Notes under the pieces: model-generated
What the model saw: the letters and a program-made list of their open reading frames with translations, nothing else
The model's database searches: none
What the model was told of the DNA's origin: nothing
Assembly: GCA_027310565.1 (NCBI GenBank)
Contig: DAIDAP010000007.1
Span: 62,001 to 126,000, forward strand
DNA length: 64,000 nt
Direction: 5' to 3'
Origin: Chloroflexota bacterium
GTDB taxonomy: Bacteria > Chloroflexota > Limnocylindria > P2-11E
Made by a program: the position numbers and the translations under genes
Shown: in pieces, positions 1 through 64,000 of the stretch
Layout of the letters: every line of letters begins with the position of its first letter
Numbering within the stretch: the first letter of the stretch is position 1

Positions 1-330
1 CTCGACCACGATCTGCGCGATGATCCCGGCGTGATCGGAGCCGGGCAGGTACAGCGTCGACTCCCCCCTCATGCGGTGCCAGCGCGCCATGAGGTCCTCG
101 TACCCGCCGAACCCCAGCGCGTGCCCCATGTGCAGGTCGCCGGTCACGTTCGGCAGCGGGAGCATCATCACGAACGTCCGCTCGCCCGGCGCGGGCGTCG
201 CCGGCGGCGTGAAGAAGCCCGAGCGCTCCCACCACTCGTACAGCTCGGTCTCGACGACCGACGGGCGGAAGTTCTTCTCGCTGAAGTCGAGCACGGACGC
301 CGGCGGTGCCGGGATCTGCTGCGTCGCCAT
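1..330 (-). CDS. valS: Valine--tRNA ligase (ValS), N-terminal part, gene runs off the window
   Basis: Cytoplasmic class I aminoacyl-tRNA synthetase that charges tRNA-Val. The 110 visible residues contain the class I nucleotide-binding signature as PNVTGDLHMGHAL (the HMGH form of HIGH) around residue 60 and, some 35 residues later, PGSDHAGI, both typical of ValS/IleS/LeuS. The spacing and the PLPNVTG segment favour ValS. The start is the ATG ending at 330, where the family N-terminus begins. The gene lies behind a T-box element with a GTC specifier, which independently supports valine. The 3' part, including KMSKS and the editing domain, is outside the window. Confidence 0.93.
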   Translation of the reverse strand, partial: MATQQIPAPPASVLDFSEKNFRPSVVETELYEWWERSGFFTPPATPAPGERTFVMMLPLPNVTGDLHMGHALGFGGYEDLMARWHRMRGESTLYLPGSDHAGIIAQIVVE

Positions 331-371
331 GTCGATCGCCTCCCTTCGGTCGGTCGGACCGCTGTTCCGGG

Positions 372-408
372 CAAACAAAAAACGCCGTTCGTCCCAGGAC
401 GAACGGCG
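372..408 (-). terminator. Intrinsic terminator of the valS T-box leader
   Basis: A perfect GC-rich stem (CGCCGTTCGTCC with its complement, 383-408) is followed on the minus strand by TTTTTTGTTTG. It lies between the T-box core and the valS start, so it is the attenuator rather than the end of an upstream gene. Confidence 0.85.
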
Positions 409-605
409 CCGTCGTACCACCCGGGCTTCACGCGACCGTGTCGCGTCTCCTTGCGCCTCTATCGGGGCGGGCGATCCGGCTCGCGGGCGACTTCCCCGAC
501 GTGCTCGCCGCGACGCGCTTCCAGCCGCTGACGCGTCTTCTCTATCGGTGCTGCGTCCGTGTTCTCCCGGTCACCGCCGGCACCCGCGATGGTACCGGGT
601 CGCCG
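372..605 (-). promoter_or_regulatory. T-box riboswitch upstream of valS, valine specifier
   Basis: Leader that senses uncharged tRNA and controls transcription of valS. Read on the minus strand it has a long Stem I region, with a distal GACGCG...GCGCGTC arm carrying a GCTGGAA loop, and a specifier-like GAA-GTC at about 494-489 (GTC is a valine codon). Near 427-408 it has the T-box core CGGGTGGTACGACGGCG, whose UGGU can pair with a tRNA ACCA end. The core overlaps the 5' arm of a terminator hairpin, as expected for antiterminator/terminator switching. The upstream limit is approximate. Confidence 0.8.
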
Positions 606-648
606 CCGTCGCTCGCAACGACCGGCGAGCGACACGGTGGGGGCGCGG

Positions 649-3600
649 TCAGGCTCTGCTCGCGCGGATCTCGCCGGGTGAGCGGCGCGTCTGGCCGCGC
701 TGCTTGTGCCGGTACATGGCGCGGTCGGCGGCATCGACGAGCTCGTCCACGGTGAGCGCGCGCGTCGTGGCGTCGGCGACGCCCCAGGCGATCGTCGGAA
801 GCGTGCGGCCGTCGCCCTGCGCGGTGCCGGCGACGGTGTCCGCGAGGCGGCGCATCACGCGCTCGGCCACGAGGAGCGGCGCGCCCGGGAAGAGGATCGC
901 GAACTCGTCGCCGCCGATCCGCGCGACGAGGTCGCCGTCGCGGACGCCCGCCGTGAGGATCTGACCGATCCGGACGAGCGCCTCGTCACCCGCCGCGTGG
1001 CCGCGGCCGTCGTTCAGCTGCTTCAGCTCGTTCACGTCGAGGACCGCCACCGAGAGGGCCCCGCTCGGATCGCGCGCGAGCTCGCGCCGCAGCTGCTCGA
1101 AGAACGTGCGCCGGTTCGCGAGCGACGTGAGCGGGTCGGTCGCGGCGGCGTGCTTGGCGGCCTCGTGCAGCTTCGCCACGCGGAGCGCCGCGGCGACCTG
1201 GTGCGACACGGCGGTGAGCAGCTCCTCGTCCTCCGTGCTGAAGGCGTTCTCGCGCGGGCTCTCGATGCCCAGCACGCCGACGCGCTCCTCGCCGAGCTGC
1301 AGCGGCACGACCAGGACGCTGTTGATCTCGGCCGGCCCGTAGAAGCGCGGGTCGCGCTGCGCGTTCGCGACGTGCTGCGCGCGGCCGTGCTCGATCACCC
1401 ACCAGCTGATGCCCCTGCCCGGCGGCAGCCGCTCGCCGGTGTAGGGCTCGGACGGCCCCACCGCCGCGCGCACCACGAGGTGCTCGTGCTCGTCGTCGAG
1501 CGTGAGGAGGAAGCCGTGCTCGTAGCCCATCGACTCGCAGACGATCCGCAGCAGGCGGCCGGCGAGCTCGTCCATGTCGAGCACCGCGCTGATCTCGGAC
1601 GCGAGCCGCTGCAGGATCGCGAGCTGCCGTCCATGTGCGTGCGCCGACGCGGCGAACTGCTCCAGCACGCCGGCCGGACCGGGCACGTCCTCGTACTCCT
1701 CCTGCTCGATGGCGACGATGCGGCGCAGCGCGACGGCGCCCTGCTGCTGGTCGCGCTCGATGACACGCAGGAACGCGTCGACGACGTCGGGATGGAACTG
1801 CGTGCCGCGGCAGCGCAGCAGCTCGGCGCACGCGAACTCCACCGTCTGCGCCTGCTTGTACGCACGACGGCTGACGATGACCTCGAACGCGTCCGCCGCC
1901 GCGACGATGTACGCCTCCATGAGGATGGCGTCGCCCCCGATGCGCTCCGGGTAGCCGCCGCCGTCGTACCGCTCGTGATGGCCGCGCACGATCGGCACGA
2001 GGTCCCGCAGCGGCTCGACCGCGGCCAGGATCGACGCGCCCACCGCCGGGTGCGTCCGCATGAGCACCCACTCGTCCTCGGTGAGCGGCCCCGGCTTGTT
2101 CAGGATCGCGTCCGGGATGCCGATCTTGCCGATGTCGTGGAGCAGACCGCCGAGCTGGACGCGCCGCATGGCGTCGGGACCCAGCCGCAGCTCCTCGGCG
2201 ATCGTCCGCGCGAGCGCACCGACACGCGCCGAGTGGCTGCGCGTGTACGGGTCGCGCGCGTCCACGGCCGCCGCGAGCGCCTTGACCGACGCGAGGTAGA
2301 GCTCGCGCATCTGGGCCATGTTCTCGGCGTTCTCGAACGCGGTCGCGACGAGGTTCGCGAGCGACTGGAGGACGACGACGTCCTCGTCGTCGTACGCATC
2401 GGACCTCGCCGAGCCGCTCGAGAGCACGCCGACGAGCCGGCCGCGGCTCTTCAGCGGGACGTGCACCGCCGCGCGCTCGCCGCGCACGACGCGCGGCTCG
2501 CCGGAGAGGGCCACCTGGCTCGTGGCTCCCGAGCCCAGCGGATGCCGGTCGCCGCGCCAGACGTCGTCGTCCTCGGCCTGCAGGACGACGTCGAACTCCC
2601 GTCGGTCGGCGTCGAACCGCGCGACGTAGAACGCGTCGCGCTCGGCGAGCTCGCCGGCGGCGTCGTACGCGAGGCGGGCGATCTCGTACCGCTCGGTGAG
2701 CGCCGCGAGCTGCCACGCGAGCACGTTCAGCGTCGAGAGGCGTCGGATGCGCCGCTCGCGCTCGTCGCGGGCGAGCGCCGAGCGAAGCGCCGCGCCGGTG
2801 ACCTGCGCGAACGCCGCCAGCCCCTGGCGGTCGATCGCCGAGAACGAGCGGTGCGGGTCCGTCGTGCCCACGGTGAGCACGCCCTTCACCTCGCCGTCCA
2901 CCACGATCGGCGCCGCCATCGCGGCATGCAGCCCGACGCGACGGCCGACCGCCACGCTCGGATGGTCCTCGCTCCGCCCGGCGTAGTCGCGGATCGTGAC
3001 GATCTCGCGCCGGCGGATCGTCTCCATGGTGAGCGGGCCCGGTGCGCCGTTCGAGTCGAGCGACGGCTCCGCGCCGAGCTGCGCGAGCATCTGCGCTCGT
3101 CCGCCGCGCATGCGCGAGATGGTCACGACCTCGGCCTCGTACGCGGCCGCCAGCTCGCCGGCGACGTGCCGCATGACCTCGTCGAGCGCGCTCGTCTCGC
3201 CGGCGACCTCGCGCGACAGCGCCTCGAGCCGGCGCGACAGCTCGAGCAGGCGCGCGTTGCGCAGCGCGACCGCGGCGTGGCCGGCCAGCCCGCGCAGGGC
3301 ACGGAGATCCTCGTCGTCGAAGGGCCGGACCGCGAGCCGACCGACGGTCAGCGTCGCGACGACCTCGCCCTGCACGATGATCGGCACCCCGGCGATCGAG
3401 CGCACGCCGAGGTCGCGCACCTCCTCGACGGCGGTGGGGTCGGTCGCGTAGTCGCTCCAGCTCACCGCCTGCCGCGTGTGCAGCACCGCGCCGACGATCC
3501 CCCGTGACGTCGGCGCGCGCACACCGACGGCCCGCTCGCCGGTCCCCGCGCCGGCCACGATCTGGAACTCCTCGCCGTGGCGGCGGTTGATCGTCGCGTG

Positions 3601-4248
3601 CTGGGCGTCCACGAGGGCGAGCGCGCTGCGCGCGATGGTCCGGAAGAGCGGCTCGGGATCGGTGACCTCGCCGAGCTCGCTCGCGATGCGCTCGAGGCTC
3701 CGCCCGAGGCGCAGCGCGCGCTCGGCGCGCCGCTGCTCGCCGCGGTAGTGCCCGGCGGTCGCCCCGAGGATGACCAGCGCGAGGCCGGTGACGAGCCCCT
3801 CGGCGGCGAGCTGCACCGGCGGGGTCGGGATGCCGAGCGAGAGGCGGACGAGCTCCTGCGCGATGCGACCGGCGAGGTACACGCCGCCGGTCGCGGCGAC
3901 GCCGGCGATCCCGAGCCGGAACATCGCGAACGCGCCCACGCCGAGCACGACGACGAACGCGAGGCTTCGCTCGTTCGGCGCGCTGCCGGCCATCCAGACC
4001 GCGGCGGCGAGCAGGTCGCCGAGGACGATGGGGGCGGGGACGGCGGACAGCGACAGCGGCGACCCGCGCCGCACGTCCGCGCCCCAGATGAGCGCGCTCG
4101 TGACCAGCAGGTAGCCGAGCGACGCCGCGGCGAGCGGCACCGCCGTGGCGCCGCCCAGGGAGAGCCACACGAGGGCGCCGACGGCGACCGCCGCTCGCAC
4201 GACGAGCAGCACGTCACGCGGGAGCAGGCGTCCCACCGGAGCCAGCAT
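649..4248 (-). CDS. Membrane c-di-GMP enzyme with GAF repeats, HD-GYP and GGDEF domains
   Basis: A 1199-residue signalling protein. About six hydrophobic segments occupy residues 1-170. They are followed by three GAF-like domains (about 180-650), an HD-GYP phosphodiesterase domain (about 665-860) with LLHDIGKIG and HHERYDGGGYPE, a fourth GAF domain (about 890-1030) and a C-terminal GGDEF domain. The GGDEF active site is intact (RIGGDEFAIL), with an RDGD inhibitory-site motif five residues upstream. The protein should therefore be able both to make and to degrade c-di-GMP, under control of small ligands bound by the GAF domains. I chose the ATG ending at 4248 because the membrane region begins there. 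The open frame further upstream only shadows the cupin gene. It lies 14 bp after that cupin and could be co-transcribed with clpP-clpX. Confidence 0.9.
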   Translation of the reverse strand: MLAPVGRLLPRDVLLVVRAAVAVGALVWLSLGGATAVPLAAASLGYLLVTSALIWGADVRRGSPLSLSAVPAPIVLGDLLAAAVWMAGSAPNERSLAFVVVLGVGAFAMFRLGIAGVAATGGVYLAGRIAQELVRLSLGIPTPPVQLAAEGLVTGLALVILGATAGHYRGEQRRAERALRLGRSLERIASELGEVTDPEPLFRTIARSALALVDAQHATINRRHGEEFQIVAGAGTGERAVGVRAPTSRGIVGAVLHTRQAVSWSDYATDPTAVEEVRDLGVRSIAGVPIIVQGEVVATLTVGRLAVRPFDDEDLRALRGLAGHAAVALRNARLLELSRRLEALSREVAGETSALDEVMRHVAGELAAAYEAEVVTISRMRGGRAQMLAQLGAEPSLDSNGAPGPLTMETIRRREIVTIRDYAGRSEDHPSVAVGRRVGLHAAMAAPIVVDGEVKGVLTVGTTDPHRSFSAIDRQGLAAFAQVTGAALRSALARDERERRIRRLSTLNVLAWQLAALTERYEIARLAYDAAGELAERDAFYVARFDADRREFDVVLQAEDDDVWRGDRHPLGSGATSQVALSGEPRVVRGERAAVHVPLKSRGRLVGVLSSGSARSDAYDDEDVVVLQSLANLVATAFENAENMAQMRELYLASVKALAAAVDARDPYTRSHSARVGALARTIAEELRLGPDAMRRVQLGGLLHDIGKIGIPDAILNKPGPLTEDEWVLMRTHPAVGASILAAVEPLRDLVPIVRGHHERYDGGGYPERIGGDAILMEAYIVAAADAFEVIVSRRAYKQAQTVEFACAELLRCRGTQFHPDVVDAFLRVIERDQQQGAVALRRIVAIEQEEYEDVPGPAGVLEQFAASAHAHGRQLAILQRLASEISAVLDMDELAGRLLRIVCESMGYEHGFLLTLDDEHEHLVVRAAVGPSEPYTGERLPPGRGISWWVIEHGRAQHVANAQRDPRFYGPAEINSVLVVPLQLGEERVGVLGIESPRENAFSTEDEELLTAVSHQVAAALRVAKLHEAAKHAAATDPLTSLANRRTFFEQLRRELARDPSGALSVAVLDVNELKQLNDGRGHAAGDEALVRIGQILTAGVRDGDLVARIGGDEFAILFPGAPLLVAERVMRRLADTVAGTAQGDGRTLPTIAWGVADATTRALTVDELVDAADRAMYRHKQRGQTRRSPGEIRASRA

Positions 4249-4262
4249 GACGCGCGCGGGTA

Positions 4263-4637
4263 TCAGGTCGGTCGCTGGGTCTCGGCCCGCGGCGCCCCCT
4301 GCTCGAACGTCAGGTCCGTCCGTGGCGGGACGTAGACGTCGATGACCTGCGTTGGCTCCTCGAAGACGCGCGCGCCGTGCGCCGTGCCGGGCGGGATGCG
4401 GTAGGTGTCGCCCGGCGTGAGGATGCGCTGCTCGCCGGCGATGACCATCGCGAGCGACCCCTTCACGACGACGCCGAACTGCTCGACCGCGTGCTTGTGC
4501 GTGTCGACGACCACCTTCGGGTCGAGCTCGAAGATGATCGTGGTCGCGCGCTCGGTCTGGAGGACGCGGCCGCGCGCGCCCGGCCACGGCGTGACGAGCG
4601 GCAGGTCGCGCGGCGACGCGTAGTAGAGCTTGGGTAT
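4263..4637 (-). CDS. Small cupin-fold protein, start codon uncertain
   Basis: A single-domain cupin. It carries the first cupin motif ([14 protein letters not shown]), a [13 protein letters not shown] second motif and a VIDVYVPPR strand. The function is unknown. Such proteins often bind a metal and a small ligand. The only in-frame GTG (ending at 4514) would remove the first strands, since coding-like sequence ([14 protein letters not shown], then [15 protein letters not shown]) continues upstream with no ATG, GTG or TTG. I place the 5' end at an in-frame ATA ending at 4637, although no Shine-Dalgarno sequence is visible there. It sits between clpX (31 bp) and the HD-GYP/GGDEF gene (14 bp). 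Confidence 0.65.
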
Positions 4638-4668
4638 CGCCGAAGGGTAATACGTGCCGGCCGACGAG

Positions 4669-5936
<1,268 letters not shown>

Positions 5937-5940
<4 letters not shown>

Positions 5941-6581
5941 CGTGACCCCACCGGCTCGCGCTCCTCGGCCTTCGCGATCGAGATGAGCGACTCGGTGCTG
6001 ACGAAGATCTCGTCGATGATGCCGTAGGCCTTGGCCTCCTCGGCGCTCATGAAGCGGTCGCGCTCCGAGTCGCGGCGGATCTTCTCGACGTCCTGCTTGG
6101 TGTGCTTGGCCAGGATCTTCGTGAGCTTCTCGACGAGCGTCTCGAGCTCCTTCACCTGGATGAGCACGTCGGGGGTGTTGCCGCGGAACCCGCCGGAGCC
6201 CTGGTGGATCATGATCCGCGAGTTCGGCAGCGCGTAGCGCTTGCCGGGGCGCCCCGCGGACAGCAGCACGGCGGCCATGGACGCCGCCTGGCCGATGCAG
6301 ATCGTGTTGATGGGGTGCTTGAGGTACTGCATGGTGTCGTAGATGGCGAGGCCCGCGGTCACGACGCCGCCGGGCGAGTTGATGTAGAGGAAGGAGTCCT
6401 TCTCGGGGTCCTCCGATTCGAGGAAGAGCAGCTGCGCGATGATCAGGTTCGCCATCGTGTCCTCGATGGCGTCGCCGATGAAGATGATCCGCTCCTTCAG
6501 GAGCCGCGAGAAGATGTCGTACGCGCGCTCGCCGCGGCCGGACTGCTCGATCACCATCGGTACGTAGCCCATCGCCGGCAC
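5937..6581 (-). CDS. clpP: ATP-dependent Clp protease proteolytic subunit ClpP
   Basis: Serine peptidase subunit of the ClpXP complex. The catalytic Ser is in GQAASMAA, the His in [10 protein letters not shown] and the Asp in [12 protein letters not shown]. An ATG ending at 6599 is possible, but the strong ribosome binding site GAGGAGG lies just inside that reading and ends 7-8 nt before a GTG ending at 6581. I therefore use the GTG, giving 214 residues starting [12 protein letters not shown], as in other ClpP proteins. It is the first gene of a clpP-clpX operon, divergent from a histidine kinase. Confidence 0.97.
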
Positions 6582-6610
6582 AGCAGACCCTCCTCGCATC
6601 GTGTCCTCTC

Positions 6611-6646
6611 AGTGTACCCATGAGCCTCTAGGATTTCGTGACGAAA
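6611..6646 (-). promoter_or_regulatory. Candidate clpP promoter with palindromic operator
   Basis: On the minus strand a TACACT -10-like hexamer (6616-6611) lies 30 bp before the clpP GTG. About 17 bp further upstream, the -35 position (CGAAAT) falls inside a perfect 13-bp palindrome, TTTCGTGACGAAA (6634-6646). A palindrome over the -35 position of clp genes suggests a regulator site. Which regulator cannot be told from the sequence. Confidence 0.4.
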
Positions 6647-6658
6647 GAGGGTTCGAGG

Positions 6659-9106
6659 GTGCGTCGGATCCCCGCGTCGCTGCTCGCGTACGTCGCCGCG
6701 TCGAGCCTGTATGCCGCGATCGTCTTCGTGATCGTCCACGCGACCTACGGGCTCGAGCTCGGGCGCTCCGGCATCCGCCTGCCCGACGCCGGGGCCCTCG
6801 TCGGGTCGATCGACGCCGTCGGGTTCGTCGTCTGGGTCGGTATCAGTCTCATCGCAGGGACGGTGCTGCACCGCCTCTCCCGGTCCCTCGAGGGCCTCCG
6901 CGGCGAGGGCGCCCAGCGCGAGTCCGCGATGGCCTCGGTGTTCGCGCTCGGCCAAGCGCTCTCGGGCTCGCTGGAGCTCGACGAGATCGCGGAGCGCTTC
7001 CTCACGTCGGCGCGCGCCTCGCTGGACCCGTCGGTGAGCGCCGCGGTCTACGTCCAGGACGACGCCTTCGGCGGCTACCGCCGGCTGCGCGAGCAGCGGG
7101 CCGGCGTCGGCCTGCTGGCCGCCGAGCGCTACACGACGACCGAGCTGCCGACGCCGATCCGGACGCGCGTCGTCGACCACCGGCAGGCCCTCGTGCTCCA
7201 CGACGTCGCGCTGAGCGACGCCTGGCCGTCGCTGCGCGGCGCCCTCGCCGACGCCGGGCCGGTGCGGTCGTTCGCGGCCGTGCCGCTCGTCGCGCACGAT
7301 CGCCTCGTCGGCATCGCGCTCTTCGCGAGCGACCGGCCCGACGCGCTCACGGCCGACCGGCTGCAGCTCACCACGCTCGTCACGCAGCTCGTCGCGGCGT
7401 CGATACGCACGGCGCTGTCGCTGCGCGAGGCCGAGTCGCGGGCGAACCGCGAGGCCGTCGTGAACCGCGTCGCGCAGCGGGCCCGTGCCACGCTCGACGC
7501 GGAACGCGTCCTGCGTTCCACGATCGACGAGCTGGCACGGACGCTTCCGGTCGTCCGCGTCCTCGCCGTCCTGGGGGCCCGGCCGGACGCGCTGCGCGCG
7601 GGGTACGAGACCGTCGCGGAGGGGGTCGCGCCCCTCGGGGCGGCAGCCGGCGCCCTCGAGGTCGCGCGGGCGGCGGCCCTCGCCGGCCGCACGACGACCC
7701 GCGCGGACGGCACGAGCGACATCGCGACGCCGATCGTCATCGGCGGCGAGCTCGCCGGCGCTCTCGCGCTGCAGGCGGATGAGGCGCACGACTGGAGCAC
7801 CGACGAGGTCCGGCTGCTCGAGGCCGTCGCCCGTGAGCTGCGCGTCGCGATGGAGGCGGCGCGGCTGTTCGAGGCGCGCCAGCGCGAGAACGAGCGGCTC
7901 GTCGCGCTCCAGCGCGCCTCGGCGGTGCTCGCGACGCGCTCGACGGCCCGCGAGGTCATCGACGAGATCCTGCACACGGCCGCCGACCTGCTCGGCGACG
8001 GCAGCGCGGCGCTGTACCGCTGGGACGAGGGCGGCGCGAGCCTCCGCCTCGCGCAGCAGGTCGACCCCGCGGGGCACCCGGTGAGCGCGGTGCTTCCGAC
8101 CGGCGACGGCATGTCCGGGGACCTGCTGCGGAAGCTCGAGCCGGTGATCGTGAACGACTACCCCTCCTGGCCCGGCGCGAGCGAGAACGGTCTCGCGACG
8201 GGCCTCCGCGCGGTGCTCGGCGTGCCGCTCCTGCGCGGCGGGCGCCTCGTCGGCGCGCTCGTCGTCCGCTCGTACCAGGAGGAGACACGGTTCGGCGCGG
8301 ACGAGGCGCGCCTGCTCACGCTCTTCGGCGACCAGGCGTCGGCCGCGCTCGCGAACGTCGAGGCATTCGAGCGGCAGCGCGCCGCCGTGGAGGAGCTCGA
8401 GCGCGTGAACCGGGCGAAGAGCGAGTTCGTCTCGATCGTCAGCCACGAGTTCCGCACCCCGCTCACCGGGATCCAGGGCTTCAGCGAGATGCTCCGCGAC
8501 GAGCGGCTCACGCCCGAGGAGGTGCGCGACTACGCGACGGACATCAACAAGGACGCGCAGCGTCTCGGCAGGATGATCAACGAGATGCTCGACCTCTCGC
8601 GCATGGAGTCCGGGCGCATGGAGCTGCGCCGCGAGACGGTCGACCTCGACGCGATCGTCGCCGAGGTCGTCGACCGGGTCCGTCCCAACGCGCCCGAGCA
8701 CCGCATCGCGCTCGCGCTCGAGGGCGGTCTGCCGCCGCTGGTCGGCGACCGCGACCGCATCACGCAGGTCGTCGCGAACCTGCTCAGCAACGCGGTGAAG
8801 TACTCACCGACCGGCGGGGCGATCGTCATCGAGACCCGTCGCGAGGCCGGCGCGGTCCACCTGCTCGTGCGCGACAGCGGCATCGGCATCGCGCCCGAGG
8901 CCCTCGAGACGATCTGGGAGCGCTACCAGCGCGTCGACTCGGACGCGACGCGCGGGATCCAGGGGAGCGGGCTCGGGCTCCCCATCGTGCGGCAGATCGT
9001 GGCGCTCCACGGGGGGCGGACCTGGGCCGAGAGCGAGCTCGGCCGCGGCTCGGTCTTCCACGTGACCCTGCCGCTTGCGGCGGGCGGGCGGCCGGTAGAG
9101 GCTTGA
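6659..9106 (+). CDS. Membrane histidine kinase with three GAF domains
   Basis: Sensor kinase of 815 residues. Two hydrophobic segments lie near residues 5-30 and 45-75. Three GAF-like domains follow (about 90-240, 250-395 and 405-575), then HisKA with the phospho-acceptor His in IVSHEFRTPLTG (about residue 596) and HATPase_c with VVANLLSNAVKYS, DSGIGIAPE and GSGLGLPIV. A GTG at 6638 is in frame, but the GTG at 6659 has GAGGG seven bases upstream and is preferred. It heads a four-gene operon whose other members all carry receiver domains. Confidence 0.93.
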   Translation: MRRIPASLLAYVAASSLYAAIVFVIVHATYGLELGRSGIRLPDAGALVGSIDAVGFVVWVGISLIAGTVLHRLSRSLEGLRGEGAQRESAMASVFALGQALSGSLELDEIAERFLTSARASLDPSVSAAVYVQDDAFGGYRRLREQRAGVGLLAAERYTTTELPTPIRTRVVDHRQALVLHDVALSDAWPSLRGALADAGPVRSFAAVPLVAHDRLVGIALFASDRPDALTADRLQLTTLVTQLVAASIRTALSLREAESRANREAVVNRVAQRARATLDAERVLRSTIDELARTLPVVRVLAVLGARPDALRAGYETVAEGVAPLGAAAGALEVARAAALAGRTTTRADGTSDIATPIVIGGELAGALALQADEAHDWSTDEVRLLEAVARELRVAMEAARLFEARQRENERLVALQRASAVLATRSTAREVIDEILHTAADLLGDGSAALYRWDEGGASLRLAQQVDPAGHPVSAVLPTGDGMSGDLLRKLEPVIVNDYPSWPGASENGLATGLRAVLGVPLLRGGRLVGALVVRSYQEETRFGADEARLLTLFGDQASAALANVEAFERQRAAVEELERVNRAKSEFVSIVSHEFRTPLTGIQGFSEMLRDERLTPEEVRDYATDINKDAQRLGRMINEMLDLSRMESGRMELRRETVDLDAIVAEVVDRVRPNAPEHRIALALEGGLPPLVGDRDRITQVVANLLSNAVKYSPTGGAIVIETRREAGAVHLLVRDSGIGIAPEALETIWERYQRVDSDATRGIQGSGLGLPIVRQIVALHGGRTWAESELGRGSVFHVTLPLAAGGRPVEA

Positions 9107-9111
9107 CCCGC

Positions 9112-9474
9112 ATGGGGACCGTCGCCTTCGTCGAGGACGACCCGACGATACGCAAGCTCGTCGGCGCGGCGCTGCGCACGACGGGGCACCAGGTCCATTT
9201 CGCGACGAACGGCAGGGAGGGTCTCGCGCTCGTCGAGCGCGTCCGCCCGGACGTCGTGTTCACCGACGTCGCGATGCCCGAGATGGACGGCCTCCAGCTG
9301 GCCGACGCGCTCCGCGCCCGTCCGGAGCTCGCGGGGATCCCGGTCGTGTTCGTGACGGCGTCGCTCCAGCGCGAGCAGATCGAGCGGTACAGGGCGCACG
9401 GCGCCGTGGCCTACCTCGCGAAGCCGTTCAGCACGGCCGAGCTGCGCGAGTGCGTCACGCGGTTCGTGCGATGA
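9112..9474 (+). CDS. Stand-alone response regulator receiver protein
   Basis: A single REC domain of 120 residues and nothing else. The acidic pair is in FVEDDPT, the phospho-acceptor is Asp52 in VFTDVAMPEMDG, the conserved Thr in FVTASL and the Lys in LAKPF. A TTG at 9103 is also in frame and overlaps the kinase stop. The ATG at 9112 has AGAGG at a better distance. Its stop overlaps the next start (ATGA). It is probably a CheY/Spo0F-like phosphate relay or output between the kinase and the two downstream receiver fusions. Confidence 0.9.
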   Translation: MGTVAFVEDDPTIRKLVGAALRTTGHQVHFATNGREGLALVERVRPDVVFTDVAMPEMDGLQLADALRARPELAGIPVVFVTASLQREQIERYRAHGAVAYLAKPFSTAELRECVTRFVR

Positions 9475-10610
9475 GCGACCGCATCCTGTTCGTCGACGAC
9501 GAGCCGCAGATCCGCAAGCTCCTCTCGACGTACTTCCAGCGGCAGGGCTACGAGGTCGACCTCGCCACCGACGGCTACGAGGCGCTGCGGATGATCCGCA
9601 CGAGCCCGCCCGACCTGGTCATCACCGACGTCGGCATGCCGAACCTGAACGGCTACGACCTCACGCGCCGGCTCCGCTCCGACCATCGCACCGCGCGCAT
9701 CCCGATCGTGATGCTCTCCGCGCGCAAGCAGGCGGAGGACATCCTCACCGGCTACGCCGAGGGCGCCGACGAGTACGTCGCCAAGCCCGTCGAGATGGCC
9801 GTCCTCGCGGCGAAGGTCGACGTCCTGCTCAAGCGTCTGGGCGCGACCGGCGGCGAGGCGGTCGGGCGCCGCGGGCACGTCGTGCTGTTCCTCCACGGCA
9901 AGGGCGGCTGCGGCGCGACGACGCTCGCGGTGAACGCGGCCGTCGCGCTCGCGGAGACGAAGATCTACCGCGTCGCGCTCCTCGACCTGGACCTCGAGTT
10001 CGCCAACGCGCACATGCAGCTCGACCTGCGCCCCGCGCACACCCTCGCCGAGCTCGCGGGCACCGACCCGGCGACGCTCGACGACGACCACTTCCAGGAC
10101 TACATGACCATGGACCGCAGCGGGGTACAGGTCGTGACCGCCTCCGACGCGCCCGAGCGGGCCGAGCTCATCACCGTCCCGCTCGTCCAGCGCGCGCTCG
10201 AACGGCTCCGCGGCGCCGCCGACTACGTCGTCGTGGACACGCCGACGGCGTTCACCCAGCCGGTGCTGGCGGCGTACGACGTCGCCGACGCCGTCATCCT
10301 GGTGACCGAGCCGCATCTGGCGTCGATGTTCGCGACCCGGCAGTGCCTCGCGGTCCTCGAGTCGCTCGGCTACCCGAAGGAGCGCACCCTCCTGGTGCTC
10401 AACCGCCGGACGCAGGCCGGCGTGGAGACCGACCAGGCCGCCCGCTTCTTCAACCGCAAGCCCGACCTCGTCGTACCGTTCACACCCGTGTTCGACGAGT
10501 CCGCCGACCGCGGCCGTCCGCTCGTCGTCGTGCGGGCGGACAACGCCGCCGCGAACGTGATGCGCGACCTGGCGGCACAGATCACCGTGCTCGCTCCGGC
10601 GGGTCGCTGA
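9471..10610 (+). CDS. REC-ParA fusion, CpaE/TadZ-like
   Basis: 379 residues. The N-terminal receiver (residues 1-120) has Asp53 in VITDVGMPNLNG, MLSARK and VAKPVE. A ParA/MinD-type ATPase (about 140-379) has the deviant Walker A KGGCGATTLA, ALLDLDLEFAN and VVVDTPTAFTQP. This is the architecture of CpaE/TadZ proteins, which place Tad pilus machinery at a cell pole. No tadA, tadB, tadC or cpaB is adjacent, but Tad-type pseudopilin genes occur at about 45.3-48.0 kb. It starts at the ATG overlapping the previous stop. The receiver links its ATPase to the kinase at the head of the operon. Confidence 0.9.
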   Translation: MSDRILFVDDEPQIRKLLSTYFQRQGYEVDLATDGYEALRMIRTSPPDLVITDVGMPNLNGYDLTRRLRSDHRTARIPIVMLSARKQAEDILTGYAEGADEYVAKPVEMAVLAAKVDVLLKRLGATGGEAVGRRGHVVLFLHGKGGCGATTLAVNAAVALAETKIYRVALLDLDLEFANAHMQLDLRPAHTLAELAGTDPATLDDDHFQDYMTMDRSGVQVVTASDAPERAELITVPLVQRALERLRGAADYVVVDTPTAFTQPVLAAYDVADAVILVTEPHLASMFATRQCLAVLESLGYPKERTLLVLNRRTQAGVETDQAARFFNRKPDLVVPFTPVFDESADRGRPLVVVRADNAAANVMRDLAAQITVLAPAGR

Positions 10611-10611
10611 C

Positions 10612-11937
10612 ATTCGCATCCGCTTCTGGGGCACGCGCGGCTCGATCGCGGCGGCGGGACCCGAGACGCTCCGCTACGGCGGGAACACGCCCTGCGTCGA
10701 GGTCACGGGCGACGACGGCACGCTCCTCATCTTCGACTGCGGCACCGGCGCGCGGAAGCTCGGCCTCGCCCTCGCCTCCAGGGGCGCCGTCCGCGGGCAC
10801 CTCCTCCTCTCCCACACGCACGGCGACCACATCCAGGGGCTGCCCTTCTTCCTGCCCGCGTTCACGCCGGGGTCCCACCTCACGATCTACGGACCGGCCG
10901 GCGTCGACCGCTCGCTCCCGCAGGCCGTCGGCGGCTCGATGGACTACGCGTACTTCCCGGTCCCGCTCTCGTCGCTGCCCGCGCGGTTCGACTTCGTCGA
11001 GCTCGACGAGACCGACTTCACCATCGGCGGCGCGCGGCTGCGCACCCGCTTCCTGAACCACACCGCCCCCTGCATCGGCTACCGCGTCGAGATCGGCGCG
11101 GCCGTCTTCGTGTACGCGACCGACCACGAGGCGCACGCCCCGCAGCCGTGGCGCGCGGACCGTCCGCTCGGCTCGTTCGATCCACGGCACCTCGCGCACG
11201 CGGGCGATCTGCGCCACAGCGAGCTCCTGCGGGGCGCCGACGTCGTGGTGCACGACGCGCAGTACGCCGGCCGGGACCTCGCGGCCAAGACCGGCTGGGG
11301 ACACAGCACGGTGGAGTACGCCGTCGACATGGCGCTCGCGTCCACGGTGAGGACGCTCGTCCTCTTCCACCACGACCCCAATCGCGACGACGCCGGGGTC
11401 GGCGAGCTCGTCGCGGCGGCGGAGGCCCGCGTCGCCGCGTCCGGCCTGCCGCTCCGCGTCATCGCCGCGGCGGAGGGCGAGGAGCTGGTGCTCGACGAGG
11501 GCGCCGCGCGGCCGCCGATCACGCTCGAGCCGGCGGCGCCCGCGCTGCCGCGTCGCGCGCGGATTCTCGTCGCGGACGACGACATCGCGCTCGTGCGCAT
11601 CCTCGAGACGGTGCTGCACGGCGACGGGTACGACGTCGAGCCGGCGTACGACGGCGAGGACGCCGTCGCGAAGGCGATCGCGACGGCCTACGACCTGGTG
11701 CTCATGGACATCCAGATGCCGCACAAGGACGGGCTCACCGCCTGTCGCGAGCTGCGCGCGACCGAGCGCTACCGGAGCACGCCGTTCATCGTGCTCACCG
11801 CACGCACGCGCCAGGAGGACATGGCCGAGGCCTTCGCGGCCGGCTACACCGACTACATCCGCAAGCCGTTCGCCCTCCCGCAGGTGCGCGCGCGGCTGCG
11901 CTCGTGGCTCGCGCGCGGCGCCGCACGGCAGGTGTGA
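10612..11937 (+). CDS. Metallo-beta-lactamase-fold hydrolase fused to a receiver domain, apparent ATT start
   Basis: 441 residues. The N-terminal MBL domain (about 1-290) has RIRFWGTRGS, the metal site SHTHGDHIQG, YATDHEAH and FHHDPNRDD. The C-terminal receiver (about 315-435) has VADDD, Asp366 in LMDIQMPHKDG, VLTART and IRKPF. The paralogue at 19155-19985 begins MRIRFWGTRGS. Here the corresponding codons are ATT CGC ATC CGC TTC, so the gene appears to start at ATT, one base after the previous stop. The first ATG (10939) would delete the metal site. The MBL domain may be a phosphodiesterase or nuclease-like hydrolase whose activity is set by phosphorylation. The substrate is unknown. Confidence 0.85.
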   Translation: MRIRFWGTRGSIAAAGPETLRYGGNTPCVEVTGDDGTLLIFDCGTGARKLGLALASRGAVRGHLLLSHTHGDHIQGLPFFLPAFTPGSHLTIYGPAGVDRSLPQAVGGSMDYAYFPVPLSSLPARFDFVELDETDFTIGGARLRTRFLNHTAPCIGYRVEIGAAVFVYATDHEAHAPQPWRADRPLGSFDPRHLAHAGDLRHSELLRGADVVVHDAQYAGRDLAAKTGWGHSTVEYAVDMALASTVRTLVLFHHDPNRDDAGVGELVAAAEARVAASGLPLRVIAAAEGEELVLDEGAARPPITLEPAAPALPRRARILVADDDIALVRILETVLHGDGYDVEPAYDGEDAVAKAIATAYDLVLMDIQMPHKDGLTACRELRATERYRSTPFIVLTARTRQEDMAEAFAAGYTDYIRKPFALPQVRARLRSWLARGAARQV

Positions 11938-12065
11938 ACCGCGACGTCGGCTCGATCCTCGCGGCGTGCGCCCTGGAGCCGCGCGCGGCGCCGTTCGCCG
12001 CTGCCGCAGCCCGCCAACCACACCGAGATCGCGAGGACGAAGGCCGCGGCTGACGGGCGGCGACG

Positions 12066-12278
12066 CTAGCTCGACGCCCTCCGGCCCGGTCCCGGGCGGC
12101 TCATCCATTCGCGGACCGTCGCGAGCGTGCGGCCGCCGGTCTCGCGCCAGTCGTGTCCCTCGGCCCTGCCGGCCGGGCAGTAGCCCCAGCAGCCCGAGAA
12201 CGCGACGACCGGGCTCGCGACGTCCTCCGGGAGCTGATGGTCCTGGCGCGTGCAGACGTACTCGATGATCCCGGACAC
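12066..12278 (-). CDS. Small cysteine-containing hypothetical protein
   Basis: A 70-residue protein from a GTG ending at 12278. Three cysteines (YVCTRQDHQ, then SGCWGYCPAG) and several histidines could bind a metal. Composition (balanced, with aromatic residues) looks like a real protein, unlike the Arg/Ser-rich shadow frame that overlaps it. I do not recognise a family. It lies between the MBL-REC gene (convergent) and trigger factor (same strand, 89 bp upstream of it) and may be read from the tig transcript. Confidence 0.55.
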   Translation of the reverse strand: MSGIIEYVCTRQDHQLPEDVASPVVAFSGCWGYCPAGRAEGHDWRETGGRTLATVREWMSRPGPGRRASS

Positions 12279-12367
12279 AGCACGATTGAACGAGGCCGCT
12301 GTGTCACACCCGTGTCACCCGCGTCGTCGCGCGGCGGCGCCCCGTCAGGACCACCGCCGGCGCGAGG

Positions 12368-13831
12368 TCACTTCTTCTCGAGCATCGCGCGGATCGCCTC
12401 GCGGCCCTCGGGCGTCGCGTCGGTCCTTTCGGGGACGACGATCTTCGGCTCCTCCGGCGTGCCCTCTGCCTGAAGGTGGGCGGGCGGCTCGCCGCCGGCC
12501 GCCCGGATCGCCGCGGCCTCGGCTTCCGGCGACTCCAGGCCGATGAGCCTGTCGATGGTCTTGCGGTTGCGGATGGAGCGCGCGAGCGACGCGAGGAGCG
12601 CCGGGTCGCGCATGGCGCGCGGGTCCTGCTGGGCGAGCGGCGTCATCGCGACCTGCGCGGCGAGCTCGTTCGAGGAGACCGCGATGCCCTCCTTCTTGGC
12701 GATGGCGTCGAGGACGAGCATCGCCTTCGCGCGCCGTTCCGCCGCAGGACGCCACTCACGCTTGACCTCGTCCTCGGTCTTGCGTGCCTGGAGCAGGAAC
12801 TGCTCGAAGGTGAGCCCCTGCTCGCGGACGCGCGAGCGCAGGTCGGCGAGCATGTGCTCGACCTCGTCGTCCACGAGGATCGGCGGGACCTCGACGTTCG
12901 CCGTCGCCGCCGCGTGCTCCATCGCCGCGTCCGCCGCGGCGTCGCGCGCCTCGTGGAACGCGGCATGGACCAGCTCGTTCTTCACCGCGGTCCGCAGCTG
13001 GTCGAGGGAGGCCACGCCGACGGTCTTCGCGAAGTCGTCGTCGAGCGGCGGGATCACCTTCTCCGAGACCTGGCTCGGACGGATGCTGAATGTCCCGGTC
13101 TTGCCGCGCAGCGTCTCGTCGGTGCTCTCCTCGGGGAAGACGAGATCGACCGCCTTGGCGTCCCCCGCCTTCACGCCTACGAACGCCTCGCCGAGCCCCT
13201 CGATCGACGACTCGCGTCCGGCCTCGACGTGCGCGTTGCGCGCGAAGGGCGGCAGCTGGCGGCCGTCGATCGTGACGTCGATGTCGACGGTCACGATGTC
13301 GCCGGCCACGGCGCCGCGCTCGACCGTCCGCAGCTCCGCGTGCGACTCGCGCATCCGCTCGATCGTCGCGTCGATCTCCGCCTCGGTCGGCGGCTTCGGC
13401 GTCACGCTCGCGCCGTGCGCGCCGTAGTCGCCGAGCACGACGTCGGGCCGCACGATGACGGTCGCGGTGTAGCGGAGCGGTTTGCCGGGCTCGAGGTCTC
13501 CGACGAGGTCGACCGACGGCTCATCGATCGGCACGAGGTCCTCGGACCTCACGATCTCGCGGTACGTCTCGTCGATGAGGTCCTCGGCCGCCTCGGCCCA
13601 GAGATGCCCGCTGCCGTACTGTCGCTCGTACATCGCCCGCGACGCCTTTCCCGGGCGGAAGCCGGGGATGTGCGCCTTCTGGTTGTGGCGCTCGAAGACG
13701 CGGTCCGCCTGGCGGGCGAAACGGTCGGCGTCGACCTCGACCTCGAGCACCGCGCGCGCGCCCGGCTCCCGCCGGACGGTGTGGCGGAACGAGCGCGCCG
13801 CAGGCGTGATGGTCGTGGGGGTGTCGGCCAT
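12368..13831 (-). CDS. tig: Trigger factor
   Basis: Ribosome-bound chaperone with peptidyl-prolyl isomerase activity, 487 residues. The N-terminal ribosome-binding region contains HIPGFRPGKASRAMYERQYG, the family signature. A FKBP-like domain follows (VAGDIVTVDIDVTIDG...FVGVKAGDAKAVDLVFP) and then the helical C-terminal domain (LLQARKTEDEVKREWRP). The ATG ending at 13831 begins the family N-terminus. On the minus strand a TACACT hexamer ends 12 bases before the ATG, implying a very short leader. The C-terminus ends in a charged, variable tail. Confidence 0.96.
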   Translation of the reverse strand: MADTPTTITPAARSFRHTVRREPGARAVLEVEVDADRFARQADRVFERHNQKAHIPGFRPGKASRAMYERQYGSGHLWAEAAEDLIDETYREIVRSEDLVPIDEPSVDLVGDLEPGKPLRYTATVIVRPDVVLGDYGAHGASVTPKPPTEAEIDATIERMRESHAELRTVERGAVAGDIVTVDIDVTIDGRQLPPFARNAHVEAGRESSIEGLGEAFVGVKAGDAKAVDLVFPEESTDETLRGKTGTFSIRPSQVSEKVIPPLDDDFAKTVGVASLDQLRTAVKNELVHAAFHEARDAAADAAMEHAAATANVEVPPILVDDEVEHMLADLRSRVREQGLTFEQFLLQARKTEDEVKREWRPAAERRAKAMLVLDAIAKKEGIAVSSNELAAQVAMTPLAQQDPRAMRDPALLASLARSIRNRKTIDRLIGLESPEAEAAAIRAAGGEPPAHLQAEGTPEEPKIVVPERTDATPEGREAIRAMLEKK

Positions 13832-13921
13832 GGGACAAGGCTTAGTGTAGGTGGTCATGCCCCGCATGGCGGTGCCTGACCGTCCTGCTGCGTCGCCCGC
13901 GGCTGTGCAGTAAGGGCTGCG

Positions 13922-14269
13922 ATGTTCTTCTACGAGATCCACGAGGGCGACGAGCAGACGGGCACGGCCGTCCTGCTCGGCCACGAGCGGCGCTTCGACC
14001 CCGGGGAGTTCTTCCGGCTGGTGAAGGAGGCTCGCGCGCTCGTGCTCGAGTCCTACGAGGAGGACACGCTCTCCGAGGCGATCGCGAACGAGCTGCAGCG
14101 CCGCCACGGTTTCATCCACGTCACCGACGACCTCCTCGTCGCCGCCGTGAACGTCGACGAGCGCGACGAGGACACCTACCTGGTGACGCAGGGCGACGAG
14201 GAGCGGACGATCTTCCTGCAGCGCGACGAGAACGGCCATCGCGAGGACGACGAGGAGCGGCCGAGCTGA
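13922..14269 (+). CDS. Conserved-looking acidic hypothetical protein
   Basis: 115 residues, strongly acidic, beginning MFFYEIHEGDEQTGTAVLL and ending in a charged tail. No motif points to a function. The coding frame is clear because the two other frames give Arg/Ala-rich sequence. It is divergent from tig, and its TGA overlaps the ATG of the downstream dehydrogenase (TGATG), so the two are likely co-expressed. Confidence 0.7.
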   Translation: MFFYEIHEGDEQTGTAVLLGHERRFDPGEFFRLVKEARALVLESYEEDTLSEAIANELQRRHGFIHVTDDLLVAAVNVDERDEDTYLVTQGDEERTIFLQRDENGHREDDEERPS

Positions 14270-15174
14270 TGGCGAAGGAGCGCGTGGGGCTGATCGGCAC
14301 GGGGATCATGGGCGCGCCGATGGCGCGGAACCTTCTCAAAGCCGGCTTTCCCGTCACCGTCACGAACCGCACGCTCGAGCGCGCGCGGGCGCTGGCGAAG
14401 GACGGGGCGACCGTCGTGCCCACGCCGCGCGAGGTGGCCGAGCGGTCGGACGTCGTCGTGACCATGGTCGTGGACTCGCCGGACGTCGAGACGGCGCTCT
14501 TCGGCGCCGACGGCGTCGCGTCCGGCGCGCACGAGGGCCTCCTCGCGATCGACATGAGCACGATCTCGCCGGCACGCACGCGTGAACTCGCGGAGCGGGC
14601 CGCCGCGAACCGGCCACCGTTCCGGACGGTGGATGCGCCGGTGTCCGGCGGCGAGGTCGGCGCGATCGAGGCGCGCCTTTCGATCATGATCGGCGGCGAG
14701 GCGGCGGACGTGGAGCGCGCGCGGCCCATCTTCGAGGCGCTGGGCAAGACGATCGTCCACATCGGCGGCCACGGCGCCGGCCAGGCGTGCAAGCTCGCGA
14801 ACCAGATCGCCGTCGCGCTGAACAACCTCGGCGTGTCCGAGGCGCTCGTGTTCGCGGCCTCGCAGGGCATCGACCTCGAGAAGGTGCGTCAGGTCATCGC
14901 CGGCGGCGCGGGTTCGTCATGGGCGATGCAGAACTACGCCCCGAAGATGCTCGCCGGCGACTTCCGCCCGGGGTTCATGGTCGACCTCCAGCAGAAAGAC
15001 CTGCGGCTCGTGCTCGGCGACGCCGACGCGGCGCACCTGGCCCTCCCCGGCACCGCGCTCGCGCACCACCTCTACAACGCGCTCCAGGCCGCGGGCGAGG
15101 GACGCGACGGCAACCACGCGCTCATGAGGGTCATCGAGCGTCTCTCGCACCTCGAGGCGAGGGTGAAGCCATAG
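14269..15174 (+). CDS. NAD(P)-binding beta-hydroxyacid dehydrogenase (GlxR/MmsB family)
   Basis: 301 residues. The N-terminal Rossmann motif is VGLIGTGIMGAPMARNLLKAG. The substrate-binding signature is DAPVSGGEVGAIEARLSIM and the catalytic Lys is in GAGQACKLANQ. This is the family of 2-hydroxy-3-oxopropionate reductase, 3-hydroxyisobutyrate dehydrogenase and glyoxylate/succinic semialdehyde reductases. The substrate cannot be assigned from sequence. It is cytoplasmic. It overlaps the acidic protein upstream and the DinB-like gene downstream. Confidence 0.92.
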   Translation: MAKERVGLIGTGIMGAPMARNLLKAGFPVTVTNRTLERARALAKDGATVVPTPREVAERSDVVVTMVVDSPDVETALFGADGVASGAHEGLLAIDMSTISPARTRELAERAAANRPPFRTVDAPVSGGEVGAIEARLSIMIGGEAADVERARPIFEALGKTIVHIGGHGAGQACKLANQIAVALNNLGVSEALVFAASQGIDLEKVRQVIAGGAGSSWAMQNYAPKMLAGDFRPGFMVDLQQKDLRLVLGDADAAHLALPGTALAHHLYNALQAAGEGRDGNHALMRVIERLSHLEARVKP

Positions 15175-15974
15175 CCTTCGAGAGCGACCTCCGGACGCTC
15201 GCCGCGGTCCCCGAAGCGGACCTCGACCGCGGGTGGTCGTGGCCCGGGAAAGGCACCGCGGACCTGCGCAACGCCTTCTTCTACCTCATGTGGCTCGAGC
15301 AGGACGCGCTCGTGACGACGCCGTCGGCCGCGACCGACGCGGAGCGCATCCTCACGATCGCCCAGGCCGTGTTCGGCGACCTGCGCGGCCTCCTGCTCGC
15401 GGTGCCCGACGCGCTCCTGGATCGCGAGCCCGCACCGGGCGAGTGGAGCATCCGGCAGGTGATGGAGCATGCGATCCGCGTGGAGCGCTCGTACCGCGCG
15501 AACGGCGAGTACGCGCTCGCGCGCCGCGACGCCGAGCCGATCGGGATGCCCGCGGCGCGGCGGCCCGCCGCCGACCCCGCCGACACTGCGGGAGACGCCC
15601 TCGCGCTCGTCCGCTCGCTCGCACGCCGCCGCGCGGAGACGGACGCGGCGCTCGCGCACCTCGACGCCGCCGAGCTCGCGCGGCCCACACAGTACGGTCC
15701 GGCCGACGACGTCTTCCAGGTCGACGTGCGCTTCCGCCTGCACCGGTTCGCGGTCCACCTCGCCGAGCACGCGCGGCAGGTCGACAAGACGGTCCGCGCG
15801 CTCGGGCAGCGCGAGACCGACCCGCAGGCCTACGTACGCCGGATCTCGGTCCTGCGGGCGCGGCACGAACGCCGCTCCGGCCCCCACGTGCTCGCGCGTC
15901 TCGACGGCGCGATCGCCGAGGCGACGAGCGCCGCTCGGGCGTCGCATCCCGCTACGCTTGTGGCGGGCGAGTGA
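15171..15974 (+). CDS. DinB-like four-helix protein, apparent ATA start, 3' end inside tRNA-Leu
   Basis: About 267 residues with the DinB/YfiT pattern: GEWSIRQVMEHAIRVERSY, then FRLHRFAVHLAEHARQVDKTV, giving the His ligands of a metal-dependent thiol-transferase-like fold. The substrate is unknown. The coding pattern (FESDLRTLAAVPEADLD, DLRNAFFYLMWLEQDA) extends upstream of the first in-frame ATG at 15288. The only nearby candidate is ATA at 15171, with GAGGG seven bases upstream and overlapping the previous TAG as ATAG. The stop codon (15972-15974) lies inside the tRNA-Leu gene. Confidence 0.75.
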   Translation: MAFESDLRTLAAVPEADLDRGWSWPGKGTADLRNAFFYLMWLEQDALVTTPSAATDAERILTIAQAVFGDLRGLLLAVPDALLDREPAPGEWSIRQVMEHAIRVERSYRANGEYALARRDAEPIGMPAARRPAADPADTAGDALALVRSLARRRAETDAALAHLDAAELARPTQYGPADDVFQVDVRFRLHRFAVHLAEHARQVDKTVRALGQRETDPQAYVRRISVLRARHERRSGPHVLARLDGAIAEATSAARASHPATLVAGE

Positions 15975-16047
15975 CGAAACGGCAGACGTTCGAGATTTAG
16001 GGTCTCGTGCTCGAAAGAGCGTGAGGGTTCGAATCCCTCCTCGCCCA
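15965..16047 (+). tRNA. tRNA-Leu (anticodon TAG)
   Basis: The acceptor stem GGGCGAG pairs with CTCGCCC and is followed by discriminator A. The anticodon arm is CGAGA-TTTAGGG-TCTCG, giving anticodon TAG, which reads CUA. The long variable arm GCTCGAAAGAGC is the class II feature of leucine tRNAs, and the T arm GAGGG-TTCGAAT-CCCTC is intact. The terminal CCA is not encoded. The first 10 bases overlap the upstream coding sequence. Confidence 0.95.
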
Positions 16048-16293
16048 CCGATGTGATGTCTCAGGAGGCTCCTCGCTGTTCGAGGTGGGTACGCTGACTC
16101 GCGCAGGGTAGCCGGGGAGCCAGGCGCTGCCGCTGCGCAGGGGTGCTCCGTGCGCGAGGTGGCACAGCTCTTCGAGAAGGCCCTCGGGCTCACGACGCCG
16201 TGACCTGCTCCTCGACTTCGAGCTCGGCGCACGTTTCGCCTGCCCGAGCTTGAACGGGGTCACGCTCGCTCCCCTCGCGTATCCCTGGGTGCG

Positions 16294-16509
16294 TTGCCGC
16301 TCGGTGGGACTGTGGAGATCGCGATCACGACCGAACGCGCCGATGACAAGGGCTGGATCGCCTTCGCGCCGGAGGTGCGGGCCACGGCACAGGGCGCGAG
16401 CGAGGAAGAGGCAAAGGAGAACCTCCGCGCGCTCCTCAAGCGCTACCCCGACCTCCTGGAGGAGCCGCGCAACGCATCGGGCCGCCGCGTCGAGCTCATT
16501 CGGGTCTAG
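16294..16509 (+). CDS. HicB-like antitoxin / DUF1902-type small protein
   Basis: 71 residues from a TTG (a GTG at 16312 is the alternative). The sequence VEIAITTERADDKGWIAFAPEV followed by GASEEEAKENLRALLKR matches the partial RNase-H-like fold of HicB-family antitoxins. No C-terminal DNA-binding domain is present. A frameshifted HicA-like reading frame follows directly. The 246 bp between tRNA-Leu and this gene hold nothing I recognise. Confidence 0.65.
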   Translation: MPLGGTVEIAITTERADDKGWIAFAPEVRATAQGASEEEAKENLRALLKRYPDLLEEPRNASGRRVELIRV

Positions 16510-16518
16510 CCGCCGCGA

Positions 16519-16765
16519 CTGCCGTCGCTCCCCGAGCTCAAGTACCGCGAGCTCGTCAACCTGCTGAAGTTCTTCGGTAGCGACCTGCAGGCCGAGGGAT
16601 CGCCGCAGCTCAAGGTCATCGATCGGGCCGGGAAGGCGGTGGCGGTGCACTGTCCATCCGTCGCAGGGTCTCTGGCCGCAGGCGCTCAGCCGGCTCATCC
16701 GGGACCTCGAGATCTCCCGCGACGAGTTCTGGGAGTGGTCGAACGGCGGACGAAAGGCGAGGTGA
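16519..16765 (+). pseudogene. HicA-like toxin remnant, frameshifted
   Basis: One frame gives KYRELVNLLKFFGSDLQAEG and KVIDRAGKAVAVH, resembling the helix and double-stranded RNA-binding-like start of HicA mRNA interferases. Near 16650 the similarity continues in another frame: HPSQGLWPQALSRLIRDLEI then RDEFWEWSNGGRKAR and a stop at 16763. A one-base shift therefore breaks the gene, and no ATG, GTG or TTG is found at the expected 5' end. It may be a decayed toxin next to its antitoxin or an assembly error. The following 237 bp to 17002 show no gene. Confidence 0.5.
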
Positions 16766-17002
16766 GCCCGTCTCGAAACCGGACGCCACGGCGTGGCGCA
16801 GCTCGAGAGTGGATGGTCCTGCGCGTCGTGCTCCGAGCGCAGAGCGGCGCGGAGCTCATCTGGTGAAACCGCACACCCCCTTGCCCACCGACCCTCCGAC
16901 CGAGCCGGCCGTTGACCATCCACTGACCGGGCATCCGGCTCGTCATGGGACCGGGACGGTTTTCCCATTGCCCGGACCGAGCAGCCGGGTTATCCACGAG
17001 CG

Positions 17003-17956
17003 ATGGGGGCGCGCGTGCTCGTCGTCGACGACGACGACGCCGTCCGCGAGGCCGTCGTCATGGCCCTGTCCGACGCCGGCTACGAGTGCCTCGCCGCCGC
17101 GGACGGACACCAGGCGCTGGTGATCGCGCGGGGCGGACGCATCGACCTCGTCGTCCTGGACATCAAGATGCCGCTCGTCTCCGGCGACGACGTGCAGCGC
17201 GAGCTCCGCCGCGATCCGCGCACGCGGTTCGTGCCGGTCGTGTTCCTCACCGGGCAGCGCTCGTCGCGCGACATCGCGCTGCGGCTCATGCGCGGCGCCG
17301 ACGACTACGTCACGAAGCCGTTCGACATGGACGAGCTCGTCGCGCGCGCGGCCGCGGTGCTGCGGCGCGGCGCCGAGCTCCGCGCGCTCAACCCGCTCTC
17401 GGGGCTCCCCGGGAACGTCGCGATCGCCGCCGAGCTCGAGCGCCACCTCGAGGCCGACGACGAGTTCGCGTGCCTGTACTGCGACCTCGACCACTTCAAG
17501 GAGTTCAACGACACGCAGGGGTTCGCGCGCGGCGACGCGCTCATCAAGGCGCTCGCCGACCTGCTCGTCGAGGTCGCGGGCCCGTCGCCGGAGGCCTTCG
17601 CCGGCCACGTCGGCGGGGACGACTTCGTGCTCGTCGTGCCGGGTCACGCGGCGGAGGAGGTGGCGCGGGCGATCGTGCGTCGCTTCGACGCGCTCGCGCC
17701 GTCGATGTACGACGACGCCGACCGGGCCCGCGGCTGCGTGGTCACGCTCGACCGCCGGGGCCGCGAGCGGCGCATCCCGTTCGTCACCGTCTCGATCGGC
17801 GTCGTGCCGATCTCGACGCGGCACGCGGCGGACGCCGTGGCGCTGTCGCGCACCGCCGCCGAGGTGAAAGAGATCGCGAAGCGCCGCGACGGATCGAGCT
17901 GGGCGCTCGACCGACGGCAGGCACGCGCGAACGAGGCGGCCGGCTCCCTCCGCTGA
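17003..17956 (+). CDS. Response regulator with variant GGDEF domain (REC-GGDDF)
   Basis: 317 residues. The receiver (1-120) has VVDDDD, Asp53 in VVLDIKMPLVSG, FLTGQR and VTKPFD. A diguanylate-cyclase-like domain (about 130-300) has LYCDLDHFKEFND and VTVSIGVVP, but the signature reads VGGDDFVLV, with Asp in place of Glu. No RxxD inhibitory site precedes it. Activity as a cyclase is uncertain, and it could be a c-di-GMP or GTP sensor. It stands alone, with no kinase next to it. The ATG at 17003 matches the usual REC start. Confidence 0.9.
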   Translation: MGARVLVVDDDDAVREAVVMALSDAGYECLAAADGHQALVIARGGRIDLVVLDIKMPLVSGDDVQRELRRDPRTRFVPVVFLTGQRSSRDIALRLMRGADDYVTKPFDMDELVARAAAVLRRGAELRALNPLSGLPGNVAIAAELERHLEADDEFACLYCDLDHFKEFNDTQGFARGDALIKALADLLVEVAGPSPEAFAGHVGGDDFVLVVPGHAAEEVARAIVRRFDALAPSMYDDADRARGCVVTLDRRGRERRIPFVTVSIGVVPISTRHAADAVALSRTAAEVKEIAKRRDGSSWALDRRQARANEAAGSLR

Positions 17957-17965
17957 GGTGCCCCG

Positions 17966-19045
17966 CTACGTACCCGGCGTCCGCAGCGCGGTCCACCGCG
18001 CGCCGCCGTCGATGGTGCGCTGGAGCGAGCCGCGGACGGTCGCGTACCCGGTGTTCGCGTCGCCGAACGCGATCTGCGGCGTGATCGGCGCGGCCTGCTG
18101 GTAGTCCGTGGCGAACGCGTGCCACGACGCGCCGGCGTCGGTCGTCTCCTTCGACCGGTCCGGCGGCGCGATCTGCAGCCAGCGCGTCGGCGTGAGGAAG
18201 ACGAGCTGCTCCAGCACCGCGGGCGCGGTCGTGGCGTACGTCCACGTGGCGCCGGCGTCCGTCGAGCGGAACACGAAGCGCTTCTCGGCGGCGTTCGTCA
18301 TGCCGAAGGCGCTGACGAAGAGCACGCCGCCGAAGTCGGCGACCGGGTCCGGTCGGAGCTCGAAGCCGGCCTGCCCCGAGATGAAGCCCGGGGGATCGGG
18401 CAGCCGCGCGCCGGCCCACGTCTTCCCGCCGTCGCTCGTGCGGTAGATCGTCGGCGGCGAGTTCGGGTCCTCCGCGGTGGCGTAGCCGCGCTGCGCGTCG
18501 ACGAACGCGAGAGTGGTCTTGCACTGCGCGGCGCCGATGCCGGCCACGCTCCCCGCGCTGTCGGACGGGACGTCGACGAGCTTCTCCCATGTCCCGGCGC
18601 CGTCCGCGGTCCGCCAGATCACGACGCCCTGGCTCTGGCACTGCGTCGCGGGCGACCCGGCCGCCATGGCCCATCCGATGCGATCGTCGACGAACGCGAT
18701 CTGCAGGTTCACGGCGTTCGGCGGCAGCGTCCGCTCGGTCCACGTCTCGCCGCGGTCGGTGGAGCGGAAGAGGCGCGTCTCCGCGACGAGCATCCAGACG
18801 ACGCCGTTCCCCGCCGCCGCGACCTGACCAGAGGTCGGGAGCGGGATCGGCGTCGCGCTCGCCGAGGCGGTGGGGGCGACCGATGCGCTCGGCGCCTGGG
18901 TCGGCCCGGGGCTCGCGGTCGTCACGCTCGCGGTCGGCGCGGTCGTGGGCGTCGGCGAGGGCACCGCGGCACCGCCGCAGCCGGCGAGGAGCGCGAGGGA
19001 GGACGCCGTGAGGAGTGCGAGGAGCGTTCTCATGCGTACGAGCAT
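17966..19045 (-). CDS. YCF48/BNR-repeat lipoprotein
   Basis: 359 residues. The N-terminal signal ends in the lipobox LLAGC. A Thr/Ser/Pro-rich linker (about 25-75) follows, then a beta-propeller built from repeats with the Asp-box pattern (FRSTDRGETWTE, YRTSDGGKTW, FRSTDAGATWTY, TIDGGARW). This is the fold of photosystem II assembly factor YCF48 and of sialidase-type BNR propellers. It should be exported and lipid-anchored. The ligand is unknown. It converges on the REC-GGDDF gene. Confidence 0.85.
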   Translation of the reverse strand: MLVRMRTLLALLTASSLALLAGCGGAAVPSPTPTTAPTASVTTASPGPTQAPSASVAPTASASATPIPLPTSGQVAAAGNGVVWMLVAETRLFRSTDRGETWTERTLPPNAVNLQIAFVDDRIGWAMAAGSPATQCQSQGVVIWRTADGAGTWEKLVDVPSDSAGSVAGIGAAQCKTTLAFVDAQRGYATAEDPNSPPTIYRTSDGGKTWAGARLPDPPGFISGQAGFELRPDPVADFGGVLFVSAFGMTNAAEKRFVFRSTDAGATWTYATTAPAVLEQLVFLTPTRWLQIAPPDRSKETTDAGASWHAFATDYQQAAPITPQIAFGDANTGYATVRGSLQRTIDGGARWTALRTPGT

Positions 19046-19154
19046 CGCTCATCGGGACGCCGGCCGCGTCAGTGTCTTTCCCCACAACTCGTACGGCCGC
19101 CGTAGCAGTTCGGCGGCCCGCACCGTGATCTTCGTCACGGACCGCCGGCCCGGA

Positions 19155-19985
19155 CTACACCTCGAGCTCGAGCCCCTCGCGCGCCACGACGACCTCGAGA
19201 CCGCTCGTCCGCTCGCCTGCCGCGCGCTGCGCGTCGGCGCCGATCCGGTCGAGCGCGTCGTCGCTGCGGTCGGGGTCGTGGTGGTACAGCACGAGCCGCC
19301 GCACGCCGGCCGTCGCGGCGACCTCGATCGCCGCGTCCACCGTCGCATGTCCCCAGGTGGGCTTGAAGTCGCTCGGCAGGAACTGCGCGTCGTGGATGAG
19401 CGTGTGCGCGCCCCGCGCGAGCGGGACGACCGGGTTCGGTTTGCCGCTGAAGGCGTCCTCGGTGTCGGTCGCGTAGACGAGCGCGCGGCCGTCGGCCTCG
19501 ACACGGTACGCGAGCGCGGGGGCGGGGTGGAAGATGTGCGTCGAGCGGACGCGGTACGGCCCGAGCCGCTGCTCGGACCCCTCGGCCATCTCGCCGATCT
19601 CGAGCCGGGCCGGGAGGTCGTCCAGGTCGACCGGGAAGAACGGGTCGTCCATGCCCAGGCCGAGGAGCTCCCTCATCGAGCGCGACTGCTTCGGCCCGAT
19701 GATGCGGAACGTGCTGCGCTTGTCGTAGGCGGGGCGGAAGAACGGGATGCCCTGGATGTGGTCCCAGTGGAGGTGCGAGAGCAGCAGCGTGACGTCGAAC
19801 GGACGCGCGCCGTTCGTGCTCATGAGGTTGATGCCGAGCTCGCGCAGCCCGGTGCCCGCGTCGAGGACCAGGAGCGACCCGCTCGCGTCGCGCACCTCGA
19901 CGCACGCGGTGTTGCCGCCGTACCGGACCGTCGTCGGACCGGGCGTCGGGATGGAGCCGCGCGTGCCCCAGAAGCGGATGCGCAT
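19155..19985 (-). CDS. MBL-fold metallohydrolase
   Basis: 276 residues, beginning MRIRFWGTRGSIPTPG. The metal-binding motif is SHLHWDHIQG, with YATDTEDAF and YHHDPDRSDD as later ligands. It is a paralogue of the N-terminal half of the MBL-REC protein at 10612-11937. The family includes RNase Z-like and cyclic nucleotide phosphodiesterase enzymes. It is the last gene of an operon with an adenylate cyclase and an HD-GYP protein (its ATG overlaps the HD-GYP stop), so a role in cyclic nucleotide turnover is a reasonable but untested idea. Confidence 0.88.
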   Translation of the reverse strand: MRIRFWGTRGSIPTPGPTTVRYGGNTACVEVRDASGSLLVLDAGTGLRELGINLMSTNGARPFDVTLLLSHLHWDHIQGIPFFRPAYDKRSTFRIIGPKQSRSMRELLGLGMDDPFFPVDLDDLPARLEIGEMAEGSEQRLGPYRVRSTHIFHPAPALAYRVEADGRALVYATDTEDAFSGKPNPVVPLARGAHTLIHDAQFLPSDFKPTWGHATVDAAIEVAATAGVRRLVLYHHDPDRSDDALDRIGADAQRAAGERTSGLEVVVAREGLELEV

Positions 19986-21295
19986 CAGGGCTTCGCCTCG
20001 CTCGAGGGTGAGCCGCTCGCCGCTCGATCTCTCTCCGACAGACCCCCGGCGGCCTCCTGGATGCTGCCCATGCCCTCGTCGCCCGGCTTCGGCCAGGTGT
20101 GGCGGAGCTGGTCGATGGTCCGCTGCAGCTCGGGCAGCGCACGGTGGACGGCGGCCAGCACCTCGGGGTCGAGGTGGCTCCCGGCCATCCCGGCCATGAT
20201 CTCGAGCGTCTTCCCCAGCGGGTAGGCCGGCTTGTAGTAGCGCGGAGCGGTGAGGGCGTCGAAGACGTCCGCCGCCGCCACGATGCGCGCCCCGAGGAGG
20301 ATCTGGTCCGCGGCCAACCCGTTCGGATAGCCGGTGCCGTCCATCCGCTCGTGGTGCTGCGCCGCGATGAGCGGCACCTCGCGCATGTCGTGCGGGAACT
20401 CCAGGTGCGCGAGGAACTCGCCGGTCTTCTCGGCGTGTGCCTTCATGTACGCGAACTCGGCGTCGTCGAGCTTCCCCGGCTTCTGCAGGAAGCGGTCCCG
20501 CACCGCGATCTTCCCGTAGTCGTGCAGCAGCGCGGCGGCCTCGAGCCGCTCGAGGTCCCGCTCGCCCAGGCCCATCGCCCGGCCGATCACCGCCGCGTAG
20601 CGGGTGACCCGCTGGCTGTGGCCGGCGGTCTGCTGGTCGCGCGCGTCGATGGTCACCGCGAGCGTCTCGATGAGCGACTGCCAGAGCCGCCGTTGCTCGG
20701 CGACGAGCTGCGCGTTCTCCACGGCCACGGCCGCCGACGCGGCGAGCGACGCGAGCGTCTCCTCGTCGGTCCGCACGAAGGGCCCGCCGCCGCGCTTGTT
20801 CACGACCTGGAAGACGCCGATCACCCGGCCGCCCTCGCCGGTCATCGGGAACGTGAGCAGGCTCTTCGTGCGGTAGCCGCTCGCGCGGTCCGGCTCGGGG
20901 TTGAAGCGAGCGTCCTGGTAGGCGTCGGGGATGTTGATCGTCTCGCCGGTCTGCGCGACCGCCCCGGCGATGCCACGCCCGATCGGGAAGCGGATCTCCC
21001 CGCTGCCGAGCGCCACGCGCGACCAGAGCTCGCCCCGGTCGCGGTCGACGATGAAGATGGTCGCGCGGTCGGCGGCGAGGAGCGTGGCGGTCGCCTCGGC
21101 CATCCGGCGGAGCAGCGCGTCGAGGTCGGTGATCGACATGAGCTGCCGCGTGATGTCGAGGATCGTGTCGAGCCGCGCGCCGGCGCCGCGGCGTTCGCCC
21201 GCCCGCCGCTCGGCGACGCGCCGCTCGCGGCCGCCCGGCGGCGGCCCGCCGCTCGTCCGGCGCTGGGCGACACGCCGGTCGGGCCTGGAGCTCAT
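19985..21295 (-). CDS. GAF-HD-GYP phosphodiesterase
   Basis: 436 residues. An Arg-rich, probably disordered N-terminus (1-45) precedes one GAF domain (about 50-205) and an HD-GYP domain (about 215-400) with TAGHSQRVTRYA, LLHDYGKIAV and HHERMDGTGYPNG, all predicted catalytic residues present. It should hydrolyse c-di-GMP when its GAF domain is in the right state. The start is the ATG ending at 21295, which overlaps the stop of the preceding GAF gene (ATGA). Confidence 0.93.
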   Translation of the reverse strand: MSSRPDRRVAQRRTSGGPPPGGRERRVAERRAGERRGAGARLDTILDITRQLMSITDLDALLRRMAEATATLLAADRATIFIVDRDRGELWSRVALGSGEIRFPIGRGIAGAVAQTGETINIPDAYQDARFNPEPDRASGYRTKSLLTFPMTGEGGRVIGVFQVVNKRGGGPFVRTDEETLASLAASAAVAVENAQLVAEQRRLWQSLIETLAVTIDARDQQTAGHSQRVTRYAAVIGRAMGLGERDLERLEAAALLHDYGKIAVRDRFLQKPGKLDDAEFAYMKAHAEKTGEFLAHLEFPHDMREVPLIAAQHHERMDGTGYPNGLAADQILLGARIVAAADVFDALTAPRYYKPAYPLGKTLEIMAGMAGSHLDPEVLAAVHRALPELQRTIDQLRHTWPKPGDEGMGSIQEAAGGLSERDRAASGSPSSEAKP

Positions 21296-21783
21296 TCCGA
21301 CGCGAGCTTCTCGAGGACCGGCGCCACCGTCTCCGCGACCTGCTCGAGGAGCATCTGATCGCGGCGCTCGAACGTCCCGTCGCGCTTGTTCAGCGCCTGG
21401 ATGACGCCGACGGTCTGACCGCCCTTGCCCCACACCGGGACGCAGAGCATGTTCAGGGTGCGGAAGCCCGTCCGCAGGTCGACGTTGCGGTCGAAGCGCG
21501 AATCGGCGTACGCGTCGGGCACGTTGATCGTCTCGCCGGTGAGCGCGGCCTGCCCCGCGAGCCCCTGGCCGATGGGGAGCCGTATCTCGGTCGCGGTGCG
21601 CTGCGCCACGCGCGCCCAGAGCTGGTTCCTGTGGTGATCCACCACGTAGACCGTGCAGCGCTCGGCGTCGACCGCCTGCGAGCAGAGGTCCACCAGCCCG
21701 CGCAGGTACGCCTCGCGGTCCTTCTGCACCGAGAGGTGACCGAGCTTCACCATGATCAGGGCGACCTTCTCGTCGAGCACCAT
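21292..21783 (-). CDS. Single GAF-domain protein
   Basis: 163 residues, almost all one GAF domain. CTVYVVDHHRNQLWARVAQ, LPIGQGLAGQAALTGETI and NVPDAYADSRFD match the GAF domains found in cyclic nucleotide phosphodiesterases and in the neighbouring HD-GYP protein. It could be a free sensor subunit that binds a cyclic nucleotide or other ligand. Its start follows the adenylate cyclase stop by 4 bp, and its stop overlaps the HD-GYP start. Confidence 0.88.
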   Translation of the reverse strand: MVLDEKVALIMVKLGHLSVQKDREAYLRGLVDLCSQAVDAERCTVYVVDHHRNQLWARVAQRTATEIRLPIGQGLAGQAALTGETINVPDAYADSRFDRNVDLRTGFRTLNMLCVPVWGKGGQTVGVIQALNKRDGTFERRDQMLLEQVAETVAPVLEKLASE

Positions 21784-21787
21784 CGTG

Positions 21788-23779
21788 TCAGTGGTACCCC
21801 GCCACGGCCGCCTTCGTGACCTGGAGCTGCGGGGGCGGCGCCGGGTTCGGGTTGACGATCTCCCCGGCACGGTTGACCTGGTAGCAGCGCACCGGCTCGG
21901 CGCGGCCCTTCACCGCGATGGCGCCGAGGTCGACGCTCTCGACGTCGTCTCCGAGCAGCGCGAGCGTCTCCGCGCTGCAGGCGACCTGGTCGCGGCGCGC
22001 GATGTCCGACGAGGTGAGGCGCGAGGCGACGTTCGCGGTGTCGCCGATGACCGTGTACTCCATACGGCCCTTCGCGCCGAGGAACCCCGCGACCACCTGG
22101 CCGCTGTTGATGCCGAAGCCGAACGACACGTCCGGCCCGCCCCCGGCGCGCTCGGACTGGATCCAGCGCTGCATCTCGAGCGCGCACTCCACGGCGCGCC
22201 GCGCGTGCCGCGGCACCTCGATCGGGGCGTTCCAGATGACCATGATGTTGTCGCCGTTGTACTTGTTCACCGTGCCGTCGAAGCGGTTCACGACGTCGAC
22301 CATGCCGTCGAAGTAGCGGTTCAGGTGGCCGAGGAGGTCCGCCGGGGTCATCCCCTCGGACATCGTCGTGAACCCGCGGATGTCGCCGAAGAGCACGGTG
22401 ACCTCGCGACCCTCGCCGCCGAGGCCGAGCTGGCCCGCCTCCTCCTTCTCGAGGATGGTGCGCGCGACCGACGGCGTCACGAAGCGGCCGAAGGTGCTCT
22501 GCGTGCGCGTCACGGCGCGCCGCTCCTCGACCAGCAGGTAGCCGAGCGAGACGACCCACCAGAACGCGGACGGCGCGACGTAGCCGATCGACGGCACCTC
22601 GACCGGCCCCGTCCCGACGTCGCCCTGCGTCTGCAGCGCGAACAGCACGTAGCCGCCGACGACGTAGAGCGCGAGCACGCCGAGCGCCGAGAGGAAGCCG
22701 CGCAGGTGCCAGCGGACGACGAGGAAGAGCCCGAGGGCGGTGACGACGAGGACGGCGAGGAGCGTGGTGAGGAACCCCTGCCTGAGGACGGGGTAGCGGT
22801 TGGTGAAGATCGACTGCGCGGTGTTCGCCCAGATCTCGACGCCGAACATCTTCGCGCCGCCGCTGTTCGGCACCGGGTAGTCGTCGGGGACCGCCGACAC
22901 GGAGTGGAAGCCGACGAAGACGGTGCGGCCGGTGATCAGGCTCGACGGGATCTTCCCGTCGATGACGTCCTGCATCGAGACGACGCAGAACTCTCCGGCG
23001 ATGGAGCAGGGCGGGCCCGAGCGCTGGTCGACGGTGGGCGTGGCCGGTGCGGACGCGTAGTAGACCGGCATGCCGCCGCGCTGGTTGACCGGCAGCACGC
23101 GGTCGCCGAGCGGCGCCGGGATGCGCAGACGGTCGTTCGCCAGCGTGGCCTTCGTGAGGTCCGCGCGCACCTGCCGAGCGGCCGCGAGCAGCGCGAGCGA
23201 GTAGTACCGGGTGCCGTCGGGGCCTTCGATGAGCATCTGGCTGTCGCGCACGCGGCCGTCGGGGTCCGCCGCGACGTTCACCGATCCGACGCCGGCCGCG
23301 GCCGCGCGGAGGTCGGGCGGCGGCAGGTTCACCGTCCGGTAGACCGTGGTGTGATCGCCGACCGTGCCCGTGCCGGCGCCCTGCATCGCGAGGATGACGT
23401 TCCCCGCGCGGCTCACCGCCCCCGCGAGGACCGCGTCGTCCACCGCGCTCGGCGAGCGGTCGTAGAAGCTCACGTCGAAGGCGATCGTCGTCGGCCTGTC
23501 GGCGGCGAGCCGGTCGATGAGCTGGGCGTAGGCGCGGCGCGGCAGCGGGTAGACGTTCTGCGCGCGGATGGTGAGGTCGTCGACGGCGACGATCGTGATC
23601 TGGTTCTTCACCTTCGCCGGGGAGATCGCGATGCCCCGGTCGTACACCGCGGCCTGCAGCGTCGTGTCGAGGAGCTCGGTCAAGTACGCGAGCGCGCCGA
23701 AGAGCACCGCGATGCCCGCGATGAGCGCGAGGACCGCGCGCTGCCGCGTCTGGCGCTTCGCGAACACCGTCCCGAACAC
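21788..23779 (-). CDS. CHASE2-domain adenylate/guanylate cyclase
   Basis: 663 residues. One N-terminal membrane segment (about 15-35), an extracytoplasmic CHASE2 domain (about 40-330), three more membrane segments (about 340-420) and a C-terminal class III cyclase domain (about 455-650). The cyclase has VLFGDIRGFTTMSEG and KYNGDNIMVIWNAP for metal binding and GRMEYTVIGDTANVASRL for the transition-state region. It is most likely an adenylate cyclase that converts ATP to cAMP in response to an external signal. It is the first gene of a four-gene operon with GAF, HD-GYP and MBL proteins. Confidence 0.94.
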   Translation of the reverse strand: MFGTVFAKRQTRQRAVLALIAGIAVLFGALAYLTELLDTTLQAAVYDRGIAISPAKVKNQITIVAVDDLTIRAQNVYPLPRRAYAQLIDRLAADRPTTIAFDVSFYDRSPSAVDDAVLAGAVSRAGNVILAMQGAGTGTVGDHTTVYRTVNLPPPDLRAAAAGVGSVNVAADPDGRVRDSQMLIEGPDGTRYYSLALLAAARQVRADLTKATLANDRLRIPAPLGDRVLPVNQRGGMPVYYASAPATPTVDQRSGPPCSIAGEFCVVSMQDVIDGKIPSSLITGRTVFVGFHSVSAVPDDYPVPNSGGAKMFGVEIWANTAQSIFTNRYPVLRQGFLTTLLAVLVVTALGLFLVVRWHLRGFLSALGVLALYVVGGYVLFALQTQGDVGTGPVEVPSIGYVAPSAFWWVVSLGYLLVEERRAVTRTQSTFGRFVTPSVARTILEKEEAGQLGLGGEGREVTVLFGDIRGFTTMSEGMTPADLLGHLNRYFDGMVDVVNRFDGTVNKYNGDNIMVIWNAPIEVPRHARRAVECALEMQRWIQSERAGGGPDVSFGFGINSGQVVAGFLGAKGRMEYTVIGDTANVASRLTSSDIARRDQVACSAETLALLGDDVESVDLGAIAVKGRAEPVRCYQVNRAGEIVNPNPAPPPQLQVTKAAVAGYH

Positions 23780-23819
23780 CCTTCCCGGCCCCTCCGCCCG
23801 CGACCTGCGGGTCGTCAGA

Positions 23820-24884
23820 TTATGGGGCGCGCGGGGCCCGCGCGAGCACCCCGCGCAGGACGGTGATGGCGCGGATGTAGTCGGCGAGCACGAGCCGCTC
23901 GACGGGCGTGTGGTCGTACCTCGAGTCGCCCGGGCCGTACGCGACCATCGGGCAGCCCCAGGCCGGCGCGAGGATGTTCATATCGGATGTCCCGCTCTTC
24001 ACCTTGAACGTCGCCTCGCCGCCGGCGTCGGCGATCGCCGCGACGAACGCGCGCGCGAGCGGGGTGCTCCGCGGTGTCCGCACCGGCTCCTCGTGCCCGA
24101 TCGGCTCGAGTGACACGCGCGCCTCGCCGGGGTGCTCGCGCGCGAGGGCGGCCACCTCGCGCGAGATCTCGTCCACCGCGATGCCCGGCGGTATGCGGTA
24201 GCCGATCCGCAGCTCCGCGCGCTCGACGAGCCCGTCCGCCGCGCCCCCGCTCATGCCCTCGAGGCGGCAGTCGAGCTTCGCGAAGCCCGTCGCGTCCGCG
24301 GTCCGCCGCTCCGCGGCGTCGCGGATGCGCGACCAGAGCGCGAGCGCCTCCTCGCTGCAGGTCGGCCCGGGTGCGGCGCCGTGGCGCGCGTCCCGCGTGA
24401 GCGCGAGCCGGAGCGCGAGCCGGCCCTTGTACGCGACCGTCACCGCGTCCCACCCCGACGGCTCGCCGACGACGCACCACGCCGGCGCGGGCAGCGTCGC
24501 GCGGTGACGCGCGCCCTTGCTCGTCGGCGACTCCTCCTCGACCGCGCCGACGACGGTGACGCGCAGGCCCGGCACGACATGCGTCGCGGCCGCGACGAAC
24601 GCGGCGAGCGGGCCCTTCGCGTCGACCGCCCCGCGGCCGACGAGCGCGCCCTCCTCGACGCGAAGGGGGATCCCGCCGGGGACCGTGTCGACGTGGCCGA
24701 GGAGCACGACGTGCGTCGCGCCGTCGCCGATCTCCCCCACCGCGTTCCCGGCGTCGTCGACCGACGCGCGGAACCCGCGCTCGGCCATGCGCGCGACGAG
24801 CCACTCCACCGCCTCGCCCTCGTGGCGTGAGAGGCTCGGGATGGCGACGAGCCCGCGGACCAGCTCCAGGTCGTCGGCCGCCAC
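23820..24884 (-). CDS. lysK: LysK, [LysW]-lysine/ornithine hydrolase (M20 peptidase)
   Basis: 354 residues. The M20 zinc site is visible as [34 protein letters not shown] and [16 protein letters not shown], with a late His in SRYDHTPVE. LysK releases lysine (or ornithine) from the LysW carrier at the end of the pathway. The start is a GTG ending at 24884 that overlaps the previous stop by one base. It is the last gene of the lysW operon, separated from lysJ by deoC and two aldehyde dehydrogenase genes. Confidence 0.88.
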
Positions 24885-25677
24885 TAGAAACCGACGGGGT
24901 GCCAGACCGTCTTCAGCTCGAGGAACGCGGCGATCTCGTACGGGCTCTGCTCGTCGGCCTTCCCGCGCACGATGCGCTTCACGTTCTCCGCGCCCAGACG
25001 CTCGAGCTCGGCTGCGTCGCCGTCCGCGCCGGCGAGGTCGAGGCCCGCGACGTCCATGTGTCCGGCGAGCCACGGCGCGAGCTCGCCGCGCAGCCCGGTG
25101 AGGATGTTCACCACGCCGGGGGGCACGTCCGCGGTCGCGACGCACTCGGCGAGCTCGACCGCGGCGATCGGGTGCGCGTCCGACGCGATGACGACGACGG
25201 TGTTGCCGCCGACGAGCGGCGGCGCGAGCCGCGACACGAGGCCGAGGAGCGCGGGCTCGGCCGGCGCGACGATCCCGACGACGCCGGTGGGCTCGGGGAC
25301 GGTGAAGTTGAAGTACGGCCCCGCGACCGCGTTCGCCGATCCGATGACCTGCGCGAGCTTGTCGGCCCAGCCGGCGTACCAGACCACGCGGTCGATCGCG
25401 CGGTCGACCTCGTCCTTCCCGCGGCACGCGGCGGCGAGCGCGCCACGGCGGGCCTCCATCATCTCGGCGAGGCGGTAGAGCACCTGGCCGCGGTTGTACG
25501 CGGTCGCGCCGGACCACCCGGCGCCCGCCTGCCGGGCGATGCGCACCGCGTCGCGCAGGTCCTTGCGCGACGCCCGCGCGACGTTCGCCCCCTCGACGAC
25601 GAGCGTGCGCCCGGACTCGGAGCGCGGGAACGCGCCGCCGATGAAGAGCTTGTGGGTCTTGCGGACCTGGACTCTCC

Positions 25678-25681
<4 letters not shown>
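24884..25681 (-). CDS. Half-length aldehyde dehydrogenase-family protein without catalytic residues
   Basis: 265 residues, against about 480 for the family. It matches only the N-terminal NAD-binding half: [50 protein letters not shown] and [10 protein letters not shown] are recognisable. The protein then ends with [11 protein letters not shown]. The catalytic Cys loop and the Glu motif are absent, so it cannot be an ordinary ALDH. It may be a regulatory or assembly partner of the full-length ALDH next door, with which it overlaps by 4 bp (GTGA). The ending is clean, with no sign of a nearby frameshift. Confidence 0.82.
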
Positions 25682-27163
<1,482 letters not shown>

Positions 27164-27171
<8 letters not shown>

Positions 27172-28105
27172 CGGTGAAGTAGTCCGGGTTCTGGTAGCGG
27201 CCCGTCCGCTCCTTGCGCAGCTGCATGAGGATGTCGTTGAGGAGGCTCGACGCGCCGATGCGGTAGCGGTCCGGCGTGAGCCAGGCGACGCCGAGCGTCT
27301 CGTGGACCTGCACGAGGTACTGCACCGCCTGCTTCGCCTGGCGGATGCCGCCCGCGACCTTCATGCCGACCACACGCCCGGTGTCCTCGTACACGTCGCG
27401 GATCGTCTCGAGCATGCACAGCGCGACCGGGAGCGTCGCGTTCGTCGCGGCCTTCCCGGTGGACGTCTTGATGAAGTCCGCGCCGCCGGCGATGGCGAGG
27501 AGCGCGGCGCGCCGCACGTTGTCGTACGTCCCCAGCTCGCCCGTCTCGAGGATCACCTTGAGGTGCGCCTTGCCCGCGCAGACCTCCCTGGCGCGGACGA
27601 CCTCGTCGTACACCTGCGCGTAGCGGCCGGAGAGGAACGCGCCGCGGTCGATCACCATGTCGACCTCGTGCGCCCCCATCGCGACGACGGCGCGCACCTC
27701 CTCGAGCTTCACCTCGAGCGGCGCCTGACCCGACGGGAACGCGGTCGCGACCGACGCGACCTTCACGCCGGTGCCGCGGGTGCGCGCGAGGGCGGCGGGG
27801 ACGAGATTCGGGTACACGCAGATCGCCGCCACCGAGGGCACGCCCGGGTCCGACGGGTCGGGGCGCACGCCCTTCGTCGCGAGCGCGCCGACCTTCCCGG
27901 GCGTGTCGGCGCCCTCGAGCGTGGTGAGGTCCATCGCGCGGATCGCGAGGTCGAGCGCGAAGACCTTCGCGCCCTTCTTGATGGAGCGCCGCGAGAGCGC
28001 GAGCGCGCGCTCCTCGAGGCCGACGGCGTCCACGGACCCGAGCCGCGGCAGGCGCGGCTCGAGCGGGAGCTCGAATCCGCCGGGGAGCGCCGGTGCGGTC
28101 GCCAT
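27164..28105 (-). CDS. deoC: Deoxyribose-phosphate aldolase
   Basis: 313 residues, the longer type with an N-terminal extension of about 60 residues. It cleaves 2-deoxyribose 5-phosphate to glyceraldehyde 3-phosphate and acetaldehyde. AICVYPNLVPAA, VASVATAFPSGQ, EVDMVIDRG, LKVILETGEL and the Schiff-base Lys in DFIKTSTGKA are all seen. The ATG ending at 28105 lies 11 bp after lysJ, so deoC sits inside the lysW operon without a visible promoter of its own. Confidence 0.95.
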
Positions 28106-28116
28106 ACGGACCGAGT

Positions 28117-29277
28117 CTAGGCCGCGAGCACCTTCGCGGTGGCGGCCACGACGCGGTCGATCTGCGCGGCGGTGATGACCAACGGCGGGAGGTAGCGGAC
28201 CACCGTCGGGCCCGCGCCGAGCGTGAGCACGCCCCGGTCCTGCAGCGCCCTGATCGTCGGCGCGGCGTTCTCCTTGAGCTCGATCCCGCAGAGCAGCCCG
28301 AGCCCGCGCACCTCGCGCACCCGGTCCGAGCGGACCGCGCGCAGGCCGTCCATGAGCTGCGCCCCGCGCTCGCGCGCGCTCCGCGCGAGGTCGAGGCGGC
28401 GCATCTCGCCGATCGCCGCGATCGCCGCGGCGCACGCGAGCGGGCCGCCGCCGAAGGTCGTCGAGTGCGAGCGCTTCGGCAGGTCGCCGAGCGCGCGCGA
28501 GAACGCGACCAGACCCATCGGCACGCCGCCGGCGATGGACTTCGCGAGGCACAGGAGGTCGGGCACGACGCCGTACTGCTCGATCGCGAACATCGTCCCG
28601 GTCCGGCAGAACCCCGTCTGCACCTCGTCGATCACCAGGAGCGCGCCGCGGTCGCGGCAGAGGCGCGCGGCCTCGGCGACGAACTCGCGCGACGCCGGGC
28701 GCACCCCGCCCTCGCCCTGCACCAGCTCGACGATGAACGCCGCGGTGTCCGCGCCGATCGCGCCTTCGAGCGCATCGGTCCTGTTGAACGGGACGTGCGT
28801 CGTCCCCGGGAAGAGCGCGGGCCCGCCGAGCGCCTCGCGGTACTCGGGACCCCAGGTGGCGGCGAGCGCGCCCATGGTCTTGCCGTGGAAGCCGCGCATC
28901 GTCGCGACGACGCCCGTGCGCTTCGTCGCCATGCGCGCGAACTTCAGCGCGGCCTCCACCGCCTCCGTGCCGCTGTTGCAGAGGAAGAGCCGGTCGAGCT
29001 CGCGCGGCAGGATCGCCGTGAGCGTGTCGTACAGCTCGGCGCGGCGATCGTTGTAGAAGAGCTCGGTGCACGAGGCGAGGGTGCGGGCCTGCGCCGCGAG
29101 GGCGTCGGCGACGGCCGCGTTGCCGTGCCCGAGGTTCGCCGAGCCCTGACCGCCCACGCAGTCGACGTACTCGCGCCCGTCCTCGTCCCACAGCACGGCG
29201 CCCTCACCGCGCACGACGACGAGCGGCCGCTTCGCGTACAGACCGGAGGTATGCGCGTCCTCGCGCGCCATGGTCAC
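28117..29277 (-). CDS. lysJ: LysJ, [LysW]-aminoadipate semialdehyde transaminase
   Basis: 386-residue class III PLP aminotransferase. CNSGTEAVEAALKFAR, VQGEGGVRPASREFV, LLVIDEVQTGFCRTG and the PLP Lys in LAKSIAGGVPMG are typical. In this gene order it acts on the semialdehyde attached to LysW, giving LysW-lysine (or LysW-ornithine). By sequence alone it could be called ArgD-like. The operon decides for LysJ. The GTG start overlaps the lysZ stop by 4 bp. Confidence 0.9.
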   Translation of the reverse strand: MTMAREDAHTSGLYAKRPLVVVRGEGAVLWDEDGREYVDCVGGQGSANLGHGNAAVADALAAQARTLASCTELFYNDRRAELYDTLTAILPRELDRLFLCNSGTEAVEAALKFARMATKRTGVVATMRGFHGKTMGALAATWGPEYREALGGPALFPGTTHVPFNRTDALEGAIGADTAAFIVELVQGEGGVRPASREFVAEAARLCRDRGALLVIDEVQTGFCRTGTMFAIEQYGVVPDLLCLAKSIAGGVPMGLVAFSRALGDLPKRSHSTTFGGGPLACAAAIAAIGEMRRLDLARSARERGAQLMDGLRAVRSDRVREVRGLGLLCGIELKENAAPTIRALQDRGVLTLGAGPTVVRYLPPLVITAAQIDRVVAATAKVLAA

Positions 29278-30053
29278 GCGCGGATCACCGTGCGGACCTG
29301 CGGGTCGCCCGCGGCGGAGCGGATGACGACCTCGTCCACGCCACCGGCGAGCGCCTCGCGCGCGGCGAGGATCTTCTTCTTCATGCGCCCCTGCGCGAGG
29401 GCCTCGGCCTCGTCCACGGTGGTCTCGGCGACGAGCGAGGACGGGTCGCTCACGTCGCGCAGCAGGCCCGGGACGTTCGTGAGGATGAGGAGCGCGTCGG
29501 CGTCGATCGCGACCGCGATGCGCGCCGCGACGCGGTCGCCGTCGACGTTGAGCGCCTCGTTCTCCATGGAGAGCGCGAGCGGCGCGACCACCGGGACGCG
29601 GCCCGGACCGATGAGCTGCGTGAGGAGGGGCAGGTTCACCGCCTCGACCGTCCCGGTGTAGTCGTCGCGCAGGATGATCGTCTTCCCGTCGCGCACCGCG
29701 CGCACGTCCTTGCGCTTCCCCACCAGCAGCCGGCCGGAGAGGCCCGAGAGCCCCACCGCGTCGATGCCGCGCTGCTGGAGCTTCTCGACATACAGGAAGT
29801 TCTCCACGCCGAGCGCCGCCATGGCGAAGACCTCGAGCGTGCGGCGGTCGGTGCGCCGGCTCACGTGGCCCGACGGCGAGGTGATCTGCTCCTGCGGCAC
29901 GCCCAGCGCGGCGGCGAGGCGGTCGGTCTCCGCCGACGCGCCGTGGACGAGGACGATCTCGTCGGAGCGCGCGACGTCCGCGACGAGCGTCGCGACGGCG
30001 TCGCGGTCGACGCCCGTCGAGCCACCGGCCTTGATGACCGCGCGGAGGGTCAC
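29274..30053 (-). CDS. lysZ: LysZ, [LysW]-aminoadipate/glutamate kinase
   Basis: 259-residue amino acid kinase of the N-acetylglutamate kinase fold. KAGGSTGV near the N-terminus, VLVHGASAETDRLA, VAPLALSMENEALNVDGD and ILTNVPGLLRD are the phosphate, substrate and nucleotide segments. The motif NVDGD and the MKKKILAAREAL helix fit the LysZ group. It phosphorylates the carrier-bound side-chain carboxylate. GTG starts overlap neighbours on both sides. Confidence 0.93.
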   Translation of the reverse strand: MTLRAVIKAGGSTGVDRDAVATLVADVARSDEIVLVHGASAETDRLAAALGVPQEQITSPSGHVSRRTDRRTLEVFAMAALGVENFLYVEKLQQRGIDAVGLSGLSGRLLVGKRKDVRAVRDGKTIILRDDYTGTVEAVNLPLLTQLIGPGRVPVVAPLALSMENEALNVDGDRVAARIAVAIDADALLILTNVPGLLRDVSDPSSLVAETTVDEAEALAQGRMKKKILAAREALAGGVDEVVIRSAAGDPQVRTVIRA

Positions 30054-31084
30054 GGATGGAGCCCCGCGAACCCGAGGCCGGCCGTCTCGTCGAGGCCGAG
30101 CGCCACGTTCATCGCCTGCACGCCGTTCCCCGCCGCGCCCTTCACCAGGTTGTCGATCGCGCAGAGCGCGACGACGCGCTCGCCGCGCGGATCGGCGGCG
30201 AAGCCGACGTCGGCGAAGTTCGTCCCGGCGAGGAGCTTGGGCTCGGGGTAGCGGAAGATCCCGGTGCGCTCCTTCACGATACGCACGAACGGCTCGGCGC
30301 CGTAGCGCGCGCGGTAGATCTTCCAGAGGTCGCGGTCCTCGAGCGGCGCCTTCACGTACACGTGCGCCGTCGCGAGGACGCCGCGCACGAGCTCGACTGC
30401 GGTCACCGAGAGGTCCACACGCGGCCGCGCGCCGCCGAGCGCGAGCTCCTGCTCGGCCTCGGCGGTGTGGCGGTGGCCGACCGGCTTGAACGAGCGCACC
30501 GCGCCGACCCGCTCCGGGTGGTGCGAGTCCTCGGAGGGCTCGCGCCCGCCCTCGCTCGACCCGACCTTGCACTCGACCACGACGGGCCGCGTACGGTCCA
30601 CGACGTCGGCGGCGAAGAGCGGCAGGAGCGCGAGGATCGTCGCCGTCGCATTGCAGCCGGCGCCGGCGATGCGCGCCGCCCCCGCGATCTCGGCGCGGTG
30701 CAGCTCGGGGATGCCGTAGACCCACCGCCCGAGCGACGCCGGGTCGGGGTGCGGCGCGCCGTACCAGCGCGCGTAGTCGTTCGGGTCGCGCAGCCGGTGG
30801 TCCGACGAGAGGTCGATGACGACCTTCCCCCGGCCCTCGAGCTCCTTCGCGCGGTGCGCGCCGTTGGGGAGGCTGAGGAACAGCACGTCGCAGCCCTCGA
30901 CCGCCGCGTACGGCACGAACGCCAGCTCGCCGCGCCTGCGCAGGTTGGGGTGCGCGGCGCTCACCGGCTTGCCCGCGAGCGACTCGCTCCCGGCGACGAT
31001 CTCGCGCACCTCGGGATGCCCGAGCAGCAGCCGCAGCAGCTCGCCCCCGGCGTAGCCCCCGGCGCCGACGACGCCGACCTTCAC
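30050..31084 (-). CDS. lysY: LysY, [LysW]-aminoadipyl/glutamyl phosphate reductase
   Basis: 344-residue semialdehyde dehydrogenase of the ArgC family. The NADP motif is [19 protein letters not shown] and the catalytic Cys is in [17 protein letters not shown]-terminal [15 protein letters not shown] is the family ending. It reduces the acyl phosphate made by LysZ to the semialdehyde. The GTG start overlaps the lysX stop (GTGA). Confidence 0.94.
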
Positions 31085-31971
31085 CGAGCCGCGTTCCGCG
31101 CGACCGCCAGCGTGAAGTCGACGATCTTCGCCGGGATGTTCACGCCGGTCGTGTCGATGGAGTTGCGGAACTCCATCGTGTAGTTCACCTCGTTCACCAG
31201 CAGCTCGCCGTCGCGCTCGAGCACGTCGATCGCGACGACGCCGCCGCCGACCGCGTGCGCCGCCCTGACGCAGAGGTCGTTCAGCTCGGGCGTGACCGGG
31301 CAGTTCTCGGCTCTCCCGCCGCGCGCGGTGTTCGTGATCCAGTGCTCGCTGTAGCGGTAGATCGCGCAGATCGTCTCGTCGCCGACGACGAACGCGCGGA
31401 TGTCGCGGCCGGGCTTGCGGACGTACTCCTGCACGTAATAGATGGAGTGCAGGTAGCTCCCCAGTACGTCCTTGTGCTCGACGATCGCCTCCGCCGCCTC
31501 GCGGTCGTTCACCTTGGACACCAGGCGACCCCACGAGCCGATGAGCGGCTTCAGCACGGCCGGGTAGCCGATCTGCTCGATCGCCTCGAGCGCGGACTCC
31601 GGCGTGAACGCGATGCGCGTCGCCGGCGTCGGGACGCCCGCCTTCACCAGGCGCATCGTCGTGAGCAGCTTGTTGCCGCACACCTCGGCCGTCTCGTATG
31701 AGTTCACCGTCGGGATGCACCAGCCGTCGAGCACGCTCAGGGCGTAGAGCGCGGTGCCGTGCTGGATGCAGCGCTCGAGGACGACGTCCACGCCGAGGTC
31801 GGGCCTGCGCTCGGTCGGGAGCACGAGCGTGCGGTCGTCGATGACCTTCGTCGGGACGCCGCGCGACTCGAGCTCCTGCAGCAGCAGCTTCTCCTCGACC
31901 CGCACGCGCGAGAGAAGGACGCCTACGCGGGGGGCCGGCGGGGGGCTCGCCCCCCGCCTTGCGCTATTCAC
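31081..31971 (-). CDS. lysX: LysX, aminoadipate/glutamate-LysW ligase
   Basis: 296-residue ATP-grasp ligase of the RimK/LysX type. It attaches the alpha-amino group of aminoadipate (or glutamate) to the C-terminal Glu of Lys[36 protein letters not shown] and [15 protein letters not shown] are the ATP-grasp and metal-binding segments. The GTG start overlaps the end of lysW by 8 bp. Only one LysX is visible, so whether it serves lysine only or arginine too is open. Confidence 0.93.
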
Positions 31972-32128
31972 CCCAGTCTTCTTCGGCCTCGGGCGCGAGC
32001 GCGAGCGCGACCGGCGTCGTCGCGGTGACCTCGAGCTCCGCGCCGCAGTCCGGGCACGAGACGATCTCGCCCTTCACCGCGTCGGACCCGACGGTGACGT
32101 CCGCGTCGCACTCAGGACACTTCGGCAC
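31964..32128 (-). CDS. lysW: LysW, amino-group carrier protein
   Basis: A 54-residue acidic carrier. Two CxxC pairs (CPECDADV and SCPDCGAEL) bind zinc, and the C-terminus is EEDWGE, the motif whose final Glu gamma-carboxyl carries the biosynthetic intermediates. The GTG ending at 32128 is set by the strong ribosome binding site GGGAGGG six bases upstream. It is the first gene of the lysine (or arginine) operon, 74 bp after a GGDEF gene on the same strand. Confidence 0.96.
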
Positions 32129-32202
32129 TGGTTCCCTCCCCACGTGTGTGAGGAGAGAAGCGTAATCGGTGGACGTCGCCCGTGAGCGCGCCTTCTGGTC
32201 CG

Positions 32203-34191
32203 CTAGTCCGCCCCGGTGGCGCCCGCGCGCCCCTCGCGAGCGCGCGCCTTGTCCTCGTACATACGCGCATCGGCGGCCGCGAGGAGCGCGTCCGCGGTAC
32301 GGCCGTCCTCCGGGAACCAGGCGATCCCGAACGACACGCGCGGCACGGCGTGCTCCCGGCCGGCCCAGTGGTAGCGCTCGCCGCGCAGCCGCTGCGCGAC
32401 GCGCGCGACGAGCGCCTGCGCCGGCAGCAGCCCGGTCCGCGGCAGGAGCAGCACGAACTCGTCGCCGCCGAACCGCGCGACCACGTCCTCGGCGCGCACC
32501 GACACGCGCAGGTCCGTCGCGACCTTGACCAGCACCTCGTTCCCCGCCAGGTGGCCGGCGCTGTCGTTCACCGTTTTCAGGCCGTCCACGTCGCAGAGCA
32601 CCACGGCGAAGATGTCGCCATGGCGCGTCGCCTCGTGCACCTCGGTCTCGAGACGGTCCACCAGGACGCGGCGGTTGAGCGCGCCGGTGAGGTCGTCGTT
32701 CGTCGCCAGACGGTGCGTCTCCTCGAGGAGGCGCGTGTTCGCGATCGCGATCGCGGCCTGCGCGGCGTACAGGCGCACCAGGCGGCGCGTGTCGGCCGAG
32801 AAGCGCCGCGGCCCGGCCGAGTACATCGCGAGCGTGCCGATGACCTCGCCGTGCGCGACGAGCGGGATCGCCAGGGCCGAGCGGATGACGTCGTGCAGCG
32901 CCGCCGTGCTGTGCGGATGGTCGGCGTAGCGGTCGGCGACGACGAGGTCGCGGGTCTCGAGCGCCTCGAGCGAGATGCCGCGCAACGGCTCGCCCACCGA
33001 ATCGCGCAGCCGCGGCATCGAGCCCTTGAACAGCGCGCGGATGACGAACCCCCGCCCCGGCTCGGCGAGCGCGAGCATCGCGCCGTCGCAGCGAGACAGG
33101 CCGGTGGCCTGCTCGACGACCAGCTTCAGCAGCTCGTCGAGGGACCGCTCGCCCGCGGCCGCGAGACCGACCTCGTACAGCGCCTCGAACTGCCGCGCGC
33201 GGCGGCCCTCGAGCTCGCCGAGGCGCCAGTTCGCGTAGAGCGCGACCGCCGCGCGCGCCGCGAGCACGATGGTGAGGAGCGCGACCGACGCGTTGACGAG
33301 ATCCTGCGTCGGCCGGTTCTCGGACGCGACGAGGAGGACGGCGGCCACGACGGCGACGACCGCCGGCAGCGCCATCCGCGCGATCTGCATGAGCGGCCGC
33401 GAGTAGCGCGGGGACACACGGCTCGCCCGGTCCTCGATCCAGAACGTCGGGGCGAGGCTGATGCCGAACATCCCGGCCATCCAGAAGAGGTCGACCGGCG
33501 ACCCCGCCGCGAACGAGCCCTGCGCCCAGCCTGAGAGCGAGAGGCCGTAGGCGACCGCGGTGAGGCCGACGCCGGCGAAGAGCGCGACGAACGCGCGCCT
33601 CGGCTGGTCGAGCGGGACCGCGAACAGCGCGGAGAGCGCGGCACCGGTCGCCGCGGCGTAGAGCAGCGTGTACAGGAGCGCGACGCTCGTGGCGAGCGGA
33701 TCCATCCGCATGCCCGCGGTGAACAGATCCTGGATGACGAAGGCGAGCAGGCCGACCATGGCGAGCGTCACCGCGCCGGCGTCGAGCACGAGCGCGTAGA
33801 CGGCGAGGCGCTGTCCGCGCAGGAAGGCCACGAACCCGCATCCGAAGAGCACGGCCGCGGCGAGCGCCGCCCCGTCGGCGACGCTCGGGGTCGGCGGCCG
33901 CAGCGCGGCGATGAGGAACGCCGCGCGGACCATCTGCCCGAACGCCCACGCCACGACCCCGGCGCCGAGGAGCGCCCAGGGCAGGCGCTCGCGGCGGTGC
34001 GCGACGAGCGCCGCGCGGGCGCAGCCGCCGAGCGCCCCGAGCGCGAAGCCCAGCCAGCCGAGCGACGCCATCGCGGCGCGCGGAAGGCCGGCCGGCAGGA
34101 CCAGCTCGGAGACGTACACGAACGCGAGCGCCGCGACGCCGGCCGCGAGCTCCTGGTCGGAGCGACGCGCGAGGAGTCGCCCGGGGTACAT
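32203..34191 (-). CDS. Membrane GAF-GGDEF diguanylate cyclase
   Basis: 662 residues. About eight to nine membrane segments fill residues 15-320. A GAF domain follows (about 335-480, YEVGLAAAGERSLDELLK, AIPLVAHGEVIGTLAM) and a GGDEF domain (about 490-650) with DDLTGALNRRVL, the intact active site RFGGDEFVLLLP and an RAED inhibitory motif five residues before it. It should make c-di-GMP and be product-inhibited. No EAL or HD-GYP domain is present. The ATG ending at 34191 gives a typical membrane N-terminus. Confidence 0.93.
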   Translation of the reverse strand: MYPGRLLARRSDQELAAGVAALAFVYVSELVLPAGLPRAAMASLGWLGFALGALGGCARAALVAHRRERLPWALLGAGVVAWAFGQMVRAAFLIAALRPPTPSVADGAALAAAVLFGCGFVAFLRGQRLAVYALVLDAGAVTLAMVGLLAFVIQDLFTAGMRMDPLATSVALLYTLLYAAATGAALSALFAVPLDQPRRAFVALFAGVGLTAVAYGLSLSGWAQGSFAAGSPVDLFWMAGMFGISLAPTFWIEDRASRVSPRYSRPLMQIARMALPAVVAVVAAVLLVASENRPTQDLVNASVALLTIVLAARAAVALYANWRLGELEGRRARQFEALYEVGLAAAGERSLDELLKLVVEQATGLSRCDGAMLALAEPGRGFVIRALFKGSMPRLRDSVGEPLRGISLEALETRDLVVADRYADHPHSTAALHDVIRSALAIPLVAHGEVIGTLAMYSAGPRRFSADTRRLVRLYAAQAAIAIANTRLLEETHRLATNDDLTGALNRRVLVDRLETEVHEATRHGDIFAVVLCDVDGLKTVNDSAGHLAGNEVLVKVATDLRVSVRAEDVVARFGGDEFVLLLPRTGLLPAQALVARVAQRLRGERYHWAGREHAVPRVSFGIAWFPEDGRTADALLAAADARMYEDKARAREGRAGATGAD

Positions 34192-34282
34192 CGGCGAGAA
34201 GGCTAGCGAGGGGGCCGGGCCTGCGGCAGGGGCGAAGGCGTCCTACCCCGGTCGGAGCCGCACTACACCCTACGGGTGAGGC

Positions 34283-35641
34283 TCAGCGTGGCACGTAGCG
34301 GTAAGAGCCCGGTGCCGACGTCTCGAGCGCGTAGCGGTCGAGCACCGCGCGCACGAGCTCCGCCGGCCAGCGCAGCCGCTCGTACGCGCGCGCCTCCGCG
34401 AGCCGGTCGAGCGGGACGTCCGAGAGCACCGCCGCGATCTCGCCGCGCCGCACGCGCGGCGTGACCGTGTCCGCGAGCGCGCCACGCGCGACGACGCGGG
34501 ACCACAGGAACAGATCGTCGACGACCGGCTCGTTGCCCGCGGCCACGAGGACGCCGCTCTCCTCGGCGAGGAGCGCCGCGCCCCGCGGGAGCTCGCGCGC
34601 CAGCGCGACGCGCGCTCGCCACGGCGCGAGGTCGTCCGGCGCGAAAACGCCGAGCGAGGATGCCGCGATCGACACGGCGAGCTGCGCCGTCAGGGCGAGC
34701 GGCGCGACGGTGCCCGCGCCGGCGGCGAGAGCCGGCGCGAGCGCGAGGAGCGAGGCCGCGGCGAGGTCGAGGAGGTAGTTGATCGTCGCGCCCTCGCGGC
34801 CGCCGAGGAGCACCACGAGCGCCGCGCCGACGACGTACGCCCGCATGCGCGCGTCGCCCCGCAGCGCGCCGAGCGCCGCGAAGGCGCCGAGCGTGAGCGC
34901 CCCCGCGACGACGAGCAGGCCGGCCTGCGCGAGCGAGTACGGGAGCGCGTTCCAGTCGACGAGGTGCGTGTACATGCCGGCCGGGGAGAACCGCAGCGCG
35001 GCCACCGCGGCGAGCGCGACGAGCGCGAGCGCGAGCGCGGCGCCGAAGCGCACGCCGGTCGGGCGCTCGCGCCACACCAGGTACGCGAGGACGACGGCGA
35101 GCGGCGCCGCGGCGGTGGGCTTCGCCGCGACGGCGAGCGCGCCGAGCACGCCGGCCAGCGACGCGTCGCGCCACGACGGCCCCGCCCGCACGACCGCGAG
35201 CGCGGTGAGCGCGACCGCGACGAGGTCGGGCTTCACCGCGGTGCCCCAGATCTCGAGCGGGAAGAGCGCGAGGAACGACGCGGCGAGCGCGGCCGCGACG
35301 AGCGGCGAGCGGCGCGCGCGCCACGCGACGAGCGCCGCGATCGCGAGCGCCGCGAGCGCGCTCACGACGCGGTACGGCGTGAAGATCCCGAGCGGCGAGA
35401 GGGCCGCGACGATCGAATACGCGAGCGGCGGGTAGTTCGCGGCGACGAACGTTCCCGGCGCCGGCGGCGCGTACGGGTCGGCGCCGCGCGCGATGAGCTG
35501 GCCGGCGTGGACGACCGCCCCCTCGCCGTAGAGCGCGGGGATGTCCGCCGAGAGCGTCGCCCACCAGCGCGCGAGGGAGAGCAGCGCGAGCGCGAGCGCG
35601 AGCGCGCCGAAGAGCATCCAGACCGCGCGTGAGCCGCGCAC
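34283..35641 (-). CDS. Polytopic membrane protein, GT-C/DUF2029-like
   Basis: 452 residues, Ala/Leu-rich, with ten or more membrane segments and a C-terminal soluble tail (RYALETSAPGSYRYVPR). The first extracytoplasmic loop holds acidic residues (EGAVVHAGQLIARGADPYAPP), similar to lipid-linked sugar mannosyltransferases of the GT-C fold, where an Asp or Glu in this loop acts in catalysis. The substrate is not predictable. A related-looking protein is encoded at 37676-38836. The 91 bp before the GGDEF start show nothing clear. Confidence 0.75.
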   Translation of the reverse strand: MRGSRAVWMLFGALALALALLSLARWWATLSADIPALYGEGAVVHAGQLIARGADPYAPPAPGTFVAANYPPLAYSIVAALSPLGIFTPYRVVSALAALAIAALVAWRARRSPLVAAALAASFLALFPLEIWGTAVKPDLVAVALTALAVVRAGPSWRDASLAGVLGALAVAAKPTAAAPLAVVLAYLVWRERPTGVRFGAALALALVALAAVAALRFSPAGMYTHLVDWNALPYSLAQAGLLVVAGALTLGAFAALGALRGDARMRAYVVGAALVVLLGGREGATINYLLDLAAASLLALAPALAAGAGTVAPLALTAQLAVSIAASSLGVFAPDDLAPWRARVALARELPRGAALLAEESGVLVAAGNEPVVDDLFLWSRVVARGALADTVTPRVRRGEIAAVLSDVPLDRLAEARAYERLRWPAELVRAVLDRYALETSAPGSYRYVPR

Positions 35642-35713
35642 ACGCTGAGGATGCCGCCTCCGGCCACGGCCTGCGCGCGACCCGGCGGCAGCCCTCGCCC
35701 CGGCCGGCGTCGA

Positions 35714-36109
35714 CTACGAGACGGACATCAGCGGGGCGATGCGCATGGGCCGGAGCGAGCGATCGAACGGGTTGAACACGAGGCCGAGCGCTTCGAGCGT
35801 GACGACGCCGAGGAGGGCGACGTCGTTCGCCTCACCGAGGATCACGGTCGTATGGCCACGCGGTGTCTCGCCCCCGATCGCGGGCAGCTCGATCTCGCAT
35901 TCCGATATCGCACGCTCGATCCGCGACATGTCGGCCAGATGGAATGCCATGCTCCGCACGGGACGAAGCCCGAGCGACGTCCACACATCGTGGGGCAGGA
36001 GCGAGTACTGAGCGCCCGTGTCGATGAGGAACGTGACGCGGCGCTGTCCTCGCGGTCCGGTGACGGTCCCGTCGATGCTCGTGAGACCCACGAACGCGCT
36101 ATCGGCCAC
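35714..36109 (-). CDS. Retropepsin-like aspartyl protease family protein
   Basis: 131 residues with one catalytic motif, VTFLIDTGAQYSLLP (DTGA), and a later hydrophobic NDVALLGVVTLEALGL, as in single-domain bacterial retropepsin-like proteins that dimerise. There is no signal peptide. The GTG ending at 36109 is only 18 bp downstream of tRNA-Lys on the same strand, with GGGGAGA in between as ribosome binding site, so the gene probably shares the tRNA transcript. Confidence 0.82.
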   Translation of the reverse strand: MADSAFVGLTSIDGTVTGPRGQRRVTFLIDTGAQYSLLPHDVWTSLGLRPVRSMAFHLADMSRIERAISECEIELPAIGGETPRGHTTVILGEANDVALLGVVTLEALGLVFNPFDRSLRPMRIAPLMSVS

Positions 36110-36127
36110 GCCTTGCGTCTCCCCGGG

Positions 36128-36199
36128 TGAGCCAGGAGGGATTCGAACCCACGACCAAGGGATTAAGAGTCCCCTGCTCTACCGCTGAGCTACTGGCCC
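36128..36199 (-). tRNA. tRNA-Lys (anticodon CTT)
   Basis: On the minus strand the acceptor GGGCCAG pairs with CTGGCTC and is followed by A. The anticodon arm is GGGGA-CTCTTAA-TCCCT, anticodon CTT, reading AAG. The D arm (TAGCTCAGCGGTAGAGCA) and the T loop (GGTTCGAATCC) are normal. CCA is not encoded. Confidence 0.95.
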
Positions 36200-36246
36200 A
36201 CCCGATTCTAAATCTCGGCCGCGGACGGGGGAAGCGAGAGAGTCCC

Positions 36247-36393
36247 TCAGGTGGCCGCGCCGATCTTGAAGATCTTGGTCCCGCACACGGGGCAGGAGCC
36301 CTGCGTGGCCGGTCGCCCGTTCTTCATCGTGATCTGCTTGGCGTCTTTGATCTCGCGGGGGGCCTTGCACTTGACGCAATAGCCGCTCGCCAT
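36247..36393 (-). CDS. Small zinc-ribbon protein (DUF5679-like)
   Basis: 48 residues: YCVKCKAPREIKDAKQITM then TQGSCPVCGTKIFKIG. Two CxxC pairs form a zinc ribbon, and the central KNGRPATQG is typical of this small family of unknown function. The ATG ending at 36393 follows GGAGGT at the right distance. It lies directly upstream of tRNA-Lys and is divergent from cinA. Confidence 0.85.
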   Translation of the reverse strand: MASGYCVKCKAPREIKDAKQITMKNGRPATQGSCPVCGTKIFKIGAAT

Positions 36394-36462
36394 CGTCTCG
36401 GCACCTCCGGATCTCGTCGCGTGGCGGGCATCGTACCCTAGGGTCCCCGATCCCCCGTGAAC

Positions 36463-36496
36463 CCACGAAACCCCGCCTTGCGGCGGGGTCTCGTGG
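36463..36496. repeat. Long inverted repeat in the DUF5679-cinA intergenic region
   Basis: CCACGAAACCCCGCC, a TTGC loop and CGGCGGGGTCTCGTGG form a 15-bp stem with one mismatch. On the minus-strand RNA the mismatch becomes a G-U pair, so the hairpin is better formed in the leader of the zinc-ribbon gene. No U-run follows on either strand, so it is not a standard terminator. Confidence 0.6.
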
Positions 36497-36566
36497 TGAG
36501 GAAGGGAAGGGTTGGGATTTCCGGTTGTTGCCCCGTTGCAGAGCAAGTACCGTGCCAGGAGGGGGC

Positions 36567-37679
36567 GTGCGCGCCGAGATCCTGTCCGTCGGCACCGAGC
36601 TCCTGCTCGGCCAGATCGTCGATACCAACGCGCAGTACCTGGCCCAGCGGCTCGCGCTCCTCGGCATCGACCTTTTGTTCGTGTCGACGGTCGGGGACAA
36701 CCTCGAGCGCTGCCGACAGACGTTCGAGCGGGCGATCGCCCGGTCCGAGCTCGTCGTATCCACCGGAGGCCTCGGCCCGACCGAGGACGACCTCACGCGC
36801 GAGGCCATCGCGGCCGCGCTCGGCGAGGAGCCGGCGGTCGACCCCGCGCTCGAGGCGGAGCTCCGCGCGTGGTTCGCGCGGCGCGTCGGCGCGATGCCCG
36901 AGCGCAATCGCAAGCAGGCCTGGCTCATCCCCTCGGCCCGGCCGATCCCCAATCCGAACGGGACCGCGCCGGGATGGGACGTGCGGACGCCGCGCGGGCG
37001 CGTCGTCGCGATGCCCGGCGTGCCGCGCGAGATGACGTACATGTGGGAGCGGCACGTCGAGCCGACGCTCGGCGGCGGCGGCGTGCTCCGCTCGCGGACG
37101 CTGAAGCTCCTCGGCATCGGCGAGTCCGCGGTGGAGGAGGCGCTCGACGTGCTGGTGCGCTCGACGGCGCCGACGGTCGCGACGTACGCGAAGAACGACG
37201 GCGTCCACGTCCGCATCAGCGACAAGGGCGGCGACGCCGCGAGCGCCGACGCGCGCATCTCCGCGATGGAGCGCACCGTCCGCGACCGGCTCGGCCGCTT
37301 CGTCTGGGGCGTGGACGACGAGACGCTCGGCGGGGTGATCGGCCGGGGGCTCGTGTCCCGCGGCTGGCGTCTCGCGACCGCCGAGGCGCTCTCCGGCGGC
37401 GACGTCGCGCGCACGCTCTCCGACGCGCCCGAGGCGTCCGCCTGGTACGCGCGCGGCGTCGTGCGCCCCTCCGCGGACGCCGCTGCGCTCGAGGCGCTGC
37501 TGGCCGACACGGGCGCCGACGTGACGCTCGTCGTCCCGGTGGGTGCGGCGGGCGCGGAGCTCGTCGCGGTGACCCCGCGCGGGCGCGAGACGAGCGTCAT
37601 CCGCTTCGCCTCGCCGCCCGAGGGGCGCCGGCGTGCGCTCCTCGCCGCGCTCGACCTGCTGCGCCGTGTCGTCGGTTAG
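36567..37679 (+). CDS. cinA: CinA-family protein with altered C-terminal domain
   Basis: 370 residues. The N-terminal MoaB/MogA-like domain (1-170) is standard: AEILSVGTELLLGQIVDTN, STGGLGPTEDDLTREA and MPGVPREMTYM. The C-terminal nicotinamide-nucleotide amidase domain is shortened: TAEALSGGDVARTLSD stands where TAESCTGG is usual, and the later GIAGP-type loop is missing. Pyrophosphatase activity may remain while the amidase is doubtful. The GTG at 36567 is preceded by AGGAGGGGG. It converges on the next gene with a 4-bp overlap. Confidence 0.88.
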   Translation: MRAEILSVGTELLLGQIVDTNAQYLAQRLALLGIDLLFVSTVGDNLERCRQTFERAIARSELVVSTGGLGPTEDDLTREAIAAALGEEPAVDPALEAELRAWFARRVGAMPERNRKQAWLIPSARPIPNPNGTAPGWDVRTPRGRVVAMPGVPREMTYMWERHVEPTLGGGGVLRSRTLKLLGIGESAVEEALDVLVRSTAPTVATYAKNDGVHVRISDKGGDAASADARISAMERTVRDRLGRFVWGVDDETLGGVIGRGLVSRGWRLATAEALSGGDVARTLSDAPEASAWYARGVVRPSADAAALEALLADTGADVTLVVPVGAAGAELVAVTPRGRETSVIRFASPPEGRRRALLAALDLLRRVVG

Positions 37680-38836
37680 TCCGGCCCGCGGGCGTCCCGC
37701 CAGAGGACGACGACGATCGCGAGGAAGATCCCGACCGGCAGCACGACGCTGAAGGTCTCGTCGCGCCGCAGCACCGCGATCGCGTAGAGGACCGGCGCGA
37801 GGACGAGGAGCGCGAGCGCGGCCGCGAGCGCGAACCGCGTCGCGGTCGCGCGCGAGCGGCGCGCGAGCACGCCCGCGGCGATCACCACGGGCACGAAGAG
37901 CAGCTCGTAGTCGGCGGACCACGAGTACAGCGCGCCCGCGCTCGAGAGGGCGAGCCACGCGGCGAGCGACGCGTCCGTCGCGGGGCGGAACCGGACGGCC
38001 ACCGCGGCCGCCGCCGCTCCGATGAGCGCGAGCGCGACGACGCGTCCGGCCGGTCCGAGGAGCTGCCCGAGGGCCGATGTGAGCACCGCCGAGCGCCCGA
38101 AGCGCCGTCCGGGGATGTCGCCGGTCCACGCCGCGAGCCAGCTCGGCATCACGAGCGTCGCGACCGCGGCGACGAGCACGGCGAGGACGACCGCGTAGAC
38201 GACCCAGCGGCGGAACGCGCGGTCGCGCAGCGCGCCGTAGGCGAGCCCGAGCGAGGTGAGGACGAAGAGCTGCGGCTTCGCGAGGAAGAGCAGCGACGAC
38301 GCGGCCGCGCGCGAGGCGCGGCCGGCGCGCAGCGCCAGCACCGTCGCGCCGGCGCCGGCCGTGAGGAGGAGCCCCCACTGGCCGAGCACGATCCCCTGGA
38401 CGCCGGGCTGCCCGACGAACAGCGCGAGCCCGAGCGCACCGTGCGCGCGCGCGTCCCCGGGGAGGTAGTGGCGCAGCAGCGCGCGCAGCGCGAGCGCCGC
38501 CGCCGCCATCGACAGGACCATCCAGACCCAGCCGGCGGCCTCGAGCGGGACGAGCGCGAGCGGCACCATCGCGAGGGCGACCCAGGGGAAGTAGTCGTAG
38601 ACGTCCGCGTCGGGGATCTTCACCTGCGCCTGCTGCGTGAACGCGAGGTAGGACGCGCTGTCGTACGGGTCCACGTCGCGCAGGAGCGCGCTGCCGCCGG
38701 ACCAGAACCCCGAGAAGTCGTTCTCGTGGACCATCTCCAGGCGGCGATCGAGCGGACCGGAGAGCACTATGAAGAGGATCCCGACGGCGATGGCCGCGGC
38801 GTAGGCGATGTCCGCGCGTCGCTCGTCGGTCACCAC
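37676..38836 (-). CDS. Polytopic membrane glycosyltransferase-like protein (GT87/DUF2029)
   Basis: 386 residues, about nine to ten membrane segments. The first loop reads ENDFSGFWSGGSALLRDVDPYD, with the Asp-containing pattern of GT87-type polyprenol-phosphate mannosyltransferases (DF...DPYD), and a later YDYFPWVALAMVPLALVP is also typical. It probably moves sugars from a lipid carrier to an extracytoplasmic acceptor. The acceptor is unknown. It is convergent with cinA. Confidence 0.82.
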   Translation of the reverse strand: MVTDERRADIAYAAAIAVGILFIVLSGPLDRRLEMVHENDFSGFWSGGSALLRDVDPYDSASYLAFTQQAQVKIPDADVYDYFPWVALAMVPLALVPLEAAGWVWMVLSMAAAALALRALLRHYLPGDARAHGALGLALFVGQPGVQGIVLGQWGLLLTAGAGATVLALRAGRASRAAASSLLFLAKPQLFVLTSLGLAYGALRDRAFRRWVVYAVVLAVLVAAVATLVMPSWLAAWTGDIPGRRFGRSAVLTSALGQLLGPAGRVVALALIGAAAAAVAVRFRPATDASLAAWLALSSAGALYSWSADYELLFVPVVIAAGVLARRSRATATRFALAAALALLVLAPVLYAIAVLRRDETFSVVLPVGIFLAIVVVLWRDARGPD

Positions 38837-38852
38837 GCGAAGGGTAGTGCGG

Positions 38853-40046
38853 CTACTTGCCCTCGCGACCGCGCTCGCCGCCGCGCTCGTTCGTCGTGCG
38901 CCCGTCGGGCCGGTTCTCGCTCAGCCACTGCCGCACCCGCTCGACGGCGGCCTGCGCGGCCTGCGCGGCGCGGCGCGCGCTCTTCGCGGCCTCCGCCGCG
39001 CGGCTGTCGGCGGTGGGCGACGCGCTCGCCGTCGCTGTGGGCGTCGTCGCGGCCGCCCCGCGGTCCTTCGCGGCCGGGGCGGCGCGCGGCGTCTCCCGCG
39101 ACGACGGATCCGGCGCCGGCGCGGCGGCGCCCTGCGTCGCGGCCGCCGTCGGAGCGCCGGGCGTCGGAGCGTCGGGCGTCGGGACGGCGCGGCGCGCGGG
39201 TGCGGTCGCCGGCGCCGGCGCGGCGGCGGGCGCCGGGGTGGCCGGCTCGCTGCGCTCGGCCTCGGTCGCGAGCTGCGACGCGACGGTGGCGGCGGTCACC
39301 GCCACGCGCTCGACGGGGTCGTCGGCGGGCGCGACGGCGGGCGCGGCGATGAGCGCGAGCACCGTCGCGGCGCGGGCGCTCGTCTCCTTCGCGCTGAGCT
39401 CGGTCGCGAGCGTCTGCGCGCGCTCGCGCTGGGCCGTGAAGCTCTCCTCGAGCTGGCGCGCCAGCGACGCGGTCGCGCCCGGCGTGAGGTCCGCGGCGGC
39501 CGTCGCGATCTGCTCCGAGTACGCCGCGGACGCGATGAGCGCGTCGGCGGTCCGCCCGCTCACCGCGAGCCGCTCGGCCTCGGCGAGGCGGTGGTCGGCG
39601 ATGGAGAGCTCCACCATCGCGCGGTCGTCCGGCGTCACCGCGAGGAGCAGGCGCGCCTGCTCGGACGCGAGCTTCACCGGGTACAGGGCGTCGGTGGGGA
39701 GCGTGTCGGCGCTCGCGACGACCATCCCCATGCCCGCGGCGAGGAGCAGCGCGGCGACGGCCACGCCGCGCACGATGTACGGCGCCGGTCGCCCGAGCTG
39801 CTCGAGCGCCGTCCAGGCGATGTCCCGCAGGCCCGCGCGGCGGGGCTCCAGTCCGGCCAGCACGCGCGCCCGCATCCGCATCCGCGCGTACGCGTCGGGG
39901 GCCTCCGGCGCGCTCCGGTGCAGCCGCAGCGCCAGGCGGACCGCCTCGCGCGACTCCTCGTCCCCGATGGAGGCGAGCGTCCGCCGGCCGCGGGCCACCT
40001 CGTCGATGAGCCGGTCGAGCCGCTCCTGCCTGTGTCTCCCCACCAC
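38853..40046 (-). CDS. DUF5667-like membrane protein with low-complexity tail
   Basis: 397 residues. A cytoplasmic N-terminus (1-85) is followed by one membrane segment (about 92-112), then SADTLPTDALYPVKLASEQ, the signature of DUF5667 proteins usually encoded beside ECF sigma factors. A long helical region and an Ala/Pro/Thr-rich tail (about 245-350) come next, ending in a basic, Arg-rich segment. By analogy it is an anti-sigma-like or envelope-stress protein. No sigma factor gene is adjacent here. Start: GTG ending at 40046. Confidence 0.78.
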   Translation of the reverse strand: MVGRHRQERLDRLIDEVARGRRTLASIGDEESREAVRLALRLHRSAPEAPDAYARMRMRARVLAGLEPRRAGLRDIAWTALEQLGRPAPYIVRGVAVAALLLAAGMGMVVASADTLPTDALYPVKLASEQARLLLAVTPDDRAMVELSIADHRLAEAERLAVSGRTADALIASAAYSEQIATAAADLTPGATASLARQLEESFTAQRERAQTLATELSAKETSARAATVLALIAAPAVAPADDPVERVAVTAATVASQLATEAERSEPATPAPAAAPAPATAPARRAVPTPDAPTPGAPTAAATQGAAAPAPDPSSRETPRAAPAAKDRGAAATTPTATASASPTADSRAAEAAKSARRAAQAAQAAVERVRQWLSENRPDGRTTNERGGERGREGK

Positions 40047-40119
40047 GGTCGTCTAACGGCTCGCCTGGGTGGCCGTTATCCCACCCGTTCAGGGGAGCTG
40101 GACCCGCCCGCGGGGCGGC

Positions 40120-41937
40120 CTACCGGACGGTCATCGTCGCCGCCGGCCCGCCCCAGACCGGGGCGTAGCGCGAGAAGAACGTGTCGCGGTAGATCACCGT
40201 CCCGTCGGCCGCGGTCACCGTCCGCGTCCGCCAGACGTCCCGACCGCGGACCGCGTAGCCCGCCGGGAAGGCCGGGTCCGCGGCCTGGTCCGCGGGGACG
40301 TCGCGGAAGCTCCGCTGCACGGGCTCGCCGTACGTCACCGTGCGGGCGGTGGGCAGGCCCCACACCTCGAAGGTGACGCTGGTGTCGGAGACCCACGACC
40401 ACAGGAAGACCGGGGTCTCCGTGTCGTTCCGCCAGCGGAAGTCGAGGCCGGGCAGGAAGACGGCCGCGTCGAGGCCGAGCGGGTAGCGCTCGATGAGATA
40501 GGCGTGGGCGTGCCGCTCGACGATCTCGTAGCCGACCTGCGCGACCGCGTTGAACATCGTCGTCGAGACCTGGCAGAGCCCGCCGCCGATGACGTTCTCG
40601 TCGGAGCGGTTGTTGATGATCGCGCCGGCGTAGGCGTACCCGCGCTCGACCGTCACCGGGCCGAGCAGCTGCCAGAACGAGAACGTCTGGCCCGGCCGGA
40701 TCACCACACCGTCGAACTGCGACGACCCGGTCGCGATGTTCGCCTGCCGCGAGGCGCTCCGCGGGAAGTACGTCGTGAAGCTCGAGGTGCGCGTCATCGC
40801 GGGCAGCCAGCGCTCCGCGTCGGCGGTGGTGAACGCCGTCGCGTCGGCCGTGGACGGGGCGGCGACCACGCGCACGCCGCCCGCCGGGGTGACCAGCTCG
40901 CCGCGGAGCTGGGCCGCGAACGCCCGCTGATCCACGCGGATGCCGGCGACGCCCGGCTCGACCGAGAGCGCGCCCTCGCGGCTCACGCCGAAGCGCGCGT
41001 CGACCGACGGGCGATCGATCCGCTCGGCGACCCGCGCCACCCACGCGCCGAGCGCGGCCTCGTCGATCGAGACGGTGTAGCGGTAGCGGACCGCGGGGGC
41101 CACCGCGCCGGCCGGCGGCGGGGCGAGCTCGCCCGGCGCCGCCGTGATCCGGTCGATGACCAGCAGGCCGGCGAGCGCCGCGCTGCTCTCGCTCACCCGA
41201 CGGTCCTCGGCCACGACGTCGAGCGGGGTCACGATCGCGCGCGCACGCGCGAGGGCCTCGCGGTAGCCGCTGTCGTCGACCTCCGGATACACGGCGCGGA
41301 CCGGGAGCGCGATCTCGCGATCGCCGAGCGCGCGCACACCGAGCGCCGCGGCGGCGACGCCCGAGCGGTCGACCTCGCGGCCGACGATCGGGTCGATCCC
41401 CACGAGGCCGTCCTCACCCACGCTGAGCGAGCCGGAACGCGCTGGCGTGTCGATCTCGGCCGCGAGGCCCGCGATCCACCGCTCGAGCGCCCCGTCGCTC
41501 ACGCGGACCGCGAACGGGATGTCCGCCTGCCCGCGGAGCGCGTCGGCCCACGCCGAGAGCTGGTCCAGGAGCGAGCCGCCCTTCCCGTAGCCGAGCGCGG
41601 CGTCGGCCGCCGCCGCCGCGTCCGGCGTGACGCCCAGCGCGGCGTTCGTCGTGCGCCAGGTGCGGCCGCCGTACGACGCCACGACCGCCCGGCCGGCCCA
41701 GTCGCGCACGAGCCGCTCGCCGAGGCGCGCGCGCAGGGCCGCGCGGTCGAGCGATCCGACGTCGACTCCCGCGACGGTGACGCCGGGAAGGGCCCGGTCG
41801 GCGTAGAGCCACTGCGCGGCGAACACGAGCGCGAGCCCGACGCAGAGGGCCGCGAGCGGCGCGGCGACGACGGACCACGAGAGCGCGCGCAGCCGCGCGC
41901 GAAGCCCGCGGGGCCCGGTGCGCGTGATGACCGCCAA
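40120..41937 (-). CDS. VanW-family protein with peptidoglycan-binding-like repeats
   Basis: 605 residues. One N-terminal membrane anchor (about 25-47) is followed by two PG_binding_4-type domains (the first starting at VTVAGVDVGSLDRAALRARL), then a VanW domain (about 360-500) with TSSFTTYFPRSASRQANI, VIRPGQTFSFWQLLGPVT, GGLCQVSTTMFNAV and RHAHAYLIERY. A short G5-like C-terminal region follows. It is exported and probably cell-wall-linked. The function of VanW domains is not established. Start: TTG ending at 41937, preceded by GAGGCGAGAGAG. Confidence 0.88.
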   Translation of the reverse strand: MAVITRTGPRGLRARLRALSWSVVAAPLAALCVGLALVFAAQWLYADRALPGVTVAGVDVGSLDRAALRARLGERLVRDWAGRAVVASYGGRTWRTTNAALGVTPDAAAAADAALGYGKGGSLLDQLSAWADALRGQADIPFAVRVSDGALERWIAGLAAEIDTPARSGSLSVGEDGLVGIDPIVGREVDRSGVAAAALGVRALGDREIALPVRAVYPEVDDSGYREALARARAIVTPLDVVAEDRRVSESSAALAGLLVIDRITAAPGELAPPPAGAVAPAVRYRYTVSIDEAALGAWVARVAERIDRPSVDARFGVSREGALSVEPGVAGIRVDQRAFAAQLRGELVTPAGGVRVVAAPSTADATAFTTADAERWLPAMTRTSSFTTYFPRSASRQANIATGSSQFDGVVIRPGQTFSFWQLLGPVTVERGYAYAGAIINNRSDENVIGGGLCQVSTTMFNAVAQVGYEIVERHAHAYLIERYPLGLDAAVFLPGLDFRWRNDTETPVFLWSWVSDTSVTFEVWGLPTARTVTYGEPVQRSFRDVPADQAADPAFPAGYAVRGRDVWRTRTVTAADGTVIYRDTFFSRYAPVWGGPAATMTVR

Positions 41938-42075
41938 CTCTCTCGCCTCCCTGCTCCTCTAGACGTACGTCAGCCTGCGCGGTGTTCCGCGCGCGCGCGT
42001 CTGACTTCGGTTGCGATAAGTACTAGCCGGGCCCTAGCAGACGGCGAGCCGCCCGCCGGGCCGCCGCCTCCGGGC

Positions 42076-42120
42076 AGGAAAAGGCCCCGGCACCCCAGGG
42101 GAGCAGGGAGTGCCGGGGCC
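42076..42120 (-). terminator. Rho-independent terminator after nrdJ
   Basis: On the minus strand GGCCCCGGCAC pairs with GTGCCGGGGCC around a GC-rich loop and is followed by TTTTCC. It begins 50 bp after the nrdJ stop, so it ends that transcript. The rest of the 232-bp gap to the VanW gene shows no coding signal. Confidence 0.8.
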
Positions 42121-42169
42121 GGAGGGCAGACTGGCCGACGGGCGGGCCGGCCAGGGCCTTACATGGGGA

Positions 42170-44944
42170 TCACGAGCACCCGGTCGTCTCGCCGCAGTTC
42201 TCGCACTTGTGGCAGGAGCCGTTGCGCACGGTCAGCCAGCCGCAGCGCGGACAGGGCGGCGCGTCCGGTGTCGAGTTGAGCCGCGGGGCGCGTGGGCCCG
42301 CGGCGCTCGCCGGCACGGGTGCGGACTCGAGGGGCTGCGTGACGTGGGGCTTGATGAGCTCGAGCTGCGGCGTCGGATCGGCGATCTCGGTGTGGCGCAC
42401 GAGGCCGAGCGCCTCGCGTTCGCTCGCCGAGAGGAAGCGGTACCCGAGCCAGCGGAAGACGTAGTCGACGATCGACTTCGCCATCCCGATCTCCGGGTTC
42501 CCCGTCCAGCCGGAGGGCTCGAAGCGCATGTGGCCGAACTTGTCGACCATGTGCGCGAGCGGGACGCCGTACTGGAACAGCAGCGAGACGCTCGTGGCGA
42601 AGGCGTCCATCATCCCGGAGAGCGTCGAGCCCTCCTTGGCCATCGTGACGAAGAGCTCGCCGGGCTGACCGTCCTCGAAGAGGCCGACGGTGATGTAGCC
42701 CTCGTGCCCCTCGATCGAGAACTTGTGCGTGAGGGACGCGCGTGTGTCGGGGAGGCGCCGGCGCCGCGGCCGGTTCACCTCGACGATCTTCTCCACGATC
42801 TCCGTCTTCTTGCTGTTCGATGCGTTCGCGTTCGTGGAGAGCGGCTGCACCTTCTTGCTGCCGTCGCGGTAGATGGCGATCGCCTTCACGCCGTGCTTCC
42901 ACGACTCGACGTACGCCTCCATGACGTCCTCGACCGTGGCGCTCTCCGGGATATTGCACGTCTTGCTTATCGCACCGCTGATGAACGGCTGGACGGCGCC
43001 CATCATCTTGATGTGGCCCATGTGGTGGATCGAGCGCGTGCCGTTCTGCGGCACGAAGGCGCAGTCGAACACGGCAAGGTGCTCGGCCTTGAACTCCGGC
43101 GCACCTTCGATCGTGCCGGATTGCTCGATGTACGTCGTGATCGCCGAGGTCTGCGTTTCGGCGTAGCCGAGGCGGCGCAGCGCCGCGGGGACGGTGTTGT
43201 TCACGAGCTTGAGCGTTCCACCGCCGACGAGCCGCTTGTATTTCACGAGGGCGATGTCCGGCTCCACGCCGGTGGTGTCGGCGTCCATCATGAAGCTGAT
43301 GGTGCCTGTAGGGGCGAGGACACTTGCCTGCGCGTTGCGGTATCCACAGGTTTTACCGAGCGCGACCGCGTCATCCCATGCCTGCCGCGCTGCCGAGAGC
43401 AGCGACGGGGGGACGAGGTCGTCGATGATCTGGTACGCCGCTGCGCGGTGCTTCTCCATCACGCGATCGTGGCCGGCCTTGTTCTTCGGGTACGCCTCAT
43501 AAGGGCCGACGGCGGCGGCCATGCGCGCGGACTGCGCGTACGACTCGCCGGTCATCAGCGCGGTGATCGCGGCCGCGTACGCGCGACCGTCGTTGCTGTC
43601 GTACGGGAGCCCGCGGTGCATGAGCAGCGCGCCGAGATTGCAGTATCCGATGCCGAGCTGCCGGTGGGCCTTCGCGTTCTTCGTGATCGCCGGCGTCGGG
43701 TAGTCCGCGAAGCCGACGAGGATCTCCTGCGCGGTGAAGACGACGTCGACCGCGTGCGCGAATCGGTCCGCGTCGAACTCGCCGTCGGTGTGGACGAAGC
43801 GCATGAGGTTGAGCGACGCGAGGTTGCACGCACTGTCGTCGATGTGCATATATTCACTGCACGGGTTCGATCCGTTGATCCGCCCCGATGCCGGCGACGT
43901 GTGCCAGTCGTTGATCGTCGTGTCGAACTGCATGCCGGGATCGCCGCACTCCCACGCCGCCTGCGCGACCTCGCGCAGGAGCTCGCGCGCCTTCACCGTC
44001 TCGACGACGGCGCCGTCGACGCGCGCGGTGAGCGCCCAATCTTCGCCCGCCTCGGCCGCGCGCATGAACTCGTCGGTCGCGCGCACGGAGTTGTTCGCGT
44101 TCTGGAACTGGATCGACTGCCAGGCGTCGCCGTTGAGGCTCATGTCGTAGCCGGCCTCGCCGAGCGCCCAAGCCTTCTTCTCTTCCTTGGCCTTGCACCA
44201 GACGAACTCGCGCACGTCCGGGTGGTCGGCGTCGAGCACGACCATCTTCGCCGCGCGGCGGGTCGTGCCGCCCGACTTGATCGAGCCCGCGACGCTGTCG
44301 GCGCCCCGCATGAACGACACGGGACCGGAGGCGTAGCCGCCGCCGGAGAGCTGCTCCTTGCTCGAGCGGATCTTGGAGATGTTGATGCCCGAGCCCGAAC
44401 CGCCCTTGAAGATGATCCCCTCGTCCTTGAACCAGTCGAGGATCGAGCTCATCTCGTCGTCGACCGAGAGGATGAAGCACGCTGCGCCCTGCTGGGGCAC
44501 GCCCTCGACGCCGATGTTGAACCACACCGGCGAGTTGAACGAGGCGTGCTGGTGGACCATGAGGTACTTCAGCTCGTGGTTGAAGATCTCGGCGTCGTGC
44601 TCGGTCGCGAAGTAGCCGCCCTCGATCCCCCACGTCGTGATGCGGTCGACGACGCGGTCGACCATCTGCTTCACGCTCCACTCGCGGTCGGGCGAGGTGG
44701 GCTTGCCGCGGAAGTACTTCGACGCGACGACGTTCGTCGCGGTGATCGACCAGAACTTCGGGACCTCGACGCCCTTCTGCTCGAACACGACCCCGCCGTC
44801 GCCACCGATCTTGGCATCACGGCGCTCCCATTCGATCTCGTCGTACGGGTGGACGCCCTCGCGCGTGAAGAAGCGCTCGATCCGCAGGCCCTTGCGCGGG
44901 CCCTCGGTCGGGACGGACTGACGCGGCAGCTCTGCGATGGTCAT
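42170..44944 (-). CDS. nrdJ: Vitamin B12-dependent ribonucleotide reductase (class II)
   Basis: 924 residues. It reduces ribonucleotides to deoxyribonucleotides with adenosylcobalamin, in the cytoplasm. FNSPVWFNIGVEG, GGSGSGINISKIRS, the radical-site region SNPCSEYMHIDDSACNLASLNL and LAPTGTISFMMDADTTGVEP are the class II active-site segments. The C-terminal tail CPRCGWLTVRNGSCHKCENC ends in GCS and provides redox or zinc cysteines. No ATP-cone precedes the catalytic domain. The start is the ATG ending at 44944. It is a single-gene unit with its own promoter and terminator. Confidence 0.97.
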   Translation of the reverse strand: MTIAELPRQSVPTEGPRKGLRIERFFTREGVHPYDEIEWERRDAKIGGDGGVVFEQKGVEVPKFWSITATNVVASKYFRGKPTSPDREWSVKQMVDRVVDRITTWGIEGGYFATEHDAEIFNHELKYLMVHQHASFNSPVWFNIGVEGVPQQGAACFILSVDDEMSSILDWFKDEGIIFKGGSGSGINISKIRSSKEQLSGGGYASGPVSFMRGADSVAGSIKSGGTTRRAAKMVVLDADHPDVREFVWCKAKEEKKAWALGEAGYDMSLNGDAWQSIQFQNANNSVRATDEFMRAAEAGEDWALTARVDGAVVETVKARELLREVAQAAWECGDPGMQFDTTINDWHTSPASGRINGSNPCSEYMHIDDSACNLASLNLMRFVHTDGEFDADRFAHAVDVVFTAQEILVGFADYPTPAITKNAKAHRQLGIGYCNLGALLMHRGLPYDSNDGRAYAAAITALMTGESYAQSARMAAAVGPYEAYPKNKAGHDRVMEKHRAAAYQIIDDLVPPSLLSAARQAWDDAVALGKTCGYRNAQASVLAPTGTISFMMDADTTGVEPDIALVKYKRLVGGGTLKLVNNTVPAALRRLGYAETQTSAITTYIEQSGTIEGAPEFKAEHLAVFDCAFVPQNGTRSIHHMGHIKMMGAVQPFISGAISKTCNIPESATVEDVMEAYVESWKHGVKAIAIYRDGSKKVQPLSTNANASNSKKTEIVEKIVEVNRPRRRRLPDTRASLTHKFSIEGHEGYITVGLFEDGQPGELFVTMAKEGSTLSGMMDAFATSVSLLFQYGVPLAHMVDKFGHMRFEPSGWTGNPEIGMAKSIVDYVFRWLGYRFLSASEREALGLVRHTEIADPTPQLELIKPHVTQPLESAPVPASAAGPRAPRLNSTPDAPPCPRCGWLTVRNGSCHKCENCGETTGCS

Positions 44945-45113
44945 CTCGAGACTCCCCTAGCGAGCCGGCTGGCGGTGTGCGGTGGTCCGTCGAAGGAGGA
45001 GGCACCTCTCTTGGTCGTGCGGCGCGATGGAAGCGCTCGGCCGAACGGGCACCGGTCCCCTCCTTCTCAATCCTCGCCCGCCACCCCCAGTGCCGCCTGC
45101 CGCCGCCCGACGG

Positions 45114-45172
45114 CCACAACATCTAGCGATGGCGCAGGCCGCGAACACTACGCCTTGTGCCGAGGATGTCAA
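45114..45172 (-). promoter_or_regulatory. Candidate nrdJ promoter with two NrdR-box-like sites
   Basis: On the minus strand TTGACA (45172-45167) lies 16 bp before TAGTGT (45150-45145) as -35/-10. ACACTACGCCTTGTGC (45145-45160 on the plus strand) resembles the NrdR box ACACWATATATWGTGT and covers the -10. A weaker match, CCACAACATCTAGCGA (45114-45129), lies 31 bp away centre to centre, the three-turn spacing expected for paired NrdR boxes. About 170 bp of leader remains before nrdJ. I see no cobalamin riboswitch B12-box in it. Confidence 0.55.
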
Positions 45173-45253
45173 GGCCCGGTCGTGACTCTTCTCTGACGGG
45201 CAACGGCAGACAGGCAGGCTGCTACCGGACCCGGTCGCGCGCCCAGATGTGGT

Positions 45254-46855
45254 CTAGGGGATGACGAGGTGCACGGGGTTGCCGCGGATGTTCACTTCCC
45301 AGGTGGTGACGTCCTGGCCCTTGCCGGTGGTGATGTATTTGATCTTCCACCAGCCCGCGCCCGGCTCGCCGGGGGGCGTCGGCGCGGTGTAGCCGGTGGG
45401 GATGTTCACCGTGAGCGTCACCCACTGGTTGTTGTAGAAGTTCTTGCTGGTGTTCGACGTCTGCAGGCTCGTCACCGGCCCGCCCGAGAGCGACCCCGGT
45501 GACACCACGCCTGTCGCGACGTAGGAGAAGGTCGCGTCGGTGTAGCCGGTCGCGGTCGGCATCTGCACCTTGAGGGTCGTGTTCAGGATGTCGCCTGGGT
45601 CGAACAGCCTGATCTCGAGCGTCTTGCCGGCGTGCACGGCGTCCACCTGGGCCAGGTAGAAGATCGACGTGCCCGAGATCGCGTTGTACACGGCCATGCG
45701 CGTCTGCCCGTAGACGCGGGCCCCGGAGCCGCTGGCGAGGGTGACCTGGAGTCCGAAGTTGTTCACCGCGTTCTGGCTCGTGGTGCCGCCGGAGGTGACC
45801 ACCTGGAGCCGGTAGGTCCCCGGGGCGAGGTTGTTCGCCAGCCGCCACCACGCGTTGTGGTAGGGGCTGCCGGTGCAGTCGGCGGAGCTCGATCCGTTGT
45901 AGCCGTTGCCGTAGTCGCCGCCGCCCTTGTAGCTCGCGCTCTTGTCGACGTAGTCCATGTTCGCGAACAGCCCGCCATCGGTCGCGACGACGACGTCGTC
46001 GGTCGTCGAGTACGGGGTCCCGTTCATGTCCCAGAGCTTGAACGCGGTCGTCACCGCGGTCTTGGGCCCGAGGTAGAAGTCGCCGACGCCGAGCCGGCGC
46101 GCCGGCGAGGTCGAGCCGCCCGCGCCGGTCGCGCAGAACAGCGGGTCGTACACCCAGACCGCTCCGCCGGTGGAGCCCGCCGGGATCTCGACGATGTACG
46201 AGTAGCCGAGCGGGTCGAAGCCGGCGTTCAGCGACGGCTTCCCGTTGTAGTAGGTCGAGTAGGCGTCGCCGTTGGCGCGCTCGGTGCCCTTCATCTCGAT
46301 CGCGCCCCAGTACCCGAGCGTCGCGAGGGGGCCCGAGCCGTCGGCGGACGGGACGGCCGGACAGGCCGGCGGCGACGCATTGCCGTCGTCGCTGTTGCGG
46401 CAGAGCACGTGCACGCCCCAGTAGGAGAGCGGGCTGCCCATCGGCACCGGCAGGACGAACTCCGCCCGCGCGCGCCGTGTGCCGGTGATCGTGTTCACGC
46501 CGAAGAGCCGCGCGAAGAACGTGCGCACGGGCGCGCTGACGCTCGTCAGCATCACCTTGTCGTTGCCGGCGTCCTGGGCCGCGGCGACGGCGACACCGCC
46601 GACCCCGTCGGTGTAGCCGTTCTTCGTCGCCTCGGCGCGCGCGGCGCCGACGCCGCCGGACACGTTCGCCGGGAGGTACACGACGCCCGCGAGCGCGGCC
46701 GCGTCGGCGGCGCGCTGGATCTTCACCAGGTTCAGCTCGTACCACCCCACGTCGATGACGATCCCGGTGAAGCCGAGCAGCACCATGAGCATGAGCGCGA
46801 GCACGACGAAGCTCTGCCCGCGCTCCCCCCGGTGGAAGCCCCTAGCGCGTCGCAT
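45254..46855 (-). CDS. TadG-like pseudopilin-type surface protein
   Basis: 533 residues. The N-terminus RGFHRGERGQSFVVLALML is the TadE/TadG pattern: a short basic stretch, GQ, then one hydrophobic helix (about 15-37), then KIQRAADAAALAGVVYLP. A large extracytoplasmic domain follows, rich in Gly, Ser, Thr, Tyr and Asn with few charges, ending in a beta-rich region. It is likely exported through the Tad system and exposed. Its start overlaps the preceding TadE-like gene by 14 bp. Confidence 0.85.
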   Translation of the reverse strand: MRRARGFHRGERGQSFVVLALMLMVLLGFTGIVIDVGWYELNLVKIQRAADAAALAGVVYLPANVSGGVGAARAEATKNGYTDGVGGVAVAAAQDAGNDKVMLTSVSAPVRTFFARLFGVNTITGTRRARAEFVLPVPMGSPLSYWGVHVLCRNSDDGNASPPACPAVPSADGSGPLATLGYWGAIEMKGTERANGDAYSTYYNGKPSLNAGFDPLGYSYIVEIPAGSTGGAVWVYDPLFCATGAGGSTSPARRLGVGDFYLGPKTAVTTAFKLWDMNGTPYSTTDDVVVATDGGLFANMDYVDKSASYKGGGDYGNGYNGSSSADCTGSPYHNAWWRLANNLAPGTYRLQVVTSGGTTSQNAVNNFGLQVTLASGSGARVYGQTRMAVYNAISGTSIFYLAQVDAVHAGKTLEIRLFDPGDILNTTLKVQMPTATGYTDATFSYVATGVVSPGSLSGGPVTSLQTSNTSKNFYNNQWVTLTVNIPTGYTAPTPPGEPGAGWWKIKYITTGKGQDVTTWEVNIRGNPVHLVIP

Positions 46856-47444
46856 TGAGCGTCATCACCGTGCGGTCTCGCAGCGTGATCGTCGCGAGCG
46901 AGGGGACGAGGAAGCGCAGCGGCGTCCGCGCGCGGTACGTGTAGCGGACGGCGACGCCGACGCTGTCGGCCGGGATCACGTTGTTCCGCGCGCACGCCTG
47001 CCAGGGCGCGCTCGCCTCGACGAAGTCCAGATTCTGCCCGTCCACGAGCGGCCCGGCGCCGGCCGCGTACGTCCACACGTTCACCAGACCGCTCGCTTCG
47101 GCCCCGGTGACGGTCGCCTTGAAGATGCGGATCTCGCTCACGTCGGCGAGGTCCACGAGCGCGCCGGTCGCCGTCAGCGCGCGCTCGACGGCCGCGATGA
47201 CCTGCGGGTCCACGGTCGACGCGTTCGGGGACTGCCCCGCGCCGCAGCCCAGCGGGCCGCCGCCGTTGGCCAGGTTCCCGGCCATCCGCGCGCCCTCACG
47301 GGTCGCCTGCCCGACGGTCATGCCGGCGCTGAACAGCGTGCCCATCTCGATGATCCCGAACACCAGGAAGAGCAGCACCGGCGGGAGCGCGAGCGCGAGC
47401 TCGACCGTCGCCTGCCCGCGCTCGCCGAGCAGCGCCCGGATCAC
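46842..47444 (-). CDS. TadE-like pseudopilin
   Basis: 200 residues. The N-terminus LLGERGQATVELALALPPVLL continues into one hydrophobic helix, the TadE signature with Glu at position 5 of the mature helix, followed by GMTVGQATREGARMAG. The rest is an extracytoplasmic domain with two or three cysteines. It starts at a GTG that overlaps the stop of the preceding TadE-like gene. Confidence 0.88.
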   Translation of the reverse strand: MIRALLGERGQATVELALALPPVLLFLVFGIIEMGTLFSAGMTVGQATREGARMAGNLANGGGPLGCGAGQSPNASTVDPQVIAAVERALTATGALVDLADVSEIRIFKATVTGAEASGLVNVWTYAAGAGPLVDGQNLDFVEASAPWQACARNNVIPADSVGVAVRYTYRARTPLRFLVPSLATITLRDRTVMTLNATR

Positions 47445-48037
47445 AGCTGCGGCTCGATGCGCATCGCGGTCGTCTCGGTGAACGTGATCCCCGTCGAGCC
47501 GCTGATCCGCGCGAACGACGTGAGCCAGTTGTGCTGGTAGGTGACCTGCACGCCGACGATGTCGAGCGCGGTGTGTCCGCCGCCGCACCCGCCCAGCACG
47601 TCGCAGCGATCTTCCTCGAGGTACCCACCGGACGTGAGCGTGTACGGCACGGTGACGGTCGAGCCGTCGCCGTAGGTGCACGTCGTCGAGCCGGTCCGGT
47701 CGTAGACGTTCACGTTGCCGCCGATCTGCGCGCCGTTCGCGTCCGACCAGAAGATGTGGACCTCGGTGACGCGGAGAGCGCTCGCCGGCGAGACGATGTC
47801 GCGCTCGATGGCCGAGAGCACCACGCAGTCGGTGCCGGCCTTGCTGCCTCCCTCCGCGGCGAGCATCGCGGCGTCCCGGCTCGCGAAGCCGACGGTGTTG
47901 CGCGAGTTGAGGACGAAAGAGAACTCGATCAGGCCGACGATGAGGAGGAGGAGCACCGGCAGGACGAGCGCGAACTCGACGATCGCCTGACCCCGGTCGG
48001 CGTCCGCGAAACGACGGCGCTCCTGGCGTGACGGGAT
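47441..48037 (-). CDS. TadE-like pseudopilin, apparent ATC start
   Basis: About 198 residues. RGQAIVEFALVLPVLLLLIVG then LNSRNTVGFASRDAAML is the TadE pattern. The first GTG (ending at 47956) falls inside the hydrophobic helix and would remove the RGQ and VEF part. In frame upstream, back to a TAG, there is no ATG, GTG or TTG. An ATC ending at 48037 has AGGG seven bases before it. The soluble part holds several cysteines (TTCTYGDGST, DRCDVLGGCGGG). It is the first of three Tad-type genes, 58 bp after a histidine kinase. Confidence 0.8.
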   Translation of the reverse strand: MPSRQERRRFADADRGQAIVEFALVLPVLLLLIVGLIEFSFVLNSRNTVGFASRDAAMLAAEGGSKAGTDCVVLSAIERDIVSPASALRVTEVHIFWSDANGAQIGGNVNVYDRTGSTTCTYGDGSTVTVPYTLTSGGYLEEDRCDVLGGCGGGHTALDIVGVQVTYQHNWLTSFARISGSTGITFTETTAMRIEPQL

Positions 48038-48095
48038 GGACCGACCCTAGGAGGCGCGGCTGAACGGCGCCTGAACCTCGACCGGTACGAAGGTC

Positions 48096-49460
48096 TCAGA
48101 CGTCGGTGCGTAACGGGCGCCGGAGGACCGCCGAGGCCACCGTGCCGCCGCCGAGCGCGACGCCGATCGTCACCGTCCCACCGTAGGCCTCCGCGATGCG
48201 CCGCGCGATGGCGAGGCCGAGGCCGCTCCCCGGCGCGAAGCGCCGCGCGGACGCCCCGCGGTAGAAGCGGTCGAACACCCGCGGCAGCTCGGACGGCGGG
48301 ATGCCGATGCCGGTGTCGCGCACCTCGAGCAGCGCCTCGCCGCCGCGCTCGCGCACCGTGACGCGGATGAAGCCGCGCTCGGTGTACGCGGCGGCGTTCC
48401 CCACGAGGTCGCGCACCACGGACTCCACCAGCTCGCGCGGCACCGCGACCTCGACGTCCTCGGCGAGGTCGAGGTCCAGCGCGACGCCGGGCCGCAGCGT
48501 CGTCGCCGACGCGACCGCGCGCACCACGGACGCGAGGTCCGCGCGCCCGGGGACCCTGCTCGCGTCGGCGCGCGAGAGCAGCAGGAGCCGGTCGACGAGG
48601 GCCGCGAGGCCGGTGAGGTCGCGGCGCGCGTCCCCGAGCGCGGCCGCCTCCTCGCCGGCGAGGCCCTCGTCGCGGACGAACGCGAGGTTGCCGCGGATCG
48701 CGGCGAGCGGATTGCGCAGCTCGTGCGCCGCGTCTGCGACGAACGAGCGCTGGGTCTCCAGCGCGCGCGCCGCGGCGGCGTGCGCGGCCCGCTCCCGCGC
48801 CGACGCGCGCGCCGCGATCTCGACCATCGCGAGCGGCAGGAGCAGCACGACCATGAGCAGCGGCATCGCCGCCCAGACCACCGCTCCGATGGCGCCGATC
48901 GCCACGAGCGCCGCGGTGGGGAGCCACTCGCGCCCGACGAAGCCGTAGACCGCCCACGCGCCCCGCGTCCAGCCGATCATCGCAGCGACCGGCGCGAGCG
49001 CGGCGACGACGTAGAGCGCGCCGGCGACGAGGACCTCCTGGAGGTCGGGCGCGACCGCGGCGCTGAGCCGCAGCGCCGCCACGGCCGCCGCCGCGGCGCC
49101 GGCCGCGCCCGCGGACTTCGACACGTTCACCGTGGCGCTCACCAGGCTCGTGCGGCGGAGGCCGCGCGCGACGATCTCGGCCGTGACGAGCGCGGCGATC
49201 GCCTGCGCGGCGGGCAGCACCAGCACGCCGAAGAAGGCCACCGCGGCGGCGAGGCTGAGCTTCTCGCCGGGAGCGGGCTCGATCGGCCGCTGCAGGGCGG
49301 CGAGCGAGAGGATCGCGACGGCGAGCGCGAGCGGCAGCGTCGCGGCGCCGCCGACCTCCGTCGTCGCGGCGACCGCGGCGAGCGCCGCGCCGGGGACGGC
49401 CACCAGCGCCGCGGCGACCCAGACCGGTGCGCGCCGCGCCGCGAGCGCCGGCGCGCTCAC
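48096..49460 (-). CDS. Membrane sensor histidine kinase
   Basis: 454 residues. Six or seven membrane segments (about 10-215) have little outside the membrane, so it may sense a membrane or intramembrane signal. HisKA has the phospho-acceptor in DAAHELRNPLAAIRG (His246), and the ATPase domain has RDLVGNAAAYTERG, RDTGIGIPPSEL and GSGLGLAIARRI. The HK lies in one operon with the response regulator at 49779-50525 and upstream of three Tad-type genes. Start: GTG ending at 49460. Confidence 0.92.
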   Translation of the reverse strand: MSAPALAARRAPVWVAAALVAVPGAALAAVAATTEVGGAATLPLALAVAILSLAALQRPIEPAPGEKLSLAAAVAFFGVLVLPAAQAIAALVTAEIVARGLRRTSLVSATVNVSKSAGAAGAAAAAVAALRLSAAVAPDLQEVLVAGALYVVAALAPVAAMIGWTRGAWAVYGFVGREWLPTAALVAIGAIGAVVWAAMPLLMVVLLLPLAMVEIAARASARERAAHAAAARALETQRSFVADAAHELRNPLAAIRGNLAFVRDEGLAGEEAAALGDARRDLTGLAALVDRLLLLSRADASRVPGRADLASVVRAVASATTLRPGVALDLDLAEDVEVAVPRELVESVVRDLVGNAAAYTERGFIRVTVRERGGEALLEVRDTGIGIPPSELPRVFDRFYRGASARRFAPGSGLGLAIARRIAEAYGGTVTIGVALGGGTVASAVLRRPLRTDV

Positions 49461-49488
49461 GCGCTAGTCGCCGCGGCGCGCGTGCTCG

Positions 49489-49782
49489 TCAGGGCCGCCC
49501 CGGCAGCGACGACCACGGGCGGGCGTTCGCGAGCGCGTGCTGCATGCCGATCGCGACGCCGCCCTGCAGCGTGTTGATGCCGGCGGGGAGGTCGAGCGTC
49601 CCCGACGTCGTGCTTTTCAGCCAGGAGAGCGACGAGCTGAAGCTGGGCTCGCCGGTCGGCCGCAGACGGAAGTCGTTCGGCGGTGGACTCCCCGCGTCGC
49701 ACCACTCGGGTCCGGCGAGCGCCTGACCCCCCATCAGCAGCAGCAGCGCCAGCGTCGCCGGGACGAAGAATGCGCGCCTCAT
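49489..49782 (-). CDS. Small secreted protein of unknown function
   Basis: 97 residues with a clear signal peptide (RRAFFVPATLALLLLMGGQALA, cleavage near residue 23) and a mature part starting GPEWCDAGSPPPNDFRLRP with a single Cys. No family is recognised. It lies between response regulator and kinase genes and its ATG overlaps the regulator stop (ATGA), so it may act as a signal or accessory sensor for this system. Confidence 0.75.
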   Translation of the reverse strand: MRRAFFVPATLALLLLMGGQALAGPEWCDAGSPPPNDFRLRPTGEPSFSSSLSWLKSTTSGTLDLPAGINTLQGGVAIGMQHALANARPWSSLPGRP

Positions 49783-50525
49783 ACGGCCACCCCTGTTCCC
49801 ACAGAATTCGTTCCCACAGAATTCGCTCGCAGGACGTACCCCGCGCGGCGGACGGCGTGGATCTCCACGCCGCCTCCCGCCGCGCTGATCTTGTGCCGCA
49901 GCCGGGCCACCAGCACCTCCGTGACGTTCGAGGACGCCTCGCGGTCGCGCCAGGGCAGCCGATCGAGCGCCGCCCGCGGCGTCAGCGCGGGGTACGCGCG
50001 CGCGAGCTGCACCAGGACCGAGCGCTCGCCGGTCGTGAGCTCGAGCTGCTGCTGCCCCACCCACGCGTCCCCCGTCGCGAGCGCGACGCGCAGCGGGCCG
50101 ATCCGGCGCGTGACCCGCTGCTCGCCGCCGCCGCGGCGCAGCAGCGCCTGCATCCGCGCGACGAGCTCGACCGGCTCGCACGGCTTCACGACGTAGTCGT
50201 CGGCGCCGAGCGCGAAGAGGAGCACCTTCGCGTTCACGTCGTCCCGCGCCGTGAGCACGAGGATCGGGACGTCGCCGTTCGCGGGGAGCTCGCGGATGCG
50301 CGTGCACACGGCCGAGCCCTCCCCCGTGCCGAGCCCGAGATCGAGCAGCACGATGTCGGGCGAGGTCTCCATCACGCGGCGCAGCGCGTCGTCCTCGGTC
50401 GCCGCGTCGTACACGACGAACCCCGCCCGCGTCAGGTTCCGTCGCAGCATCGCGGTCACGCCGGCGTCGTCCTCGACGATCAGCGCGACCTGGCTGCGCT
50501 CTGCCCTTCCCACTCCGCGTCGCAC
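49779..50525 (-). CDS. OmpR/PhoB-family response regulator
   Basis: 248 residues. The receiver (about 10-125) has IVEDDAG, Asp62 in VLLDLGLGTGEG, VLTARDD and VVKPCE. The winged-helix domain (about 140-235) has LTTGERSVLVQLAR and VTEVLVARLRHKI then HAVRRAGYVLRA. The GTG ending at 50525 has GAGG seven bases upstream and is preferred over an ATG 11 codons earlier. The last residues repeat SVGTN because of a 15-bp tandem duplication. It likely controls its own operon, including the Tad-type genes. Confidence 0.9.
   Translation of the reverse strand: MRRGVGRAERSQVALIVEDDAGVTAMLRRNLTRAGFVVYDAATEDDALRRVMETSPDIVLLDLGLGTGEGSAVCTRIRELPANGDVPILVLTARDDVNAKVLLFALGADDYVVKPCEPVELVARMQALLRRGGGEQRVTRRIGPLRVALATGDAWVGQQQLELTTGERSVLVQLARAYPALTPRAALDRLPWRDREASSNVTEVLVARLRHKISAAGGGVEIHAVRRAGYVLRANSVGTNSVGTGVAV
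49796..49825. repeat. 15-bp tandem duplication in the response regulator 3' end
   Basis: TTCCCACAGAATTCG occurs twice in direct tandem. It adds five residues in frame just before the stop of the PhoB-type regulator. It is more AT-rich than its surroundings and contains two EcoRI-type GAATTC palindromes. Confidence 0.9.
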
Positions 50526-50637
50526 TGTCCCGCCTCTCGCTGAACGGTGGCTGAACACGGCCTGAGTATGTTCGCGCGCGAGCGCTCGGGCGGTCGCGGA
50601 GCCGTCGCAAAGCGCCGGGAACGGGCCGCGGCCGACG

Positions 50638-51915
50638 CTACGCCGGCGTCGCCACCTCGGCGCCCTTGACCGCGTCGACGAGCGCGCGGACGCCGTGCCG
50701 GAGGTCGGCCTCGGCGATGTTCAGCGCGGGGATGAAGCGCACCACCTGCTCGTGCGAGCCGGCGGTGATGACGAGGACGTCGCGCTCCAGCGCCCCCGCG
50801 ACCGCGGCCTTCGCGGCCGCCTTCGTGTCGAGCTCGAGCGCCACCATCGCGCCGAACCGGCGGATCTCGCGGACGTGCGGGTGGGCGCGCAGCGGCGCCA
50901 GCTCTTCGACGGTCCACTGCCCGACCTGCTCCGCGCGCTGCACGAGCCCCTCGTCGCGGATGACCCGCAGCGTCGCGAGGCCCGCGGCGCACGACACCGG
51001 GTTGCCGCCGAACGTCGAGCCGTGCGTCCCCGTCATCCACTTCCTCTGCAGCTCGCGCGACGACACGATCGCGCCGAGCGGCAGCCCGCCGCCGAGCGCC
51101 TTCGCCGCGAGCAGGACGTCCGGCGTCACGCCGAAGCGCTGCGCCGCGAACCATGCGCCGGTGCGCCCCATGCCGGACTGCACCTCGTCGAAGATGAGCA
51201 GCGCGCCGATGCGCGTCGCGATGTCGCGCAGCGAGCGGATGAAGGACGCCGGCGGCGCGACGTAGCCGCCCTCGCCGAGCACCGGCTCGATGAGGATGCC
51301 GGCGACCGAATCGGCGGGGATTTCGTGGTCGAGCATCGTCTCGAGGATCGCGAGGGCGTGCTCCGCGCACGCGTCCGCGTCGTGCGCGGGCGGGATGGGG
51401 CAGGTGACCGCGTACGGGTACGGCGCGACGAACACGTCGGGAAGGAGCGCGCCGTAGCCGCTGCGGTAGGTGTTCTTCGACGAGGTCAGCGTGGCCGCGC
51501 CGGTCGTCCGCCCGTGGAAGCCGCCGCGGAAGGTGATGAGCGAGCCGCGCCGGGTCGCCTGGCGCGCCAGCTTGATCGCGGCCTCGACCGCCTCCGCCCC
51601 CGAGTTCCCGAAGAAGACCGTGTCCAGCCCGTCCGGCGTGACCGTCACGAGCTCCTCGGCGAGCTCGATGTTCGACTCGTACGAGGCGACGCCGGTGGAG
51701 ATGTGCATGAGCTTCGCGGCCTGCTCCTGCACCGCCTTCACGACGCGCGGGTGCGAGTGGCCGGCGCTCAGGACCGCGATGCCGGAGGTGAGGTCGAGAA
51801 CGCGGCGGCCGTCCTTGGCCGTGAGCCACGAGCCCTCGGCGCGGTCGACCTCGAGCCACGTGTAGTGCCCGGAGACGGGCGACAGGACGCGCTTCGCGCG
51901 GCTCTCCAGGGACAT
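50638..51915 (-). CDS. Class III aminotransferase, GabT/acetylornithine type
   Basis: 425 residues, PLP-dependent. GNSGAEAVEAAIKLARQATR, TFRGGFHGRTTGAATLT, IEPVLGEGGYVAPP, LLIFDEVQSGMGRTG and the PLP Lys in LAAKALGGGLPLGA are visible. Length and the N-terminus (SGHYTWLEVDRAEGSWL) fit 4-aminobutyrate aminotransferases better than ArgD. The substrate is not certain. It stands as a single gene, with no pathway neighbours. Confidence 0.88.
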   Translation of the reverse strand: MSLESRAKRVLSPVSGHYTWLEVDRAEGSWLTAKDGRRVLDLTSGIAVLSAGHSHPRVVKAVQEQAAKLMHISTGVASYESNIELAEELVTVTPDGLDTVFFGNSGAEAVEAAIKLARQATRRGSLITFRGGFHGRTTGAATLTSSKNTYRSGYGALLPDVFVAPYPYAVTCPIPPAHDADACAEHALAILETMLDHEIPADSVAGILIEPVLGEGGYVAPPASFIRSLRDIATRIGALLIFDEVQSGMGRTGAWFAAQRFGVTPDVLLAAKALGGGLPLGAIVSSRELQRKWMTGTHGSTFGGNPVSCAAGLATLRVIRDEGLVQRAEQVGQWTVEELAPLRAHPHVREIRRFGAMVALELDTKAAAKAAVAGALERDVLVITAGSHEQVVRFIPALNIAEADLRHGVRALVDAVKGAEVATPA

Positions 51916-51932
51916 GGACCGAGTGTACGGGG

Positions 51933-52478
51933 CTAGCCCGGCCGGCGCTCCTCGTCCTCGGGCGTCACGAGGATCTGCAGCGTGCTGCGGTCCTCGCCGA
52001 TGACGCGCACGCGGTATCCGGGGACGCCGGCGCGCAGCGCGCTGGCCAGGCGCCCGGGCCCCGCGTAGCCCACCCGCACCTTCAGCACGCCGTGCCGGTA
52101 GTACTCCGGCCGGAGCACTCCGACGCCGCGGACCCTGCGCAGCGCGAGCTCGAAGCGATGCCAGTCGTCGGGCGTCGGCAGCGGCGTCACGACGAGGTCG
52201 GTCTCGCCGATGCCCGGCGGCAGGCGCGGCGAGGGGATCGCGGCGCCGCGCGGCTCGTCGCCTTCCTCCGCGACCGGCGGCGGCGGCTCGGCGAGACCGA
52301 TGATGAGCGCGCCCTCCGGTCGGCGCGGCGGTCGCGGCGCGTCGATCCGCGGCGGCGGCGCGGGATCGGCGGGCGGCGCGGGCGCCGGAGGCGAGGGCGG
52401 GCGCGCGCCGATGCGGGCCGCGAGGTCGAGCGGCTCCTCGACGTGCTCGTCCTTCTTCTTCCGATCCTTCTTCGCCAT
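51933..52478 (-). CDS. Protein with Pro-rich linker and shared C-terminal 'VxTP' domain
   Basis: 181 residues. A Lys-rich start (KKDRKKKDE), a Pro/Ala-rich linker (about 25-90) and a folded C-terminal domain (93-176) beginning DLVVTPLPTPDDWHRFELAL and ending RSTLQILVTPE. This domain has the same layout as the C-terminus of the divergently encoded coiled-coil protein at 53026-54033 (IVITPVGSFPRLVEIERHI), suggesting a beta-alpha-beta-beta-alpha-beta fold. I do not recognise a named family. It is 11 bp downstream of the receiver-like gene. Confidence 0.75.
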   Translation of the reverse strand: MAKKDRKKKDEHVEEPLDLAARIGARPPSPPAPAPPADPAPPPRIDAPRPPRRPEGALIIGLAEPPPPVAEEGDEPRGAAIPSPRLPPGIGETDLVVTPLPTPDDWHRFELALRRVRGVGVLRPEYYRHGVLKVRVGYAGPGRLASALRAGVPGYRVRVIGEDRSTLQILVTPEDEERRPG

Positions 52479-52489
52479 CTCGCCCGAGC

Positions 52490-52927
52490 CTATCCCGCCG
52501 TCGACAGGGCGAGCCACCCCCACCAGAGGAGGAGGCCCAGCGCCACGGCGAGCACCGCGGTGAGCGCCCCGGCAAGGAGGAGCCGGCCCCGCTGATGCGG
52601 CGGCGGCGCGGCGCGATCCACGGCCGCCGCGAGCTCCGCGGCCGTCGCGTCCTTCCGCAGCCAGCCCCGCGCGGCGTCGAGCGTGCGCTCCAGGGCCCGT
52701 CCGTCCGCCTCGCTGCCCGACAGCACGTAGGCCGGCACGCCCAGCTCGCCGCGCTCGCCGTTCTGGAGGAGCACGCCGTCGACGAGCGCGACGTCGGGCC
52801 GCCAGTGGGAGGTCAGCACGGCCGCGTCGGCGAGGCTGGGAACGCGACGGACGTCGTACCGACGCTCGATCCGCAGCAGCGTTTCCAGTCCAGCGCCGAC
52901 GACCGGATGGGCGACGACGAGGAGCAC
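52490..52927 (-). CDS. Membrane-anchored degenerate receiver-like protein
   Basis: 145 residues. The first 110 resemble a NarL-type receiver (LLVVAHPVVGAGLETLLRIE where LIADDHPLVREGL-like sequence is usual, then ALVDGVLLQNG and GWLRKDATAAEL). The acidic pair near the N-terminus is replaced by Val-Ala, so normal metal-dependent phosphorylation is unlikely. A C-terminal membrane segment (about 117-140) anchors it. Start: GTG ending at 52927. It is divergent from the coiled-coil/VxTP gene. Confidence 0.75.
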   Translation of the reverse strand: MLLVVAHPVVGAGLETLLRIERRYDVRRVPSLADAAVLTSHWRPDVALVDGVLLQNGERGELGVPAYVLSGSEADGRALERTLDAARGWLRKDATAAELAAAVDRAAPPPHQRGRLLLAGALTAVLAVALGLLLWWGWLALSTAG

Positions 52928-53025
52928 CTTCGCGCGGACGATCGCTCGATCGTACGCCGGGTTGCCAACATTGTGTACGCTTTGCGCTGCACGCGGGAGG
53001 TGCGGAGGAAGAAAGGCGGTACGCC

Positions 53026-54033
53026 TTGGCTGATGGCCGCGTGAGCAGCGCCGACGACATCATCGCCACCCTCTCCGCCCGCGTCTCCGATCTCGGCAAG
53101 CGCGTCGCCGTGCTTCAGGCTGAGCTGGAATCCGCGCAGCGGCGCATCGCCGTGTACGAGGAGCACGACAGCACCATCCAGGACGCGCTGTCGGGCGCCC
53201 TCCGGGCCGCGTATCAGATCCGCGAGCGGGCCGAGACCACCGCCGCGCAGATCCTCGAGCAGGCCCGCGAGCAGCGCCGTCTGCTGCTGACGGAGATCGA
53301 GCGCCTGCGCGACGAGCGCGATCAGCTCGAGAACGAGATCGCCGAGCGCCGCCGCGGCGGCATCGCCGCCGTCGCGCCGCGCCCGATCACGACCGACGCC
53401 GCCGCGTCGGAGATCCGCCAGCTCGCGAGCGAGGCGCTGCGCGGCCTCTTCCAGGAGATCGTCGACGACATCCGCGCCGCGCCGCGCCCGGCCCCCGCCG
53501 CGCCGCCGCCGGCGCCGGAGCGGCCGCCGGTCGCGCCGGCCGCCGAGGCACGCGCCGAGGCGGTCGCCGAGGACCTCGAGGAGATGCCCGCGCCGCCGGC
53601 GCCGACGATCGCGCCGCCGCAGGCGGTCACGCCGCAGGCGGTCACGCCGCCTGAGCCCCCGCCCGCGCCGCCGCGGCTCGAGGCCGTGCCCGCGCCTCCC
53701 CCGTTCGGGTCGGAGATCGAAGAAATGGCTCCGCCGAGGGTGGCGCAGACCCCGCCGACGAGCGAGCTTGGCATCGTGATCACGCCCGTCGGCTCGTTCC
53801 CCCGGCTCGTCGAGATCGAGCGGCACATCCAGTCGCTCCCGGCAGTCCGCACGCTGTACGTCCGCGACTTCCGCGCGGGCACGGCGACGCTCGCGGTCGC
53901 GCTGCGCTCTCCGCTCACGCCCGACGAATTCGGCGCGATGCTCTCGTCGCTCGAGCAGCTGCGCATGCGCGTCATGGCGAGCGCGCGCAACGTCATCGAG
54001 CTGAGGATCGAGGGCGAAGCGTCGATCGCGTGA
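53026..54033 (+). CDS. Coiled-coil protein with Pro-rich linker and 'VxTP' domain
   Basis: 335 residues from TTG 53026 (GTG 53041 is the alternative). A long N-terminal coiled coil (about 5-110: RVSDLGKRVAVLQAELESAQ, ILEQAREQRRLLLTEIERL) recalls DivIVA-type or kinase-linker helices. A Pro/Ala/Glu-rich linker (about 145-245) and a folded C-terminal domain (about 249-331) follow. The latter matches the C-terminus of the protein at 51933-52478. It is the first gene of an operon with a NarX-type kinase (33-bp gap) and a NarL-type regulator. The function is unknown. Confidence 0.75.
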   Translation: MADGRVSSADDIIATLSARVSDLGKRVAVLQAELESAQRRIAVYEEHDSTIQDALSGALRAAYQIRERAETTAAQILEQAREQRRLLLTEIERLRDERDQLENEIAERRRGGIAAVAPRPITTDAAASEIRQLASEALRGLFQEIVDDIRAAPRPAPAAPPPAPERPPVAPAAEARAEAVAEDLEEMPAPPAPTIAPPQAVTPQAVTPPEPPPAPPRLEAVPAPPPFGSEIEEMAPPRVAQTPPTSELGIVITPVGSFPRLVEIERHIQSLPAVRTLYVRDFRAGTATLAVALRSPLTPDEFGAMLSSLEQLRMRVMASARNVIELRIEGEASIA

Positions 54034-54066
54034 CGGGGTGAGGATGGAGCGAGGGAGGGCGCACGC

Positions 54067-56172
54067 ATGACCCAGCGGCTCGACGCCGACGGGTGGAGCG
54101 CGCGTCTCGACCACCTCGCGGCGCTCGCGCGGTTCGACGCGCTCGCCATCGTGCTCTCATCCGGGGAGGGCCAGACGACGTACGCCGCCCACAACCTCCC
54201 CGCGGTCGCGTGGGCCGGGACCCCGGCGGGCGCGGTGATCGCGAACACGATCACGCAGCGGACGCCGGGCCGTCTCGACGCCGCGGGGCTGCCGCTCGCC
54301 GACGGCCGGAGCGCGCGGACGCTCGCCGCGGCGCCGATCGTGTGGAGGGAGCAGGCCGTCGGCGCCCTCGTCGGCCTCGCCGCGGGCGACGTCGCCGACC
54401 CGGAGCGCGCGGCCCTCGAACGGGCCGCGGGCATCGTGGCGATCGAGCTCGCCGACGCGAATGTCCTCTGGCGCGCGCAGCGGCAGGCGCAGGACCTCGA
54501 CGCACGGCTACGCGCGGGGCGCGACCTGCAGCGATCGCTCCGCCTGCACGACGCCTCGTCGCTCCTCGACCGCGCGGTCGCGCAGCTCGCGGAGCTCTTC
54601 GGCGCGGACGGCGTGTCGATCATGCTGCTCGACGACCAGAGCCGGCTCGCGGTGCGCAGCGCACGCGGACTGCCGGACGACGCGAAGCGCGAGCGCCGGG
54701 CGCTCGGCGAGGGCATCAGCGGGCGCGTCGCGCAGACCGGGCGGGCCGCGCTCCTCTCGGGCCCGGTGAGCGACGGCAGCGACCCGACCGCCAGCGAGTC
54801 GATGGTCGTCCCGCTGCGCGCCGGCGACCGCACCATCGGCGTGGTGAGCGTGAAGCATCGCTCGCCACAGAGCCGCTACGGGCAGACCCAGCTCGACGCG
54901 CTCACGTTCATCGCGCAGGACATCGCGACGAGCTACCTCACGGCCTTCGAGCTGCAGCGCGCCGAGGAGGACCGCCAGCAGGCCATCGTGCTCTACGAGC
55001 TCTCCCGCTACGCCACGCTCGGCGCGGATCCCCAGCACGACCTCTCCAGCGCCGCGGCGATGCTCGCCGGCACGCTCCGGAACGACGCGGTCGGCCTGTG
55101 GCAGGTGGAGGACGACAGGCTGCGGCTTCGCGCCGGCGTCGGCTACGAGGCCGGCGCGGAGGTGGCGCTGAACGACGCCGACACGACGCTCGCGACGGTG
55201 CTGCGCGAGAAGCGCACCGCGCGCACGCAGGTCGGCGCCTCCGAGGAGCGTCCGGACTGGGCCGCGGCGGGCTGCACGCAGCTCGTGCTCGCGCCCATCG
55301 GCGGCCACGGCGTGCTCGTGCTCGGCCGCGCCGCGACGCCGTACGCCGAGGCCGAGGCCGAGCTCGCGACGACGATCGCCGACTACCTCGTCGCGATGCT
55401 CCAGCGCTCGTCCACCGAGGACGTCGTCGACCGCGGCGTCACCACGGAGCGCCGCCGCATCGCGCAGGAGATCCACGACGGGCTCGCGCAGGAGCTCACC
55501 GGCGTCGTCCTCGCGCTCGAGGGCTGCCAGCGCGCGTTCGAGAAGGACCCGGCGCTCCTCGGGCCGCAGCTCGCGAAGGCCGCGCGCGATGCCCGCGCCA
55601 CGCTCGCCGACGTGCGCCAGTACATGTCGGCGCTGCGGCAGAGCGAGACCGGCGCGCTCAACCTCCCGGTGACGCTGGGGCGGCTGGTGGACGACCTGCG
55701 CCGGCAGACCGGGCTCTCCGTCGAGATGGAGGAGTCCGGCGGCCAGCGCGAGCTCGAGCCCATCGTCGAGCGCGCCGTCATCCGCATCGTGGGCGAGGCG
55801 CTCCGCAACGTCGCGCAGCACGCGGGCGCGTCGAAGGCGAAGGTCGCCCTGCTGTACGGGCCGGAGGGCGTGGTCGTGACCATCGAGGACGACGGCAAAG
55901 GGTTCGACGTCGACGCCGCCATGCGCGGCGCCGAGGAGCGCGGGCACTTCGGCGTCGTCGGCATGCGCGAGCGCGCCGAGTCCGCCGGCGGGCAGCTCGT
56001 CATGCGCAGCGAGGCCGGCCGCGGCACGATCGTGCGCGCGAACATCCCGTACCGGAGCGCCGGCGCGATGCCGCCGGCCCCGGGCCCGATCGAGGATGTC
56101 GAGCAGCAGCCCATCGAGGATCATGAGGCCGAGGTGCGCGGCGGATTCTTCACGAGAATCTTCGGGCGATGA
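54067..56172 (+). CDS. Soluble triple-GAF histidine kinase, NarX/DesK type
   Basis: 701 residues, no membrane segment. Three GAF-like domains lie at about 10-145, 155-295 and 305-455. HisKA_3 has the acceptor His470 in ERRRIAQEIHDGLAQELTG, and HATPase_c has RIVGEALRNVAQHAGASKA, EDDGKGFDVDAA and GHFGVVGMRERAE. The C-terminal tail ends RGGFFTRIFGR, an amphipathic stretch that could touch the membrane. The stop overlaps the NarL-type gene (ATGA), its obvious partner. Confidence 0.93.
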   Translation: MTQRLDADGWSARLDHLAALARFDALAIVLSSGEGQTTYAAHNLPAVAWAGTPAGAVIANTITQRTPGRLDAAGLPLADGRSARTLAAAPIVWREQAVGALVGLAAGDVADPERAALERAAGIVAIELADANVLWRAQRQAQDLDARLRAGRDLQRSLRLHDASSLLDRAVAQLAELFGADGVSIMLLDDQSRLAVRSARGLPDDAKRERRALGEGISGRVAQTGRAALLSGPVSDGSDPTASESMVVPLRAGDRTIGVVSVKHRSPQSRYGQTQLDALTFIAQDIATSYLTAFELQRAEEDRQQAIVLYELSRYATLGADPQHDLSSAAAMLAGTLRNDAVGLWQVEDDRLRLRAGVGYEAGAEVALNDADTTLATVLREKRTARTQVGASEERPDWAAAGCTQLVLAPIGGHGVLVLGRAATPYAEAEAELATTIADYLVAMLQRSSTEDVVDRGVTTERRRIAQEIHDGLAQELTGVVLALEGCQRAFEKDPALLGPQLAKAARDARATLADVRQYMSALRQSETGALNLPVTLGRLVDDLRRQTGLSVEMEESGGQRELEPIVERAVIRIVGEALRNVAQHAGASKAKVALLYGPEGVVVTIEDDGKGFDVDAAMRGAEERGHFGVVGMRERAESAGGQLVMRSEAGRGTIVRANIPYRSAGAMPPAPGPIEDVEQQPIEDHEAEVRGGFFTRIFGR

Positions 56173-56840
56173 GCGAGCGTCGCATCCGCGTGCTCATCGC
56201 CGACGACCACGCCGTGGTGCGCAGCGGCCTGCGCTCGATCCTCGAGACCGAGGGCGACATCGAGGTGGTCGGCGAGGCCGCCGACGGCCACGAGGCCCTC
56301 GAGGAGGCCCAGGAGCTCCTGCCCGACGTGATCCTCATGGACATCAAGATGGGCGACTGGGACGGCGTGACCGCGACGCGGCGCGTGCGCAACTCGGTGC
56401 CGTCGTCGCGCGTCATCGTGCTCACCAACCACGACGAGGACGAGCTGGTGTTCTCGTCCATCCGCGCCGGCGCGTCGGGCTACCTGCTGAAGGAGATCAG
56501 CGGGACGCAGCTCACCAACGCGATCCGCACCGTCGCCGACGGCTTCTCGCTCATCTACCCGTCGGTCGCCAAACGGGTCCTCGACGAGTTCGGCCGGCTC
56601 CGCACCACGGTCGGACGTCCGGACGACGACGAGGGCTACAGCGACCTCACGCCGCGCGAGCGCGAGGTGCTCAAGCTCGTCGCGAGCGGCCGGGCCAACA
56701 AGGAGATCGGCGGCGAGCTCGGCATCAGCGAGCGCACCGTGAAGACGCACATCTCGAACATCTTCAGCAAGCTGCAGCTCACCGACCGCACGCAGGCCGC
56801 GCTTTACGTGCACAACCGCGGCCTGCTCGAGAAGGCCTGA
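56169..56840 (+). CDS. NarL/FixJ-family response regulator
   Basis: 223 residues. The receiver has LIADDHAVVRSGL, Asp58 in ILMDIKMGDWDG, VLTNHD and LLKEIS. The LuxR-type helix-turn-helix has LTPREREVLKLVASGRANKE and SERTVKTHISNIFSKL. It is the partner of the upstream kinase and probably regulates transcription of this divergent locus, among other targets. Confidence 0.95.
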   Translation: MSERRIRVLIADDHAVVRSGLRSILETEGDIEVVGEAADGHEALEEAQELLPDVILMDIKMGDWDGVTATRRVRNSVPSSRVIVLTNHDEDELVFSSIRAGASGYLLKEISGTQLTNAIRTVADGFSLIYPSVAKRVLDEFGRLRTTVGRPDDDEGYSDLTPREREVLKLVASGRANKEIGGELGISERTVKTHISNIFSKLQLTDRTQAALYVHNRGLLEKA

Positions 56841-56865
56841 TCCTCGCCGCGAGCCGCTGCCTCGA

Positions 56866-56889
56866 CGCCGGTATGACCACGGTTATACT
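56866..56889 (+). promoter_or_regulatory. Promoter/operator of the MazEF-like module
   Basis: GTATGACCACGGTTATAC (56871-56888) is a near-perfect palindrome (GTAT.ACC..GGT.ATAC). It overlaps a TATACT -10 hexamer (56884-56889). The GTG start follows only 6 bases after the -10, so transcription probably begins at or near the start codon (leaderless mRNA). A palindrome on the -10 fits autorepression by the ribbon-helix-helix antitoxin. Confidence 0.6.
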
Positions 56890-56895
56890 CCTCGC

Positions 56896-57144
56896 GTGAC
56901 GAAGAAGACCGCGATAAGCCTCCCCGACGATCTCTACCGCGAGATCGAGCGCGCACGCAAGCGCGCGAACAAGGACCGCAGCGGCTTCATCCAGGAGGCG
57001 CTCGGCGAATACCTGGTGCGCCATGACACGGCGGCGAAGGTCCGCGCGTACTTCGACGGCTACTCCAAGATCCCCGACGATGACGAGGACTTCCGCGCGA
57101 TCGCGGAATACGGCATCAAGCGGCTGCGCAGGGCGGAGCGATAG
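56896..57144 (+). CDS. Ribbon-helix-helix antitoxin (MazE/CopG-like)
   Basis: 82 residues from GTG 56896. The N-terminal ribbon-helix-helix is KTAISLPDDLYREIERARKR then DRSGFIQEALGEYLV, and an acidic C-terminal tail (KIPDDDEDFRAIAEYG) would bind the toxin. It sits 2 bp before a MazF/PemK-like gene, forming a type II toxin-antitoxin pair. The palindrome over its promoter is a likely binding site. Confidence 0.88.
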   Translation: MTKKTAISLPDDLYREIERARKRANKDRSGFIQEALGEYLVRHDTAAKVRAYFDGYSKIPDDDEDFRAIAEYGIKRLRRAER

Positions 57145-57146
57145 AA

Positions 57147-57464
57147 GTGGCTCGAGGGACGGAGCACGGTGAGCTCTGGGAGGCGGACGTCGACAAGCGG
57201 CGACCTGTCGTCATCGTCTCACGCGATGACAGCCGGGGCCACAGGTCGAAGGCCACGGTCGCGTGGGTCACCAGCACGGTCAGGTCGATCCCGACCGAAG
57301 TGCCGCTCGACCACCGCGATGGCGTGGCACGTGCGAGCGTCGTGAACTGTGACGAGCTCGTGACCATCGAGAAAGGGGAGCTGGTGCGTAGGATCGGGCG
57401 CCTCTCACCGGACAAGATCGAGGCCCTGCATGAGGCGCTTCGCTTCGCGCTGCAGCTCGAATGA
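57147..57464 (+). CDS. MazF/PemK-family mRNA interferase toxin
   Basis: 105 residues from GTG 57147. GELWEADVDKRRPVVIVSRDD, VAWVTSTVRSIPTEVPL and SVVNCDELVTIEKGELVRRIG match the beta-barrel core of MazF-type endoribonucleases, although the usual GDI(W/Y) start reads GELWEAD. It is expected to cleave mRNA and be held inactive by the upstream antitoxin. Its stop abuts the stop of the convergent metalloprotease gene. Confidence 0.88.
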   Translation: MARGTEHGELWEADVDKRRPVVIVSRDDSRGHRSKATVAWVTSTVRSIPTEVPLDHRDGVARASVVNCDELVTIEKGELVRRIGRLSPDKIEALHEALRFALQLE

Positions 57465-58613
57465 TCAGCGCGTCGTGACGAACGTCGCCTCGGCACCCGC
57501 CGCGCGCAGCGTGTAGGTCCCCGGCGCGGCCGTCGCGCCGAACGAGCCGCGGAACGTCCCCAGCGCGTCGGTCGTCACGGTGAAGGTCACGCGGTACCCG
57601 TCGGCCCCGTCGATCGCCACCTGCACCGTCGCCGCGGGACGCCCGCTCGAGAGGGTCCACACGACGCCGCCGTCGCGCGGCGTGAGCGCGATCTCGGGAC
57701 CGGCGGACCCCAGGCGGGCGTCGAGCGCCGCAAGCGTGTCCTCGGACCGGCGCGCGTACGCGTCGCCGAGGCGCTCCCCCGCCCGCACCGCCTCGAGGAG
57801 CCCGACGACGCCGTCCCAGCCGACGCGGCCGACGACCTCGCGCACGGCCTCGGCGGAGTACGCGTAGAGGGCGCGGCCGAAGCGCGGATACGCCGCGTGA
57901 AAATCGGCCAGCGCCTCGAGCCGATCGAGCGACATGCCGCCCGCCGCCGCGAGCGCGCGCCCGACGAGGCGCTCCTCGGCGCGCCCCGGCGCGTCCGCCT
58001 GCGCCTGCTCGACGACCGTCGCGAGGCCCTCGTCGAGCCACGCCGGGACGGCCGCGTCGGGACCGGCGATGTCGTGGACCATGAGGTGCGCGAGCTCGTG
58101 CGCGATCGCCGACGCCATGCGCTCGCCGCCTGCGGCGCTCCAGCTCACGGCGATGGTGAGCGTGCCGCGGTCGAAGATGCCGCCGTACCGCGCGGCGACC
58201 TCCTCGGCCGTCTCGGGCGCGTAGCCGAAGACCTCGCGCACGCCGCGCGCGAACGACGCCGCCGACGCGAAGACGAGGAGGCGCGGACGTGCGCTGAAGC
58301 CGCGGCCGAACAGCCTCTCGACGTCGGTGACCGCGCGGTCGGTGACCGCGGCGATCTCGAGCGCCGCGACTCCGGGGACGGCCGGCTCCACGCGCACGTC
58401 CGCGCGGGATGCGGGGAGGGATGTGAGCGGCACGGTCGTGTCGCGCCGCCGGCCCGCCGTGGGCACCGCGACGCAGAAGGCGGGCACGAAGCCCTCGGTG
58501 CTCGCGCACTGCGCGGCCGCGGACGCGGCCTGCGCGCGCGTGGCGAGCGCGAGCGCGACGACGACGACGGCCGCCGCCGCGCCCAGCCAGAGGAGCCTCC
58601 GCGATCCACCCAC
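57465..58613 (-). CDS. Exported or membrane-anchored zinc metalloprotease (gluzincin type)
   Basis: 382 residues. An N-terminal signal/anchor (LWLGAAAAVVVVALALATRA) is followed by an extracytoplasmic domain. The zinc site is IAHELAHLMVHD (HExxH) with the third ligand in WLDEGLATVVEQ, the pattern of peptidase MA-like proteins. The C-terminal 110 residues look like an Ig-like or carbohydrate-binding beta domain ending TLRAAGAEATFVTTR. The substrate is unknown. Start: GTG ending at 58613. Confidence 0.85.
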   Translation of the reverse strand: MGGSRRLLWLGAAAAVVVVALALATRAQAASAAAQCASTEGFVPAFCVAVPTAGRRRDTTVPLTSLPASRADVRVEPAVPGVAALEIAAVTDRAVTDVERLFGRGFSARPRLLVFASAASFARGVREVFGYAPETAEEVAARYGGIFDRGTLTIAVSWSAAGGERMASAIAHELAHLMVHDIAGPDAAVPAWLDEGLATVVEQAQADAPGRAEERLVGRALAAAGGMSLDRLEALADFHAAYPRFGRALYAYSAEAVREVVGRVGWDGVVGLLEAVRAGERLGDAYARRSEDTLAALDARLGSAGPEIALTPRDGGVVWTLSSGRPAATVQVAIDGADGYRVTFTVTTDALGTFRGSFGATAAPGTYTLRAAGAEATFVTTR

Positions 58614-58761
58614 CGCGGGCGAGCATGCGCGGGCGCGCCGCCGCGGACGAGGGGCGAGAGCCTCCCCTCCGCCGGCGCCGCCCGTACCCCTGCGGATGCG
58701 GGTACCACTGCGGATGCAGGTGGCGCCGTCTCAACCGTGGATGGTCGCTACGCTATGCGCG

Positions 58762-59757
58762 GTGACTGGGAACGATCAGCGACTGCGCGGGGCACGCGTC
58801 CTCGTGACCGGCGCGACGGGCATGACGGGCTCGGCGCTCGTCCACCGGTTGCTCCAGCTCGAAGCGGAAGTCCACATCTTCGCGCTGCCGGAGCGCGAGC
58901 CGGAGTCGAGGCTGATCCGCTCGGGAGATATCGCGCGCGTTCAGGTGCACGAGGGCCGGATGGAGGAGCCGGCAACGGTCGCCGCCGCGGTGCGCGCGAC
59001 GCGCCCGCACCTCGTGTTCCACCTCGCGGCACAACCGCTTGTCGAGGTCGCTCGCGACGATCCGACACGGACGTTCGAGGTGAACGTCCGGGGCACGTGG
59101 GCGTTGCTCGATGCCTGTCGCCTGCACGCCGAGCGCCCCCGTGCGATCGCGGTAGCCTCGAGCGACAAGGCCTACGGCGCGCGCGACAGACTCCCGTACG
59201 TGGAGAGTGATCCACTCGACGGGAGCGAGCCATACGAGGCATCGAAGACGATCACCGACATCCTCGCCCGCACGTACGCGCGCGCCTACGATCTGCCGAC
59301 GCGTGTCGCGCGCTGTGGGAACATCTACGGTCCCGGCGACTGGAACTGGAGCCGCATCGTCCCGGGAACGATACGTTCGCTCCTGCGGGGTGAGTCGCCG
59401 GTCGTGCGCAGCGACGGCACGCCGATCCGCGACTACATCCACGTCGACGACGTGGTCAGCGCATACGTCTCGCTCGCGACCGTGGACGTCGCACCCGGTG
59501 AGGCGTTCAACTTCTCTTCCGGGGAGCGGCGATCGGTCCGCGAGGTGCTGGATCTGGTCGGCGAGGCGGCGGGCGTGTCACGCGAACCCGTCGTCCTTGG
59601 CACCGCGAAGGGTGAGATCAGCGTCCAGTACCTCGACTCCGGCAAGGCCCGGCGCATGCTGGGGTGGAGTGCGACACGGGGTCTGGCGGAGTCGCTGCCA
59701 TCGATCGTCGAGTGGTATCGGGAGCTGCTGCGCGTGCCGACGGGAGCTCGCGAGTGA
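58762..59757 (+). CDS. rfbG: CDP-glucose 4,6-dehydratase-like SDR enzyme
   Basis: 331 residues, extended short-chain dehydrogenase. The NAD motif is VLVTGATGMTGSALVHRLL, the active site YEASK in GSEPYEASKTITD, and GNIYGPGDWNWSRIVPGTIR is typical of CDP-glucose 4,6-dehydratases. With rfbF and rfbH downstream it makes CDP-4-keto-6-deoxyglucose. GTG 58762 is used. An ATG at 58741 is in frame. The next gene overlaps it by 4 bp. Confidence 0.88.
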   Translation: MTGNDQRLRGARVLVTGATGMTGSALVHRLLQLEAEVHIFALPEREPESRLIRSGDIARVQVHEGRMEEPATVAAAVRATRPHLVFHLAAQPLVEVARDDPTRTFEVNVRGTWALLDACRLHAERPRAIAVASSDKAYGARDRLPYVESDPLDGSEPYEASKTITDILARTYARAYDLPTRVARCGNIYGPGDWNWSRIVPGTIRSLLRGESPVVRSDGTPIRDYIHVDDVVSAYVSLATVDVAPGEAFNFSSGERRSVREVLDLVGEAAGVSREPVVLGTAKGEISVQYLDSGKARRMLGWSATRGLAESLPSIVEWYRELLRVPTGARE

Positions 59758-60212
59758 TCGAGGGCGTGCGTATCGATCCGCTGCGGCGCATCGAGGACGA
59801 GCGTGGCGCCATTCTCCACATGTTCCGCAGCGATGATCCGCTCTTCGAGCGCTTCGGTGAGATCTACTTCTCGCTCGTGCATCCCGGATGGGTGAAGGGT
59901 TGGCATCTCCACACGAAGATGACGCTCAACTATGCGGTGCCCGTGGGGTCAGTCCTGATCGTGCTGTACGACGCTCGCGACGAATCGACGACGAGGGGAC
60001 GGTTGCAGGAGATACGCACCGGACCGACCGACTACAAGCGGGTCCGGATCCCCCCCGGCGTCTGGAACGGCTTCCTGAACACGGGCGCCGCCGACGCGGT
60101 CGTCGCCAACTGCGCCACCCTCCCCCACGATCCCGACGAGATCCGTCGGCTCCCACCGACCGACTCGTCGATCCCGTATCGCTGGCCGGTCGCCCAGGTG
60201 AAGGGCGGATGA
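59754..60212 (+). CDS. RmlC-like cupin sugar epimerase
   Basis: 152 residues of the dTDP-4-dehydrorhamnose 3,5-epimerase family, shorter than RmlC (about 180). GWVKGWHLHTKMTLNYAVPV, VLYDARDESTTRG and VRIPPGVWNGFLNTG are the cupin core. In a CDP-sugar cluster it may be a 5-epimerase as in ascarylose synthesis, or a 3,5-epimerase acting on a CDP-keto sugar. GTG start overlapping the rfbG stop, ATGA overlap with rfbF. Confidence 0.82.
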   Translation: MIEGVRIDPLRRIEDERGAILHMFRSDDPLFERFGEIYFSLVHPGWVKGWHLHTKMTLNYAVPVGSVLIVLYDARDESTTRGRLQEIRTGPTDYKRVRIPPGVWNGFLNTGAADAVVANCATLPHDPDEIRRLPPTDSSIPYRWPVAQVKGG

Positions 60213-60982
60213 AGGTCGCGATCCTCGCGGGCGGCCTCGGCACGCGGCTGCGCGAGGAGACGGAGTTCAGGCCGAAGCCGATGGTCGAGATCGGCGGCCA
60301 CCCGATCCTCTGGCACATCATGCGCCACTACGCGCGGTACGAGATCCGCGACTTCGTCCTGTGTCTGGGGTACAAGGGTGACGTCATCCGGAGCTGGATC
60401 CTCAACTTCCCCGTCATGAACGCCGACGTCCGCGTGAGGCTCGGCACGCAGGGCGTCGAGGTCCTCGACCCGCCGCGCGACGAGACCGACTGGACGGTCA
60501 CGCTCGCGGAGACCGGCGCGACGACGCCGACCGGCGGCCGTCTGGTGCGCGCCAGGCGCCACCTCGGGAACGAGACGTTCATGTGCACGTACGGCGACGG
60601 CCTTTCGAACGTGGACCTGAAGGCGCTCCTCGCGTTCCACCGAACGCACGGGAAGATCGCGACCGTCACCGGCGTGCGCCCGCTCACGCGGTTCGGGCAG
60701 CTGCACGCGAAGGACGGCCTCGCGACGCGCTTCGAGGAGAAGCCGCAGCTCGCCGAGGGCTGGGTGAACGGCGGCTTCTTCGTCATGGAGCCGCGGGTCT
60801 TCGACTACCTCGACGAGGCGAGCGTGCTCGAGCGCGAGCCGCTCGAGCGCCTCACCGCCGACGGGCAGCTCGCGGTGTACGAGCACCGCGGCTACTGGCA
60901 GGCCATGGACACGTACCGCGAGGCGCAGGCGCTCAACGACGAATGGAGCAGCGGCAGGCCGGGGTGGCTCGAGCCGTCGTGA
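60209..60982 (+). CDS. rfbF: Glucose-1-phosphate cytidylyltransferase
   Basis: 257 residues, the family length. It makes CDP-glucose from CTP and glucose 1-phosphate. AILAGGLGTRLREETEFRPK, PMVEIGGHPILWHIMRHYA, CTYGDGLSNVDL and WVNGGFFVMEPRVFDYL are diagnostic. Start and stop overlap both neighbours (ATGA and GTGA), so the five sugar genes form one translationally coupled operon. Confidence 0.96.
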   Translation: MKVAILAGGLGTRLREETEFRPKPMVEIGGHPILWHIMRHYARYEIRDFVLCLGYKGDVIRSWILNFPVMNADVRVRLGTQGVEVLDPPRDETDWTVTLAETGATTPTGGRLVRARRHLGNETFMCTYGDGLSNVDLKALLAFHRTHGKIATVTGVRPLTRFGQLHAKDGLATRFEEKPQLAEGWVNGGFFVMEPRVFDYLDEASVLEREPLERLTADGQLAVYEHRGYWQAMDTYREAQALNDEWSSGRPGWLEPS

Positions 60983-61908
60983 GAGTCCTCGTCATCGGCG
61001 CGTCGGGCCTCGTCGGCCAGGCGCTCATGCGCGCGGCGCCCGCCGCGACCGGCACGTATCGCACGCGCGCGCTCCCCGGGCTCCGCCGTCTCGACGCCGC
61101 GGACGCCGCCGCGACCGCGCGCCTGGTGGAGGAGGTCGCGCCCGACGTGATCCTCTGCCCGGCGGCGCAGCCCGACGTGGAGTGGTGCGAGCGGCACCCC
61201 GACGAGGCCCGCGACGCGAACCTCGCGCCGCTGCGCTCCGTCCTGCGCACCGGCGTGCCGGTCGTCGCGTTCTCCAGCGACTACGTGTTCGACGGGCGCG
61301 CGGGCCCCTATGCCGAGGACGCGCGGCGTTCGCCCCTCTCGGTCTACGGCGCCATCAAGGTCGCGCTCGAGGACGAGACGCTCGCCGCCGGCGGCACCGT
61401 CGTCCGCACGACCGGCGTCTTCGGCGGCGAGGCGCCGCCCGGGAAGAACTTCGTCCTGCGCGCGGTGCGCACCCTCACGGCGGGCGGGCCGCTCGTCGTG
61501 CCCGCGGACCAGATCGCGACGCCGACGTACGCCGACGACCTCGCGCGCGCGACGCACCGCGTCGCCGAGCGCGGCGGCGGCGGGCTGTGGCACGTCGGCG
61601 GACCGGACCTGCTCTCCCGCCTCGAGCTCGGCCGTCTCGTCGCGGAGGTGTTCGGGCTCGACCCCTCGCTCGTCCGCGGTACGTCGACCGCGGCGCTCGG
61701 CCAGGCCGCGGCGCGGCCGCTGCGCGGCGGGCTGCGCAACACCCGCTACCGCGACACGTTCGGTGCGGACCCGGTGCGGCCCGTACGCGCCGCGCTGGAG
61801 CAGATGAGGCGAGCGACGAGGGATTCGCTCCCGAGGAGCGAGCTCGACGAGCGGAGTCGAGACGGCGAGGCGCCCGCAGCCGAAGGCGAAGGACGCCGAG
61901 CGCGATGA
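60979..61908 (+). CDS. RmlD-like sugar nucleotide 4-ketoreductase
   Basis: 309 residues, RmlD-type SDR. VLVIGASGLVGQALMRAA binds NAD(P), FSSDYVFDGRAGPYAEDA and the YxxxK site in SVYGAIKVALEDE are conserved. In this cluster it would reduce the 4-keto group of the CDP-deoxy sugar in the final step. The C-terminal 30 residues are basic and acidic repeats outside the usual fold. It overlaps rfbF and rfbH. Confidence 0.88.
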   Translation: MRVLVIGASGLVGQALMRAAPAATGTYRTRALPGLRRLDAADAAATARLVEEVAPDVILCPAAQPDVEWCERHPDEARDANLAPLRSVLRTGVPVVAFSSDYVFDGRAGPYAEDARRSPLSVYGAIKVALEDETLAAGGTVVRTTGVFGGEAPPGKNFVLRAVRTLTAGGPLVVPADQIATPTYADDLARATHRVAERGGGGLWHVGGPDLLSRLELGRLVAEVFGLDPSLVRGTSTAALGQAAARPLRGGLRNTRYRDTFGADPVRPVRAALEQMRRATRDSLPRSELDERSRDGEAPAAEGEGRRAR

Positions 61909-63215
61909 GCGAGGACGACGAGCTGCTGGCACAGATCGACGCCCTGGTGGCGAAGCTCTGGAAGGAGCGTCTCGCGCGCGCGTCCTTCACCCCGGGCACG
62001 ACGCCGGTCTCGTACGCCGGGCGCGTGTTCGACGAGCGTGAGGTCCAGGCGCTCGTCCGCGCGTCGCTCGACTTCTGGCTCACCGCCGGCCCGGTCGCCG
62101 GCGACTTCGAGCGCGAGCTCGCGGCCGCGGTGGGGACGCGCTACGCGCTCCTGGTGAACTCCGGCTCGTCGGCGAACCTGTGCGCGATCTCGGCGCTCGG
62201 CTCGCCGAAGCTCAAGGGCGCGCTGCGGCCCGGCGACGAGGTCATCACCGCCGCGGCGGCGTTCCCCACGACGGTGAACCCGATCATCCAGAACGGCTGG
62301 GTGCCGGTGTTCGTCGACATCGAGCTCGGCGGCTACAACGTGCCGCTCGCGCACCTGGAGGCGGCGCTCTCGCCGCGCACGCGCGCCGTCGTGCTCGCGC
62401 ACACCATGGGCTTCCCCTTCGACGCCGAGTCCGTCGCCGCGTTCTGCCGCGCCCACGGCCTCTTCCTGGTCGAGGACTGCTGCGACGCGCTCGGCGCGAC
62501 GGTGCGCGGGAAGCAGGTCGGGACGTTCGGCGACCTCGCGACGCTCTCGTTCTTCCCGGCGCACCAGATCACGACCGGCGAGGGCGGCGCGGTGCTCACG
62601 CGCAGCGGCAAGATGAGCTGGATCGCGCGCGCGTACCGCGACTGGGGCCGCGACTGCTGGTGCGACCCGGGCGAGGACGACGTGTGCCGCAAGCGCTTCG
62701 GCTTCCACCTGGGGACGCTCCCCGACGGCTTCGACCACAAGTTCACCTACTCGCACATCGGCTACAACCTCAAGGCGCTCGACCTCCAGGCCGCCATCGG
62801 GCGCGAGCAGCTGCGCAAGCTCCCGTCGTTCATCGCGGCGCGCCGCCGCAACTGGACGGCGATGCGCGCGCACCTCGAGCGCTACGAGCGCTTCTTCATC
62901 CTCCCCCAGCCGTGCGCGATCGGCGAGCCGTCGCCGTTCGGGCTCGTCCTCACCGTGCGCGAGGGCGCGCCGTTCACGAAGAACGACATCACCGCGCATC
63001 TGGAGTCGCGCAAGGTGCAGACACGCGGGCTCTTCGCCGGGAACATCCTCCGCCACCCCGCGTACGACGGCATCGCGCACCGCGTCGCGACGCCGCTGGC
63101 CAACTCCGACGTCGTAGCGACCTCCACGTTCTTCGTCGGCGTGTACCCGGGCATCGACGACCGGCGCCGCGAGTACGTCCTCTCGGTCTTCGACGAGTTC
63201 CTCGGCGCGTTGTAG
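61905..63215 (+). CDS. rfbH: CDP-6-deoxy-4-keto-glucose 3-dehydratase (E1, RfbH/DdhC)
   Basis: 436 residues. It is a PMP- and [2Fe-2S]-dependent enzyme removing the C3 hydroxyl of CDP-4-keto-6-deoxyglucose. The PLP Lys of aminotransferases is replaced by His in FFPAHQITTGEGG, as in RfbH, and the iron-sulfur cysteines lie in GRDCWCDPGEDDVC. NSGSSANLCAISALGSPKLKG is the cofactor phosphate region. The reductase partner (RfbI/DdhD) is not in the window. It is the last gene of the operon. Confidence 0.96.
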   Translation: MSEDDELLAQIDALVAKLWKERLARASFTPGTTPVSYAGRVFDEREVQALVRASLDFWLTAGPVAGDFERELAAAVGTRYALLVNSGSSANLCAISALGSPKLKGALRPGDEVITAAAAFPTTVNPIIQNGWVPVFVDIELGGYNVPLAHLEAALSPRTRAVVLAHTMGFPFDAESVAAFCRAHGLFLVEDCCDALGATVRGKQVGTFGDLATLSFFPAHQITTGEGGAVLTRSGKMSWIARAYRDWGRDCWCDPGEDDVCRKRFGFHLGTLPDGFDHKFTYSHIGYNLKALDLQAAIGREQLRKLPSFIAARRRNWTAMRAHLERYERFFILPQPCAIGEPSPFGLVLTVREGAPFTKNDITAHLESRKVQTRGLFAGNILRHPAYDGIAHRVATPLANSDVVATSTFFVGVYPGIDDRRREYVLSVFDEFLGAL

Positions 63216-63382
63216 CGCGTGCCGCGCTCCCGTCGAACGCGAGCATCACCGGCCCTCGCGTGATCGCCTCAGCCACTCCACGAGGTTCGGCATCGGGCGA
63301 CCGTCGGCCATCCGGCGCAGCTCCTTCGCCGCGTCCCGACCTTGCGAGAGCGCAGCTTGCCCTCCCGTATCCGGCGACGCAC

Positions 63383-64000
63383 CTAGTACCGCAGCCCCTC
63401 TCGCAGACCGGCGCGGTCGAGCGCGAGGTCGACCCACTCACGCGCGGTCGCGCCGGCGAGCCAGAGCGCGCGGGCCGGGAGCGGCGCGCCGCCGTGGTGC
63501 TTGCGATAGAAGGCGCGCAGGCTGCGGTAGTACAGGCGGATCGACTCCGTGGACGCGCCGCGCGAGGTGAGCGATTTCTCGCGGCGCACCTCGACCTCGG
63601 GGACGAAGCGCAGCCGCCAGCCCCGCTCGCGCGCGCGCAGCGACCAGTCCACGTCCTCGCAGTAGAGGAAGAAGCGCTCGTCGAAGCCGCCGACGTCCTC
63701 CCAGGCCTCGCGGCGGACCACGAGCATCGCGCCGGAGAGGTTGTCGACGTCGATGGCCGGCCCGGGCCGGTGCGGCCCGTAGTAGCGCTCGCGCTCGCGG
63801 CGGAAGGGGCCCCAGTCCAGCCCGAGGAGCACGGAGAGCGCGGTGAGCGGACGCGGCGCGAAGAGGCCGTGGCGCTGCACGGTCCCGTCCGGGCTGCGGA
63901 TGAGCGGCCCGACCGCGCCGACGCGCCCGCCCTCGCGCAGGACGCGCGCGAGCGCGGCGAGCGTCCGCGGATCGAGCCGCGTGCTCGCCGTGGCGATCGC
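63383..64000 (-). CDS. Family 2 glycosyltransferase, C-terminal part
   Basis: At least 205 residues. The frame is open to the window edge, so the N-terminus is missing. VGAVGPLIRSPDGTVQ, SGAMLVVRREAWEDVGGFDE and FFLYCEDVDWSLRARERGW (the ED acid/base region) match rhamnosyltransferase-like GT2 enzymes. It probably transfers a sugar, perhaps the deoxy sugar of the neighbouring cluster, to a surface polysaccharide. It converges on rfbH. The 167 bp between them hold no convincing gene. Confidence 0.9.
   Translation of the reverse strand, partial: AIATASTRLDPRTLAALARVLREGGRVGAVGPLIRSPDGTVQRHGLFAPRPLTALSVLLGLDWGPFRRERERYYGPHRPGPAIDVDNLSGAMLVVRREAWEDVGGFDERFFLYCEDVDWSLRARERGWRLRFVPEVEVRREKSLTSRGASTESIRLYYRSLRAFYRKHHGGAPLPARALWLAGATAREWVDLALDRAGLREGLRY

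What the first reader, a model, noticed from the sequence alone, without database searches (positions are those of the whole stretch)
19155..23779. Operon joining cAMP synthesis, GAF sensing, c-di-GMP hydrolysis and an MBL hydrolase
CHASE2-cyclase, a free GAF protein, GAF-HD-GYP and MBL are coupled by 1- to 4-bp overlaps or gaps. The GAF segments of the two middle proteins are similar (LPIG.G.AG..A.TGETIN.PDAY). Inferred: cAMP made by the first enzyme could be read by the GAF domains to control c-di-GMP removal, with the MBL enzyme removing the cAMP signal.
Basis: inference. Interest (0 to 1): 0.52.

Follow-up and report, generated by a model that had tools for sequence, protein, structure and literature searches.

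The report
cAMP-to-c-di-GMP relay operon in Chloroflexota
Four tightly packed bacterial genes look like a small complete circuit that makes the messenger cAMP, senses it, uses it to control destruction of a second messenger (c-di-GMP), and probably erases the cAMP again; each part resembles something known, but the package has not been tested.

Summary
In detail: minus-strand genes for a CHASE2 class III cyclase, a free GAF protein, a GAF-HD-GYP and a metallo-beta-lactamase-fold (MBL) hydrolase, joined by a 4-bp gap, a 4-bp and a 1-bp overlap. Order is conserved: of 22 genomes of the order with a full free-GAF orthologue, all 22 keep GAF, HD-GYP, MBL, and 20 of 21 testable have the cyclase in front. 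In a sister family the flanks differ, the order stays, and HD-GYP and MBL are fused. Both GAF domains are of the cyclic-nucleotide type (best PDB hit: cAMP-binding CyaB2) and keep its main cAMP contacts in 21 of 21 sequences each. A cAMP-activated GAF-HD-GYP (Tlr0485) is already known. The MBL as cAMP eraser is inferred: in 400 Chloroflexota genomes its family occurs in 141, all with a class III cyclase, and in 0 of 62 with HD-GYP but no cyclase; 6 of 60 relatives carry cNMP-binding domains. Against: 15 relatives sit beside HD-GYPs without a cAMP-type GAF, and the fold fits RNase Z equally. Nothing was assayed. New variant of a known kind.

The parts
21788..23779 (-). CHASE2 + transmembrane + class III (adenylyl-type) cyclase, 663 aa, GTG start
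   Evidence: Pfam CHASE2 3.4e-40, Guanylate_cyc 1e-25; best PDB hits cyanobacterial adenylate cyclases 6fht, 2w01; D466 K506 D510 D580 N583 R587 present in 17 of 17 operon cyclases aligned (the roles of these positions are recalled)
21292..21783 (-). free single-GAF protein, 163 aa
   Evidence: Pfam GAF 6.5e-20; best PDB hit CyaB2 1ykd 135 bits, best hit outside the cNMP-GAF group and PmGH 27.8 bits; R42, T44, D102 invariant in 20 of 20; model pLDDT 91.5
19985..21295 (-). GAF-HD-GYP, predicted c-di-GMP phosphodiesterase, 436 aa
   Evidence: Pfam GAF 8.9e-22, HD_5 8.5e-40; best PDB hits PmGH 4mcw 176 bits and CyaB2 1ykd 171 bits; HD, HHExxDGxGYP and ADxFDALT motifs in 18 of 18 operon proteins
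19155..19985 (-). MBL-fold hydrolase (Lactamase_B_2), 276 aa, predicted phosphodiesterase
   Evidence: Pfam 2.8e-19; NCBIfam cyclic nucleotide-degrading phosphodiesterase 67.5 bits against a cut-off of 400, RNase Z 64 bits; SHLHWDH metal motif at residues 70-76, invariant in 18 rows; model pLDDT 85.9

Best explanation
A self-contained relay between two second messengers. The membrane CHASE2 cyclase makes cAMP in response to an extracytoplasmic signal (inferred). cAMP binds the CyaB2-type GAF domains of the GAF-HD-GYP enzyme, and of the free GAF protein, which probably acts as a cAMP-binding partner or buffer (inferred). Binding changes, most likely raises as in Tlr0485, hydrolysis of c-di-GMP by the HD-GYP domain (inferred). 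The MBL enzyme, translated last and fused to the HD-GYP in a sister family, hydrolyses cAMP and resets the switch (inferred; the weakest step). Shown here: gene layout and conservation, family membership of the domains, conservation of catalytic and ligand-contact residues, the HD-GYP-MBL fusion, and the co-occurrence of the MBL family with class III cyclases. My step-wise estimates: GAFs bind cAMP 0.75; HD-GYP hydrolyses c-di-GMP 0.85; MBL hydrolyses cAMP or another cyclic mononucleotide 0.5.
For: Conserved order: 22 of 29 genomes of the order have a free-GAF match over 200 bits (10 of 10 genomes at least 90% complete and at most 5% contaminated have a match at E <= 1e-30); in all 22 HD-GYP and MBL follow it on the same strand, and the cyclase precedes it in 20 of 21 testable (in G018 the contig ends). 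GAF class: the free GAF scores 135 bits to CyaB2, 96 to PDE2A, 90 to PDE10A and to PmGH, 78 to PDE5, then 27.8 to the next GAF; HD-GYP GAF likewise. CyaB2 GAFb contacts R291, T293, I308, D356 (PMC4411481, passages) map to R42, T44, V59, D102 and R77, T79, V94, D136; R, T and D are kept in 21 of 21 free and 21 of 21 operon HD-GYP GAFs. Precedents: Tlr0485 GAF-HD-GYP and Lcd1 GAF-GGDEF are cAMP-activated. MBL: 141 of 141 MBL-positive genomes have a class III cyclase; among HD-GYP-positive genomes the MBL is in 140 of 249 with a cyclase and 0 of 62 without; 6 of 60 relatives outside the order are fused to cNMP-binding domains, 3 of these also to GGDEF and 1 to a Crp helix-turn-helix; one lies directly after a class III cyclase. 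Dictyostelium GbpA and GbpB are MBL plus cNMP-binding cyclic-nucleotide phosphodiesterases (PMC11988041, passages). Sister family G028: GAF-HD-GYP-MBL in one reading frame with no ATG, GTG or TTG at the MBL start.
Against: No binding or enzyme assay. Free GAF has NKF..DQ instead of the full NKFDE motif (Q143 invariant). Isolated CyaB2 GAFb binds cAMP and cGMP (PMC4411481), so specificity is open. G006 keeps GAF, HD-GYP and MBL but has no cyclase at the locus. The own genome has 7 class III cyclase matches and 10 cNMP-binding matches, so the circuit cannot be private unless it is local. In one distant family (f22) 15 loci couple MBL with a GAF-HD-GYP whose GAF lacks the arginine (ADGASLW in 15 of 15) and with no cyclase within 2.5 kb. 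The MBL scores RNase Z almost as well and its fold matches RNase Z first. Co-occurrence is confounded by shared descent and genome size; I checked only that the 62 cyclase-free genomes span 31 families and that 31 of them are 2.5 Mb or larger.
Confidence: 0.5

Rival explanations
1. Same cAMP-controlled HD-GYP, but the MBL acts on the c-di-GMP side: it finishes the breakdown of pGpG or a related short nucleotide released by HD-GYP, instead of cAMP.
For: HD-GYP and MBL are fused in G028 and adjacent in 15 of 62 loci of a distant family whose GAF is not of the cAMP type and that have no cyclase near; the MBL is fused to GGDEF in 3 of 60 relatives; its fold is that of RNase Z/RNase J-type nucleases.
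Against: 0 of 62 genomes with HD-GYP but no class III cyclase have the MBL, whereas 1 MBL-positive genome (G066) lacks HD-GYP; L178 is MBL-cNMP-binding-Crp helix-turn-helix without any c-di-GMP domain; PmGH, the closest solved GAF-HD-GYP, itself goes on to GMP (PMC4159591, passages), so a helper is not needed there.
Confidence: 0.25
2. The GAF domains bind cGMP or another small ligand; the neighbouring cyclase makes cGMP or only senses through CHASE2, and the operon is a loosely coupled set of signalling genes.
For: Isolated GAFb of CyaB2 binds both cAMP and cGMP (PMC4411481, abstract and passages); the fold comparison of the free GAF also ranks non-nucleotide GAFs high (ptsP GAF 3ci6 Z 21.0); GAF families bind many ligands.
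Against: Lysine 506 and aspartate 580 at the base-recognition positions point to ATP (assignment recalled); R and T of the cAMP pocket are invariant; sequence scores separate cNMP-type GAFs from the rest by about 50 bits, PmGH apart, whose ligand is not known to me.
Confidence: 0.2
3. The MBL is a housekeeping or unrelated hydrolase (tRNase Z, PhnP-like, sulfatase-like) that merely shares the operon.
For: NCBIfam scores for RNase Z (64 bits) are close to the cyclic-nucleotide phosphodiesterase family (67.5 bits), both far below cut-off; RNase Z and YhfI structures tie at Z about 25.
Against: Fusions with REC (11 of 60), cNMP-binding (6), GGDEF (3) domains and HD-GYP mark it as a signalling enzyme; it is absent from 259 of 400 Chloroflexota genomes, unlike a housekeeping tRNase; a stretch of roughly 40 residues of RNase Z has no counterpart.
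Confidence: 0.05

Closest known systems
Tlr0485 of Thermosynechococcus (cAMP-activated GAF-HD-GYP c-di-GMP phosphodiesterase; known to me from review PMC8846402, passages)
   Same: GAF of the cAMP class fused to HD-GYP; same predicted logic, cAMP raises c-di-GMP hydrolysis
   Different: Here the enzyme is one gene of a conserved operon with its own cyclase, a second free GAF protein and an MBL hydrolase; no data on gene context of Tlr0485 were seen
CyaB1/CyaB2 of Anabaena (GAF-GAF-PAS-adenylyl cyclase)
   Same: cAMP-contact residues and GAF class; cyclase and cAMP-reading GAF work together
   Different: There GAFs sit on the cyclase and give self-activation; here they are on separate proteins and point to c-di-GMP
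PmGH of Persephonella (GAF-HD-GYP, 4mcw)
   Same: Same two-domain architecture, best PDB match of the HD-GYP protein
   Different: Serine in place of the CyaB2 threonine (R-A-S); the passages I read name no GAF ligand
Rv1339 / CpdA / YhfI, atypical class II phosphodiesterases (PMC9293780, passages)
   Same: MBL fold, [T/S]HXHXDH motif (SHLHWDH here), RNase Z relationship, structure match to YhfI Z 25
   Different: Only 67.5 bits to the NCBIfam model against a cut-off of 400; the motif is shared with RNase Z, so it does not discriminate
Dictyostelium GbpA and GbpB (MBL plus two cNMP-binding domains; PMC11988041, passages)
   Same: MBL catalytic domain tied to cyclic-nucleotide sensors, as in 6 of 60 Chloroflexota relatives
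   Different: Eukaryotic, sensor in the same chain; no sequence comparison could be made here
Bd1971 of Bdellovibrio (cNMP-binding-EAL) and Lcd1 of Leptospira (GAF-GGDEF)
   Same: cAMP reading domain controls c-di-GMP turnover
   Different: Other sensor or output domain; no operon with cyclase and MBL was described in the passages I read

Membership tests
Cyclic-nucleotide-binding GAF domains (CyaB/PDE type) | Sequence groups with CyaB2 and PDE GAFs apart from other GAFs | tested here: met
   135 bits to CyaB2, 96-78 to PDE2/10/5, 27.8 to the next GAF other than PmGH; three GAFs of a histidine kinase in the same window give no such hit among the 60 of 69 rows shown
Cyclic-nucleotide-binding GAF domains (CyaB/PDE type) | cAMP contact residues R291, T293, I308, D356, N359 of CyaB2 | tested here: met
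   R, T, D in 21 of 21 free and 21 of 21 operon HD-GYP GAFs, I replaced by V (rarely I kept); N359 is T or S in all (water-mediated contact)
Cyclic-nucleotide-binding GAF domains (CyaB/PDE type) | NKFDE motif | tested here: inconclusive
   HD-GYP GAF keeps it in 20 of 21 (one Q); free GAF has NKFDQ in 21 of 21
Cyclic-nucleotide-binding GAF domains (CyaB/PDE type) | Binds cAMP or cGMP | not testable with these tools
   needs protein
cAMP-activated GAF-HD-GYP (Tlr0485 type) | GAF of cAMP class fused to catalytically intact HD-GYP | tested here: met
cAMP-activated GAF-HD-GYP (Tlr0485 type) | cAMP raises c-di-GMP hydrolysis | not testable with these tools
   needs enzyme assay
Class III adenylyl cyclase with CHASE2 | CHASE2 domain and the metal, adenine and transition-state residues | tested here: met
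   Pfam; D, K, D, D, N, R at 466, 506, 510, 580, 583, 587 in 17 of 17; residue roles recalled
Atypical class II cyclic-nucleotide phosphodiesterase (Rv1339/CpdA/YhfI) | [T/S]HXHXDH motif and Lactamase_B_2 fold | tested here: met
   SHLHWDH; PF12706; YhfI Z 25.1 over 233 residues, rmsd 2.8; shared with RNase Z
Atypical class II cyclic-nucleotide phosphodiesterase (Rv1339/CpdA/YhfI) | NCBIfam NF041851 score at or above the curated cut-off of 400 bits | tested here: not met
   67.5 bits; so not filed as a member of that family
Atypical class II cyclic-nucleotide phosphodiesterase (Rv1339/CpdA/YhfI) | Hydrolyses cAMP | not testable with these tools
   needs enzyme assay
RNase Z | NCBIfam RNase Z models at or above cut-off (292.95 for TIGR02651) | tested here: not met
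   64 bits; a stretch of roughly 40 residues of B. subtilis RNase Z has no counterpart (that this is the tRNA-binding arm is recalled)

The most novel reading that the evidence does not exclude
The MBL is the founding example of a Chloroflexota-wide class of cAMP phosphodiesterases that follows class III cyclases from genome to genome and is plugged into c-di-GMP machinery in several ways (operon with or fusion to HD-GYP, fusion to cNMP-binding-GGDEF, to REC, to Crp-type regulators), and in this operon, with the free GAF as a trans-acting cAMP subunit of the GAF-HD-GYP, it forms a complete write-read-convert-erase module that turns a cAMP pulse into a timed drop of c-di-GMP.
Probability: 0.35. 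Interest if true: 0.68.

Novelty: new variant of a known kind. Interest (0 to 1): 0.5.

Why it matters
cAMP control of c-di-GMP turnover is known from single proteins (Tlr0485, Lcd1, Bd1971). A four-gene module that holds synthesis, sensing, conversion and probably removal together would let the whole relay be rebuilt in a laboratory host and its dynamics measured. The MBL family would also give a candidate for the cAMP-degrading enzyme of Chloroflexota, a phylum for whose cAMP/c-di-GMP link my one combined paper search (terms Chloroflexi, c-di-GMP, cAMP, adenylate cyclase: 3 papers, none on this by title) found no study.

Tried and rejected
Free GAF and HD-GYP GAF as a recent duplication or as the two halves of a split tandem GAF: in a FastTree of 123 GAF domains each forms its own clade at support 1.0, not sisters; deep branches are weak (0.58 or less near the base), and the free GAF falls nearest GAF-SpoIIE proteins. 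So a split tandem is neither shown nor excluded.

Fold comparison as proof of cAMP binding: rejected, since non-nucleotide GAFs score as high as PDE GAFs.

Operon elsewhere: of 60 loci outside the order that carry a related GAF (L103-L162), none has a P0004-like MBL (tblastn E <= 1e-6) in the up to 6 kb fetched on each side; many contigs there are short. The GAFs sit in class III cyclases, HD-GYPs, SpoIIE phosphatases or histidine kinases.

cAMP as a private signal of the operon: rejected, since the genome has other cyclases and cNMP-binding proteins.

Paper searches: 10 used. The search for MBL + cyclic nucleotide-binding domain + phosphodiesterase + GGDEF found 0 papers; HD-GYP + cAMP + CHASE2 + c-di-GMP found 2, neither on such an operon by title; GAF domain + cAMP + HD-GYP + c-di-GMP + adenylate cyclase found 7. 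Only open-licence PubMed Central papers are searched. The Tlr0485 and Lcd1 papers themselves were not read, only the review passages.

An error of mine: in alignment A4 the row for the window's second MBL was given one base out of frame (window 10611); it matched no family. The domain tallies are therefore of 60 relatives outside the order, plus P0004; the paralogue was rescanned in frame. Two of 62 loci (L185, L195) were left out of that tally because the reading frame has a stop. The 62 loci are a part of the matches outside the order listed, taken mostly from the top of its list.
Full report
What is there. On the minus strand four genes follow one another almost without spacing: CHASE2 class III cyclase (23779..21788), free GAF protein (21783..21292), GAF-HD-GYP (21295..19985) and an MBL-fold hydrolase (19985..19155), with a 4-bp gap, an ATGA overlap and a 1-bp overlap. 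The cyclase has the expected catalytic residues (D466, K506, D510, D580, N583, R587, in 17 of 17 operon cyclases; roles recalled), and HD, HHExxDGxGYP and ADxFDALT are present in 18 of 18 operon HD-GYP proteins. The unit may be co-transcribed with an upstream M20 peptidase gene ending about 40 bp before the cyclase.

Conservation. In the 29 held genomes of the order, 22 have a free-GAF match over 200 bits, including all 10 genomes that are at least 90% complete and at most 5% contaminated. Named relatives are Chloroflexota metagenome-assembled genomes. In all 22, HD-GYP and MBL follow on the same strand; the cyclase precedes in 20 of 21 where the contig allows a look. GAF and HD-GYP genes overlap by 1 or 4 bp in 18 of 22 loci by my automatic start choice. 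Exceptions: G006 has no cyclase at the locus, its M20 gene lies directly before the GAF gene; G008 has an IS481-type transposase gene inserted between cyclase and GAF. Flanking aldehyde dehydrogenase and M20 genes are shared by 20 of 21 loci compared, so synteny within the family alone would not single out the four genes; but in G028, the one held genome of a sister family, the flanks differ while the four modules stay in order, and there HD-GYP and MBL are one open reading frame with no start codon at the MBL start. That is one genome, an assembled one.

The GAF domains. The free GAF's best PDB match is the cAMP-bound tandem GAF of Anabaena CyaB2 (135 bits), followed by PDE2A (96), PDE10A (90), PmGH (90) and PDE5 (78); the next GAF outside this group reaches 27.8 bits. 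The HD-GYP protein's GAF part behaves alike. A histidine kinase with three GAFs in the same window shows no such match among the 60 of 69 rows displayed, most of them kinase-domain hits. CyaB2 GAFb contacts to cAMP are R291, T293, I308, D356 and, through water, N359 (PMC4411481, passages). They map to R42, T44, V59, D102, T105 of the free GAF and R77, T79, V94, D136, S139 of the HD-GYP protein. Across 21 free and 21 operon HD-GYP GAFs, R, T and D never change (automatic labels opfree and opoth together are the 21 free ones). Related GAFs outside the order sit mostly in class III cyclases, HD-GYPs, SpoIIE phosphatases and histidine kinases. Against a simple reading, the free GAF has NKFDQ for NKFDE in 21 of 21. 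The AlphaFold2 model of the free GAF (pLDDT 91.5) matches PDE5A GAF (Z 21.3), PmGH (20.9), PDE2A (19.7), PDE10A (18.9), CyaB2 (17.9), Lcd1 with cAMP (17.3), but also a ptsP GAF (21.0), so the fold does not decide.

The MBL. It scores 67.5 bits to the NCBIfam cyclic-nucleotide phosphodiesterase family and 64 bits to RNase Z, both far below cut-off. Its model (pLDDT 85.9) matches RNase Z (Z 25.8) and YhfI (25.1) equally, and yeast PDE1 (20.6); Foldseek also lists the Apyc1 phosphodiesterase. YhfI and the MBL phosphodiesterase Rv1339 are grouped as atypical class II phosphodiesterases in PMC9293780 (passages). Fold and motif thus give a phosphodiesterase but not the substrate.

Genome comparison says more. 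In 400 Chloroflexota genomes the MBL family (E <= 1e-25) is in 141, class III cyclases in 277, HD-GYP in 311. All 141 MBL-positive genomes have a cyclase; 140 of 141 have an HD-GYP. Among HD-GYP-positive genomes the MBL is in 140 of 249 with a cyclase and 0 of 62 without. Those 62 span 31 families, and 31 of the 62 are 2.5 Mb or larger. No correction for relatedness was made, so the Fisher p of 7e-30 for MBL against cyclase is not a fair probability. In 60 relatives outside the order, 11 carry REC, 6 cNMP-binding (L169, L171, L172, L173, L178, L218), 3 also GGDEF (L169, L172, L173), 1 a Crp helix-turn-helix (L178). L170 lies directly after a class III cyclase. Dictyostelium GbpA and GbpB, MBL enzymes with cNMP-binding domains, are cyclic-nucleotide phosphodiesterases (PMC11988041, passages). 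On the other side, 15 of 62 loci, all of one family (f22), have a GAF-HD-GYP just upstream of the MBL, with ADGASLW where the cAMP class has D-R-x-T (15 of 15), and no cyclase detected nearby, although those genomes have cyclases elsewhere. So the MBL is tied both to cyclic mononucleotides and to HD-GYP; I favour cAMP, at about 0.5, over pGpG, at about 0.25.

How it most likely works. Cyclase makes cAMP; GAFs read it; HD-GYP lowers c-di-GMP; MBL removes cAMP. The cAMP to HD-GYP step has a direct precedent in Tlr0485, reported as cAMP-activated (review PMC8846402, passages). The free GAF may be a partner subunit, a buffer, or an adaptor to another protein; nothing here decides. The missing cyclase in G006 fits a reader module that can also use cAMP from elsewhere: that genome has 28 cyclase matches.

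Verdict. Each part is of a known kind; the package and the MBL family's link to cyclases are the new points.

Noticed in passing
window 10612-11937 +, with 6638-9106 + and 9450-10610 +: A second MBL of the same family, fused to a receiver domain, lies downstream of a three-GAF histidine kinase and a receiver-ParA-like ATPase protein.
   Followed up: partly
window 17003-17956 +: REC-GGDEF response regulator facing the operon's downstream side; its signature reads GGDDF instead of GGDEF.
   Followed up: no
L169, L172, L173, L178, L171, L218: MBL-cNMP-binding fusions in Chloroflexota, some continuing into GGDEF or a Crp-type helix-turn-helix: candidates for cAMP-sensing proteins with their own cAMP hydrolase.
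   Followed up: partly
L188, L196, L197, L201, L203-L207, L209-L211, L213-L215: In one other Chloroflexota family a GAF-HD-GYP with a different GAF and an insertion inside the HD-GYP region directly precedes the MBL.
   Followed up: partly
L104, L105, L106, L107, L116, L121, L123, L149: CyaB2-like GAFs joined to SpoIIE phosphatases, mostly in Acidobacteriota-type metagenome genomes; in L104 and L116 a weak class III cyclase match lies just downstream.
   Followed up: no
L081:1876-3060 - (own genome, contig 15): Histidine kinase (HisKA_3) with a GAF of the same class as the free GAF.
   Followed up: no
L088:4934-5905 -: IS481-type transposase gene inserted between cyclase and GAF gene in G008, which may uncouple their transcription.
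   Followed up: yes
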